64,000 nt of DNA from Spiroplasma platyhelix PALS-1 (GTDB lineage: Bacteria; Bacillota_I; Bacilli_A; Mycoplasmatales; VBWQ01). The stretch lies in assembly GCF_021496725.1 (NCBI RefSeq), contig NZ_CP051215.1, positions 1 through 64,000 of the forward strand. The letters run 5' to 3'. Positions 1 through 64,000 of this stretch are shown piece by piece. How positions within the stretch are numbered: position 1 is the first letter of the stretch; each line of letters opens with the position of its first letter. Made by a program: the position numbers and the translations under genes. The notes under the pieces are model-generated. The model was given only the letters and a program-made list of their open reading frames with translations. It had not been told where the DNA came from and did no database searches.

Positions 1-1356
1 ATGAGCAACGATTATCAAGAAATTTGAAATAAGATTAAGCAATTCTTACAATATGATGAAGCAGTGGATCCAATGATATTTAATAATTATGTTAAAAATG
101 CCTATATTTCGGATATCAATAATAATCATTGTTTAATTATTGTTGATTCAATTTTTGCTAAAGAAATTTTAAATAAAAATTTAAAAACAAAAATTGAAGA
201 TATTTTAGAAAAAATTAATCACAATAAAATTGAAGTTAATTTTATTGAACCTAGTGATTCTAAAAAAGAAAAACAACAAAAATCAAAAGAAAATAAAACT
301 GATTCTACTATTAATAACTTCTTTTTTGAAAATTTTATTAAAGGAGAATCTAACAATGAAGCTTATCAAGCAGCTTTAGCAATTACCATTGAACCAGGAA
401 AATATTGAAATCCTTTATTTATTTATGGTAATTCTGGGTTAGGTAAAACTCACTTGCTGCATGCAATTGAAAATGAAATTATTAGAAAAAATAAAAATAA
501 GAAAAAAACTATTTATTTATCATCAGAAGAATTTGGTCGTATAGTACCAGAAATTTTGCATCAAAATAGTTCAAATGATATTGAAAAATTTAAAAATTCT
601 TTTAATGATTATGATGTTCTTCTAGTTGATGATATTCAATTTTTAGCTAATCGTAGTAAAACTAATGAAATATTTTTTCATATCTTTAACAATTTTGTTA
701 ACAAACAAAAACAAATTGTGATTACTTCTGATAAAAGTCCTGATGAATTATATGGCTTTGAAGAACGAAATATTTCACGGTTCCAAAGTGGTTTAAGTGT
801 TGGAATTGATTCTCCTGATTTTGAAACTGCGCTAACAATTTTAAAAGAAAAAATTAAATCATTAAACTATGATCCAACAATTTTTACTGAAGAAACATTG
901 CATTTTATTGCTCGAAACTTTAATAGTGATGTTAGAAAATTAGAAGGTTCATTAAATCGTTTAATTTTTTATAGTATTTTATATCTTAAACCAAATCAAT
1001 TAATGACAATTGAAGATGTCATGAAAGCTTTCAAAACTAATACTAATTTGTCTAAAGAAAAGCTCACAGCAAAAAAAATCAAAAAAATTGTTGCAGAATA
1101 CTACAATATTCCAATTAAAATTCTAAATAGCAGCACAAGAGTAAAAGCTATAACAAATGCTAGACATATTGCTATGTATTTAATTAAAGAATTATTAAAT
1201 GAATCATTTGTTAATATTGGAAATGAATTTGGTGGTAAGGATCATACAACAGTAATTAATGCTTATAATAAAATCAAAAAAAATATTGAACAAAATTATG
1301 AATTTAAAAAAACCATTGAAGGATTAAGAAAAGAATGTACTAAAGTTACAATCTAA
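1..1356 (+). CDS. dnaA: Chromosomal replication initiator DnaA
   Basis: DnaA is the AAA+ ATPase that binds DnaA boxes at oriC and opens the duplex. The 451-residue length is normal for the family. Visible motifs are the Walker A loop GNSGLGKT at residues 143-150, Walker B VLLVDDIQ at 206-213, and the C-terminal DNA-binding signature GGKDHTTV near residue 407. ATG at base 1 is followed by a plausible N-terminal domain, and UGA within residues 1-150 encodes Trp. The two boxes it should recognise lie just downstream, before dnaN. Its promoter and leader lie outside the window. The identification is secure. Confidence 0.98.
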
Positions 1357-1540
1357 ATTTTAATACTCATTTTTATCCACAGGTTTTCCACATTATTTTT
1401 TTCTTTTTTTAGTAGTAAAAATTAACTCAAACATTTTATTAACATGAATTAAGGTCTTATTAATATTAATAATTAATTAATATAATAAATAATATTAATA
1501 TCTAATATAATATTAATTAAATAAACAAAAGGAGTAGGAC
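1357..1540. other. oriC: Probable replication origin oriC (dnaA-dnaN intergenic)
   Basis: This non-coding stretch between dnaA and dnaN begins with two DnaA boxes and runs into a long TA-rich segment (about 1440-1525, dominated by TTAATA and AATATA), which would suit a DNA unwinding element. Position next to dnaA and the box-then-AT-rich layout are typical of Firmicute and mollicute origins. Only two good boxes are visible, so the origin is minimal, or other boxes lie upstream of dnaA outside the window. The dnaN promoter must also lie here; a GGAG ribosome site is at 1531-1534. Confidence 0.8.
1373..1392 (+). other. Tandem DnaA boxes
   Basis: TTATCCACA at 1373-1381 is the perfect consensus box. 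TTTTCCACA at 1384-1392 fits the relaxed form TTWTNCACA. Both are on the same strand, separated by GG, which gives an 11-bp repeat and places two DnaA monomers on the same helix face. Confidence 0.88.
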
Positions 1541-2728
1541 ATGAAATTTAAAATTAAAAGTCAGTTATTACTAACAAACATTAAAAAAATGATTAAAATT
1601 GCTCCTGTTAATCCAATTAATGAAATATACAAAAATATTAAAGTAGAAGTAGAAGACAATAAAATATCTTTTTATAGCTTGAATGAAAAAACCTTTTTAA
1701 AATTTTTTCTTGTTGCAAAAAAAGATAATTTAGAAATTTATCAATCAGGTAATTTTTTAATTAATCTTAAAATTCTTTATGATATTCTTAATAAACTAAA
1801 TGATGAATGACTTTTATTTGAAATTAAAATAAATGCCTTAATTATTAGTAATTTTGATAAGGATAACAATTTTGTTTTTAAATTAAATACTTTAGAAATA
1901 AAAAATTTCCCAGACATAAGTTTTAATAAAGATAATCAACCAATTGCGCTAGCAAATTCAATTGTTGAAGAAGTTAATAATCAAATTAATTTTGTTATTA
2001 ATACTAATAATTCAAGTAATATTTTACGAGGAATTAATTTTAGTTTTAGTAAAAGTAATTTGTTAACAACTGGAACTGATCGAGTTTCAATGGCACAAAA
2101 AACCATTCCAATTCAAAATGAACTTATCGAACAAGACATTACAATTCCAATTTTTCTATTAAATGATATTGGTAAAGTTACTAGTGATTTGAATCAAGAC
2201 TATCTTTTTTATTTAAATAATGATCAAAGTTTAGTAATTGAAAATGATAACTTTCTATTTAAAGGTCGCTTAATTGACGGTCAATATCCAAAAATCCAAA
2301 ATGTTATCACACAATATTTAGAATCAGAAAATAAAGAAATTATTGAAATTAATAATTTAAAAACATTTTTGAATACAATTGATTTAGCAGTAGTGCTAGC
2401 AAAAAAAGAATTAGTACCTTTAGTTCAACTAATTTTTGATAAAAAAAATAATAAAATTGAAATTCTTTGTATTTCTAACAACAATAGCTTTGGTGAAGTT
2501 CACGAACAATTTAATAATGTTACTTTTTTAAATCAAGAAAAGAATCAAGAAAAATTTACAATTGTTTTTAATTATAACTTACTAACTTATGCTTTAAAAA
2601 CATTTAGTAAATGTAAAAAGGTTAAATTAAATATTGTTGCTAGTTACAACTATCATACTATTATTACTAGTGATGAAGATTTGTCGCTATCACAATTAGT
2701 TTTACCAATTATTAATAATTATAATTAA
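1541..2728 (+). CDS. dnaN: DNA polymerase III beta sliding clamp
   Basis: DnaN is the ring-shaped processivity clamp that tethers DNA polymerase III to DNA. The 395-residue protein is slightly longer than the usual 370-380. Family features include the central phrase TGTDRVSMAQK (clamp TDxxRL/S segment) and the C-terminal LVLPI strand where the clamp ends. ATG at 1541 follows GGAG with good spacing and lies directly after oriC. An in-frame UGA near residue 90 is Trp. An intrinsic terminator follows the stop. Confidence 0.95.
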
Positions 2729-2763
2729 AAAAAGGAATGAACTTAAACTTCATTCCTTTTTTT
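2729..2763. terminator. Bidirectional intrinsic terminator
   Basis: A 13-bp stem (2729-2741 with 2749-2761, loop CTTAAAC) has an A-run on its left and a T-run on its right. It can end dnaN transcription and also the convergent minus-strand gene. Confidence 0.85.
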
Positions 2764-2785
2764 AATTAATATAATTTAGAATAAA

Positions 2786-3268
2786 TTATTGTGAAGAAAC
2801 ATCAACGATATATTGAGGTATACCAAAACCAATCAGTTTAATAGTGACTCCACTTCCTTTATCATGACCTGAAACGTCTCATGCTAATCATTGAACAACA
2901 AGAATTGCAGCAATAGCTGCAGCAATAGGAGCAGCAACACTTAAAATACTACCTATTATAGATGCAACTGCACCAGCTCCTGCTAATACATTATCACTAA
3001 TTCTTCTTGTTACATCATGTGAGAAAGAAATAACGTGATATCCAAAATAATATTCATAATCATTTGAACCTGAGTCAAACACATCAGTTTCTTGTGTTAG
3101 TTCTCCAACATAATTTTGAAATGATGTTATATTAAAATCTTTAATAAGGTTGTTAACTTCAGTTTTTAAATTTTCTTGTTGAGTGCTAGTATTTACTGCA
3201 CTTTCTAAAGTAATTATCGGAGTTGCTAGCAATGATAATGTACTTAAAGTAATTAATAAATTTTTCAT
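2786..3268 (-). CDS. Small secreted protein with Gly/Ala-rich hydrophobic segment
   Basis: This 160-residue protein has no recognised family. It begins with a Sec-type signal sequence (MKNLLITLSTLSLLATPIIT, no lipobox Cys). A polar middle region rich in N, Q, T and D follows. Residues 94-130 form one long Gly/Ala/Ile-rich hydrophobic stretch (AGAGAVASIIGSILSVAAPI, then AAAIA), followed by a polar tail. UGA-Trp codons lie in the last 35 residues. A strong AAGGGGG site precedes the start. The hydrophobic stretch recalls pore-forming peptides or bacteriocins, but it could simply be a membrane anchor. Function is unknown. The gene is transcribed alone and converges on dnaN. Confidence 0.75.
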
Positions 3269-3346
3269 AAAAATACCCCCTTATTGTTTTTTTTAGTATA
3301 TCATTTTTTAAAATTTTTTACAAAAAGTTTTAAAATCTAATATCTT

Positions 3347-4009
3347 TTAAAATTCTTGTGCAGCTTTTTTGATATGTTGCTCAAATTTTTCCATTGTTTT
3401 TTCTGGACCTAAATTTGGTAGGCTATCACCTTTTTCTAAGTCTTGCTCTCCAATACGTAATTTAACATCATCTTCATGAGCATCTTGAACTTTTGTTCCA
3501 CACACAAGCACTGATGGTGCAATTTCAGCACCAGCAAATTTTCAAGTACCTTCTAAATATTTAGCATGATTTCCTCATAAATATCAACCATATGGTGCAC
3601 CTTGAGTTGCTAGAATTTGAACTTTTAAATTAGTTAGTAAACCAACTGCATCACCTTTTTTAGAATATTTATATGAAAAAGTTTTATCTGCAACTAGAAT
3701 ATGGTCTAAGTAATTTTTTGCCATGCTAGTAACATTATAATTAGTCATAGGACTAGAAAAGATTACTTTATTTATTGATTTTAATTGGTTAATATATTTA
3801 TCACTATCTTCTTCATTAAAAAATGTATTGAAATTATGAGTAGTTAATGTTTTTGAAGCCATTGCAACATCATTAAGATTTAAGTAATTGATTTCATCTT
3901 CAGGATGAGATTCTTGATAGTGCTTAACAAAATGTTTTACTAAAGCATTTGAAAAAGAATTTTTCTCCTCAATCATTGAAGATATGATAACTAAAACTTT
4001 ATTTGCCAT
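3347..4009 (-). CDS. azoR: FMN-dependent NADH-azoreductase
   Basis: A flavodoxin-fold quinone or azo-dye reductase of the AzoR/AcpD family, using FMN and NADH in two-electron reduction that limits quinone stress. At 220 residues it is slightly longer than the usual 200. Seen in sequence: N-terminal beta strand KVLVIISS, the FMN-loop phrase SSPMTNYNVTSMAKNYLDHI, and the diagnostic TQGAPYGWYLWG stretch, which contains two UGA-Trp codons. ATG at 4009 has an AGGAGA site. A 17-bp palindrome lies in the divergent region toward the ABC-F gene and could be an operator. Confidence 0.92.
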
Positions 4010-4043
4010 TATTTTCTCCTTACGTTATTTGGTTATTTTAATT

Positions 4044-4060
4044 TTAACATTAAATGTTAA
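4044..4060. promoter_or_regulatory. 17-bp palindrome in divergent promoter region
   Basis: TTAACATTAAATGTTAA is a perfect 8-bp inverted repeat around a central A. It lies 35 bp upstream of the azoreductase start and 92 bp upstream of the ABC-F start, where the azoreductase promoter should be. Being AT-rich it could arise by chance, but the size and position suit a dimeric repressor site. Confidence 0.4.
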
Positions 4061-4151
4061 TTAATAAAGTAAAGACTAGATAATAAAAAACAATCTAAAT
4101 AACAATGATTATGTTAAAATAATTCTAGTTAAAAAAAGGAAAATAATTAAA

Positions 4152-5693
4152 ATGAGCTTATTAATAATTGAAAATTTATCATATCAAACAAGTAGTAAGA
4201 AAATTTATCAAAATGCTAATTTAAGAATAAATAAAGGTGAACATATTGTTTTGATTGGACCAAATGGTAGTGGGAAAACAACGCTATTAAATATCATTAA
4301 TCAAGATATTACTCCAGATCAAGGTACAGTTACTTTTTTTCCTAATATTAAAGTAGGATATTTAGATCAACATTTAGTTGTTGATGACTATTTAACTGTT
4401 AATCAGTATTTAAAAACTAACTATCAAGATTTATTTGATAAAGAAGCAAAAATGAATGATTTATATCAAGCGATGGCAGAAGACTATCAAGAGAAGTTAT
4501 TAGATCAAGCTTTAAAAATTCAACATGAATTAGATGTTAAGGGATTTAATACAATTAATAAAACAATTAATAATTTAATTACTGGATTGAATATTGATAA
4601 GACATTGTTAGATAAGAATTTAGCAAGTATTAGTGGTGGTCAAAAGAGTAAGATTTTGTTAGCAAAACTTTTACTATCGAATTATGATTTATTGTTACTT
4701 GATGAACCAACGAACTTTTTAGATATTGAACAAATTAATTGATTAGCTAGTTTCTTACAAAGTTATCAGCAAGCTTTTATTGTTGTTTCTCATGACCAAA
4801 AATTTGTGAATCAAATTGCTAGAATTATCTATGAAATTGATAATTTAATTTTTAATCGTTATGTTGGCGATTTTGAAAATTATTTAAGTTTAAAAGATAC
4901 TAATAAAAAGCAATATGAAAAGCAATATAAAGTTCAACAGCAACAAATTAAACATATGAAAGAATTTATTGCTAAGAATAGTGCCAAGGCTAGTAAAGCT
5001 AAAAGTGCGCAATCAAGAGTAAAACAATTAGAAAAAATGGATGTTATGGCAAAGCCACAAGCACCACAAATTCCTCCTAATTTTCATTTTCAAACTAAAA
5101 AAGCACCTAGCAATATCATTGTTTCAAGTAATAACTTAGTTATTGGCTATCAAAATCCTTTAATTAAACCTCTTAGTTTTACTATAAAGGCAGGAGAAAA
5201 ATGATTAGTTAAAGGTGGCAATGGTGTTGGTAAAACAACTTTATTACAAACAATTATGAATTTTATTAGACCTTTAAGTGGTCAAATCACTATTGCTGAC
5301 AACCTTAGTATTGGTTACTTTCAACAGATTATCACTTTAAAAAATTTAACGCCAATTCAATTTTTACAAGAAGTAAATGATAAGTTAACAGATCAAGAAA
5401 TAAGATCACTATTAGCTAGTTTTGCTATTAAAGGTGGATTAATGTTTCAATCAATTAAAAATCTTTCTGGTGGTGAACAAACTAAAGTTCAATTAGCTGC
5501 ACTATCAACAAAAAGTTATGATTTATTGATTATGGATGAACCAACAAACCATTTAGACAATAACGCTAAGATTGCTTTGAACAACGCCATAAATAATTTT
5601 ACTGGAGCAGTAATCCTAACAACCCATGATATTAATTTTGATCAATCATGAGCCAACCAGGTTCTAAATTTTGAGAATATTTCAGCAAAATAA
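4152..5693 (+). CDS. ABC-F family ATPase
   Basis: A soluble tandem ATPase of the ABC-F class, which acts on ribosomes (translation factor or ribosome protection) rather than in transport. It has 513 residues and no membrane segments. Domain 1 has Walker A GPNGSGKT (36-43), signature ISGGQ and Walker B LLLDEPTNFLD. Domain 2 has GGNGVGKT (355-362), LSGGE and LIMDEPTNHLD. A Lys/Gln-rich linker lies between them (QYEKQYKVQQQQIKHMKEF). Both catalytic glutamates are present. I cannot assign a subclass such as EttA, Uup or a resistance type. It is monocistronic with its own terminator. Confidence 0.93.
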
Positions 5694-5720
5694 AGCAGAA
5701 CATTATGTTCTGCTTTCTTT
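5692..5720. terminator. Terminator between convergent genes
   Basis: An 11-bp perfect stem, AAAGCAGAACA (5692-5702) with TGTTCTGCTTT (5706-5716), loop TTA. It overlaps the ABC-F stop codon and touches the end of the agmatine deiminase gene, so it probably serves both strands. Confidence 0.8.
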
Positions 5721-6825
5721 ATAATTCTTGTTGGGTAATGCAATGAAGATTTCCCCCACCCAATAGTAGTGGACGAGTATAAATTGGAATAATTTTTCGA
5801 TTTCCATAACATTCTTTTAGAATATCAATGGCATTTTGATCTCATTTTTCATCATTGTAAATTGGTAGAAGAATTGCTTGATTGATGATATAAAAATTGA
5901 CATAGGTAGCAGGCATACGAAATCCTTCAACTCTAGTAGGAAAACGTACTGAAGCATCTTGATTTTCTTCTTCTTTTTTTATTGTTACTGGTGTTGGTTG
6001 ATGTAGTCTAGTGATTTTAATTTTTCTGCCTTTAGCATCTGTAGTATTTGTTAGAAAGTTATATGCTTCAATACTAATTTCGTATTGTGGGTCATTTTCA
6101 TCATCAGTTCAATTTAACAAAATGTGACCTGGTTCAACAATATGAATTAAATTGTCAACATGACCTTTTGTTTCGTCATGATAAGTACCATGAGGAATTC
6201 AAATTACTTTTTCGACATTTAAATATTCTTTTAAATAATTTTCAATTTGGTCTTTATTTAGTTCTGGATTACGTTCTTCGTTTAACAAACATTGTTCAGT
6301 TGTGTATAAAGTTCCATCACCATCAGTATGAATTGAGCCTCCTTCTAAAACAAAAGGAGCTTGATAGTAATCAACATTACTATTTTTAGACATATCAATA
6401 CTAACTTGATCATCAATGGTGTAGTCTCATGTCTTATTTCATTCTTCTAGTGATTTACGATTTTGCATACCCCAGGTATTAAAGTGAAAATTGACTGCTC
6501 TAACTTCATCATTTTTATTTTTTAGATAAATTGGTGCCATATCTCTTGCTCAACTATCATGATATTTTAATTGAATTAATTCAACTTTTGCGCAGAGCAT
6601 TGCTCTAGCTTCTAGATAGTCTTCTTGATTGACAATCATTTTTACTGGTTCGTATTTAGCAATAGTGTTTGCAATCTTAGCAAAAACTTTTCTGGCTGGT
6701 TTTCTATTGTTGTATCAGTTATCTTTCATATGTGGTCAAAGCATTCATGTGCCTACATGTTTTGTAGATTCAATTGGAGCATAAAACTCATCTTGTTTTG
6801 GTGTTGTTTCTAATAATTCACTCAT
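5719..6825 (-). CDS. aguA: Agmatine deiminase
   Basis: Hydrolyses agmatine to N-carbamoylputrescine and ammonia; it belongs to the guanidino-group modifying (porphyromonas-type peptidyl-arginine deiminase) superfamily. The 368-residue length fits. Seen: WMLWPH near the N-terminus, HDSWARDMAP, the [14 protein letters not shown] loop, [14 protein letters not shown] with the catalytic His/Asp region, and the nucleophile in [11 protein letters not shown] (Cys362). AGGAGG precedes the ATG and a 17-bp-spaced promoter lies upstream. No antiporter, putrescine carbamoyltransferase or carbamate kinase gene is nearby, so the rest of the pathway is elsewhere or absent. Confidence 0.95.
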
Positions 6826-6850
6826 AATTAGCCTCCTATTTTATTATTTA

Positions 6851-6879
6851 AATATAAGTTGCAATTATAAGATTGACAA
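6851..6879 (-). promoter_or_regulatory. Promoter of agmatine deiminase
   Basis: On the minus strand TTGTCA (6874-6879) and TATATT (6851-6856) are separated by exactly 17 bp, 26 bases before the ATG. Confidence 0.65.
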
Positions 6880-6933
6880 TTAAAGTTTATGTTATTTCAA
6901 TTTTATTTTTTATTTATTTAAAATAAGGAAATA

Positions 6934-6961
6934 TTGACAAAGATTTAGCAAATAATAATAT
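6934..6961 (+). promoter_or_regulatory. Strong promoter for a short RNA
   Basis: A perfect -35 TTGACA (6934-6939) and TAATAT (6956-6961) with a 16-bp spacer. The expected start is near 6968, immediately before the stem of the short RNA below. No reading frame starts here. Confidence 0.65.
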
Positions 6962-6967
6962 TTAACT

Positions 6968-7034
6968 GTATAAGGTGGCCATAGGATTAATTTCCCACAT
7001 TGGTAAGAACGTCGATTCGTTTCCCACCTTTTTT
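6968..7034 (+). ncRNA. Putative structured small RNA or gyrB leader switch
   Basis: This non-coding segment is distinctly richer in G and C than its surroundings. AAGGTGG (6972-6978) pairs with CCACCTT (7024-7030), followed by a T-run, as in an intrinsic terminator closing a 59-nt element. Inside, AACG (7008-7011) pairs with CGTT (7018-7021). GTGG at 6975-6978 could instead pair with CCAC at 6995-6998, so two exclusive folds are possible. It matches no RNA family I recognise. It may be a stand-alone sRNA or a terminating leader about 180 nt upstream of gyrB. Confidence 0.5.
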
Positions 7035-7078
7035 AATTTTAATACTATCTTTACGGGTTATATTGATGCAATTATTAG

Positions 7079-7107
7079 TTGTTATTTAGTGCAAAAAAAG
7101 GTATAAT
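7079..7107 (+). promoter_or_regulatory. Promoter of gyrB-gyrA
   Basis: TTGTTA (7079-7084) and TATAAT (7102-7107) with a 17-bp spacer, about 105 bases before gyrB. It lies after the terminator-like hairpin of the small RNA, so gyrB has its own start even if that RNA terminates. Confidence 0.6.
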
Positions 7108-7211
7108 TATATCAGGAAATATATATAAAAAGATGCTAGAAATAGCAGTGATTTTTTTGTTGAATTTTATAAAATTAGCTAAAAAATAAACTTAATTTTC
7201 AAAAGGAGTAA

Positions 7212-9140
<1,929 letters not shown>

Positions 9141-9170
9141 TGGATGTCTACTAAATAAAGAGGAAAAAAT

Positions 9171-11666
9171 ATGAAAGAGAATTTAAAAGATGAACAAGAA
9201 TCATTAGAATTTTACGATAGTACAGCTAATATTTCTGATCAAGTAAGAAAAGATTACCTGTGATATGCTGTTTCAGTTATTACTGCCAGAGCACTACCAG
9301 ATGCAAGAGATGGATTGAAGCCAGTTCATCGTCGTATTTTATATAGTATGTTTAATTTAGGGATAACTCATGATAAGCCATATAAGAAATCAGCCAGAAT
9401 TGTTGGTGAAGTAATCGGGAAGTATCACCCTCATGGTGACACGGCAGTTTATGAATCAATGGTGAGAATGGCTCAACCCTTTTCTTATCGTTATCCATTA
9501 GTTGATGGCCATGGAAACTTTGGTTCAATTGATGGTGATGGGCCAGCTGCTATGCGTTATACTGAATCAAGAATTAGTAAAATTGCTAGTGAATTAGTTA
9601 AAGATTTAGATAAGGAAACTGTCCAGTTTATTCCTAATTTTGATGCTACCGAAAAAGAACCTATGGTTCTACCTTCATATTTCCCTAACTTATTAGCTAA
9701 TGGTACGCTTGGAATTGCGGTTGCAATGGCAACAAGTATTCCTCCTCATAACTTAAATGAGGTTATCGATGCTGTTGTTCACGTTGCTCATAATCGTGAT
9801 TGTGATGTTATGGATTTATTAGATATCATTAAAGGACCAGATTTTCCAACTGGAGCAACTATTTTAGGTACAAATAACCTAAGAAAGGGTTATGCAACAG
9901 GAAGAGCTGTTATTAAGGTAAGAAGTAAGACTAGTTTTGAAAAATTAAGTAATGGTAAACATGCTATTATTATTGAAGAGATTCCTTATCAAGTAAATAA
10001 GACTAGCTTAATCAATAATATTGTTGAAGCAGTAAAGGATAAGCGAGTTGAATTTATTACTGATTTAAGAGATGAATCAGACTATCAAGGAATTAGAATT
10101 GTTCTTGAGCTAAAGGATGAGCACTATAAAGATGTTGTGTTGAATCAACTATATAAGTTTACTTCTGTTCAAAGTTCATTTATCATCAATCTAACAGCCT
10201 TAGATAAATCCGTACCACGAACAATGAACTTAAAAGAGTTGATTGTTGCCTATCTTGATCATCAAATTGTGATGATTACTAACAAGGCAAAATTTGAATT
10301 AAAACGAGCTGAAAAGCAATTTCATATCATTAGCGGTTTAGTGACGGCATTAGAAAATATTGATGCTGTGATTGCATTAATTAAAAAATCAGACAATAGT
10401 AGTGAAGCAGTTACTAAGTTACATGAAAAGTATGATTTATCTTTAGAGCAAGCAAAAGCTATTTTAGAGATGAAGTTACAACGTCTAACAGGTCTAGAGA
10501 AAGCTAAGTTGACTAAAGAACTAGCTGAATTAGAAAAAGAAATTGCTAAATTAAAATCTTTATTAGCTAATGAAGATGAAAAAATTAACACTTTAATTAA
10601 ACGTCTAACAGAAATTAAAGAAAAATATGGTGATGAAAGAAAAACTGAAATCATTGAAAACTTTGATGATGAAGAAGTTGATGATGAAGCTTGAATTAAA
10701 GAAGATACAGTTGTTGTGATGTTGTCAAAAAACAACTACATCAAGAGTTTACCTTTAGATGCTTATCGTACTCAAAATCGTGGTGGGGTTGGTGTTAAGG
10801 CATCAAATTCTATTAACGAAGAAGATGATATTGATAAGTTAATTGTTGCTTCAACCCATAGTGATATTTTATTCTTTACTTCAAAGGGTAAAGTTTATCG
10901 TATTCGTGCTCATAAAATTCCAATGTTCCGTTCAAAAACAGCCAAAGGAATTCCTGTTATTAATTTAATTGATATTGAAAAGAATGAAAAAATTAAGACA
11001 GTAATTAATATTTCAGATTATAATTCTAATGAAAACTTAGTTTTTATTACTAAAAAAGGTATTATCAAACGTTCTAGTTTAGAACACTTTAGTTCAATTA
11101 GAACTAATGGAAAGAAAGCAATCAAAATTAAACCTGGAGACGAATTAGTAGAAGTTATCAAAACTAATGGAGATAATGAGTTAATTATTGCTGCAGCAAA
11201 TGGCAAAGCCATAAGAATTAATGAACAAAAAATTCGTTTATTATCTCGTGAAGCTACTGGAGTTAAAGGAATGGATGTTAAGGGTAGTTATGTAATTGGA
11301 ATTTGTTCCAACCAAGATGCTGATCTAGTCTTTTCTATTAGTGAAAAAGGATTTGGGAAAATCAGTGCTTTTGAAGATTATCGTTTATTAAATCGAGGAT
11401 CTAAAGGTGTGATCACAATGAAAACTAATGATAAAACAGGTAAATTAGTTACTATCAAAACACTAAATAACACTTATAATAGTAAAGAAATCTTAATGAT
11501 TACTTTAAAAGGAGTAGTTATTCGTTTTTCTTTAAAAGACATCAGAATTACAGGTCGAAACACCAGAGGTGTTAAATTAATTAGACTAAAGAATGAAGAT
11601 GATAGTATTGGTGCAGTTGAAATTCTTAATCCAATTGAACTTCATGGCGTTGATAGTGCTATTTAG
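9171..11666 (+). CDS. gyrA: DNA gyrase subunit A
   Basis: The breakage-reunion subunit of gyrase, 831 residues. The catalytic tyrosine is Tyr130 in AAMRYTESR. The quinolone-binding helix reads [17 protein letters not shown], with Thr and Glu at the positions equivalent to E. coli Ser83 and Asp87. A coiled-coil stretch around residues 370-500 is followed by the six-bladed C-terminal domain with repeated GxKG-like turns. A normal AGAGG site precedes the start. A UGA-Trp codon near residue 508 would split the protein under the standard code. Confidence 0.97.
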
Positions 11667-11703
11667 TAATTAAGACCAATAGAATTATTATGAGGTATGA
11701 GCC

Positions 11704-12987
<1,284 letters not shown>

Positions 12988-12994
12988 TAATTTT

Positions 12995-13024
12995 AAATTC
13001 ACTCTAATAAGAGTGAATTTTTTT
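12995..13024 (+). terminator. Terminator of gyrB-gyrA-serS
   Basis: An 11-bp perfect stem (12995-13005 with 13010-13020), loop AATA, followed by a T-run. Confidence 0.88.
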
Positions 13025-13030
13025 AAAAAT

Positions 13031-13059
13031 TAGACATTCTTGTAGTTATTGGTTATAAT
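13031..13059 (+). promoter_or_regulatory. Promoter of secreted-protein gene at 13127
   Basis: TAGACA (13031-13036) and TATAAT (13054-13059) with a 17-bp spacer. An extra AGGAGG at 13067-13072 in the leader has no start codon at the right distance; the gene's own ribosome site is AAGGGGG just before 13127. Confidence 0.6.
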
Positions 13060-13126
13060 TACAAAAAGGAGGGTAGTATAGAGAAAGTTTTTTATGTGAA
13101 AAAAATTAATAAAGGGGGATTAAATT

Positions 13127-14275
13127 ATGAAATTATTATTAAAAATGTTAAGTGTTTTTACTTTAGCAAGTTCTAGTGTATTGCTTGTAGCACAAACTAA
13201 TGTGATAGATGTTTTCGCTGACCGTGAAGTAAGTTTTTCTATTCCTGTTGAGGGGTTTGAGCAAGAAGGTCCTGAATATAATTTCGCTGCTAATGTTCAA
13301 CAAATATTAAAAACAAAAAATAAAAAAGCTCCTTCGCAAAAAGGTTTAAAATCACAATTTGATCAATTATATGAAGGAACTCCAGAATCATTTAAAAATT
13401 CTGTTACTCAAGTTTTAAATAGTTATTTGTATGAAAAAGATCATACATATTTTAATAAAAAAATAAAAGAAGGTTATGATAGAACTGAAGCTGAAAACAT
13501 GCTCTTTCAAGCAGCAATGTTTTATTCATTATCAAAGGGTTTTCCGGTTTTATTGCAGGTTAATAATTGAAATTTACCCTGATGAGATGAAGGTCAAGAA
13601 GCAAAGCCAATTTTTATTACCATTTATGGTGTTTCAACTAGTGATTATGATGATTTTTCAAAAACTATGTATAGTACTGTTGATCCAGAAATGATACCAA
13701 ATGGTGTTGGATATTTATATTCATCACAGTTAACAGAATTATTTTCTTCTGGTGCACAGTTATGAATGATTGATGATTTATTTGACTTTGAGAATAATCT
13801 ACTTACATTTAATACTAGTGTTGCGGAATCTAGTTTTAATAAATTAACAGATCTTACTACCAGAACAATTACTGTTAGTCAAAATGCTGATATTTTTGAA
13901 TCAGGTGGCATATATTCTTTTGAGTGAATTAAAAAATATATAAATAAAATGACATGAAATAAATCTTATCTTTATTTTTCTTGAAGAGATTTTGTCTTTA
14001 AAAAACCACAAACAAGTGTATATTTTGATAAAGATGCACCAGATGAATCTGATTGAGATCTTGTTACTAACTATAGTACTAAATTCGTTGATACCGAAGT
14101 GGATGAACAAATGACGATTGATACTTCGATAAAATATCGCTATCAATACGGAAATAGTAAGCATACATTAGAGCTTTTTAATCAAGTTCACTGATATGGT
14201 GATGAATGAGTTCCTTCTGAATTTCCTTATATTGGAATATCAATGGGAAATAGTTGAACTTTTCATTGAAGATAG
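13127..14275 (+). CDS. Secreted protein related to the neighbouring C39-like peptidase
   Basis: A 382-residue protein with an N-terminal signal peptide (MKLLLKMLSVFTLASSSVLL, no lipobox Cys) and no recognised family. Two places resemble the next gene: FPVLLQVNN at 139-147 matches FPIFLQVGNN, which precedes the catalytic Cys of that peptidase, and the C-terminus ends in ISMGNSWTFHWR against FNMGNYWKFSFK. The position of the catalytic Cys is not conserved. It is Trp-rich, with many UGA codons. I infer a paralogue that shares the C-terminal domain and either lost or never had peptidase activity. It has its own promoter and AAGGGGG site. Confidence 0.72.
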
Positions 14276-14297
14276 TTTATTAATTTTTAACTATCAA

Positions 14298-14313
14298 TGT
14301 TTCACGTGAAACA
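14298..14313. other. parS: parS-like centromere site
   Basis: TGTTTCACGTGAAACA is a perfect 16-bp palindrome identical to the consensus ParB-binding site tGTTtCACGTGAAACa of chromosomal parS. It lies in the gap between two secreted-protein genes, about 14 kb from oriC, where parS sites usually cluster. No parA or parB gene is in the window. Confidence 0.8.
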
Positions 14314-14347
14314 TATTTGTTTAAAAAATAATATGAGGAGAAAATTT

Positions 14348-15481
14348 ATGAAACAAATTTTAACTATGCTAGGTGCCCTTACTTTAGGGTTAGTAACTAG
14401 TAGCTCAATAATAGCAAATGTTACTCCTTTAACAGACGCGCAAAAGGAAGTAAATCTTTATGAGAATATTTATAACAAAAACTTAGAAAATTTCCCTATT
14501 TTCTTGCAAGTAGGTAATAACTATTGTGTTCCAGCAACTTTACAAGGAGTTTTACAATATTTAACGGATAATTCACCATCACAGCAGGAAATAGCTGCTA
14601 GAGTTGGAACTACTCCATCGGGGACATTTGCTCATAATGTTAGAGAATTTTTTGAAAGTTTTCTTTGAGGAAATCGCCAGGTTTATTATCCACATGTTCT
14701 TCCTCCTTACTATGGCGCAACTATGAATCATATGCTGATGTTTCAGAGTGCTATAATTCAATCTTTAGACCAGGGCTTGCCAGTAGTTTTAGGATTTGTT
14801 GGTTATGTACCATGAACAGGATTAACGCCAACTCAGGGTCATGCTGTTGCAATAACTGGAATTCAAGTTGATGATAATCCTGAAGCAACAGTGTATACTG
14901 TTGCTGAAACTGAAACTGGACAGTTTTCTACATTTACTGGTCAGGATTTAAGAGCTATGATTATTCATGAAAGCTTCTTATTTTTACCAAATCAGAATGT
15001 TTATAATTTTGTCGATGAAACAATGAATCTTTGAGTTAATGGTGCGCAAGGTAATCTTATTGATTGAGCACAGCCAGATCCACAAATTATTTATGAAAGT
15101 GCTAATCTTTTTGGTAGCTTAGGAATCCTTTCTTTAGATATTCTACATAATGCTACAAGTATTGATTTTCCCGAATTTTGACTTAATTATGATTGGAAAA
15201 AAATGCATGATTATGCACCTAAATTTAATTTAGATCCAACAAAAATTACAGCGGATAGTGGTTGAATTAAAGATAATGCAAAAAGTGTTCATTGGACAGA
15301 TGATGCTAATGATGAAGCAATTGTTAATGTTGAATTTAATCAAACACTAAGCAAGCAAAATAATGATTTAACTTTAACATTTAGATATAAAATAACAGGT
15401 AATGGTGATAGAAATAATCCTGATAAATCACCTAGTATTAACTTTAATATGGGTAATTATTGAAAATTTAGTTTTAAATAA
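14348..15481 (+). CDS. Secreted C39-like cysteine peptidase
   Basis: A 377-residue protein. Residues 1-24 look like a signal peptide (MKQILTMLGALTLGLVTSSS). Residues 49-200 have the papain-like C39 pattern: nucleophile in GNNYCVPATLQGVLQYL (Cys60), catalytic His in TQGHAVAITGI (His165), and an acidic AETETGQ stretch near 185. Such domains cleave peptides or leader sequences, here probably outside the cell. Residues about 200-377 form an unassigned Trp-rich domain shared with the upstream gene. ATG at 14348 has AGGAG eight bases before it; an upstream in-frame ATG at 14297 falls in the parS palindrome and is unlikely. No transporter or peptide substrate gene is adjacent. Confidence 0.8.
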
Positions 15482-15520
15482 AATGCCACAAATTTTATTA
15501 TATTTTTAGTAAATAAATGA

Positions 15521-15526
15521 TATAAT
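15521..15526 (+). promoter_or_regulatory. -10 box of the SRP RNA gene
   Basis: TATAAT at 15521-15526 lies six bases before the first paired base of the SRP RNA. No clear -35 is visible. Confidence 0.6.
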
Positions 15527-15532
15527 ATATAA

Positions 15533-15614
15533 GCCATTACAACAGTTACAATTGAACTTGGTCAGGACCGAAAGGTAGCAGCCATAAGATTAAGGATTGT
15601 GTGTAGTGGTTTTT
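15533..15614 (+). ncRNA. ffs: Signal recognition particle RNA (4.5S/small SRP RNA)
   Basis: Contains the near-universal helix 8 core GGTCAGGACCGAAAGGTAGCAGCC in segments at 15560-15583 (GGTCAGG, then AGGTAGCAGCC). The ends close into a nine-pair stem: GCCATTACA (15533-15541) with TGTAGTGGT (15602-15610), followed by a T-run that terminates it. This is the RNA scaffold that binds Ffh for co-translational targeting. Its position just before tadA and dnaX matches the Bacillus arrangement. Confidence 0.95.
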
Positions 15615-15647
15615 ATTTACTTAAATTAAAAACCACCGAGGAAAAAT

Positions 15648-16112
15648 ATGAATAATAAAAAATATCTAAAAGTTGCTGTTAGTTTAGCTAAGAAGGCAAT
15701 TAAGAATAATGATATACCAGTAGGAGCAGTTGTTGTTGATCAAAATGGAAGAATTATTGGTCGTGGTTACAATCGCAAAGAAAAAGATCAAAATCCTTTT
15801 CATCATGCTGAAGTTATTGCAATTCAACAAGCTTGTAAGCAACGCGGTAGTTGAAGACTAGAAGAATGTATTATTTATTCAACTTTAGAGCCTTGTTTGA
15901 TGTGTTTAGGAACAATTTTACAAGCACGCATTAGTTGGATTGTCTTTGGTCTAGAATCAGAGAAATTTGGTTCAATTAAAACCTTAGAAAAGCTAAAAAT
16001 TAATGAAAATTTTAATCATTCCGTTGGTTACACCTATGAACCAATCGCTGATAGCAAAGAAATGTTGCAAGCATTTTTTGGTCAACTAAGAACGCAAAAT
16101 GGTATGATATAA
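15648..16112 (+). CDS. tadA: tRNA-specific adenosine deaminase
   Basis: Converts the wobble adenosine of tRNA-Arg(ACG) to inosine. It has 154 residues in a cytidine-deaminase fold. The zinc site is visible as HAE (53-55) and PCLMC (82-86), with Glu55 as proton shuttle. The gene sits 34 bases after the SRP RNA with GAGG upstream, and 33 bases before dnaX. Confidence 0.95.
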
Positions 16113-16145
16113 TTAATTGATTTATTAAAATTATGGGAGGTAATT

Positions 16146-17834
16146 ATGAATCATAAAGCATTATATCGAAAGTATCGACCAACAAGTTTTGCCCAAGTAG
16201 TAGGGCAGAATGAAGTTACCACAATTCTAAAAAATTCAATCATGAGTAAGTCTTTTGCTCATGCTTATTTATTTTCTGGGACAAAAGGGACTGGGAAAAC
16301 TTCTGTTGCCAAGATTTTTGCTAAAGCAATTAATTGCGAGCACAGTTTAAATGGTGAAGCATGCAACCAATGTCCAAGTTGTCAGATGATCAATGAAAGT
16401 CATGATGATATTGATATTTTAGAGATTGATGGTGCTTCTAATAATGGTGTCGAAGAAATTAGAAGTATTAAAAATAATGTTAGTTTATTGCCAATGAATC
16501 TAAAATACAAGGTTTATATTATTGATGAAGTTCATATGTTAACTACTGCTGCTTTTAATGCTTTATTGAAAACTTTAGAAGAACCTCCTAAACATATTGT
16601 TTTTATTTTTGCGACAACTGAACCATATAAAATTCCTGAAACAATTATTTCTCGTTGTCAGTGATTGCAATTTGAAAAAATTAGTCAAGCAGATTTAATC
16701 AAAGTCTTTAATGAAATTTTAAAAATTGAAGTAATTCCCTTTGAACCTAAAGCGCTAACAGAATTAGCTTTACTATCTGATGGATCTTTAAGAGATGGGA
16801 TTAATAGTTTAGAAAAAGTTTTTAATTATTCAAGTGAAATAACACTAAAAAGTGTAAATAAACTTTATAATGTCATTTCAGTTGACAAAAAAGTTGATTT
16901 TTTAAAAGCAATTTTAAAGCATGATACTGATAAGATAATTGCAATTCTTAATGAAATTAGTATGTCTCTTTCTGATTTCAAAAAATTTCTAACTGAGATG
17001 CTTGTTTTAGTTCAAGATCTTGTGCTTTATCGTTTAACTGAGAATATTAAAATTAGTAAATATTTAAGTTTAGATCAAATCAAAAGTTTTACTATTGTTG
17101 AAATGAAAGATTTAAAAACAGTTTTAGGTTTATTTGAAAGTGTTATTGCTTTAAATCTTGATAATTTAAATTTAAGAACTTTATTGATTGCTAGAATACT
17201 AAAATTATTTGATGTTATGAAACAGTATGACTTATCAATTAAATTAGAACCAGCAAAAGAAATCAAACAAGAAATAGTAGAAAATAAGCCAGTAAAAGAA
17301 GTAACTGTTAGCCTTGATGAAAAGCCTAAAGTTGAAACACCACAAATTAGTGATACTATTCTTGATGAGGATATGTTAGCTAATGTTCTTAATGTTATTG
17401 TTCAAGCTGATAAGGATGTTAGAAAAGAAGTTAAAGAACAATGACTAAAAATTCATCAATTAATTGAAAATAATAAATTTCGAAACTTTAGCAAAATCTA
17501 TTTGAATACAATAATTAGTGCTGCAAGTGCTAATGCTTTGATTATAATTTGTGATAATATTATTCAAGCTGACTTGATTAATAAGAATTTTTATTTTCAA
17601 GAGCATCGCAATTTTTTAAATTTTATTCTGACTAAAGAATATATGGTTTATGCGCTCGATAGAAAACAATGAAAGTTAGTAGGACAAAAATATCAATCTT
17701 TATTAAAAAATAATCAGTTGCCTGAAGCTAAAGCAATTGAAATTCCTGAAGTAGTTGCTAGCCAAACAACAGAAACTAAAAGTCAGACACTAGCTTTCTT
17801 ACAAAACATATTTAGTGAGATTGAAGAAATATAA
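16146..17834 (+). CDS. dnaX: DNA polymerase III subunit gamma/tau
   Basis: Clamp-loader ATPase, 562 residues. Walker A GTKGTGKT at 45-52, a zinc module with Cys64, 73, 76 and 79, Walker B phrase IIDEVHML, and sensor-region TTEPYKIPETIISRC. The C-terminal part (about 380-560) is poorly conserved and would hold the tau-type polymerase-binding region. UGA-Trp at 16662 and several later sites would otherwise split it. GGGAGG precedes the start. I see no obvious slippery frameshift site for a short gamma form. Confidence 0.95.
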
Positions 17835-17860
17835 GATAAAATTAAATTTGAGGTGGAAAT

Positions 17861-18136
17861 ATGAATAATTTTCAACAAATGCTAAATCAAGCAAGAATGG
17901 TACAACAAAAGCATGAAAATTTTAAAAAAGAAGTTTTTGAATTTTCAAATCAAGGAGACTTAATCAAAATTACTGTTTCAGGTGCTTATAAAGTTACTTT
18001 AGATGTTAACTTTAAAACTCTTTTAGAACAATTAGATCATGATTACGAAATGCTTAATGATCTTGTCCAAGTAGCAATTAATGAAGCAATTACTGAAGTG
18101 AAGAAAAAAGAAAGTAAGATTATTGGCACTGTTTAG
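17861..18136 (+). CDS. ybaB: YbaB/EbfC nucleoid-associated protein
   Basis: A 91-residue DNA-binding protein of the YbaB/EbfC family, dimeric, found between dnaX and recR in most Firmicutes. Seen: the N-terminal MNNFQQMLNQARMVQQKHEN helix and the central VSGAYKVTLDVNF strand pair. GAGGTGG precedes the ATG. Here recR is missing and tmk follows directly. Confidence 0.9.
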   Translation: MNNFQQMLNQARMVQQKHENFKKEVFEFSNQGDLIKITVSGAYKVTLDVNFKTLLEQLDHDYEMLNDLVQVAINEAITEVKKKESKIIGTV

Positions 18137-18159
18137 TGCTGGTAAATTAAATTAGTTTG

Positions 18160-18789
18160 ATGTTGTTTATTACTTTTGAAGGCCCAGAAGGTTCGGGCAA
18201 GACTAGTGTTCTTGCTAAATTAAAAGAAAAATTTGCTAGTGAGGGCATAGAAATTACTACTACAAGAGAACCTGGTGGTAGTGTTATTTCTGAAGAAATC
18301 AGAAAGATTATTTTAAATAAAGAAAATACTTTAATGGATCCGTGAACTGAGGTTTTACTTTATATTGCTGCAAGAAGACAGCATTTAGTTGAAAAAGTTT
18401 TTCCAGAAGTTAGCAGCAAAAAAATTATTATTTGTGATCGTTTTTCTGATTCAACTTTGGCCTATCAAGGTTATGGTCGTAAATTAGATATCAATAAAAT
18501 TAACGCAATTCAAGATATGGCTTTTGATAATTTTAAGCCAAATTTAACAATTTTATTTAATGTTAGTCCAGAGGTAGGTCTACAACGAATTGAAAGTCGT
18601 AATCAAAATGAAAATGATCGTTTAGATAAAGAAACGTTAGAATTTCATAATTTAGTTTATCAAGGTTATCAAGAGATTGTTAAAGATAATCCAGAGCGAA
18701 TTAAAGTAGTAGATGCAAGTAAGAAATTTGATGAAGTTTTGAATGAAGTCTATCAAATTATTAAGCAATTTATTAGTACTAGTAGTTAG
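18160..18789 (+). CDS. tmk: Thymidylate kinase
   Basis: Phosphorylates dTMP to dTDP, 209 residues. P-loop [11 protein letters not shown] near the N-terminus, TREPGGS (the DR/E-P nucleotide-binding motif), and the lid phrase [10 protein letters not shown]. The ribosome site is weak, and the ATG at 18160 is preceded by an in-frame TTG at 18157. It belongs to the dnaX-ybaB-tmk-holB replication cluster. Confidence 0.95.
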
Positions 18790-18811
18790 TTTAGAGATTT
18801 GAGGTTAGGAT

Positions 18812-19690
18812 ATGCAGCTAAAAGAAGATAATTTTTTATTGGCCAATTTAAAATTTGTTCCTCAAGTTAGTCTTTTAGACATTCCAAAAAACTTTTTTAA
18901 GGTAGCTATTGATGAATTTTTAAAAAGAATTGTTTGTTTGAAGCAGTTTTGTTCAGCTGATGATTTATGTCACAATTGTCAGAAATTAAAAGAAGATTGT
19001 TACTTTGATTTAAGTTGATACAAATTCAACAAAAGTAATTTAATGAAAAAACAGGATGTTAGCAATATCATCAACACTTTATCCTATCAAAGTTTAGAAA
19101 ACAACAATCCTAAAATTTGTGTGATTGAAGAAATAGAACATTCGTCTTTAGAAGCAGCAAATGTCTTTTTGAAATTTTTAGAGAATTTGCCAGAGAACAC
19201 GTTTTTAATTTTTGTTTCAACAAATATTGAGAAGGTTCTTCCAACTATTAAGTCTCGAACTCAAATTTTTAATTGATCAAATGATACAATTGAAACTTTT
19301 GAAACTGCTAATTTTGTTGAAGCAGATTTTTTACTAGTGCAAGACTTAATTAGTAGATTTATTAACCATGACAACAACAAAGAGTTTAGTAAGAATTTCT
19401 TTTTAATTAAGGAAATTGTTGAATTAAAAGAAAAAGTTGATTTATTTTTTCAGTTTTTATTATTACTAGCAGAACATAAACTTATTAGGGATAGTAATTT
19501 TACTGCCAATAGTGAGTTAAAAAATTTACTTCAAAATTGAAAAAATAATAATCAAATATTTTTAATTAATTTAATTGAAAGTATTACAAAACTAATAAAT
19601 AAGTTTAGTAATACTAAAAACCTTAATTTGAATTTATTACTAAACTACTTTTTTATTACAATATATCAAGGACAAGAAAATGGATGATAA
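18812..19690 (+). CDS. holB: DNA polymerase III delta' subunit
   Basis: Clamp-loader AAA+ subunit without ATPase activity, 292 residues. Weakly conserved, but CVIEEIEHSSLEAANVFLKF, then ENLPENTFLIF and PTIKSRTQIF, correspond to the Walker B/sensor regions of the family. A Cys cluster (47, 53, 56, 63) could bind zinc. The gene follows tmk, as usual, and its end overlaps the start of the next gene by 11 bases. Confidence 0.88.
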
Positions 19691-20432
19691 AACAAAAATA
19701 TTAAAATTAAAAGTTGAAGAAAATGAAGTCGCAATTCTACAAAGAAAAGATATGTTTACTGTTTCTTTAGATACGATCTTATTAGTTAACTTTATTAAAA
19801 TTAAAAATCAAACAAAAACCTTAATTGATTTTGGTACCAACAATGCAGCAATTCCTATTTTGTTAGCTAAAAAATATCCAATTGAAATTATTGGTGTTGA
19901 AATTCAAAAAGAAGCAGTTGAGTTAGCAATTAAAAATGTTGCTTTAAATAGTTTGACAAATCAAATTGTAATCTATCATGATGATATCAAAATCTATGCT
20001 CAAGAAAAGGCAAACAAAAATCAAAAAGTGGATATCATTGTTTGCAATCCACCCTTTTTTCCGGTGCTACAAAAAACTAATTTAAAATTAGATCCATTAA
20101 AAATTGCTGCAAGACATGAAATTTATATTGATTTAAATACAATTATTAGTAGTGCTGCTAAATTGTTAAAAGATAAAGGAAAACTTTTTATGATTTATAA
20201 TATTGAAAGACTAGACGAATTGCTTCTTGCTTTAAAGCAGTATCAATTTGCAGTGAAAAGAATGCAAGTTGTTTACCCAAAAATTGATAAAAAAGCTAAT
20301 CTTGTTTTAATTGAAGCAGTTTTTAAAACAAATGTTGGCATGATTGTTGAGCCACCCTTAATATGTCACAATCAAGATAATACTTATAATAGTGAAATTG
20401 CAAAATGATATAATAGAAATAACATTAAATAA
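19680..20432 (+). CDS. trmN6: tRNA1(Val) adenine-N6 methyltransferase-like protein
   Basis: SAM-dependent methyltransferase of the TrmN6/YabB family, 250 residues, modifying A37 of tRNA-Val in characterised members. SAM site around TLIDFGTNNAAIPILLAKKY and the N6-adenine catalytic motif NPPF at 123-126. It overlaps holB and is followed closely by tilS. The exact tRNA substrate is inferred from the family and its holB neighbourhood. Confidence 0.8.
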
Positions 20433-20447
20433 AAGGTTGCTAAGATA

Positions 20448-21746
20448 ATGGTTTATGTTAATTGACTAGGAAAATTAAATAAAAATTTAAAATATATCGT
20501 TGCTGTTTCGGGTGGTCCAGACAGTATGTTTTTGCTTGATAATTTAGTTAAGAATGATTTTGATATTGTTGTTGGACATGTGAATTATCACAAAAGATGA
20601 AGTAGTAATGTTGATCAAAAAATTGTTGAAGATTATTGTAAAGAACATAAGATACCATTAGAAATTAAAAATGTTAAACCTGAAGAATATGGTAAGGGTA
20701 ATTTTCAAGATCAAGCTCGAGTGATTCGTTATAATTTTTTTAATGACATCGCTCATAAGTATCAAACTTATAATTTAATAGTTGCTCATCATGTTTATGA
20801 TTTATTAGAAACATATTTAATTCAAAAGCAAAGAAAAGCAATTGTTTCTTATTACGGTTTGAAATTCAAAAATACTTACAAAAACTTATCAATTTATCGT
20901 CCAATGTTGGAATTAAAAAAAGAAGATATTCTCGATTATTTAACTTTATATCGGATTAAATATGGTTTTGATGAAACTAATGAATTAGAAATATATGAAC
21001 GAAATAAAATTAGACAACAAAAAATTAATAAGTTAACTGATTTTGATATTAATTTAATGTTGAGTGAAATTAAAGAATTAAATAGTGAACAAGAGTTACT
21101 AAAAGATGAATTAGAAGTTATTTACAATTCTATTATCGTTAGCAATGATATATTGTCAGTTCCTGATTTTCTTAAATATAATGATAATAATTATTTACAA
21201 CAAATGATTATTTATGAATTTTTATTTAATTATGATGAAGATTTAGTTTTAAAGTTAAAAAAAGCAAAGATTAAAGAAATTGTTAAGGTGCTTTCAAAAT
21301 CAAAGAAACCAAATATTAGTTTTAATCTTAGTGAGGGAGCATGGTTAATTAAAGAATATAATTATGCTTACATTAGTGAGAAAAAAGAAATTAATATTTA
21401 TAAATATATTGTTAAGAAGTTAGGAAACTATCATTTTAAAGAATTATCAATTTTAAGAAAAAAACCAAAAGAAAATGAAGTTCAAGCTTTATATGTTAGC
21501 AAACAGGATTTTCCTTTAACAATTAGAACCAACACTGGTACAGAAGAAATTTCTGTTAGTTTTGGAACTAAGAAAATTAATCGCTTATTTATTGATAACA
21601 AAATTCCTTATCGTCAAAGATTAACTTGACCTGTTATTGTTAATTCACAAAATCAAGTGATCGCAATTCCTGGGTTAGCAATTAGTAAAAATCATCTTGC
21701 AGAAGAGGCAAATATGTTTGTTGTTAAGCAAGATGCAACTAATTAA
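20448..21746 (+). CDS. tilS: tRNA(Ile)-lysidine synthetase
   Basis: Attaches lysine to C34 of tRNA-Ile(CAU) so that it reads AUA, essential in an AT-rich genome. It has 432 residues. The PP-loop ATP site SGGPDS is at 21-26, with HVNYHKR and AHHVYDLLET as further N-type ATPase motifs. A C-terminal domain follows. UGA-Trp is present at residue 6 and elsewhere. The TilS-FtsH-Hpt order is conserved in many Firmicutes. Confidence 0.93.
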
Positions 21747-21924
21747 TTATGATATCTTTATTTGCTGAATATGTAAGTAATTAGTTTATAATAATTATGA
21801 TAGTCAAGAAAATTAAAAAATAAAAAAGTAGTATTTTTTATTCATTTTCGTTATATTATTATATATAGTTATTAAAAAAATAAAAAATTATGGAAAGAAA
21901 TTTAATGCAGGTGAAGAATTTATA

Positions 21925-23946
<2,022 letters not shown>

Positions 23947-23959
23947 AAAGTAGTCTGTC

Positions 23960-24001
23960 AGAATTTAGCAAAGCTTATAAATTCAAGCTTTGCTAATTCT
24001 A
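23960..24001 (+). terminator. Hairpin between ftsH and hpt
   Basis: TTAGCAAAGCTT (23965-23976) pairs perfectly with AAGCTTTGCTAA (23985-23996), and the stem can be extended past a bulge. The T-run is short and interrupted, so it may be a partial terminator or a stability element. Confidence 0.65.
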
Positions 24002-24020
24002 TTTATTTAGGAGTTTAATA

Positions 24021-24587
24021 ATGTTGAAACATAACTTAGTAAAAGAAATTATCATCACTGAAGAACAAATTCAAAAACGAGTTACTGAACTAGCAAAAGA
24101 AATTGAAACTTACTATCAAAATATTGAAAAGCCTTTAATTTTAATTGGAATTTTAAGAGGTTGTCTACCTTTCTTTGCTGATGTAATGATGAAATTAAAT
24201 ATTGAATGTACAACAGAATTTATGTATGTTGAGTCTTATTTAGGACAAACATCACCAACAATTGAACCAAGAATTAAATTTGATATTTTTGCTGACATCA
24301 AGGATCGTGATGTCTTGATTGTTGAAGATATCATTGATTCAGGCAAAACTTTAATTAAACTTGTTGAACATTTAACTCAAAAGCAACCAAAGTCAATTAA
24401 GATTCTAACTTTGTTAGATAAAAAAGCAAAAAGAATTGTTGATCTTGAAGCTGATTGATTTGGTTTTGAGGCTCCAGACCACTTCTTAGTTGGTTACGGA
24501 TTGGACTATCAAGAGATTTTAAGAAACTTACCTTATATTGGAATTGCTGATCTTGAAAAAATTAAAGCATTAAAGAATAAATCATAA
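24021..24587 (+). CDS. hpt: Hypoxanthine phosphoribosyltransferase
   Basis: Salvages hypoxanthine and guanine to IMP and GMP using PRPP, 188 residues. The PRPP-binding motif [13 protein letters not shown] is at 98-110, with ILRGCLPF as the first phosphate loop. A UGA-Trp lies in the late DWFGF phrase that stacks on the purine. TTAGGAG precedes the ATG. Confidence 0.96.
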
Positions 24588-24617
24588 AAATTCATTTTTT
24601 TATGATTTTTATTTTTT
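24579..24617 (+). terminator. Terminator of hpt
   Basis: AAATCATAAAAA (24579-24590) pairs with TTTTTATGATTT (24597-24608), then a T-rich run. It overlaps the hpt stop codon. Confidence 0.8.
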
Positions 24618-24709
24618 TTAGATATGATAAAACTAGAAATAATTAAGTACATTTAAATATGTTAAAATTAATTAAAATAAGTAACGTTTAATTTAATTGG
24701 GGTCCAATC

Positions 24710-27700
24710 ATGGGTATTATAGTACTGAACATTTTAAGAGGTGTGAAGAAGCGTTTGTTTCAATATATTGGGATCGCGTTGTTACTTATTATTATCGTTG
24801 CTACTATGACAGGATTATATGGTAGTTCTGATCGAGGACAAGCAGGTTTTGTAAAACTTGAAAAAAATAGTGGTACTTATGACTATCGAATCGACACCCA
24901 ATTGTTGACAGATTATAAAAATAGTGATGAAGCTTTAGTCAAAGTAAAAGCTGCAATTAAAAAATCTTTCCCTACTGATTTGCCTGATTATAGTGAGATT
25001 CAAAGTCAAATTGAATCAATCACAAGTAGTAACTTACAAAATAATTCTTTGCCAAGTGGTACGCTTAATGAAAAATTAAAGCTTTATTTATTAAATTGAG
25101 GTGTCAATTATAAGGTAATTTTACTTAATGATATCTTAAATACTGAAGTAAAAAATGACCCAGCAACTACTCACTATCAAATTGATAAATCTTTTTTAAA
25201 GTCATTTAACTACAATGATAAAGAAAAGAAATTATTTTTTGCTTTTGAAGATGCTTTTTATCTTAATCCTATGCCTTTTGCTCCTGCACCTGGTCAATCA
25301 GAATTTGATTTTATGCCTGAAAGAAATGGTTCCAATGAAGTTTATCTTGTTGATGGTAGAAAGCCAACAGCAGTTGATGAAGTAGTAATTAATCCTACTT
25401 TTGCGAAAAAAAATCATATCGCTTTAGATAGTTCATATCAGTTTATTCCTGAACAAACATTAAAAGTTGTTGGCTTTGGTTACACTTATTGAGGTATTAT
25501 TCCTCCGCTAACAGCAGATAATGTTGATGCTAATCCAAACAACACCACAGCAGTTTTTGCAACAAGAGAATGACTTAATGAATATTTATACAATAACAGT
25601 AGCTATCTTTCCAATTTAAGTATTCCTTTTTTCTTAAGAGTAGCAAATAAAGATGTTTTTTTTCAAGATAAAGTTGAAAGTATTTTTAATCAATTTTTTA
25701 ATTTTAATTATGGTTCACTAATTATTGCGAACGGTGATGATTTAAGAAGTGGAGCAATGAGACAAAATTATAATATGCAAAACATTGTTTTTGCTTCAAT
25801 TAGTTTTATTGTTTTGTTAGCTGTAATTTTTATTGTCTTATCATATGTTAAGAAAGAAATTGATTTGCAAAAGAAACAAATTGGATTAATTAAAGCTTTG
25901 GGCTACAACAACAATGAAATTAGTTTTGGATTTACTTTATTGTTTTTTATTTTGTCGATTATTTCGACATGCATTGGGTTTGCATTGGGTCTACCTTTGC
26001 AAATGCGCTTTAATTCTTTAGCTGACTTTGGGTTCTTTTTACCAATGCCACCAGTTTATTTTAGTGTTCTTGCTTTGATTTTTAGTGTTGTTGTGACAAC
26101 AATAATTTTTACGCTTGCAAGTTACTTGCAAGCAACTAATAGCTTGAGTAAGGAACCTTTACTTTTAATTTATGATCGGACAACAAATACTAGTGCAAAG
26201 TGACTGGCAATTTTTAAAAAACCTTTTAATTATTGAAAATTCAAACCTAGACTAGCAGTTTCTTTTGCTTTGAAGTCAGTTGGGAAATTGGCTTTGATTT
26301 TTTTAATTTTTATTTTTGCTAGTTTTCTTTTAATGTTTGAGAATGTCGCACTTGATGTCTTTGATAGCAAAATTGATAATTTTTATAGCTTTATGAGTAA
26401 GGATGTTTACACCTATAATCCAAGTATCAATATGTATAAGTTTGATGATAGCGGTAAAATAACTGATCAAATTTATGATTGAGTACTTGAAAAAAATTTA
26501 GATTCAGAAAAAGAAATCAAATCGGATACTTTTCATATTGATACAGCAGAAAAAAAGACAAAGTTGTATGAATTGATGGCTAAGGAAAGTTATAAAGGCT
26601 ACTACATCACTAGTGCTGAAATAAATTTATTGTATGAAAATACTCAAGATCCTGATGATCCTAATAAATGTATTGAGTATGTTAGAGCAGGTCATCCAGA
26701 AATTATGAGTGAAAGTGAAGCAACTTTAGTTTGTCAGGGTCTGACAAAGTTTTTTAATTTAGTTGCTGAATATAGTGGTGGCATGCAACCACTACCAGGA
26801 TTTGCAATTGGACAAAATGTCCTTAATAATAATTATTATCCTAATTTAGAATTTAGATCTACTACTCCAGTTAGTTGATCAGGGCATGATCAAGGACCAA
26901 TGAATGCAAAATGAATTGATGTTATTAGTTTGTATAATGATAGTAATCCTGATAACCCATTGGCATGAAAAAGTTGATTTAATTTCAAAGAAGAAAAGGG
27001 TTACGATATTGATCCAGTATTTAATAGTTCACATAATTTAAGTCAACAACAAGTTACTTATGTTGATGGATTCGGTGACACAAAAACTGAAACTGCTTAC
27101 GTTATTCCAACAGTAATTTCTAAAGTTCTTGCTACTTTAAATAAATACAAAGTTAATGACCAACAGTTAGCAATTATTAATGCTAATGGTAGATTTATCC
27201 CAATAATTTTTGATATTAAAGGGATTACAACAAAAAATTTAGATATTGCAACTTCTTATATTAATATTGATGACTTAAGAAAAGCAGTTGGATATTTAAA
27301 CGATCAAGGTCAACCAATTACTGATTCATTTAATAATTTTTACTCAAAAGATTCAAGTTCAATTTTTCCATTAAATAGTATCAATATTGCTCAATTAGAT
27401 AATGATTATTCAATGAATGGTTTACAAAATGGTGCCAAGATGATGAATGAGATTCCAATCATCATGCCTTTAGTTAAGGATCGTTTAGGTCAAATCTTTG
27501 ATTCAATTAAAACAATTATTGAAATTTCGAAATGACTGACAATTATTGCTTTAGCTTTTGTTCTTATTATTATTGTCAACATGATTTTAGATAACAATTT
27601 AATGATTATTGCGATGATGAAAGCGTTAGGTTACCGTATTAATGAAATTAATTTATTAATTATTGGTTCCTATATCTTTACTTTAATTTTGGCTTTTATT

Positions 27701-27907
27701 CTTGGTAGCATATTCTCTTATCTTATTTGAGGAGTGATTCTTTGAATTGTTGCCAAATTGACAAGTACAATTTTTCTTTTGCCAATTAGTGCTTTAACAA
27801 TCTTTTTATCATTTCTTTTAATTTTTGTTGTGATTATTATTGGTTACATTGTTGGTCTATACTTTATTAAATTTAAACCAGTAAGTAGTTTATTGCAATC
27901 AGATTAA
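24710..27907 (+). CDS. Large FtsX-type ABC transporter permease
   Basis: A 1065-residue membrane protein with a tandem FtsX/MacB-like layout. One helix lies near residues 16-38, a large extracellular domain (40-350), three or four helices at about 359-485, another at 526-545, a second extracellular domain (550-935), and a final helix group at 942-1055. Phrases such as KKQIGLIKALGYNNNEI and MMKALGYRINEI are the coupling segments typical of FtsX permeases. Twelve or more UGA-Trp codons. The matching ATPase follows 91 bases downstream. Family members act as lipoprotein exporters or mechanical machines rather than classic pumps; the substrate is unknown. Confidence 0.88.
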
Positions 27908-27998
27908 TTAATATTATAATTTTTGCTATAATTAAATTATAATTTTTAAGAATAGAATTATATTTTAAATTTGTGTTAATTAAAAAGTGAGGATTTTT

Positions 27999-29342
27999 AT
28001 GGCGTTGAAAAATAGACAAAAAGCTGAAAAAGAATATAAAAAAGCACAAGCAGCGGAAAAAGCAGCTGAAAGAGAGTATAAAAGAGCGCTAGCAGCGGAA
28101 AAAGCAGCTGCAAAGAAAGCTGAACAAAAAGCCAAAGCAGAAAAGCGTCAACAAGCACAAGAAGCTGCAAGAAAAGCAAGAGAAGCAGACAGAAAGGCCA
28201 AAGAAGCCGAAAGAAAAGCAAGAGAAGCAGAGAAAGAAGCTAAAGAAGCCGAAAGACAAGCTAATCAAGCAACAGTAGCAAAAAAGCCAGCAAAAAAAAC
28301 TGCAAAACCAAAAAAGGCAAAACAAACTGCAAAGCCAAGAAAAGTTGCCGCTAAAGTTGCAAAGCCAGCAAAACCTAAGCGTGTGGTTAAAGCATCAGCA
28401 CTTGCTAAGCCAAAAAGATTGCGTAAGTCAGAAACAGAAGCAGGGATCATTAAGAAGCATGGTCAAGCAGATAAGCCTTATACAAAACAACAAGATAAAG
28501 AACAAGAAAAGAAGCGTAAAGCTTTTAAAGAACGTGAAAAGCAGTTAGCAAAGATTACTAAATTACATTCAAAAGAAATTTTAGAAGGTAAGGTTGTTTC
28601 AATTTCTAATAATGTTCCTGATGTTAAGGATAATATTATTGAGTTATTTGATGTTAAGAAATCTTATCTAACTGGTGATTTAGAATATGAAGTACTAAAA
28701 GGAATTGATTTAAAAATTAAAAAAGGAACTTTTGTTGTGATTTTAGGACCCAGTGGTTCTGGAAAGACAACACTACTAAATATTATTTCAGGTCTAGATA
28801 AAGCTAATCAAGGTGATGTTTTTGTTTCAGGATACAATCTATCTTTATTAAAAGATAGTCACCTAACAAAATTTAGAAGAGATACTGTTGGGTTTATTTT
28901 CCAACAATATAATTTACTTACTAACCTAACAGCAAGAGAAAATGCTGAAGTTGGCGAGAATTTAGCTAAGACAAAAAATAAAGCTTTAGGAATTGATGAA
29001 ATCTTTAAGGTTATTGAAATGGATGAACATATGAATAAGTTTCCTAGTCAATTATCTGGAGGACAACAACAAAGAGTTTCTATTGGTCGAGCTTTAGCTA
29101 AAAATCCAAAGATTCTTTTCTGTGATGAGCCTACTGGAGCGTTAGATGAAGAAATGGGAAGAAAAGTTTTAGAAATCTTGTTAGATGTTAACAAAGCTTT
29201 CAAAACTTCAATTATTATGGTTACTCACAACCCTAACTTCCAATATGTTGCTGATATCGTGATCAGTGTCAAAAATGGAAGCATCACTTCTGTCAAGCAT
29301 AACGCTAGTCCTAAGAAACCAAGCGAGATTAACTGAGGGTAG
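27999..29342 (+). CDS. ABC transporter ATP-binding protein with long charged N-terminal extension
   Basis: Residues about 205-447 form a MacB/LolD-type ABC ATPase: Walker A GPSGSGKT (250-257), signature LSGGQQQRVSIGRAL, Walker B ILFCDEPTGALD and the switch His in VTHNP. It pairs with the upstream FtsX permease. Residues 1-190 are unusual: heptad-like Ala/Glu/Lys/Arg repeats (KAREADRKAKEAERKAREA) form a predicted coiled coil, then a Lys/Pro/Ala segment resembling histone H1 tails. The extension has higher GC than its surroundings and contains near-repeats. ATG at 27999 follows GAGGA. Terminator downstream. Confidence 0.9.
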
Positions 29343-29348
29343 CATTCT

Positions 29349-29388
29349 AATTAAAAAAGCAACAATAAATATTGTTGCTTTTTTAATT
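29349..29388. terminator. Strong terminator after ABC transporter operon
   Basis: An 18-bp perfect stem (29349-29366 with 29371-29388), loop AAAT, with A- and T-runs inside the arms. Confidence 0.9.
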
Positions 29389-29531
29389 GAAATTTATACT
29401 CTAGATGAACTATTTCGTTGTATAATTATTTTAATAAAAGGGTAAAATAAGAGAAAATATTAAGATAATTTTTAATAAATATAAAGCATTTTATTTAAAT
29501 TTTAATAGGGCAAATTAAAGGAGAAATATAA

Positions 29532-32500
29532 ATGAAAGAAGAAAAAGTTTTTTATCTAGAGGAACTTAAATTTGAAGAAGAAATAACAGAAAAACTTGTT
29601 TCTTTAGGTTGAAAAGAAATTGCTAAGATTCAACGAGAAGATTCAAGAGAAGTTATTGATTTTAATTTGTTACATGAACAAATTAAATTAATTAATAATG
29701 TTTCAGATGAATTAGCAATTCAAGCAATTAATCAAATTAAAAGAATAAACGATACTTTGATAAATATGAATAAAGAATGTTGAGATATATTAGTTGAAGG
29801 TATCAAGGTTTATGATAAGCATTCCCAGTTAACTAAAACAATTAAATTAATTTCAAAAGATAGTGAGGAAAATAAATATCAAGTTATTCGTCAGTTAGAT
29901 GTTTCTAATGGTTTCAATTTAAGACGTCCAGATATTGTTTTATATATCAATGGTCTACCAGTTGTTATTTTTGAATTAAAAGCACCTTTAGCAACTGAAA
30001 CTGTTGAGGATGCATTTAAGCAAAATGAATCATTAAAAAGTTTTGTACCTAAATTATGGGCTTTTAATATTATGAATTTTTTATCTAATAGATTTATTTC
30101 ATTATACGGATCAACTTTAGCTGGTTTTAAAAGAATGCATAAAATTACAGATTTTAAAACAAAAAATGGTATTGATGTTATTGAATATTTGTTTAATAAA
30201 GATGATTTTTATAAATTCATTACTACCTTTTCTTTTTATTCAAATGAGACTAATTCATTTATTAAATATATGGCTGCTCCTCATCAAATTGAAGCAGTTA
30301 AGCAAACAATTGAAAAACTTAAGATTACTAATGATAATCGTGGTGGTGTAGTTTGACATACACAAGGTTCAGGCAAATCATTAACAATGTTGATGCTTGC
30401 TAAATCAATTATTGAACAGATGAATAATGCTACTATTGTTGTTGTGACAGATAGAAATACTTTAGATAAGCAATTATTTGCACGATTTTTGAATGCTTAT
30501 GATTATTTAAGAAATGAAGCGATAGCAATTGAAAGTAGAAAAGATTTAATTGAAAAACTTGAAGATAAAAAACATTTTGGCATTTATTTTTCAACAGTAC
30601 AAAAATTTACAGAAGAAACAGGGGCTTTAACAAATAGAGATGATGTTTTTATTTTGGTTGATGAAGCTCATAGAAGTCAAAATAATATTGATGGAGAAAG
30701 AAGTCTTTCTAAAGAGAAAAAAGAATTTATTCTTAAATTTGGTTATGCAAGATATATGAGGGATGCATTTCCAAATGCAAAGATAGTAGGTTTTACTGGT
30801 ACACCATTAATGAAGTTAGATAAAGATACTACTCAAGTTTTTGGTGACTATAATCATATTTATTCAATGAATGATTCTGTTGCAGATAATGCAACTGTTC
30901 CAATTCACTATGAGATGAGAAAAGTTAAAATTGATTTAGATGAAACTTACTTAAAAGAAATGGATTTAATCCAAAGAGAATACATTAAGACACTAGATCC
31001 AACAGATATTACTTCACAACAAAAAATTGATACATTATTAAAATCAGTAAGAATTAAGCAAGTGTTAGAAGATGATGATGTTATTAAAGCTAAAGCAACT
31101 GATATGTTGCAGCATTTAGAAAAAAGAAAAGTAGTTTTACATGGTAAAGCGATGATTGTAGCAAGTACTAGAAAAGCTGCCTTTAAATATTATCAAGCAA
31201 TTCAAGCAATAGATCCTGCTTTAAAAGACAAAGTAATTTTAGTTGTAACTGAAAATAATAAAGATGATAAAGAAATGTCAGATGCCATTGTTCCTAAAAG
31301 AGACATTAATAAAGTAGCTGAAGAATTTAGAAAAGAAAATTCAAAGTATCAAATTGCAATTGTTGTTGATATGTGGCTAACAGGTTTTGATGTTCCAGAT
31401 CTTGATGTTCTTTATATGGATAAATTTATTAAATGACATAATTTAATGCAAGCTATTGCTCGTGTTAATCGTACTTATGAAGATAAAGAAACAAAGCAAG
31501 TAAAAGAAAATGGTTTAATTGTTGACTACATTGGTATTTGAAAATATTTATCTGCTGCATTATTGCAATATGCATCAGGTGTTGAAAAAACAGTTGATTT
31601 TTCAATTGAAGATGTTACTAAAGCTAAAGAAAAACTGATTGAGGGTTTTGACATTCTTAATGATTCGTATATTAAAGGTTTATATAACTTTGATATATTA
31701 AACTCAAAAGAACAGTATAATTTTGTTATTGCTTCATATGACAATATATTATCTTTGGATATTGAAGAAAGAAATAAGTTTATTCTTTTAGCTAGAAAAA
31801 CGAAAAGATTTTTTAAAATGTCTTATTCAATTATTAGTCAAAAAGAATCAATTTTGGCTAAATGTGTTGAAATTATCAATTCACTTATCTCTACAAGTTC
31901 AATTCAAACAGATGAAAAATTACAAAATACAATTGAATTAATTAAAGAATCTATCGCTAAAGCAGTTGACTCAAAAACTTCAGATGTTTTTGTATCTGAA
32001 AGTAAGATTTCTAAAAATATTAACGAAGTTGCAGCAATCTTAGCCTTAGAAGCACAAGATTTAGAAAAATCTTCGCCACGTGTAGCAATTGAAATGATGA
32101 AACACTCAATTCAGGCGCAATTAAAAAATTTACAGAATATAAGACCGATATTTTATAAGAATGCATCTGATAAATTAAGAGAGATTATTACTGCCTTAGA
32201 AAAAATGGAAGATGTTCAAAAAGTTATTGAGATGTTACGACAATTAGGAAAAGAAGTAACTAAAGAAACAAATAAACCATTAGATTTTGAAAATCAACAA
32301 CTACAAGCTTTTTATGATGTGATTTCTAATGATGACTACTTGAAAAATCATGAGAACTCAGAAGTTCTTAGAAGAATAGCTGAAGACTTGTTAGATAAAA
32401 TTAAGGAGTGTGGAACTGAACAATATGAAAATAATCCTAAAGTAAGATCTAAAATTAAAATACAGTTACAAATTTTACTAAAAACGAAATATAACTATCC

Positions 32501-32594
32501 TCCTGAACATTTAACGGATATGTCAGGTATTTTGGTTGATCAGGTTACTAGACAAATTAAAATAAATAAAGATTTCTTTAGAAGGGATGATTAA
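29532..32594 (+). CDS. hsdR: Type I restriction enzyme R subunit
   Basis: The motor and nuclease subunit of a type I restriction-modification complex, 1020 residues. The N-terminal PD-(D/E)xK nuclease shows Asp134 (RPDIVLY) and Glu148-Leu-Lys150 (FELKAP). Helicase motif I is HTQGSGKS at 276-283, the DEAH box is at 377-380, and motif III is GFTGTPL. The reading frame is complete with only UGA-Trp interruptions. AAAGGAG precedes the ATG. hsdM follows with no gap (TAA then ATG), so the two are translationally linked. Confidence 0.95.
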
Positions 32595-34118
32595 ATGGCA
32601 ACAAATATTAATGATATTGAAGCAAAATTATGATCTGCTGCTGATACTTTACGAGGTAATATGTCAGCTGAAGATTATATGCATGTTATTTTAGGGATTT
32701 TATCTTTAAAGTATATTTCAGATCGTAACAAAGTTGGAATAAAAGCAGTAATAGCAGAGGGATTGACAGATGATATGATTTCTGCTGAAGATTTATATTA
32801 TACTTATAATGCTTTTAAAGTGCCTGAAAAAGCTTCTTGAGATTATATTATGCAATTTGCGAATCAACCAGAAATAGGGCAAAAATTAGATGAAGCTTTT
32901 ATTGAATTAGAAATAAGCAATAAAATGCTAGCTGGTATTTTTAATAAAAATTATAACAAAGAAGGATTGGATCAAAAAAAACTTGGAGAAGTAATTAAAA
33001 TTTTTTCTGATGAAGATTTTTCTGATAATGAAGAAGAAGATATTGTTGGTAGAATTTATGAATATTTCTTAGGGCACTTTTTTAAAGATCGAGGGCAAAA
33101 AGGTGGAGAATTTTATACTCCAACATCAATTGTTCAATTAATGGTTCATATTTTAAAGCCAATGAAAGGAAAAATTTATGATCCTGCTTGTGGTACTGCT
33201 GGCATTTTAGTTCAATCAAAAAAATATATTAAAGATCATCATGGAGACATTTCAAACATTACAGCTTATGGTCAAGAATATAATAATGTTACATGAAAAT
33301 TAGCAAAATTAAATTTAGTTCTTAATGGATTTGCTTTAGTTGATGTAGATGGCAATGGTGTTTTGGGAGATATTTCTGCTGACACTTTTGCCAGCGATTT
33401 GCATAAAGACAAGAAATTTGATTTTATTATGGCAAATCCACCTTTTAATATGAAAAAATGAGGTCAAGAAGGATTATTAGATGATCCAAGATGAAAATGA
33501 GGAGTTCCTCCTTCAGGAAATGCAAATTATGCCTGACTTTCACATATCGTTGCTAAATTAAATACAAACGGTAGAGCGGCTGTTGTCTTAGCAAATGGTT
33601 CATTATCTTCTTCACAAAAAGATGAACTTGAAATTAGAAAGAATTTAGTTGAAACAAATAAAGTTGATGCCATTGTTGAATTACCAGATAAACTTTTCTA
33701 TACAACTGGAATTCCTGCCTCTATTTGATTTTTTAATAATAATAAAAAAACAGATAATGTATTAATGATTTCTGGATCATCAATTGAAGGTAAGATGATT
33801 TCTAAAAAATTAAGAGAATTGCAAACATCGGATGTTGATAAAATTGTAGAAATTTTTAATAAGCATGAAAATGCTGAATATATTGAAGAAATTGGTTTTG
33901 CAAAATCAGTTTTAAAAGATGAACTAATTGAGAACAATTTTTCTTTTGTTCCTGGTCGATATGTTGGTTCAAAAGAAGAAGTTGTTGATAAAGAAGCAAT
34001 CAAAAAAGAGATTAAAGAACTAGCAGGAGAAATTTCTAGTTTATTTAAAGAATTTAATGAATTAGCTCCAAAAGTAGAAGAAGCAATAAAGAAAGCACTA
34101 GAGTATGAGGAAGTCTAG
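32595..34118 (+). CDS. hsdM: Type I restriction-modification methyltransferase subunit
   Basis: The N6-adenine DNA methyltransferase of the complex, 507 residues. SAM-binding motif DPACGTAG at 196-203, catalytic NPPF at 281-284, and the preceding GGEFYTPTSIVQLM phrase typical of HsdM. A late coiled region would contact HsdS. Its last codons form the 5' arm of a terminator, so transcription should not continue into an hsdS gene; the specificity subunit must come from elsewhere in the locus. Confidence 0.95.
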
Positions 34119-34130
34119 TGCTTTCTTTTA
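34091..34130. terminator. Terminator overlapping the end of hsdM
   Basis: GAAAGCACTAGA (34091-34102) pairs perfectly with TCTAGTGCTTTC (34114-34125), followed by TTTTATTTTA. The hsdM stop codon lies in the 3' arm. It can also stop the convergent minus-strand hsdS. Confidence 0.85.
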
Positions 34131-35282
34131 TTTTATTAGTAAGTTGATTAATTTAGATTTTAATTCTTTACTTTTATTAGAAGTTTTTTCTATATCATAT
34201 AGCATGATTGTTATATTATTTGATTTATATTTTGGTTCATTTAATTGAATTAATTTTAGTGATTGATTATTTATGCTTCGCATTGTTGTTCCAGTTGCAT
34301 ATTGTTCTTTTTGTAATTTGAATTTATCAGATAGCATAAATCCTAAAATATGGTCATGATATTCTGTTTTAAAATTAAAAAAGCCAGTTGAAAAAACTTC
34401 TTTAGGTCTTTCTTTAAAATAAAATAATTTATTTTCTCCATCAAGTTTAGAAAAAATAAATGAATCATTGGTAGGAGAAATATTAGCTCTAGAAGGAATT
34501 TTTCCAGTAAGTGGAATAATTTTATTGTAGTCAATTTCCAATTCGCCTATAGCGTTTGTAGCAAAATAGTTATTTTGTCCTTCATAGGAACTATTTAAAA
34601 TTTTAATTCTAGAATTAAAAGAATTTTGTATTTTAACATTTGTACTATAAAGGTCAATTAGTAATTTAATTAATTTATTTTTTATTTTTGCGAGTTTAGT
34701 TTCAATTAGTTCTATAGGTTCAATAATGTCGATTAAATCTTTCATATCATTTTGAACATTTTCAAAACTATCAATTCTAACACAATTTGAATACTTCAAA
34801 AAAAGTTTTTCATTTGGTTCAATAATGTCGATTATTTGTTGTTGAATAGAAATATTTGGAATGTATACATTCCAATTTTTTAAAATGTCAGAAGATAAAT
34901 TAATAAAAACTGCACCATTACCCATTTTTATTAATTTTGGTCTATCTATTATGAGTTTATAAAATAAATATTTTTTAAGAATCAAATTTTCATTGCAATT
35001 AATTGCTAAAAAACCATCGTGATACGCAACTTTTTTAGTAAGCTGTATAAAAGGAATACCTGGAGTTGCCGAATTAGTTATTAATAAATCCCCATATTTC
35101 CCTATTAAGCCTTTTTTTTCTCAGATAGGATTTATAAATTCTTTAGTTTTATTTAAAAAATTTCCATTTAAATCAGAAATTTTAGCTCACATTAACCCAT
35201 CTTTTTGTAATCATTGATTTATTGGTCGTGGTGAACTCCCTCTTTTAATAAAAGATAATTCACCAAGTTTAATAATTGCCAT
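34128..35282 (-). CDS. hsdS: Type I specificity subunit HsdS, probably silent copy
   Basis: A 384-residue HsdS with two target-recognition domains. The first conserved junction is IQQQIIDIIEPNEKL, and a second partial copy, LIDIIEPIELIETKLAKI, follows about 45 residues later. The frame is intact, but no ribosome binding site precedes the ATG, and an intrinsic terminator of the upstream recombinase gene lies only about 14 bases away. I infer that this copy is not expressed in the present orientation and serves as a reservoir. It shares a perfect 30-bp inverted repeat with the second hsdS. Confidence 0.88.
34710..34734 (-). repeat. Inverted repeat copy B in silent hsdS
   Basis: These 25 bases are the exact reverse complement of 36511-36535 in the other hsdS. 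They encode IDIIEPIE. They lie about 80 bases beyond copy A and offer a second possible crossover site. Confidence 0.85.
34816..34845 (-). repeat. 30-bp inverted repeat, left copy
   Basis: These 30 bases are the exact reverse complement of 36499-36528. They encode the QQQIIDIIEP junction between target-recognition domains. The two copies face each other across the recombinase gene, defining an invertible segment of about 1.7 kb. Confidence 0.9.
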
Positions 35283-35286
35283 TAAT

Positions 35287-35320
35287 AAACAAAAAACAAG
35301 TTCTATTTAATAGAACTTGT
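35287..35320 (-). terminator. Terminator of the recombinase gene
   Basis: A perfect inverted repeat: ACAAGTTCTATT (35296-35307) and AATAGAACTTGT (35309-35320) around one base. Read on the minus strand it is followed by TTTTTTGTTT, giving an intrinsic terminator. The recombinase stop codon sits in its centre. It isolates the downstream hsdS from recombinase transcription. Confidence 0.8.
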
Positions 35321-36023
35321 CATATATTTTTTTGTTTTGTTCAATTGATAATTGTAAATATCTAAAAGTTGTTTCAACTTTTTCATGACCTAATTGCATC
35401 ATTACCATTTTTGGATTAGCTCCTTTTAAAAGCAAATGGGTTGCATGAGATCTTCTAATTGAATGAGGAGTATATTTATCACCAAGAATATCTTTTGTTC
35501 ATAATCTAATTGTTTTTGTACTGACATCTTTAAAAATAATTTTTTTTGTTGTTTCGAAATTATGAAATACCTCTCTAATTTTATTCCCCTTCCCAACTAC
35601 TGTTATTGTTTTTTTATTAATTAAAATAATTTGTTTTAATTCACCAGCTCGAAGACCTGTTTCAAATAAAAATCTAACTAACATTTTTTTATTAATTAAT
35701 TCTGAATCATCTGTATTTTTAATTTCAGTTCGTGATAATAAAAATTTTTTGTTAAAGACAACCATAAATTTTTTTGGAATTCTCGGAAGTTTTATTTCTT
35801 TTATTGAATCCAATCTTTTATCTTTAGTTCATTTTAAATAAGAACAAAGAACATTATAGTGTGTTCAAACTGTATTAGGATTTTTAAAATAAAAAGTAAG
35901 CCTTTTTTTAACTAATCTTATATCTTTTAAATCTTCCTGATAAATATTTAAAATACTTTTATATGTTTTTATAGTATTTTCAGAATATTTATTTCTTTTT
36001 AAATAATTTATATAGTCTTTCAT
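35307..36023 (-). CDS. Tyrosine recombinase (XerC/HsdS-inversion type)
   Basis: A 238-residue site-specific recombinase with all six catalytic positions: Arg125 (ETGLRAGEL), Lys146, His187 and Arg190 (HSIRRSHATH), His213 (LGH) and Tyr222 (RYLQL). The N-terminal SAM-like domain begins KDYINYLKRNKYSENTIKTY. GGAGG precedes the ATG at 36023. It is divergent from the expressed hsdS and lies inside the segment bounded by the inverted repeats, so its natural substrate is probably the hsdS pair. A role as a general XerC is possible but less likely from this position. Confidence 0.93.
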
Positions 36024-36082
36024 TTTTTCCTCCATATATTGTTATATAGAGTAAAATTAAATAAAACAAAGGAGGTTCAATA

Positions 36083-37102
36083 ATGGCAATTAAACTTAAA
36101 GAATTATATAAAGATAATCCTGAATATGGAGCGCCTTTGCCTGCACTTAGTTTAGGAAAATATAAATATGTTAGACAAACAGATATTAAAAACAAAATAT
36201 TTAATACATTTGTAAATTCAGGACCACTCTTAAAAAAAGATGATATATTAATATCAAGAGTTGGATCTAATGCTGGAGAAACTTATATTCATGATACTGA
36301 AGAAAAATGTGTATTTGCAGGTTTTTTGGTTAGATATCACTTTGATGATTTAAAATTAAAAAATAAGTATTTTTATTATTGAACTAAAACCAGTAAATAT
36401 AAAAATCAAGTAAAAAAAATGATAACAGGCAGTGGACAACCACAATTTAATCCACCTGTTGTTTCAGAATTAATGATTTTTATACCTAAAATTGAAACTC
36501 AACAACAAATAATCGACATTATTGAACCTATAGAAAAATTAGAAAAAATAATAATTCAAATAATAAATAATATTGAAAAATCTTTTTTTTCTAGATCTTT
36601 AAATTTTCAAGATTCTATTAAAAAAAATATAATTTGAAAAACAAATGGTTATGCATATGAAGGTTATGAAAAAATTAATGACGGTTTATATAAAATATTT
36701 ACAATCAAAAATATAATTGATGATTTTAAATTTTCTAGAACAAATGTATTAAAAAATAATTTAATTAATATAGGTGATTTAGTTACAGGTTTGTCTGGAA
36801 CGATTGGAACAGTAGGAATTATTTTTGAATCCGATTGAGTTTCAAATCAACGAACATTAACATTAAGAAGTAATATTCCTTTAAATCTTAAAATTGCTAT
36901 AGAAAAACAAGTTGATTTTTTATTAAAGAATGCAACTGGAGCAGTTCAAAAAAATATTACAATGAATGATATTTTAAATTTGAAAACAATTGAAAAAAAA
37001 TTAAATGATGAATTAATTAATAAATTTTATATAAAATTATTACTTTTAAAAAATAAAATTATTAAGATTAAAAATTGTGAAATAAAATTGTTAATTAAAT
37101 AG
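36083..37102 (+). CDS. hsdS: Type I specificity subunit HsdS, probably expressed copy
   Basis: A 339-residue HsdS that determines the DNA sequence recognised by the methylase and nuclease. The first recognition domain covers about residues 1-140; the conserved junction IETQQQIIDIIEPIEKLEK follows, then the second domain, ending EIKLLIK. AAAGGAGG lies seven bases before the ATG, and a divergent promoter region separates it from the recombinase. This contrasts with the other hsdS, which lacks a ribosome site. Inversion at the shared repeat would keep this promoter and first domain and swap in the other second domain. Confidence 0.9.
36499..36535 (+). repeat. Inverted repeat, right copy
   Basis: 36499-36528 matches the reverse complement of 34816-34845 (30 of 30), and 36511-36535 matches that of 34710-34734 (25 of 25). 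Such perfect identity between otherwise divergent hsdS genes suggests ongoing recombination. Confidence 0.9.
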
Positions 37103-37164
37103 TATATTAATGTGTTAGTACATTTATGTAAGATAAACGTGCAAGGAGTTATAGGCTTCCTTCT

Positions 37165-37195
37165 CCTAATCTCTTATGAGATTAGGTGCTTTTTT
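37165..37195 (+). terminator. Terminator after expressed hsdS
   Basis: CCTAATCTC (37165-37173) pairs with GAGATTAGG (37178-37186), then TGCTTTTTT. The 60 bases before it contain AAGGAG and CTTCCTT segments that could form a competing hairpin, but no gene. Confidence 0.82.
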
Positions 37196-37246
37196 ATTAA
37201 TTTAATTTTTATGAAAATAAAAAGTTATTTTTATAATCTACTTTAA

Positions 37247-37275
37247 TTGTCAATAAGAATCAGATAAAATAAGAT
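37247..37275 (+). promoter_or_regulatory. Probable lysS promoter
   Basis: TTGTCA (37247-37252) and TAAGAT (37270-37275) with a 17-bp spacer, 30 bases before lysS. Confidence 0.45.
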
Positions 37276-37305
37276 AAATGATATTAATAAAAAGGATGAA
37301 ACCTA

Positions 37306-39086
<1,781 letters not shown>

Positions 39087-39231
39087 TTTATATCTACCCC
39101 TTTTCTTTATATATAAAAAAATTGTAACACATCATTTTTATTTAATAAACTAAAAAAGATATTGCTTTTTTTTATTAATAATGATAATATTTCTAAGTAA
39201 TTTTTATTAAATTTAAAGTGAGGTGCCACTT

Positions 39232-39555
39232 ATGGCTCAAGCTAATATTCATCCTAAATATTTTAAAACTGAGGTTACTTGTATAACATGTAGTAATCAT
39301 TTTATTACTGGTTCAACAAAAGGTCCAGAGATTCGTGTTGATACATGTTCTAATTGTCATCCTTTTTATACTGGAAAACAATCATTCCTTTCTGCTAAAG
39401 GTCAAGTTGAACGCTTCTTGAATAAAGCAAGTAAGAAAGTTGAAGCAAAGCCAGAAAAGAAAGATGCTAAGACAAAACAAGAACCAAAAAACACTAAAGT
39501 GGTTAGTTTAGATAATTTCAAGGTTGAAACAAAGTCAGAAAAAAATAATAAATAA
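39232..39555 (+). CDS. rpmE: 50S ribosomal protein L31
   Basis: L31 of the zinc-binding type: CITC at about 17-20 and CSNC at about 39-42, with the family phrase HPFYTGKQ and an N-terminal NIHPKYF. The length is 107 residues because of a Lys/Glu-rich C-terminal extension of about 35 residues beyond the usual end, ending NFKVETKSEKNNK. ATG at 39232 follows GTGAGGTG. Own terminator. Confidence 0.95.
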   Translation: MAQANIHPKYFKTEVTCITCSNHFITGSTKGPEIRVDTCSNCHPFYTGKQSFLSAKGQVERFLNKASKKVEAKPEKKDAKTKQEPKNTKVVSLDNFKVETKSEKNNK

Positions 39556-39564
39556 TAAAGCAAG

Positions 39565-39607
39565 AATGGAAAGTAACTTTACCACATAAGGTTATTTTCC
39601 ATTTTTT
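39565..39607 (+). terminator. Terminator of rpmE
   Basis: A 13-bp stem with one G-T pair (39565-39577 with 39591-39603), followed by a T-run. Confidence 0.75.
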
Positions 39608-39698
39608 AGTTAGAAAGAGATTATTCTTTTTATCTAACTTATTTTTTTTCAATTTTAAGTTAAAATTATTTATAGAATAAAGAAAGATAGGCAAATTT

Positions 39699-41666
39699 AT
39701 GAAAGACGTATTGATTGATTGAAGCTTAAATCAAAATCTTAAATATGGTTCTTCAAATAGTGAGAAAGTATCTTTAAAAGTTAAAGAATGGACAATTGCT
39801 AAAGGTGTTAAGAATTGAAGCTTTGATGCTAGTTCACCAATAATCTTAGCACTTTTTAGTAATGAAGAAGATAACCTAAATAATATTTTAAAAGCCTTTG
39901 GTGGCTTTGGGAACATCATCTTTGGTCAAATTATTTTAAATGAAGAAGATGTTACTTATAATTTTCCTGGTTGAGAAAGACAGATTGCTTATTTAGCTAG
40001 CAATCAATTTCAATGAAATAAGCTTTTTTCAGTTCGTCATAATCTTATCAAAACAGCAAAATCAGTCAGACCATTTTTACAAGCAATAGGGCGAAATAAT
40101 ACTAAAGTTAAGATTGATATTGCAAGTTTAAAAAATACTGGTAGAAATTTAAATCGGGCAGAATTTAAAGCTAGAGTTATTAAATTGATTAAAGCATTTA
40201 TCAATGAAACTCAAACATCAAGAAATTTATTTATCAAAGAATATGAAACACAAATTAATGAATTTCATGAAAGATTTGCTAAGAATAAATTTAATTTTCC
40301 TGGTGGTGAAGAACTAGCAGAAGTTTTAATTAGAAAACTTAATGCTGAAGAAGAAAATATGATTGTGAACAATAATTTGTTATTTTATCAATCGCTTCAA
40401 GATCGTATTTCTAGTTTGGAAAATTTAGTTGGCGATTGTATTTGTGGTTGCGAACCACCAAAGAAAAGAAAAAAAGAATTTGAATTAAATGAGATGCCTT
40501 TCATTATTGATGAAATAAATAGTTATTTAGAAGATAAGATTTTTCTAACTAGAAAGCAAATTCGTACTACTTTAAAAAGTTGTAACAATCACAATCAAAT
40601 TTTTAGTAACGAATTAAATCAAGCGTTAGCATATAAAAAAATTAATCTTTCTCGCACACAAGTTGATCAAATCATTGAAGAATGAGTAGACTTAGCTGAA
40701 GTGCAAAGAATTAAATTTAACATGAAGCAAGATTTTATCGCAATGCAGTTGCTACCTGATGAAATGCAACTATTGCTAAAAAACATCAGACATGAGATTG
40801 AAATTTATCACAAAAAACTTTTAGATCATCAAAAATTTGAAGATGCTAGTGTCTATCATCAAGAATTAAAAGATTTAGAAGATAAGCTAATTGATTTTCG
40901 TGATTTAATTGATGACAATATTAGTCTTATTTTTGAAGAGTTGCAACTAACAAGTTTATTAAAAAGAAGATATAGTGATCTTTCACTTTTAGAACGAAGA
41001 ATTGTTAAGGTTATTCAGAAATTAGTAGTTGTGAACAAAGTTTTATTGTTAGAAAATCCGTTTTACTTGTTAGAACGTTCTGATAAGGTTAAGTTGGCAA
41101 AATGACTAAAAATCCTAGCAAAAAAATTATCAATTATTATTATTTTTTCTTCAAAATCAAATGAAGAAATTAGTTTAGTTGCTTCTCATCTTGCTGTGAT
41201 TGAAAATGGTCTTGTTGTTCAGCAAGGTAAGATTGGTGAAATTTCTGCTAAGCCACTATCACTAAATTTATTAAAAGAAATGAATAAAAGAGGTTTAAAT
41301 GTTTTTTTAGGGCAATGATACCCGCCAACTTTAAGTTTCTATAATAAGCAAATTGCTATTTTTCCTAACTTAAAAAATGCTCCAATTATCGCTTTAAAAG
41401 CAAGCGATATTATTTTTAGTTACAGAAAACCATTATTTACCTTTTTCTCTAAGGTTATTAAAATTAGTGGTACGATTAAGGAAGTTAATAAGATTAATGA
41501 AAGACAATCACTTTTGACTTTTAAAACTTTTGATGATAATTTATTTGAAGTTTTAGTTTATAATTATAATAATTTTAAAATTGGTTCAAAAGGTTGAATC
41601 TCAATTGTTAAGAATACAATTTATATCTTTGATTCTGAAAATAAACAATTAATTGGAACTTGATAG
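39699..41666 (+). CDS. ABC-ATPase-like protein with degenerate catalytic motifs
   Basis: A 655-residue protein. Spaced segments follow the plan of a sugar-type (UgpC/MsmK) ABC ATPase with a helical insertion and a C-terminal OB/TOBE-like domain, but the catalytic motifs are lost. The P-loop position (about 52-60) reads FSNEEDNLN. The signature position (428-434) reads LSLLERR instead of LSGGQ. Walker B (449-454) reads LLLENP instead of LLLDEP. HLAVIENGLVVQQGKIGEI matches the region after the switch His. The insert (about 140-400) is Glu/Lys/Gln-rich with a small Cys cluster (CICGC). No permease genes are nearby. I infer a non-hydrolysing relative with a structural or regulatory role. Confidence 0.6.
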
Positions 41667-41678
41667 AAAGGATTTATC

Positions 41679-42707
41679 ATGAATGATAGGAATGATTTTA
41701 AAAAAAATGCGAAAAAGATTTATGATTTAATTAAAAAAAGTAACACAATAATTATTCATCGTCACGTCAATCCAGATGGAGATGCTTTAGGTTCACAATG
41801 AGGATTAAAAAGAATTATTGAAGAAAATTTCCCTAAGAAAAAAGTTTTAGTTCCAGGTGATATGACTGATTACATGTTGAAATTTTTTAAACCAGCAGAT
41901 ATTGTAAATCAAAGTGACTATCATGATGCTTTAGTTATTATTTGTGATACAGCTAATCGAGAAAGAATTAGTGGTCAGTTCTGACAAGAAGCAAAAAATA
42001 TTATCAAGATTGACCATCATCCTGAGGTTGATGATTATGGTACTTTAAGTTTAGTTGATAGTTCTGCTTCGGCAGCTTGCCAAGTGGCAGCTAAATGAGC
42101 TCAGACACTAAAGTTAAAAGTTTCTAAAGAAGCTGCTAGAGATTTATTTTTAGGATTGGTAACTGATTCAGGAAGATTCTTGTATCGTTCAGTTAGTAGT
42201 GAAACATTTGATGTTGCAAGTTTTTTAGTCGAAAGTAAATTTAGTCTTTTAGATTTATATGAAAATTTATATATCCAAGAATTAAAAAATGCCTGAATTA
42301 AAGGATACATTTTAAGTAATTTTACAGTTAGTAGTCATGGTGTTGGTTATTTAATTTTTACAAAAGAAGAATTATTAAAATTAGAGAAAGAATTAAATAA
42401 TAAAATCAAAGCAATTGATAAGAAAGCAAAAATAACTTTAATCAGAGAAGATTTTACTAATCAAGTTAATTTAATGAGTAACATCAAAGGAATTAAAATT
42501 TGATTTATTGCTTGTCAAGACGCCATAACTTCAGATTTTAAAATTAGTGTCCGAAGTGCAAGATGAAAAATTAATGATGTTGTTGCAAAGTTTGGTGGTG
42601 GAGGCCACGATAGCGCAGCAGGAGCAAGATTAGAAAATCTAGCAATTGTCAAGAATTTATTCAATGCTTTAGATAAATTAGCAAATTTAGCACCAAATAT
42701 TAAATAA
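41679..42707 (+). CDS. nrnA: Bifunctional oligoribonuclease/PAP phosphatase NrnA
   Basis: DHH/DHHA1 phosphoesterase that degrades nanoRNAs and in some species pAp, 342 residues. Motif I HVNPDGDALGS at 29-39, CDTAN at 89-93, the DHH motif at 112-114, and the substrate loop FGGGGHDSAAG near the C-terminus. GAAAGG precedes the ATG, 12 bases after the previous stop, so these genes are co-transcribed. Confidence 0.93.
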
Positions 42708-42731
42708 TTGGAAGCAAAAGGAGAAGTTGGA

Positions 42732-43325
42732 ATGTATAATCGTTATAATGATGGTTGAATTGAAGTAATTGCAGGATGCATGTTTGCCGGAAAGACAGAA
42801 GAATTTATTCGTCGTATAATTCGTTTGCAATACGCTAACCGAAAGGTTTTAGTTTTCAAACCAACAATAGATGTTCGTTACGCAACAACTAAAGTTGTGA
42901 CTCATAAAGGTGTCTCAATTCAAGCAATTATGATTGATCGTAATCAGCCAGAAGAGATTTTAAAAATCTTAGCAAAGAAAGAAAATAAGAATGTTAATGC
43001 AATAGCAGTTGATGAAGTTCAATTTTTCCATAAAAATATTGTTGAAATTTTAGATCAATTAGCGAATAATAATAAGCAGGTGATAGTGGCTGGTTTAGAT
43101 CAAGATTTTCGTGCTGAGCCTTTTGAAGTTATGTCAGCTATCCTGCCAAGAGCAGAGTTTGTGACAAAATTAGATGCAATTTGTGTTGTTTGCGGTGCAG
43201 CAGCAACAAGAACACAAAGAATCATCAATGGTAAGGAAGCAAGTTATAATGATCCAATTATTGAGATTGGCGCACAAGAAAAATATGAAGCTAGATGTCG
43301 CAAGGATCATAAAGTTTTAAAATAA
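42732..43325 (+). CDS. tdk: Thymidine kinase
   Basis: Type II thymidine kinase for dTMP salvage, 197 residues. P-loop GCMFAGKT at 15-22, DEVQFF (Walker B) and GLDQDFRAEPF. The zinc-binding pair CVVCG is followed by a late CRKDH. The ATG at 42732 (MYNRYNDGWIEVIAG) has AAAGGAG upstream; a UGA-Trp at residue 9 hides this start under the standard code. Confidence 0.95.
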
Positions 43326-43344
43326 AAGTTAGGTGCTTTTAAAA

Positions 43345-44448
43345 ATGATTAATGAAAAAATTTTACAACAATTAAATTTACTTGAGCAAAAGTATCAAGA
43401 AATTGAAAAACAACTTTTGACTTTAGATATCAAAAGTCAAAGAGAAAAATACACTGAATTAAGTAAAGAGCAAAAAAGATTAGAGCCAATTATTAATCAA
43501 TTTTTAGTTTATCAAAAAATTAAAAATAGTTTGATTGAAGAAAAGCAATATTTAGAATCAGAAAAAGATGCTGAGTTAGTTGAAATGCTGAAAGCAGAAA
43601 TTAAAGCTAACGAACAAAAGCTAATTGAAGCAGAAGAAAAATTACAATTGATTTTAATTCCAAAAGATGACAACGACAACAAGAATGTTATTTTTGAAAT
43701 TCGTGGTGCTGTTGGTGGAGAAGAAGCTAATATCTTTGCTGGTGATTTATATCGCATGTATTTAAAGTATAGCGAGAATCAAAATTGAAAAGTTGAAACA
43801 ATTGAAGCAAAAGAATCTCCTTCAGGAGGTTTCACTTATATTGCATTTATGATTCGTGGTAAGCAAGTATTTTCAAAATTAAAATATGAAGCTGGTGCAC
43901 ATCGTGTTCAACGAGTACCAAAAACTGAATCGCAAGGTAGAATTCACACTTCAATTGCTACTGTAGCAGTACTACCAGAAGCAAGTGAGATTGATGTGAA
44001 CGTCAACCCTAACGATTTAAAAATTGATACCTATCGTTCTAGTGGAGCAGGTGGTCAGCATGTTAACACAACTGATTCAGCAGTAAGAATCACTCATCTG
44101 CCGTCAGGCATAGTGGTGACCTCACAAGATGGTCGTAGTCAGCATGATAACAAAGATAAAGCAATGCGTGTTTTACGAGCTAAGCTTTATGAATTCCAAT
44201 TATCGCAGCAACAAGGTGAAATTGGTGACATCAGAAAAAATGCTGTTGGTTCTGGTGAACGATCAGAAAAAATTAGAACTTACAATTATCCACAAAATCG
44301 TGTTACCGATCATCGTATTGGTCTAACATTAAATAAATTAGATCAAGTGATTGAAGGTAACTTAGATGAAATTATTCTCGCTTTGATTAGCGCAGAAGAA
44401 AGAAGAAAACTAGAAAATTTAGAGAATGAAGTTATGAAACTAAATTAG
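43345..44448 (+). CDS. prfA: Peptide chain release factor 1
   Basis: Recognises UAA and UAG and releases the finished peptide, 367 residues. The GGQ catalytic loop is at 236-238 ([17 protein letters not shown]), and the PxT anticodon-like motif is PKT at 192-194. No RF2 is needed where UGA is sense. The stop codon lies in the loop of an intrinsic terminator. prmC, which methylates the GGQ glutamine, follows one gene later. Confidence 0.96.
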
Positions 44449-44468
44449 TAGTTTAGTTTCATTTTTTC
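44434..44468 (+). terminator. Terminator overlapping the prfA stop
   Basis: ATGAAACTAAA (44434-44444) pairs with TTTAGTTTCAT (44452-44462), loop of seven bases including the stop codon, followed by a T-run. Confidence 0.8.
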
Positions 44469-44508
44469 AATTATAATTAATAGTAGAATATTTGAGGTGT
44501 TTTCAAAA

Positions 44509-44898
44509 ATGAATTTCCAAGTTTTTGGCAATCGAATTAAACTTTTCTTTTTAATTACCATTATTTTTTTAATGTTGACTATTGGAATGTTTGTAGCATT
44601 TTTAGTTATTCAAACTAATCCCTCTCATACTTGATATTTAATGATGTTTGTTTGATTTGGTACAACGACAACATTATTATTTCATTATCTATTATGAAGA
44701 AATCTACCTTTCTTACAAGCATTGGATATTGCAAGAACTAACAATTACACATTTTTCTTATCTTTAATTGTTTACATTATCTTATTTCCAATTATTGCAA
44801 TTTTATCGCTTGCTTTTTTAGTTATTTTTACGATAGCAATCTTAATTTTATGAATTAAAAGTTTATTCAAACGCAAAAAAGGTAAAGATCAACTTTAA
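44509..44898 (+). CDS. Small integral membrane protein
   Basis: A 129-residue protein of unrecognised family with about four hydrophobic helices: roughly 10-34, 42-62, 81-96 and 97-117. The C-terminal tail is basic (KSLFKRKKGKDQL), implying a cytoplasmic end. TTGAGG lies about 13 bases upstream of the ATG. It sits between prfA and prmC and ends two bases before prmC, so it is translated from the same message. No function can be assigned. Confidence 0.75.
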
Positions 44899-44900
44899 TT

Positions 44901-45743
44901 ATGCAAATTTATCAATTTTTAAATCTTGCTAGAACAGTTAATGATAACGAAAATGTCAACAAAATAATTTTAGTTAATTTGTTGAATAAGGATTTAGTTT
45001 GATTGTATTCCAATCTCAACACAATTAAATATGATCAAAAGTTTTTAAAAAAATATTTAGCTTTAGTCAAACAATATGCTGATGGTCTACCATTAGGATA
45101 TATTTTTGGCTATGTTTTTTTTAATGGCAACAAAATTTTAGTAGACAAGAATGTGCTCATCCCAAGAAATGAAACTGAAATTTTAGTAGATCGCGCTTTA
45201 TTTTATGCAGAAAAGCTATTTGCTTCAAAAATACTAAACGTGCTAGATTTGTGTACTGGTAGTGGGTGTATTGCTATTAGTATGGCTTTAAAAAAAGCAA
45301 ATTGAAATTTTATTGCTAGTGACATTAGTACTAAAACTTTAGATACTGCTCGTTTGAATCAAAACTTACATCAGTTAGTTAACGTTAAGTTAGTTACTAG
45401 TGATTTATTTGTTAATTTAGCAGAGAGCAAATTTGACTTGATTGTTTGTAATCCACCTTATATTGAAAAGAGTTCTGATACTTATCAAATTAGTAAATTA
45501 GCTCATGAACCAGAACTAGCGTTATTTGCTGATGATGGTGGGCTGGAATTCTATCAAAGAATTTTTGCTTCAGTTTTAAATTATACAAAACCAGATTTTT
45601 TGCTTGCTTTAGAAATTGGCTTTGATCAGAAGCAAGCGCTTGAAAAAATGTTAGCAGAAAAATTTAGTAGTTATTTTTATTGATTTGAAAAAGACTATCA
45701 AAATCATTGACGCTTTTTATTTATTAGCAGCAAAGGATTATAA
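44901..45743 (+). CDS. prmC: Release factor glutamine methyltransferase
   Basis: Methylates the glutamine of the GGQ motif in release factor 1. It has 280 residues. SAM site VLDLCTGSGCIAISMAL and the catalytic NPPY at 184-187. GYIFGYVFFNG and LIPRNETEILVD are family-specific. It starts two bases after the preceding membrane-protein gene. UGA-Trp codons occur from residue 34 on. Confidence 0.94.
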
Positions 45744-45759
45744 CATACATTTAAATTTA

Positions 45760-45799
45760 AATATCATTATTTTTTTCATTGAGATAATGATATTTTTTA
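45760..45799 (+). terminator. Terminator after prmC
   Basis: AATATCATTAT (45760-45770, starting one base in) pairs with ATAATGATATT (45784-45794), followed by TTTTT. Confidence 0.8.
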
Positions 45800-45856
45800 T
45801 ATTTGAAAAAGGAAATTGCTCCATATCTTTTTAATTAGGATAATGGAGGCAATTTA

Positions 45857-47785
45857 ATGGGGCGGTTTATTGAAATATTAAAAGAATTTCAAAATAACTC
45901 ACAATCTCTTTCCTTAACTTATCTAACAGCAAAGTTTTCATTAACTATTAGAACCTTACAAAGGGATATTCAAAGAATTAACACTTTGTTATCAGAAATT
46001 AGTAATTGTAAGATTATTAAAAGTAAAGATCGATTAATTCTCATTGGAGATAATTCTGATTTTGCGATTAATAATTTACTAAAAAAATTTCTTAAACTTT
46101 CAAATAATAATGAGATAAAAACTTATCAATTACTTTTGTTTTTTATTTGAGAGAATCAGCCTTTATCTAATAGTAAATTGATTAGCTTTACTAGTGGTAA
46201 TTTATATAGTTTGAAACAACAGTTAGATTTAATTAATAGTTTTTTTCAATATTATCAATTGAATCTTAGCTTGAAGTTTAAAACTAAAAAAGGATGATTG
46301 TTAGCTGGTTCTGAGCAAGATTTGCGATTACTTGCAACAAATATTTTAATCAATCTTAGTCATAATGCTTCAAATCCTAGTAATTATTTAGAATCTAATT
46401 TATTTCATCTTATTAACAAATTGAAAGAAGTATTGGTAAATAGTAGCATTTATAAATTCTATTATTCTGAAATATTATATTTTTTGATTATGGTCGTTAG
46501 AAGAATAAAGATTGATAAATTACTAAATAATTACGATTGTCATCAGCTTTTAACGCAATTAGTTAATTGCGAAAAGACGATCAAAAAACATTGTGATGAA
46601 TTAATTAATTTATTACAAAGAAATTTTGCTTTGAAATTTAATCAACATGAAATGGATTATCTTAAATCTGTAATGTTTTTTAATCAGAAGCATTTTAATA
46701 ATAGTTTGTTTTCAAAACTAATGCTTGAACTTAAGAATTTGATCAAAGATTTAATTTTTAAAAAATATCAGCTTACATTATTAGTTAAAAACTTTAAATT
46801 AACGCTTAATAATTTTCTGACAGAAAATTACTTAAGATTCCTGTTTAATCTTTATCAGTCTTTTAATTTTAATGAGGTTAAAAAAAGTCCTTTTTCAAAT
46901 GATGATTCTTATTTCTATGGTTGAGAAATACTTAATATTATTAACTTTGCTTTTAAGCAATTTAACATTAACATCAATTTTAATTTATTTGTCAATGATT
47001 ATTGATTGATGAACTTTAATAGTCTTTACTTGCGAAACAGTCAAAAAAACTGAATAATTCCTCTCTATTATCAAGAAAATCTAGCCTCTTATTCTGAGTT
47101 AAATAAAGTGCTTTTATTTATTAAGAATAAATATCCAAACATTATTTTAAAATCCTTAGATATAAATAATAATGTTTATCAATGGAATATTTTAAATAAG
47201 CAGTATATGATTTTGCTTGATGATACTCCCTCTTTAAAATTATCGCAATTTGAGCAAATTCTCCCAATTAAATATCATCATTTAACTTTAAATCAACTAC
47301 AAACAAGTATTGATTTAATGATTGAAAAGATAATGTTTAATAAAATTAGTTCATCAATCTTAGTTCTTGATTTCTTTCTAAAACAAAAATTCTATAGCTT
47401 AAAAACTTTTTTAACATTGTTTCAAGCATTGTTAATTAGGAAGTTTAAAATAAATTGAATTGATTTTGATTTAAAAGATGCCTTTATTGATCAGAAATTT
47501 TCTGAAGCAAATATTCTCTTAGTACATAAATTAATCCCCATTAATAATATTGATTTACCTATTATCCTAATTTATTTAAAAAACCCTTTATTTTTTCATA
47601 AAAGAAACCCAATTCATTTTATTTTTATCTTAATTAATAATTCAAATAATTTATATCAATACGATTGAATGAGTTCGTATCTCAATTTAATTAAGAATAA
47701 TTTTAATATTAAAATCACAAGTATCAAAAAATTAATTCAAGTTTGTAGCAATTCTTTATCTCATAAAAGTCTAGTGCGAAACTAG
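45857..47785 (+). CDS. Putative HTH/PRD-domain transcriptional regulator
   Basis: A 642-residue protein with an N-terminal winged helix-turn-helix (about 20-50: LTYLTAKFSLTIRTLQRDIQ) typical of DeoR/BglG/Mga-like regulators that use PRD and PTS-like domains. The helical middle (about 150-330) has a PRD-like phrase, FALKFNQHEMDYLKSVMFF. The C-terminal half could be a degenerate EIIB/EIIA-like region. Very Asn/Leu/Ile-rich, divergent and weakly conserved. AGGATAATGGAGG precedes the ATG. No PTS genes are adjacent; the nearest is ptsG, 10 kb away. Target genes are unknown. Confidence 0.6.
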
Positions 47786-47798
47786 ACTTTTATTTTTT
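47765..47798 (+). terminator. Terminator overlapping regulator stop
   Basis: AAAAGTCTAGT (47765-47775) pairs with ACTAGACTTTT (47781-47791), loop GCGAA, then a T-run. Confidence 0.88.
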
Positions 47799-47806
47799 TA
47801 TGTTTT

Positions 47807-47834
47807 TTGACTTTTTAGCACTAAATGATATAAT
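47807..47834 (+). promoter_or_regulatory. Promoter of tsaC
   Basis: TTGACT (47807-47812) and TATAAT (47829-47834) with a 16-bp spacer, 37 bases before the gene. Confidence 0.65.
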
Positions 47835-47871
47835 TTTTTCATATTTTTAGGTAAATTAAAGGAGTCTTATC

Positions 47872-48423
47872 ATGACTGTTGTTGAACCAACTGAATTTAG
47901 TCAAATTGTTGACATCATTGATGCGGGCAGTGTTGTTGCTTTACCAACAGATACAATTTATGGACTTGTTTGCAAGTATGATTATGAATCAGCTATTGTA
48001 CAGATTTATGAAATGAAAAAGCGTCCTATAACAAAGGCACTACAAATTTTAGTAGCTAATTGAGAGCAAGCAAAAGAGATTGGGATTTTCGATGATCATT
48101 TAGTTAGATATTTAGAAGATCAATATGCAACAGGTCATGTTACAGTGATTGTGAAAAAGCAAGAGTTGTTAGATAAAATTAAGTACTGACAACAATGAGA
48201 TAGTGTTGCAATTAGAGTTACTAAATATCCTTTAGTACAAAAAATTATTGCTGCTGTTGGACCACTAGCAGCTACTAGTTGTAATATCAGTGGTCAAAAG
48301 CCAATTAATGATTCTAGCAAAATTAATTTACCTTTTTTAGAATATGTTGTAAGTGGAAAAATTTCAAAGCCTGAAGAATCAACTATTTATGATAGCGTCA
48401 CTAAAAAAATAATTCGTTCTTAA
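47872..48423 (+). CDS. tsaC: Threonylcarbamoyl-AMP synthase
   Basis: YrdC/Sua5-family enzyme that makes threonylcarbamoyl-AMP from threonine, bicarbonate and ATP for the t6A37 modification of ANN-decoding tRNAs. It has 183 residues. Seen: VVALPTDTIYGLVC, the KKRPITKALQI basic loop that binds ATP, and TSCNISGQKPINDSSKI. Short form without the Sua5 C-terminal domain. GGAG precedes the ATG. Confidence 0.93.
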
Positions 48424-48438
48424 AAAAAGGAGTATCTA

Positions 48439-49056
48439 ATGAATGTAATTAGTATCATTGTTCTAACAGTAATTTTAGTACTGACAATTTGTTTAGTAAC
48501 TTTTTTACTATCATTATTTCAAAAGCATCGTAAAGCAGTTTTAAATAACTTTGCTAAAGATTTAAATCATAATTATCAAAACGCCCAACTTAAAAAAATT
48601 GAAATTAAAGAACTACCAGTTGCAATAGATGAAATAAAAGAAGATATTTATTTTTGTAACAAAGCAGTGATTGGAAATTATGATAGTCCTGCTAGAGTTA
48701 TCAATGAAAAAAATTTTAATGTTTCAAGTTTACTAGAAGCTAATAAGTTAGAAACTTTCTATCATTATAAAATTATTAATTTGGGTACTTCAAAATTTGT
48801 TCCGTTAAATAAAATTGATTTATTAGTAACTAAAAGTAAGGTTTATCTCTATCATCCTTTAGAACCAGAAACAATTACTTTGAATAAAATTAAGAATGTT
48901 ACAATTTTTTGAGAAAAGAATACTTTAATTCAAAGAAAAGAATTTTTTCCTGGAGTTGGGTTCAATTGTCAGAAACGTAGTTATTTCTTGCTATTTCAAA
49001 CATATAATGAAATGCTTAAGTTTCTTACTTGTTTGAATTTAACTTACTTGCTTTAG
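48439..49056 (+). CDS. Membrane-anchored hypothetical protein
   Basis: A 205-residue protein with one strong N-terminal transmembrane helix (about 4-27) and a basic KHRK stop-transfer. The rest is soluble, with short beta strands ending KVYLYHPLEPETITLNKIKN and EFFPGVGFNCQKRSYFLLFQ, which could resemble a PH-like domain. The family is not recognised. It starts 15 bases after tsaC with AAAGGAG and probably shares its transcript. Confidence 0.72.
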
Positions 49057-49125
49057 TTATTTGATATAATAGAGTTGCATTAAGAAAAGTCAACAAAATT
49101 TTTAGGTTTAGAAAGAGGAATTCAA

Positions 49126-49398
49126 ATGACTGAAAATCAAAGTTATAAGAAATGTCAAAGTTGTGCGATGTCAATTAAAAAAGATGAAAACAAAGGATTA
49201 GAAGCAAATAAGACTTTAAGTATGAAATACTGTCAGTTTTGCTACAAAGATGGCGAATTTATTGAACCTAATATTACATTAAAAGAAATGCAAGAGAAGT
49301 GTGCTGAATTCTTTAAAATTGAACATCCAGTTATGTCAACATTATTTGGAAAAAAATATATTACCTCAATTGCAAAATTAGAACGCTGAACTCAATAA
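49126..49398 (+). CDS. Small putative zinc-ribbon protein
   Basis: A 90-residue protein with CQSCAMSI (about 10-17) and YCQFCYKDGEFIEP (about 35-48), the two CxxC pairs of the putative zinc-ribbon domain often annotated as a transcriptional or stress-related ribbon. The late phrase MQEKCAEFFKIE is common in the family. GAGG precedes the ATG. Its UGA-Trp codon is the third from the end. A terminator follows. The role is unknown. Confidence 0.82.
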
Positions 49399-49427
49399 AA
49401 ATAGTTAGTATATCTAACTATTTTTTA
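49399..49427 (+). terminator. Terminator of zinc-ribbon gene
   Basis: AAATAGTTAG (49399-49408) pairs with CTAACTATTT (49414-49423), then a T-run. Confidence 0.8.
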
Positions 49428-49538
49428 TTATTATGGTTGAATTATTAGAAACAAAGGCGTAGAATTTTTTATTAAGTATAATTTAGTAAGAAACTAATTA
49501 TCGAAAGCAGAATATTTCACCAAAGGAGCGTATCATAA

Positions 49539-50201
49539 ATGACAGAAGCTACTTCAAATCAATCAAATAATGGTAATGTTTTTGTTCTTAATCATCCATT
49601 AATTTTAGATAAGCTAACAAGAATTAGAAATAAGAAAACAGAAAAGAAAGATTTTCAAGAAAATCTAACTGAGATTGTTAGTTTAATGGCCTATGAGGTT
49701 TTTAAAGATGTTCCTTTAGCAGATGTTACTATTGAAACACCAATTGCTCAAATGCAAGGTAAAACACTAGCAAAGAAAATTGTCCTTTGTCCAATTTTAC
49801 GAGCAGGGTTAGGTATGGTTCATGGTCTTGAACATTTGATACCTAATGCAATCATCAGTCATATTGGTATGTATCGTGATGAAGCAACTTTAGAACCACA
49901 AGAATACTTCTTTAAGTATCCTAATGTTAGCAATCATGAAGATACTTTAGTTTATATTTTAGATCCAATGTTGGCTACAGGAGGTAGTACTCTAGCAGCA
50001 ATTAAGAAATTAAAAAGTATTGGTGTTAAGAATATTGTCTTCATTGGTATTGTTGGAGTTCAAGAAGGTATCAATAAAATCCATAAAGAGCATAAAGATG
50101 TTAAAATTTACTTAGCCTCATTGGATGAAAAATTAAATGAACATGGCTTTATTATTCCTGGATTGGGTGATGCAGGTGATCGAATTTTTGGCACAAAATA
50201 A
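49539..50201 (+). CDS. upp: Uracil phosphoribosyltransferase
   Basis: Makes UMP from uracil and PRPP, 220 residues. Motifs: CPILRAGLGMVHGL, the PRPP loop VYILDPMLATGGST, and the C-terminal uracil-binding PGLGDAGDRIFGTK. It starts the ATP synthase transcript, as in many Firmicutes; atpI overlaps its end. AAAGGAG precedes the ATG, and a TATAAT lies at 49477-49482. Confidence 0.96.
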   Translation: MTEATSNQSNNGNVFVLNHPLILDKLTRIRNKKTEKKDFQENLTEIVSLMAYEVFKDVPLADVTIETPIAQMQGKTLAKKIVLCPILRAGLGMVHGLEHLIPNAIISHIGMYRDEATLEPQEYFFKYPNVSNHEDTLVYILDPMLATGGSTLAAIKKLKSIGVKNIVFIGIVGVQEGINKIHKEHKDVKIYLASLDEKLNEHGFIIPGLGDAGDRIFGTK

Positions 50202-50604
50202 ATCTAACTTTAAAACTAACAATACTTATCGAGTTAGTGTTGTGATGTTAGTTTATTGATTATTAATTAATGTTGTTCTATTTAGTTTAATCAATGTTAT
50301 TAGTAATCAATGAATGATAATCAATGGTTTTAATTTAGGATTTGTTGGCAGTTTTATTGGTTTTTTAATTTTAGCATCAACAAGCAAGTGATTTTTTAGC
50401 AAAACTACTTTTAAGCAAGTTCTAGCTTATTTTACATTTTTAATTCGCATTGCTTTCTATGGAGCGATAGTTACTCTAGCAATAGTTTTTAATTCTTTCA
50501 ATTGATTTAGTATACTTGGTGGATTTTCGCTATTAGTGCTTGCTACTATAACTAGTGAATTTTTATTTTTTAGACAAGGAAAGAAGGAAAAAACAAAATG
50601 TTAA
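50188..50604 (+). CDS. atpI: ATP synthase protein I (AtpI-like)
   Basis: A 138-residue membrane protein with about four helices (roughly 18-38, 50-70, 80-100, 110-128) in the AtpI position between upp and atpB; it is thought to help c-ring assembly. I chose TTG at 50188 because AGGTGA lies eight bases before it; GTG at 50176 is an alternative. The start overlaps the upp end, and the end overlaps atpB by seven bases. Many UGA-Trp codons. Confidence 0.8.
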
Positions 50605-51413
50605 TAGCAGCGGGAATGGATAATTGAAATTATTGAAAAATCATGCCGCAATTAGTGACAATTGTTATTACCACAGTTTTCATTGTTACTATTAGTTTCA
50701 TTTACAGCCGTAAGGTTAAGAAAATGAAATCTGATGATGATCCAAGAGGGATTGTCTTGGTGGTTGAGTTAATTGTTAAATACATTGAAAAGATGGTTAT
50801 TGAAGTTTTAGGTGTTAAATATAAAAATTTAACTGTCTACTTAATGTATTTAATTCTTTATATTTTGATTGGTAACTGGCTTTCAATTATTGGTCTTGAA
50901 TCTCCAGCATCAACTTATACAGTAACTTTATCATTAGCTTTAGTAACTTTTATAGGAATTTACTATGTTGGGATTAAATTTCAAAAATTAGTATTTTTTA
51001 AAAAGTATATTAACCCAATTGAGTTGATTACTCAGTTTGCCCCATTAATTTCTTTATCTTTCCGTTTATTTGGAAACATTATGGGGGGAGCGATTATCCT
51101 TAGTTTACTTTACGGAGTTACAGGACAAATTTGAGCTAAGATTCCAATTATTGGTCAAGCAAACTTTTTAATTGGTGGCATTGCTCCATTTCTACATATG
51201 TATTTTGATTTGTTTGCTGGCTCGATTCAGGCACTAATCTTTGGGATGTTGACAATTGTTTACTGAAAATTACAAATGGTAACTGATCAAAAATCTGAAG
51301 TAGAAATTAAGCTTCCAAAGAAATATCGTAAGAAGCACAAACAATCACATTTAACTGAAATTTTAGAAAATGAACGTGAATTCTTAGATCGTTTTTTAAA
51401 AGAAAAAAAATAG
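50598..51413 (+). CDS. atpB: ATP synthase subunit a
   Basis: The proton-channel subunit of Fo, 271 residues. The conserved functional helix with its essential arginine is in FAPLISLSFRLFGNIMGG. The final helices run to about 225 and are followed by an unusually long charged C-terminal tail (KLPKKYRKKHKQSHLTEILE, then ENEREFLDRF). Its ATG lies inside the end of atpI, suggesting coupled translation. Confidence 0.95.
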
Positions 51414-51487
51414 TTTAAATATATTTTGTTATTTTCAATAAGAAAATTTAATAAAATATTAATAGAGAAAAACCAAAGGAGAAAATT

Positions 51488-51799
<312 letters not shown>

Positions 51800-51824
51800 C
51801 TAAAAAGATTAAGGTTGTGTTTTT

Positions 51825-52355
51825 ATGAATTTATTTGCAATTTTAGCAGAGGCGATTGATGGTGATGAGATCATCAATCAATTATTTCCTAATATTCCAG
51901 TTTTAATTGCTCACATCATTTCGACAATTGTGTTGCTGTTAGTTCTTTGACGTTGAGTTTATAATCCATTTCGTAAGATGTTGAATGCTAGACATTTAGA
52001 AATTAGAAGTAAATTAGATGATGCAGCAAGTAAGCAATCGTTAGCTAATCAAGATCGTAGTGAAGCAATCGCAAGATTAAATTCTGCTAAGACATCAGCA
52101 GATGATATCCTTAGTGCTGCTAAGAATAAAGCGTATGATGAAAGAAAAGAAATCATTGATAAGGCTAACGAAGAAGCAATGCGTATTACTAATCAGTCAA
52201 AGCATGATATTGTAAGACAACGTAGAGAAGCAGAAAAGCAGATTAAGCAAGAGATTGAATCGATATCTTTACAGGTAGCAAAAAAGATTTTAAAGGAAGA
52301 AATTAGTGCTAAAAAGCATCAAAAGCTAATTGATGATTTTATTGACGAATTTTAA
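51825..52355 (+). CDS. atpF: ATP synthase subunit b
   Basis: Peripheral stalk, 176 residues: one N-terminal helix (about 22-44) and a long amphipathic coiled coil (KQSLANQDRSEAIARLNSAK and onward). The first 20 residues may be cleaved or exposed, as in other mollicute b subunits. Weak ribosome site (AAGG). Confidence 0.93.
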
Positions 52356-52369
52356 AGGTTTAAGAAATT

Positions 52370-52921
52370 ATGATTAATGAAACAATAGTCACTAATTGAA
52401 GTCATGCTTTTTTCCAATTAATTGTTGAAGAAAAAGAAGTAAAAGAATATAGTGATGAATCAGTCATTTTGATTGATTTATTTACTAAATATCAAGACTT
52501 TCTCCATATTATTGATAGTGCAGTGCTACCATTTTCAGAAAAAGCTACTATCATTAGAACAACATTTAAGCAATTTGCTAAATATATGGTGAACTTTCTT
52601 TTACTTTTAGCGCAAGAAAATTGTTTTTGTTACGTATTACTAATTTTAAAAGAATTTCGTAAAGAGTGTAACGCTTATTACGGTGTTCAATATGGTGTTG
52701 TTTACTCAGTTGTGCCATTAAGTAGCACACAAATGAAGAAGTTAGAAGCAAAAGTAAAACTAGTTACTAAGCAAACTGTTGAGTTAGTTAACAAAATTGA
52801 CGAAAATTTAATCGCTGGGGTTAAAATTAAAGTCAAAAATCAAGTTTTTGATGGGTCAGTTAAAGCACAAGTTGACCAATTAAGAAATGACTTATTAAGA
52901 AATAATCAAGAAGGAAGGTAG
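52370..52921 (+). CDS. atpH: ATP synthase subunit delta
   Basis: Links F1 to the b stalk, 183 residues. Divergent, but the C-terminal signature region [20 protein letters not shown] followed by [12 protein letters not shown] is diagnostic. It starts 14 bases after atpF and ends six bases before atpA. Confidence 0.92.
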
Positions 52922-52926
52922 TTCAA

Positions 52927-54513
52927 GTGTCCCTAAACATTGATCAAATTGCAGAGATAATCAAAGCCCAAATTAAAAACTATGGTGAGAAAATCGTTTC
53001 TAACGAAGAAGGGATGGTTCTTACTGTCGGAGATGGGATTGCTTTAGTTAATGGCTTGGATAAGGCGATGAATGGTGAGTTAGTGTTCTTTCCTAGTTCA
53101 AACACTTATGGTATGGTTCTGAACTTAGAAGAAAATACTGTTGGTGTTGTTTTGATGGGAAGTGATGCCAGTGTAAAAGAAAATGATATGGTTGAAAGAA
53201 CAGGGAATGTTGTTGAAACTGTTGTTGGGGACAAACTTTTAGGGCGTGTTGTGAATGCTTTAGGACAACCAATTGATGGTAAAGGACCAATTCAAGGTGC
53301 TAAAAGTCGTCCAGTTGAAAGAATTGCTTTAGGGGTTATGACAAGAAAGTCTGTTTCTCAACCATTAAGTACAGGTCTGATTGCTGTTGATGCGATGATT
53401 CCAATTGGTAAGGGTCAAAGAGAATTGATTATTGGTGACCGTCAAACTGGAAAGACAACAATTGCAATTGATACAATTTTGAATCAAAAAGGCAAAAATG
53501 TTTATTGTGTTTATGTCGCAATTGGTCAAAAATCTTCAACTGTTGCTCAAATTGTTGAAAAGTTCACACAATTAGGAGCAATGGAGTACACAACAATTGT
53601 TAGCGCCACAGCTAGTGAGTTAGCACCTTTACAATATCTTTCTCCTTATACTGGAGTAACAATTGCTGAAGAATGAATGGAACAAGGTAAGGATGTTCTG
53701 ATTGTTTATGATGACTTAAGTAAACATGCCGTTGCTTATCGTTCTATTTCTTTACTTTTAAGAAGACCACCAGGTAGAGAAGCTTATCCGGGTGATGTTT
53801 TCTATTTGCACTCAAGATTGTTAGAAAGAGCTGCAAAATTAAATGATAAGTATGGTGGAGGAAGTATCACTGCCCTACCAATTATTGAAACACAAGCTGG
53901 TGACATTTCTGCTTATATCCCAACTAATGTCATCTCAATTACTGATGGTCAAATCTTCTTGATGACACAATTATTTAACTCGGGAGTACGTCCAGCTGTT
54001 GATGTTGGATTGTCAGTTTCTCGTGTTGGATCTGCAGCACAAATCAAAGCAATGAAACAAGTTGCTGGCAGTTTGAAATTAGAACTAGCACAATTCCGTG
54101 AATTAGAAGCTTTTTCACAATTTGGTTCAGATCTAGATGAGAACACTAGAAATGTGATTGAGCATGGAAAAAGAGCAATTGAGTTGTTAAAGCAAAAGCA
54201 AAATAATCCTTTAAGTCAAATTAATCAAGTGATTATTTTGTTAGCAATTAAAAACAAAGTGATTAAGTGACTACCAGTTGAGATGATGGCTGACTTTAAA
54301 AAAGAAGTAATTTCTTATTTTGCTAAGAATCAACGTACTGACTATCAAAAGTTACAAGAAAAGTTAGAGTTTGATGACCAGTTGATGAAAAACATTAGTG
54401 AAGGAATTGCTCATGTTGTTTACGATCTAACAACTAAAATTTCTAAATATGACTTTAGCAAATATGGTACTGCTCAAGAATGAAAGATTTTAGCAGATTC
54501 AGTTAAAAAATAA
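52927..54513 (+). CDS. atpA: ATP synthase subunit alpha
   Basis: Non-catalytic nucleotide-binding F1 subunit, 528 residues. P-loop GDRQTGKT at 170-177 and the signature [17 protein letters not shown]. The start is GTG ([11 protein letters not shown] follows), preceded by GAAGGAAGG. UGA-Trp near residue 250 and in the C-terminal domain. Confidence 0.97.
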
Positions 54514-54531
54514 ATTAAGGAGGTAAGATTG

Positions 54532-55389
54532 ATGGCTCAAAGTATGGAACAAATTCGTCAAAGAATCAAAGTGATTGAAGTTAACTATAAGATAACTAAA
54601 GCAACCCAATTAGTTGCAACAGCGAAGTTGAAACGAATTGGTAAGCGAATTGAAGCTATTAAACCTTATTATTCAGAAGTTTACGATACTTTTCATCAAT
54701 TATTGCCAAAACTAGAGAATTCTCTGTATATTAAAGATAAGCCAATTGAACCTAAAAAAACTTTATGAGTTGTTTTTAACTCTAGTTTAGGTTTATGTGG
54801 AGGATTCAATAGTAATCTTAATAAAATGGTGCTACCACAACTAAAGGCTGATGATGAGATTATTGCGATTGGTAGCAAAGCAGTGACATTTTTTAAAAAT
54901 CATCATAAAACTGTGATTAAAGAGTATCTCAATTTTAATATTAACTCAACGTATAATGACTCACAGGATATTGCGTTGACTTTAATGTCACAATTTAATG
55001 ATCAAAGTGTTGATAGTATTAAAATTGCTTATACTAAATATATTAATACTGTAACAATGACACCAACAATTATTGATTTACTACCAATTGTTAGTGAGAG
55101 CAAAGAAACAAAAGGTAGTTTAGTGCTAACAGATTTTGAACCAAGTCCTGGAACTGTGATTGAAACAGCAATCCCCCTTTATATCGGAGCAATTATTTAT
55201 GGAGCACTAATTGAATCGCAAGTCTCTGAGCAAGCTTCAAGAAGAGTAGCAATGGAGAATGCTTCTAACAATGCTCGGGATATGAAAGATGATTTACTAA
55301 TTCACTACAACAGAGCACGACAAGGTGCAATTACTCAAGAAATATCAGAAATTATTGGTGGTGCTGATGCTCAAAAAACATCAAGCTAA
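54532..55389 (+). CDS. atpG: ATP synthase subunit gamma
   Basis: Central rotor shaft, 285 residues. N-terminal helix QIRQRIKVIEVNYKITKATQ and C-terminal helix ASRRVAMENASNNARDMKDD followed by NRARQGAITQEISEI are the conserved coiled coil. ATG at 54532 follows AAGGAGG; TTG at 54529 is in frame but less likely. Confidence 0.95.
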
Positions 55390-56904
<1,515 letters not shown>

Positions 56905-56919
56905 AAATAGTGAGGTATC

Positions 56920-57231
56920 ATGGCTTTAAAGTTAAAAATTATTACTCCAGATGGCATATTTTTTGATGGTACTGTTGATAGTGTTAACATCAAGACAACA
57001 GAAGGTTACATCACTATTTTAGAGTGACACACACCATTGATTGCTAACATTGCAATTTCTAATATGATGTATCGCATTAACAATCAACCGCATAACTTAA
57101 GTATTGCGGGTGGACTTTTAATTACGACCTTACATGATGTTAGAATCATCACTGATAAGATTGACAATACATCAGGTGTGAAAAATCAAGCAAGTATTAG
57201 TGAAAAAAAAGATAGTACTAGTCAGGAGTAG
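56920..57231 (+). CDS. atpC: ATP synthase subunit epsilon
   Basis: Inhibitory rotor subunit, 103 residues. N-terminal beta sandwich with LKLKIITPDGIFFDGTVDSV and the HTPLIANI phrase. The C-terminal helical hairpin seen in most bacteria is largely missing, replaced by a short polar tail. TGAGG precedes the ATG. Confidence 0.93.
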
Positions 57232-57233
57232 CG

Positions 57234-57464
57234 ATGGATAGCAGTTTGTTAAGATGGGGAATTGAGTTGACAGTTTACTTATTAAGTTTTATTGTTAGTG
57301 CAATTGCAGTTAAGGCAATTCCTTTTAATAAATTTCTTGATCACAGTAAGGTTAAGGAAGCTTGAATTTTATATTTACTAACAGTTCTAGCTCTAACTTT
57401 TTGTATTGGTAGCCTAATTACTAAGTTTATTGGCATTGATATTTGACTACCAGTAAAAAATTAG
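57234..57464 (+). CDS. DUF1146-like small membrane protein
   Basis: A 76-residue protein with two helices (about 8-28 and 44-65) and no charged core, two bases after atpC. Position and pattern match the DUF1146 (YwzB) family found downstream of atpC in Bacillus; its function is unknown. CAGGAG precedes the ATG. Two UGA-Trp codons lie in the second half. Confidence 0.82.
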
Positions 57465-57488
57465 CAATTAAATTTGCTAATTTTTTTA
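57458..57488 (+). terminator. Terminator of the ATP synthase operon
   Basis: AAATTAGCAA (57458-57467) pairs with TTGCTAATTT (57474-57483), then a T-run. It overlaps the last codons of the DUF1146-like gene. Confidence 0.85.
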
Positions 57489-57831
57489 TTTTAGCATTTA
57501 ATAGCGATATAATTATCTGGGGGAAGATTTAAATTATTAAATTATTAACTTAATTACTATTATTAGTTATGAAGTATTGCAAACTTCTAGGGCATTACAA
57601 GAATATTAATTAAATTAATAAAAATAACGGAATTAATTAATTAAAGTTTCTTACTTTATGACTAATACATAGTAATTTAGAAATTTATCGCAATATGTGA
57701 ATAAAATTTTAAATTATTTTTTTTATTTAAATAAACATATTATTTTTCCAATAATTAAATATAATAAGAGAGAAATTTAGTTTTTATAAGAAAACTAAAT
57801 ATTGTATATCTTAAGAAAGGGGAAAGTTGTA
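57489..57831 (+). other. Non-coding region before ptsG
   Basis: These 340 bases hold no credible gene on either strand. TATAAT occurs at 57508-57513, followed by the unusual GGGGG tract at 57519-57523, and again at 57760-57765. ATTTAGTTTT (57775-57784) pairs perfectly with AAAACTAAAT (57791-57800) just after the second, so the ptsG message probably starts with a hairpin; no T-run follows it. The hairpin could be a RAT-like antiterminator site or a stability element. Confidence 0.55.
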
Positions 57832-59907
57832 ATGACTAAACTTTTTACCAGAAAAAGTAAAAATACTTCTGATGGTAGTGATAAGTTTAATTTTAAAATG
57901 CACTTCAATAAAATTGGTGGGCATTTATTTGGTAGGTTGCAAAACTTATCTCGAGCTATTGTCTTACCAATCGCGGTATTACCAATTGCTGGGTTACTAT
58001 TAGGAATAGGTGGTGGTTTATCTGCTGCTTTTCAAAATTTAAATGATACTCAAGGAGCACATATTCCAATTGGTTTGATTAATATATTTGTTATTATGAA
58101 AGCTGCTGGGAATGTTGTTTTCGCTAATTTAGGAGTAGTTTTTGCGATATCAATTGCTTTTGGATTTGCTAAAGCAAGTAAAGGAGTGGCTGCTCTATCT
58201 GGGTTTATTACTTTTGCTGTTATGACAGCAGTTATTTCAGGATTATTTTTCCCAGTAACAAGAGACGGTGGTTTATATGCTGGATTTGATCCATGAAATT
58301 TAACCAATGGTAAGTCATTTGCTGATAATGATAATAAATATTCAGGTTTTTTTGCCAATATTTTAGGAATAAGCAATACTTTTGACACATCTGTTTTAGG
58401 TGGAATTTTGGTAGGTTGATTAGTTTCAGTTATCCATAATCACTCTTATAACATTCGTATGCCAAGAATTTTTGCTTTTTTTGCGGGCGAAAGATTTGTT
58501 CCAATTCTAGCTGTTTTCTTAGGGTTAGGGATGGGAATTGGATTCTTCTTCCTATGACCAGCCTTACTAAAAGGATTCCAAGCAATTGGACAAGGTATGG
58601 GAGCGGCAATGAATCTTAAAACTGAAGCTGGACTAGGAGAAATAAACGGTGCAGACTTTAAGCCAACTGTTGGTGGCGCTTTTATTGCTATGTTCTTTGG
58701 GATGACTGAAAGACTACTAGTTCCAACAGGATTGCATCATGTGCAATACACACCATTCTGATACACTGCAGTTGGCGGAACTTGAATGAATGCTAGTGGT
58801 GATGTTTTTAGTGGTGCATATTCAATATTCTTTGCACAATTTGGTTCTAGTGCTACTGGAGTTCATTTAATGCAAACACCAGGAACAATGTTCATGAGTG
58901 GACGATTTGCTTTTATGCAATATGGTTATCCATTTGCTGCGTTAGCAATGTGAATGTTAGCTAAACCAGAAAACAAGAAAACTGTTGCTGGTATCTTAGG
59001 TTCTGCTGCTCTGACATCATTCTTAACAGGAATTACAGAACCAATCCTATTCTCATTCTTATTTGTGGCACCATTAGCCTTCTTATTAGATGCAATTTTA
59101 GCAGGAATTAGTTTCATGATGGCATATTGTTTAAATGTTGTTGTTGGACAAGGATTTGCTGCTGGATTTATTGACTTTTCTTTCTTTGGCATCATGCCTC
59201 AAGCATTAGGTAAGGCTACTGGATTCTATTGAGTTTTTGTTACTGGATTAGTCATGGCACCATGTTACTTCTTTGGTTTCTATGGTCTGATTAAATGAAG
59301 AAATTATAAAACTTTAGGAAGAGAAGAAGGAGCACTAGCAAGTGAATTAGCTTTACAAGGTGTAGAAGCTTCTTTAGATAAAAGTACTAAAAAATCAGGT
59401 AACAAAGCGCTAAACTTATTAAATGGTTTAGGAGGACAAAGTAATATCGTTGATATCGAAGTTAAGGATCAAATCTTACTTGCAACTTTGATTGATGTTA
59501 AATTAATTTCAAAACCTTTAATTCGATTAAGTGGTACAAAATCAATTAAGGAAAAAGATCAAAAAATTGAGATTATCTATAGTGATGGTGCACAAGCAAT
59601 GCAGAAGCAGTTGCAAGATGAAATGAAAAACATCCCTAAAACTAATAAAGAAGTTAATTCTAATACTCAAGATGAACGTTTAGAAACAATCTTTAAAGGT
59701 TTAGGTGGCAGAGAAAATATTACTGTGCTGGATAACTGTGCAACCAGATTAAGAGTTACTGTTGTTGACATCAATAAAGTTGATGAAGCAATCTTAAAAA
59801 CAACAGGTGCAATTGCAGTTGTTAAGAAAGGTAACTCAGTTCAAGTTATCTATGGATTAGAAGTAGGAAACATTAAAAATAATTTAGTCAACATTTGAAA
59901 AGTTTAA
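57832..59907 (+). CDS. ptsG: PTS glucose-type permease, EIICB with a second degenerate EIIB
   Basis: Transports and phosphorylates a hexose, most likely glucose, 691 residues. The EIIC domain (about 30-500) has some ten helices and family phrases [19 protein letters not shown] and [16 protein letters not shown]-terminal EIIB carries the phosphocysteine Cys636 in [12 protein letters not shown]. Between them, residues about 525-590 ([20 protein letters not shown]) resemble a second EIIB that lacks the Cys motif. No EIIA domain is fused, as reported for Spiroplasma citri glucose permease. A hairpin leader precedes it. GGGG lies 10 bases before ATG 57832. Confidence 0.93.
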
Positions 59908-59939
59908 TTAAAAAAGGTCTTTACAAAGACCTTTTTTAA
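59908..59939. terminator. Terminator of ptsG
   Basis: A 14-bp perfect stem (59908-59921 with 59926-59939), loop TACA, with internal A- and T-runs. Confidence 0.88.
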
Positions 59940-60014
59940 TTTTTAAAATTTGATAATCATAGTTATTTTTAATAGTATAATAAAAATGTAGTAATTAAAA
60001 AAAAGGGGTGTCTT

Positions 60015-60620
60015 ATGAAAAATTTATTAAGTGCATTAGCAATAGCATCATTATCAACAACTATTGCTGCACCATTAATTAATCAAAGTATTAGTAGTAA
60101 CAATAACTTACAGTTAAATCAAGCATATCAAACAAAAGAACTTTATTGATATGAAGGACAAACAGAATTAGAAATTGAAGTAAGTTGAGCTATAGATACT
60201 ACTGAAGTTTTTAGTTATATTATGGATTTAGGTCAGGATAGCATATCAAATTATAGAACATTTAGTGCATTGGATTTAAATTATCAATCATACACTAAAA
60301 CTAGTTGAGGCAGTGATAATTATTTTGGTGATACTTTTAAAAGCATACAAAATAGAAGTATTAGCAGTGGTTTCGTCAATAGAAGAGTTGAAACAACTGC
60401 AGATATTATTAATAATAGTAAAATAGAGATGCTTAATGTTCATGCTGTACACGGTATGGCTAAAATGGAATCAGTTCAAAAAATTGGTTTTTCTTATTAT
60501 TCTGATCAAAATGGTAATCATATGCAACTTTTTGGTTATCAATATGCTGAAAGTTGAATTTCAATGTCGGGTGGCTATATGTCAATTAATATTGGTCAAG
60601 GTATTAGATTAGAGTCTTAA
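60015..60620 (+). CDS. Secreted hypothetical protein
   Basis: A 201-residue protein of unrecognised family. The signal peptide MKNLLSALAIASLSTTIAAP is close to that of the protein at 2786-3268, with no lipobox Cys. The rest is Ser/Tyr/Asn-rich, has several UGA-Trp codons (YWYEG, VSWAID, TSWGSD, SWISMS) and reads like an extracellular beta-rich domain. AAGGGG precedes the ATG and TATAAT is at 59976-59981. It stands alone between ptsG and secA. Confidence 0.75.
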
Positions 60621-60654
60621 ACTTTTATAATACTTTGTTTAAAAGTTTCTTATC

Positions 60655-60683
60655 TTGCAAAAAAACGTGATTCACTTTATAAT
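60655..60683 (+). promoter_or_regulatory. Promoter of secA
   Basis: TTGCAA (60655-60660) and TATAAT (60678-60683) with a 17-bp spacer, 85 bases before secA. Confidence 0.6.
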
Positions 60684-60767
60684 TAATTATAGAGTTTATC
60701 TTATTTTTTGATGTTTTTAAAAAAAATAAGAAACTATAAATTTTAAAAATTGATGGTGATTTAATCA

Positions 60768-63152
60768 ATGTGAGATCGTAAAATTCTACGAAAAATTAGA
60801 AAACAAGTTAAAGCAATTCTTGCTTTAGAAAAAACTATGCAAGAGTTAACAGATGAACAACTTGCAGCAAAAACTGAAGAATTTCGTCAGAGACTAACTA
60901 ATGGTGAAACATTAGATGATATTTTAGTTGAAGCTTTTGCTGTGGCAAGAGAAGCTTCAAGAAGAGTAATAGGATTACATCCTTATCCTGTGCAATTAAT
61001 TGGTGGGATTGTGTTACATAACGGTGATGTTGCAGAAATGAGAACTGGTGAAGGTAAGACCTTAACTGCTGTTATGCCAATTTATTTAAATGCTTTAAGT
61101 GGTAAGGGTGTTCATATTATTACTGTTAATGAATATCTTGCTCAAAGAGATGCTGAATTGAATAAACCAATTTTTGATTTTTTAGGCATAAGCATTGGTG
61201 TTAACTTAAGAGATTACACACCACAATTTAAACGTGAAGCATATGCTAAAGATGTAACTTATACTACTAATGCTGAATTAGGATTTGATTACTTACGTGA
61301 CAACATGGTGCGTAGTTTTAAAGATAAAGTTCAAAGAGGATTAAATTTTTCTATTGTTGATGAAGCTGACTCAGTTATGATTGATGAAGCAAGAACACCA
61401 TTGATTATTTCTGGTGGTTCAAAAAATCGTACTCCGTTATATCAAGCAAGTGATGCTTTTTCTAAATCTTTAGTTCCTGAAGACTATAAGATCGATTGAG
61501 AAAGTAAACAAATTGCTCTAACAGTAACAGGAGTAAGAAAAGCGCAAGCTTATTTTAATTTAAAAAATTTATTTGATATTGAAAATTCTGAACTATTTCA
61601 TCATATTCAAAATGCTTTAAGAGCAAATTATGTTTTTAAACTTGATGTTGAGTATGTTGTGAAGGATGGCGAAATTGTTTTAGTTGACCAGTTTACTGGA
61701 AGACTAATGGCAGGAAGAGTTTATAGTGACGGATTGCATCAAGCAATTCAAGCGAAAGAAAAAGTAAATATCCAACAAGAAACAACTACAGTTGCCACAA
61801 TTACTTATCAAAATTTCTTTCGTCTTTATAATAAATTAAGTGGGATGACAGGTACTGCTAAGACTGAAGAAGAAGAATTTGTGAAGATTTATAATATGCG
61901 TGTTATTTGTATTCCAACAAATAAGTCAATCATTCGTGAAGATATGCCTGACTATGTCTTTGCAACTTTAAATGCAAAATTTAAAGCTTTAATTAATGAA
62001 GTTAAAGAAAGAAATGATAAAGGTCAACCGATTTTAATTGGAACTGCGAATGTTGATGTTTCAGAACGAATTTCTAATATGTTGCGTTTAGAAGGAATCA
62101 GACATGAGATTTTAAATGCTAAGAATCATGCTCGTGAAGCTGAGATTATCTCTAAGGCAGGAGAATTTCATGCTGTTACTTTAGCAACTAATATGGCTGG
62201 TCGAGGAACTGATATTAAATTAGCACCAGGAGTTAATGAGATTGGTGGTCTTGCAGTTCTAGGTACTGAAAGAAATGAAGCAAGAAGAATTGACAACCAG
62301 TTAAGAGGTAGAGCAGGAAGACAAGGAGACCCAGGGTTTTCACGTTTTTATGTTTCAATTGAAGATGACTTGATCATGCGTTTTGGTGGCGAAAAGTTGA
62401 AAAAGATTTTTGCTAGTTTGGGTGATGATTTTATTAAGTCAAAAATGCTAACTCGTTCAATTACTAGAGCTCAACAAAAAATTGAAGGATTGAACTTTGA
62501 TGCGAGAAAGAATTTATTAGATTATGATAATGTTATTGCTCAGCATCGTGAAGCAATGTATGCGCAAAGAGATAAAATTCTAACATCTGAAAGTGTGTTA
62601 GATATTTTGAAAACTATGCATCGTACTGTTGCAAGAGATTTATTAAAAATCTTCAGCAAAGTTCAAGGTAGAGAACAGTATATTGACTATCAAGCTTTAG
62701 TTACAGGAACACAAAATAAACTTTTAAAACAAGGTACTTTAGAACCTGAAGTATTGAAAAAAATGCTTCCTGAAGAAGTGATCGACTTGATTAGTGAAAA
62801 AGCTTTTGAATTTTATTTAGAAAAGCGTGCTAGATTAAATGAAGTAATCATCAACCAAATTGAGTATGCAACTTTATTGCAAGTTTTTGATCGTTTTTGA
62901 ACTGAACATATTGATGGACTAAGTAAATTAAGAGCAGGAATTCACTTACGTGGTTACGCTCAATTAAATCCTTTGCAAGCTTATATTGAAGAAGCTTCAA
63001 AATTATTTAGCTTAATGACAATTAACATTGCTCATCAAGTATTGATCATGTTGCATAGTATTGATCCAGATCAAATACAAGTCCGTAGTGAAGAAAAAAT
63101 TCTTGATACAGTTCTAGCAAGTAACCCTGAAACAAAAACTAAAATAGGATAA
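60768..63152 (+). CDS. secA: Preprotein translocase ATPase SecA
   Basis: Drives protein export through SecYEG, 794 residues. Walker A MRTGEGKT at 91-98, [19 protein letters not shown] (DEAD box), [10 protein letters not shown]-like [14 protein letters not shown], and [13 protein letters not shown]. The C-terminal zinc-binding tail for SecB is absent, as usual in mollicutes. The start ATG is followed at once by UGA-Trp ([13 protein letters not shown]). Together with the SRP RNA this supports export of the secreted proteins in the window. Confidence 0.97.
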
Positions 63153-63154
63153 AT

Positions 63155-63182
63155 AAAAAGGCTTAATAATTAAGCCTTTTTT
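63155..63182 (+). terminator. Terminator of secA
   Basis: AAAAAGGCTTAA (63155-63166) pairs with TTAAGCCTTTTT (63170-63181), loop TAA. Confidence 0.88.
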
Positions 63183-63243
63183 AAATTTTTGAGTTTTTGT
63201 GATACAATTATTAGTGCTAAAAATGCTAGTAGGAGGTGAGAAA

Positions 63244-64000
63244 ATGAAATACGATTATGATGTTCTTGTCATTGGTGCAGGACATGCTGGTGTTGAAGCA
63301 GCCCTTGCAACAGCAAGAGCAGGCCATAAAACAGCAATCATGACTTTAGATAAGAACAAGATTGCTTTGATGCCTTGCAACCCATCAATTGGTGGTTCAG
63401 CAAAAGGAATTGTTGTTCGTGAGATTGATGCTTTAGGTGGCGAAATGGCTAAAGCAGCTGATGCTACTGCCTTACAAATGAAATTATTAAATAATTCTCG
63501 TGGTCCAGCAGTCTGAGCAATGCGAGCACAATCAGATAAAATTGCTTATTCAGAATATATGAAAAATGTGCTTGAAAAGCAAGAAAATCTAACAATCATT
63601 GAAACTTTGGTTCAAGAACTATTAGTTAGCGATGAGCAAGAAGTGTTTGGTGTTCGTTGTGAAGACAAGCAAACTTTTTTAAGTAGAGTTGTCATCCTAA
63701 CAACAGGAACTTACATGCGTTCGCTAACATTACAAGGTTTCACTAAAAAAAGTGAAGGTCCAGACCAACAACGAACAAGTAATGGCATTTCTTTACAACT
63801 TGCTAACTTAGGGTTTCAATTAGTACGTTTAAAAACAGGTACACCACCAAGATTGCTTGCTAGTAGTATTGATTTTTCTCAAACGCAGTTAGAATTAGGA
63901 ACTAACTTACCTTTAGCATTTTCTCATCAAACTAAAAAATTCTTATCGTTTGAAGAACAATGACCTTGCTATTTACTCTACACAAATGAAAAAACTCATG
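63244..64000 (+). CDS. mnmG: tRNA uridine-5-carboxymethylaminomethyl synthase MnmG (partial)
   Basis: FAD enzyme that with MnmE modifies U34 of several tRNAs. Only the first 252 codons are in the window; the gene runs off the right edge in frame. Seen: the dinucleotide-binding [42 protein letters not shown], and the LKTGTPPRL signature. AGGAGGTGA is an excellent ribosome site for ATG 63244. An upstream in-frame ATG (63199) is less likely. Confidence 0.96.

Follow-up and report, generated by a model that had tools for sequence, protein, structure and literature searches.

The closest described counterparts of the locus analysed here are the Soj-Spo0J-parS system of Bacillus subtilis and the ParABS systems of other Firmicutes, the ParB-parS pairs of other Spiroplasma and the nucleoid-occlusion protein Noc. 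A ParB protein has been annotated and quantified earlier in Spiroplasma eriocheiris (PMC5988712). R173 and G201 are conserved in all ParB proteins, whereas Noc carries Q173, K179, K184 and R201 (Jalal et al. 2020, PMC7383237). The mechanism expected for such a system in Spiroplasma platyhelix can be drawn from established ParABS biology (review PMC7333895 and general knowledge). Judging from homology, a ParB dimer would bind the 16-bp palindrome, ParB together with CTP would close into a clamp and slide to the adjacent DNA, ParA would move the ParB-parS complexes apart over the nucleoid, and the ParB complex would load SMC-ScpAB beside the origin.

The window, i.e. the whole stretch of DNA analysed (positions 1 to 64,000 of contig NZ_CP051215.1 of S. 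platyhelix PALS-1), carries at 14298-14313 the sequence TGTTTCACGTGAAACA, which matches the parS consensus at 16/16 positions. The perfect parS palindrome claimed in the initial annotation is thus present as an exact 16-mer, and one extra A-T pair extends it to a perfect 18 bp (14297-14314). It is a genuine parS, correctly interpreted and of a well-known type of element. Given that the site occurs only once, its location, the intactness of parA and parB, the parS-type recognition residues of ParB, the presence of scpB and smc and the co-inheritance of site and ParB, all of which were shown here, it almost certainly serves a standard ParABS-SMC segregation system of this Spiroplasma as the only chromosomal parS. 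The features of the region, followed by those of the parAB cluster in genome coordinates, are:

1..1356, + strand: dnaA, located at the origin; DnaA boxes at 1373 and ~744,462
11704..12987, + strand: serS, whose place to the left of parS is conserved in Spiroplasma families
13127..14275, + strand: orfX, lineage-specific gene between serS and parS, signal-like N terminus
14271..14295, + strand: stem-loop with a 7-bp stem (GATAGTT...AACTATC) from RNA folding, ending 2 bp before parS
14298..14313, no strand: parS TGTTTCACGTGAAACA, unique in the genome and kept in the serS-tadA gap of relatives
14348..15481, + strand: orfY, Peptidase_C39_2 domain (E 4.3e-10), signal-like N terminus, start 34 bp after parS
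15648..16112, + strand: tadA-like deaminase gene, conserved as the right-hand border of the parS gap
70306-71010: rsmG, upstream of parA
71064-71828: parA, following rsmG, its end overlapping the start of parB
71821-72711: parB, following parA and completing the rsmG-parA-parB cluster at 70-73 kb

The whole-genome hunt for further copies of the 16-mer, proposed in the initial annotation, led to the identification of a single copy in 744,499 bp, with no parS-like site of 1 or 2 mismatches elsewhere in the genome. Six sites with 3 mismatches were detected; these are at background level, a reversed-pattern control having 5 matches against a total of 7. The match had been considered unlikely to arise by chance, and the Markov models (order 0-3, trained on ~115 kb of the S. 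platyhelix genome) agree, predicting 1.6e-4 to 2.0e-4 copies of TGTTTCACGTGAAACA in the genome and 1.4e-5 to 1.8e-5 copies in 64 kb. The presence of one copy only might be read as an indication of a chance occurrence or of a relic of a lost partition system, yet such an explanation is extremely improbable, given that only 2e-4 copies are expected per genome and that parA and parB are intact. It is refuted by the conservation of the exact site, which is kept in all family relatives and has an unchanged location in each case where both neighbours are readable. Nor is one parS copy unusual, since a single parS is often sufficient (PMC7333895).

The dnaA gene at base 1, the DnaA boxes flanking it and the switch in the sign of the GC skew at the contig ends place parS ~14 kb from the origin, the distance to dnaA being 14.3 kb, or ~1.9% of the chromosome. 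The site is intergenic, 22 bp past the stop codon that ends the ORF at 13127-14275 and 34 bp ahead of the start ATG at 14348; the origin-proximal, intergenic position suggested for it is therefore borne out by dnaA, the DnaA boxes, the GC skew and the ORF limits alike. A coding reading, in which parS would be overlapped by an ORF with a mechanically assigned start at 14297, was also considered. This start has no Shine-Dalgarno (SD) signal, and it was rejected because the downstream start at 14348, led by the SD sequence GAGGAG (14335-14340), is the better one. The serS-tadA gap of the window is enlarged to 2.66 kb and contains orfX and orfY, with parS between them. These two lineage-specific genes are distant paralogues (21% identity, E 2.7e-7), and among the family relatives similar proteins were found in one genus relative only, at another place in the genome. 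As for SerS, its nearest named matches come from Spiroplasma sp. JKS002669 and an uncultured Spiroplasma (73% identity), the remaining ones being from other bacteria.

The proposed search for parB/noc and soj/parA genes revealed parA and parB within the rsmG-parA-parB cluster, which lies 57 kb beyond parS and ~71 kb from dnaA; parAB is located far from parS in the relatives as well. The genome encodes one ParB_N gene, parB (G000:71821-72711), whose product contains the domains PF02195 (ParB_N, E 1.1e-29) and PF17762 (HTH, E 2.1e-33), as well as a GERR motif, and has B. subtilis Spo0J as its best PDB match (E 2.4e-46). The C-terminal dimerisation domain PF23552 was matched with E 9.3e-4 and 19 bits, which is under the Pfam cut-off of 23.8 bits. 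ParA exhibits PF13614 (E 6.2e-64) and the KGGVGKTT motif of a deviant Walker ATPase; its best PDB match (E 3.9e-64) is a ParA family protein, with Soj proteins next. Condensin genes were found too, namely those for ScpB (E 4.4e-50) and SMC (E 8.6e-37). Directly after parB, positions 72700-78862 of the genome (L012:8700-14862) are led by a DNA cytosine methyltransferase-like gene, which is followed by genes for a restriction-enzyme-like protein, an unknown protein and a SNF2-like helicase. Named by reading the translations, this group looks like a restriction or defence island.

The initial annotation had predicted a chromosomal ParB or a Noc-like protein. The first part of this prediction holds, ParB having been found together with ParA, while the second does not. 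Noc is related to ParB, and some division control is needed by helical wall-less cells, hence one could imagine that the site serves, in place of ParB, a nucleoid-occlusion protein of the Noc type, which would thereby tie division to chromosome position. However, the genome contains a single ParB_N protein, no second ParB_N/Noc gene having been found in it, and the gene for this protein lies directly behind parA. In an alignment with relatives and Spo0J, the positions equivalent to Caulobacter 173/179/184/201 are occupied by R, T, D and G (recognition segments KSRPHITN and LTMGHVR), i.e. Arg/Gly in place of the Gln/Arg of Noc and Asp in place of its Lys; because of these residues the protein is assigned to the ParB type, not to Noc. 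Moreover, no Noc-type site (ATTTCCCGGGAAAT core, ≤2 mismatches) is present within the 64-kb window. Taken together, the use of the site by a Noc-like protein seems very improbable.

According to the initial annotation, lack of any parB/noc homologue and lack of conservation in close relatives would refute a parS at this position. On examination the site survives: ParB was found in S. platyhelix, and 8/8 family relatives have parS, with ParB in all 8. In Spiroplasma families f1 and f8 the site is located in the serS-tadA gap, upstream of dnaX, at nearly all loci examined, with 1 to 3 copies per gap, and the gap of the relatives lies near dnaA. The bases flanking parS vary among the relatives, and the 16-mer is invariant. 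In three single-site genomes, G173, G183 and G184 (L093, L103 and L104), the left flank is similar to the one at site 1 of the two-site relatives and the right flank to the one at site 2, as would follow from recombination between tandem parS copies with loss of the intervening stretch.

The survey of 320 genomes of the order, in which the presence of ParB_N was compared with that of a parS site, yielded a ParB_N match in 69/320 genomes, in agreement with the patchiness of ParABS in the Mollicutes asserted earlier. Exact parS occurs in 55/69 ParB_N-positive versus 0/251 ParB_N-negative genomes; with ≤1 mismatch allowed, the respective numbers, tallied by hand, are 63/69 and 23/251. Fisher's test for the exact site against ParB_N gives 4e-49, a value uncorrected for relatedness and descriptive only, which overstates independence because the counted species share ancestry. 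Six ParB_N-positive genomes (G319, G020, G021, G009, G220 and G279) are without a site of ≤1 mismatch. Three of them carry a symmetric variant, TGTTCCACGTGGAACA, which is 2 mismatches off (G319, C1:146424; G020, C55:25064; G021, C105:7302), and in G009, G220 and G279 ParB_N is present and a clear parS was not found. The ParB_N genes of G220 and G279, both incomplete assemblies, may be of other origin. Among the ParB_N-negative relatives, serS-tadA synteny either is broken or lies beyond the stretches examined.

Many relatives have the site immediately past serS and within longer hairpins, the arms of which covary. For 51 non-identical sites of the serS-tadA gap, the mean extension of the perfect palindrome past each end of the 16-mer is 5.4 bp. 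When the left and right flanks were dealt anew between sites, the expected extension was 1.6 bp, with a maximum of 2.7, and 0/10,000 permutations reached the observed value; these arm statistics include related genomes and are hence non-independent. Watson-Crick pairs are in excess at arm positions 1 and 3-8 and no further out, the pair types being A-T, T-A, C-G and G-C. The arms of many relatives measure ~8 bp per side, covary and are lineage-specific. A site with ≥5 extra pairs occurs in 21/32 genomes. The longest perfect palindromes are those of L178 (40 bp) and L113 (56 bp), and extended ones are also found at parS in L095, L096, L107, L112, L058 and others. The 17 sites of ≤1 mismatch from other bacteria, the majority of them Bacilli or Clostridia, extend just 0-3 bp.

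The A-rich left and T-rich right flanks of the relatives' sites suggest that the arms may act as a serS terminator. One could go further and regard the palindrome mainly as an RNA/DNA hairpin, i.e. a terminator of the upstream gene, its likeness to parS being secondary. Nevertheless, a terminator does not need an exact 16-bp core, nor need it be missing from every ParB_N-negative genome, and the window site has 1 extra pair only, with a separate 7-bp stem just upstream, which is possibly the 3' end of the upstream gene's transcript. A simple terminator scan called no site at the parS region of the window, a separate terminator hunt in genomes without extended arms gave no clear pattern, and a literature search for parS as a terminator or for parS in Spiroplasma found nothing relevant. 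A mainly hairpin function of the palindrome is highly unlikely. A true parS may still be embedded in a hairpin, and we tentatively propose, as a rather doubtful possibility, that the Spiroplasma centromere is the core of a ~32-bp (up to 56-bp) hairpin, the arms of which are lineage-specific yet complementary. The window site would then have lost its arms, perhaps after the two genes entered the gap. If the arms are selected, parS would be doubly used, for instance by ending the serS transcript or by being extruded as a DNA hairpin; the same pattern could be produced without selection via template-switch correction of quasi-palindromes.

The present results establish that the very small chromosome of this Spiroplasma retains all of ParABS, its one parS occupying a fixed and conserved address, and that the ParB_N-negative mollicutes of the order are without the exact site altogether. 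The complete ParABS with one parS therefore makes Spiroplasma a simple one-centromere system for tests of ParB function, useful also for the question of how minimal mycoplasmas manage without ParB-parS. Since a Spiroplasma ParB had been annotated already (PMC5988712), the value of the present analysis lies in the tested co-inheritance, the conserved address and the unexplained arms of the relatives.

With the Soj-Spo0J-parS system of B. subtilis and other Firmicutes the S. platyhelix system shares the 16-bp site located near the origin, the Spo0J-like ParB (E 2.4e-46), the Soj-like ParA, the rsmG-parA-parB gene order, and SMC with ScpB. It differs from these systems in having one site instead of several, and in the location of parAB, which is ~71 kb away from dnaA and separated from parS by 57 kb. 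Noc belongs to the same protein superfamily as the ParB of S. platyhelix, but its recognition residues and site sequence are different, and no second ParB_N gene exists here. In Spiroplasma families f1 and f8, ParB is likewise accompanied by an exact site within the serS-tadA gap, close to dnaA, while in family f10 exact and 1-mismatch sites are mixed. Compared to other Spiroplasma, the gap of the window has two added genes for secreted-type proteins, and its palindrome is without the long arms of many relatives.
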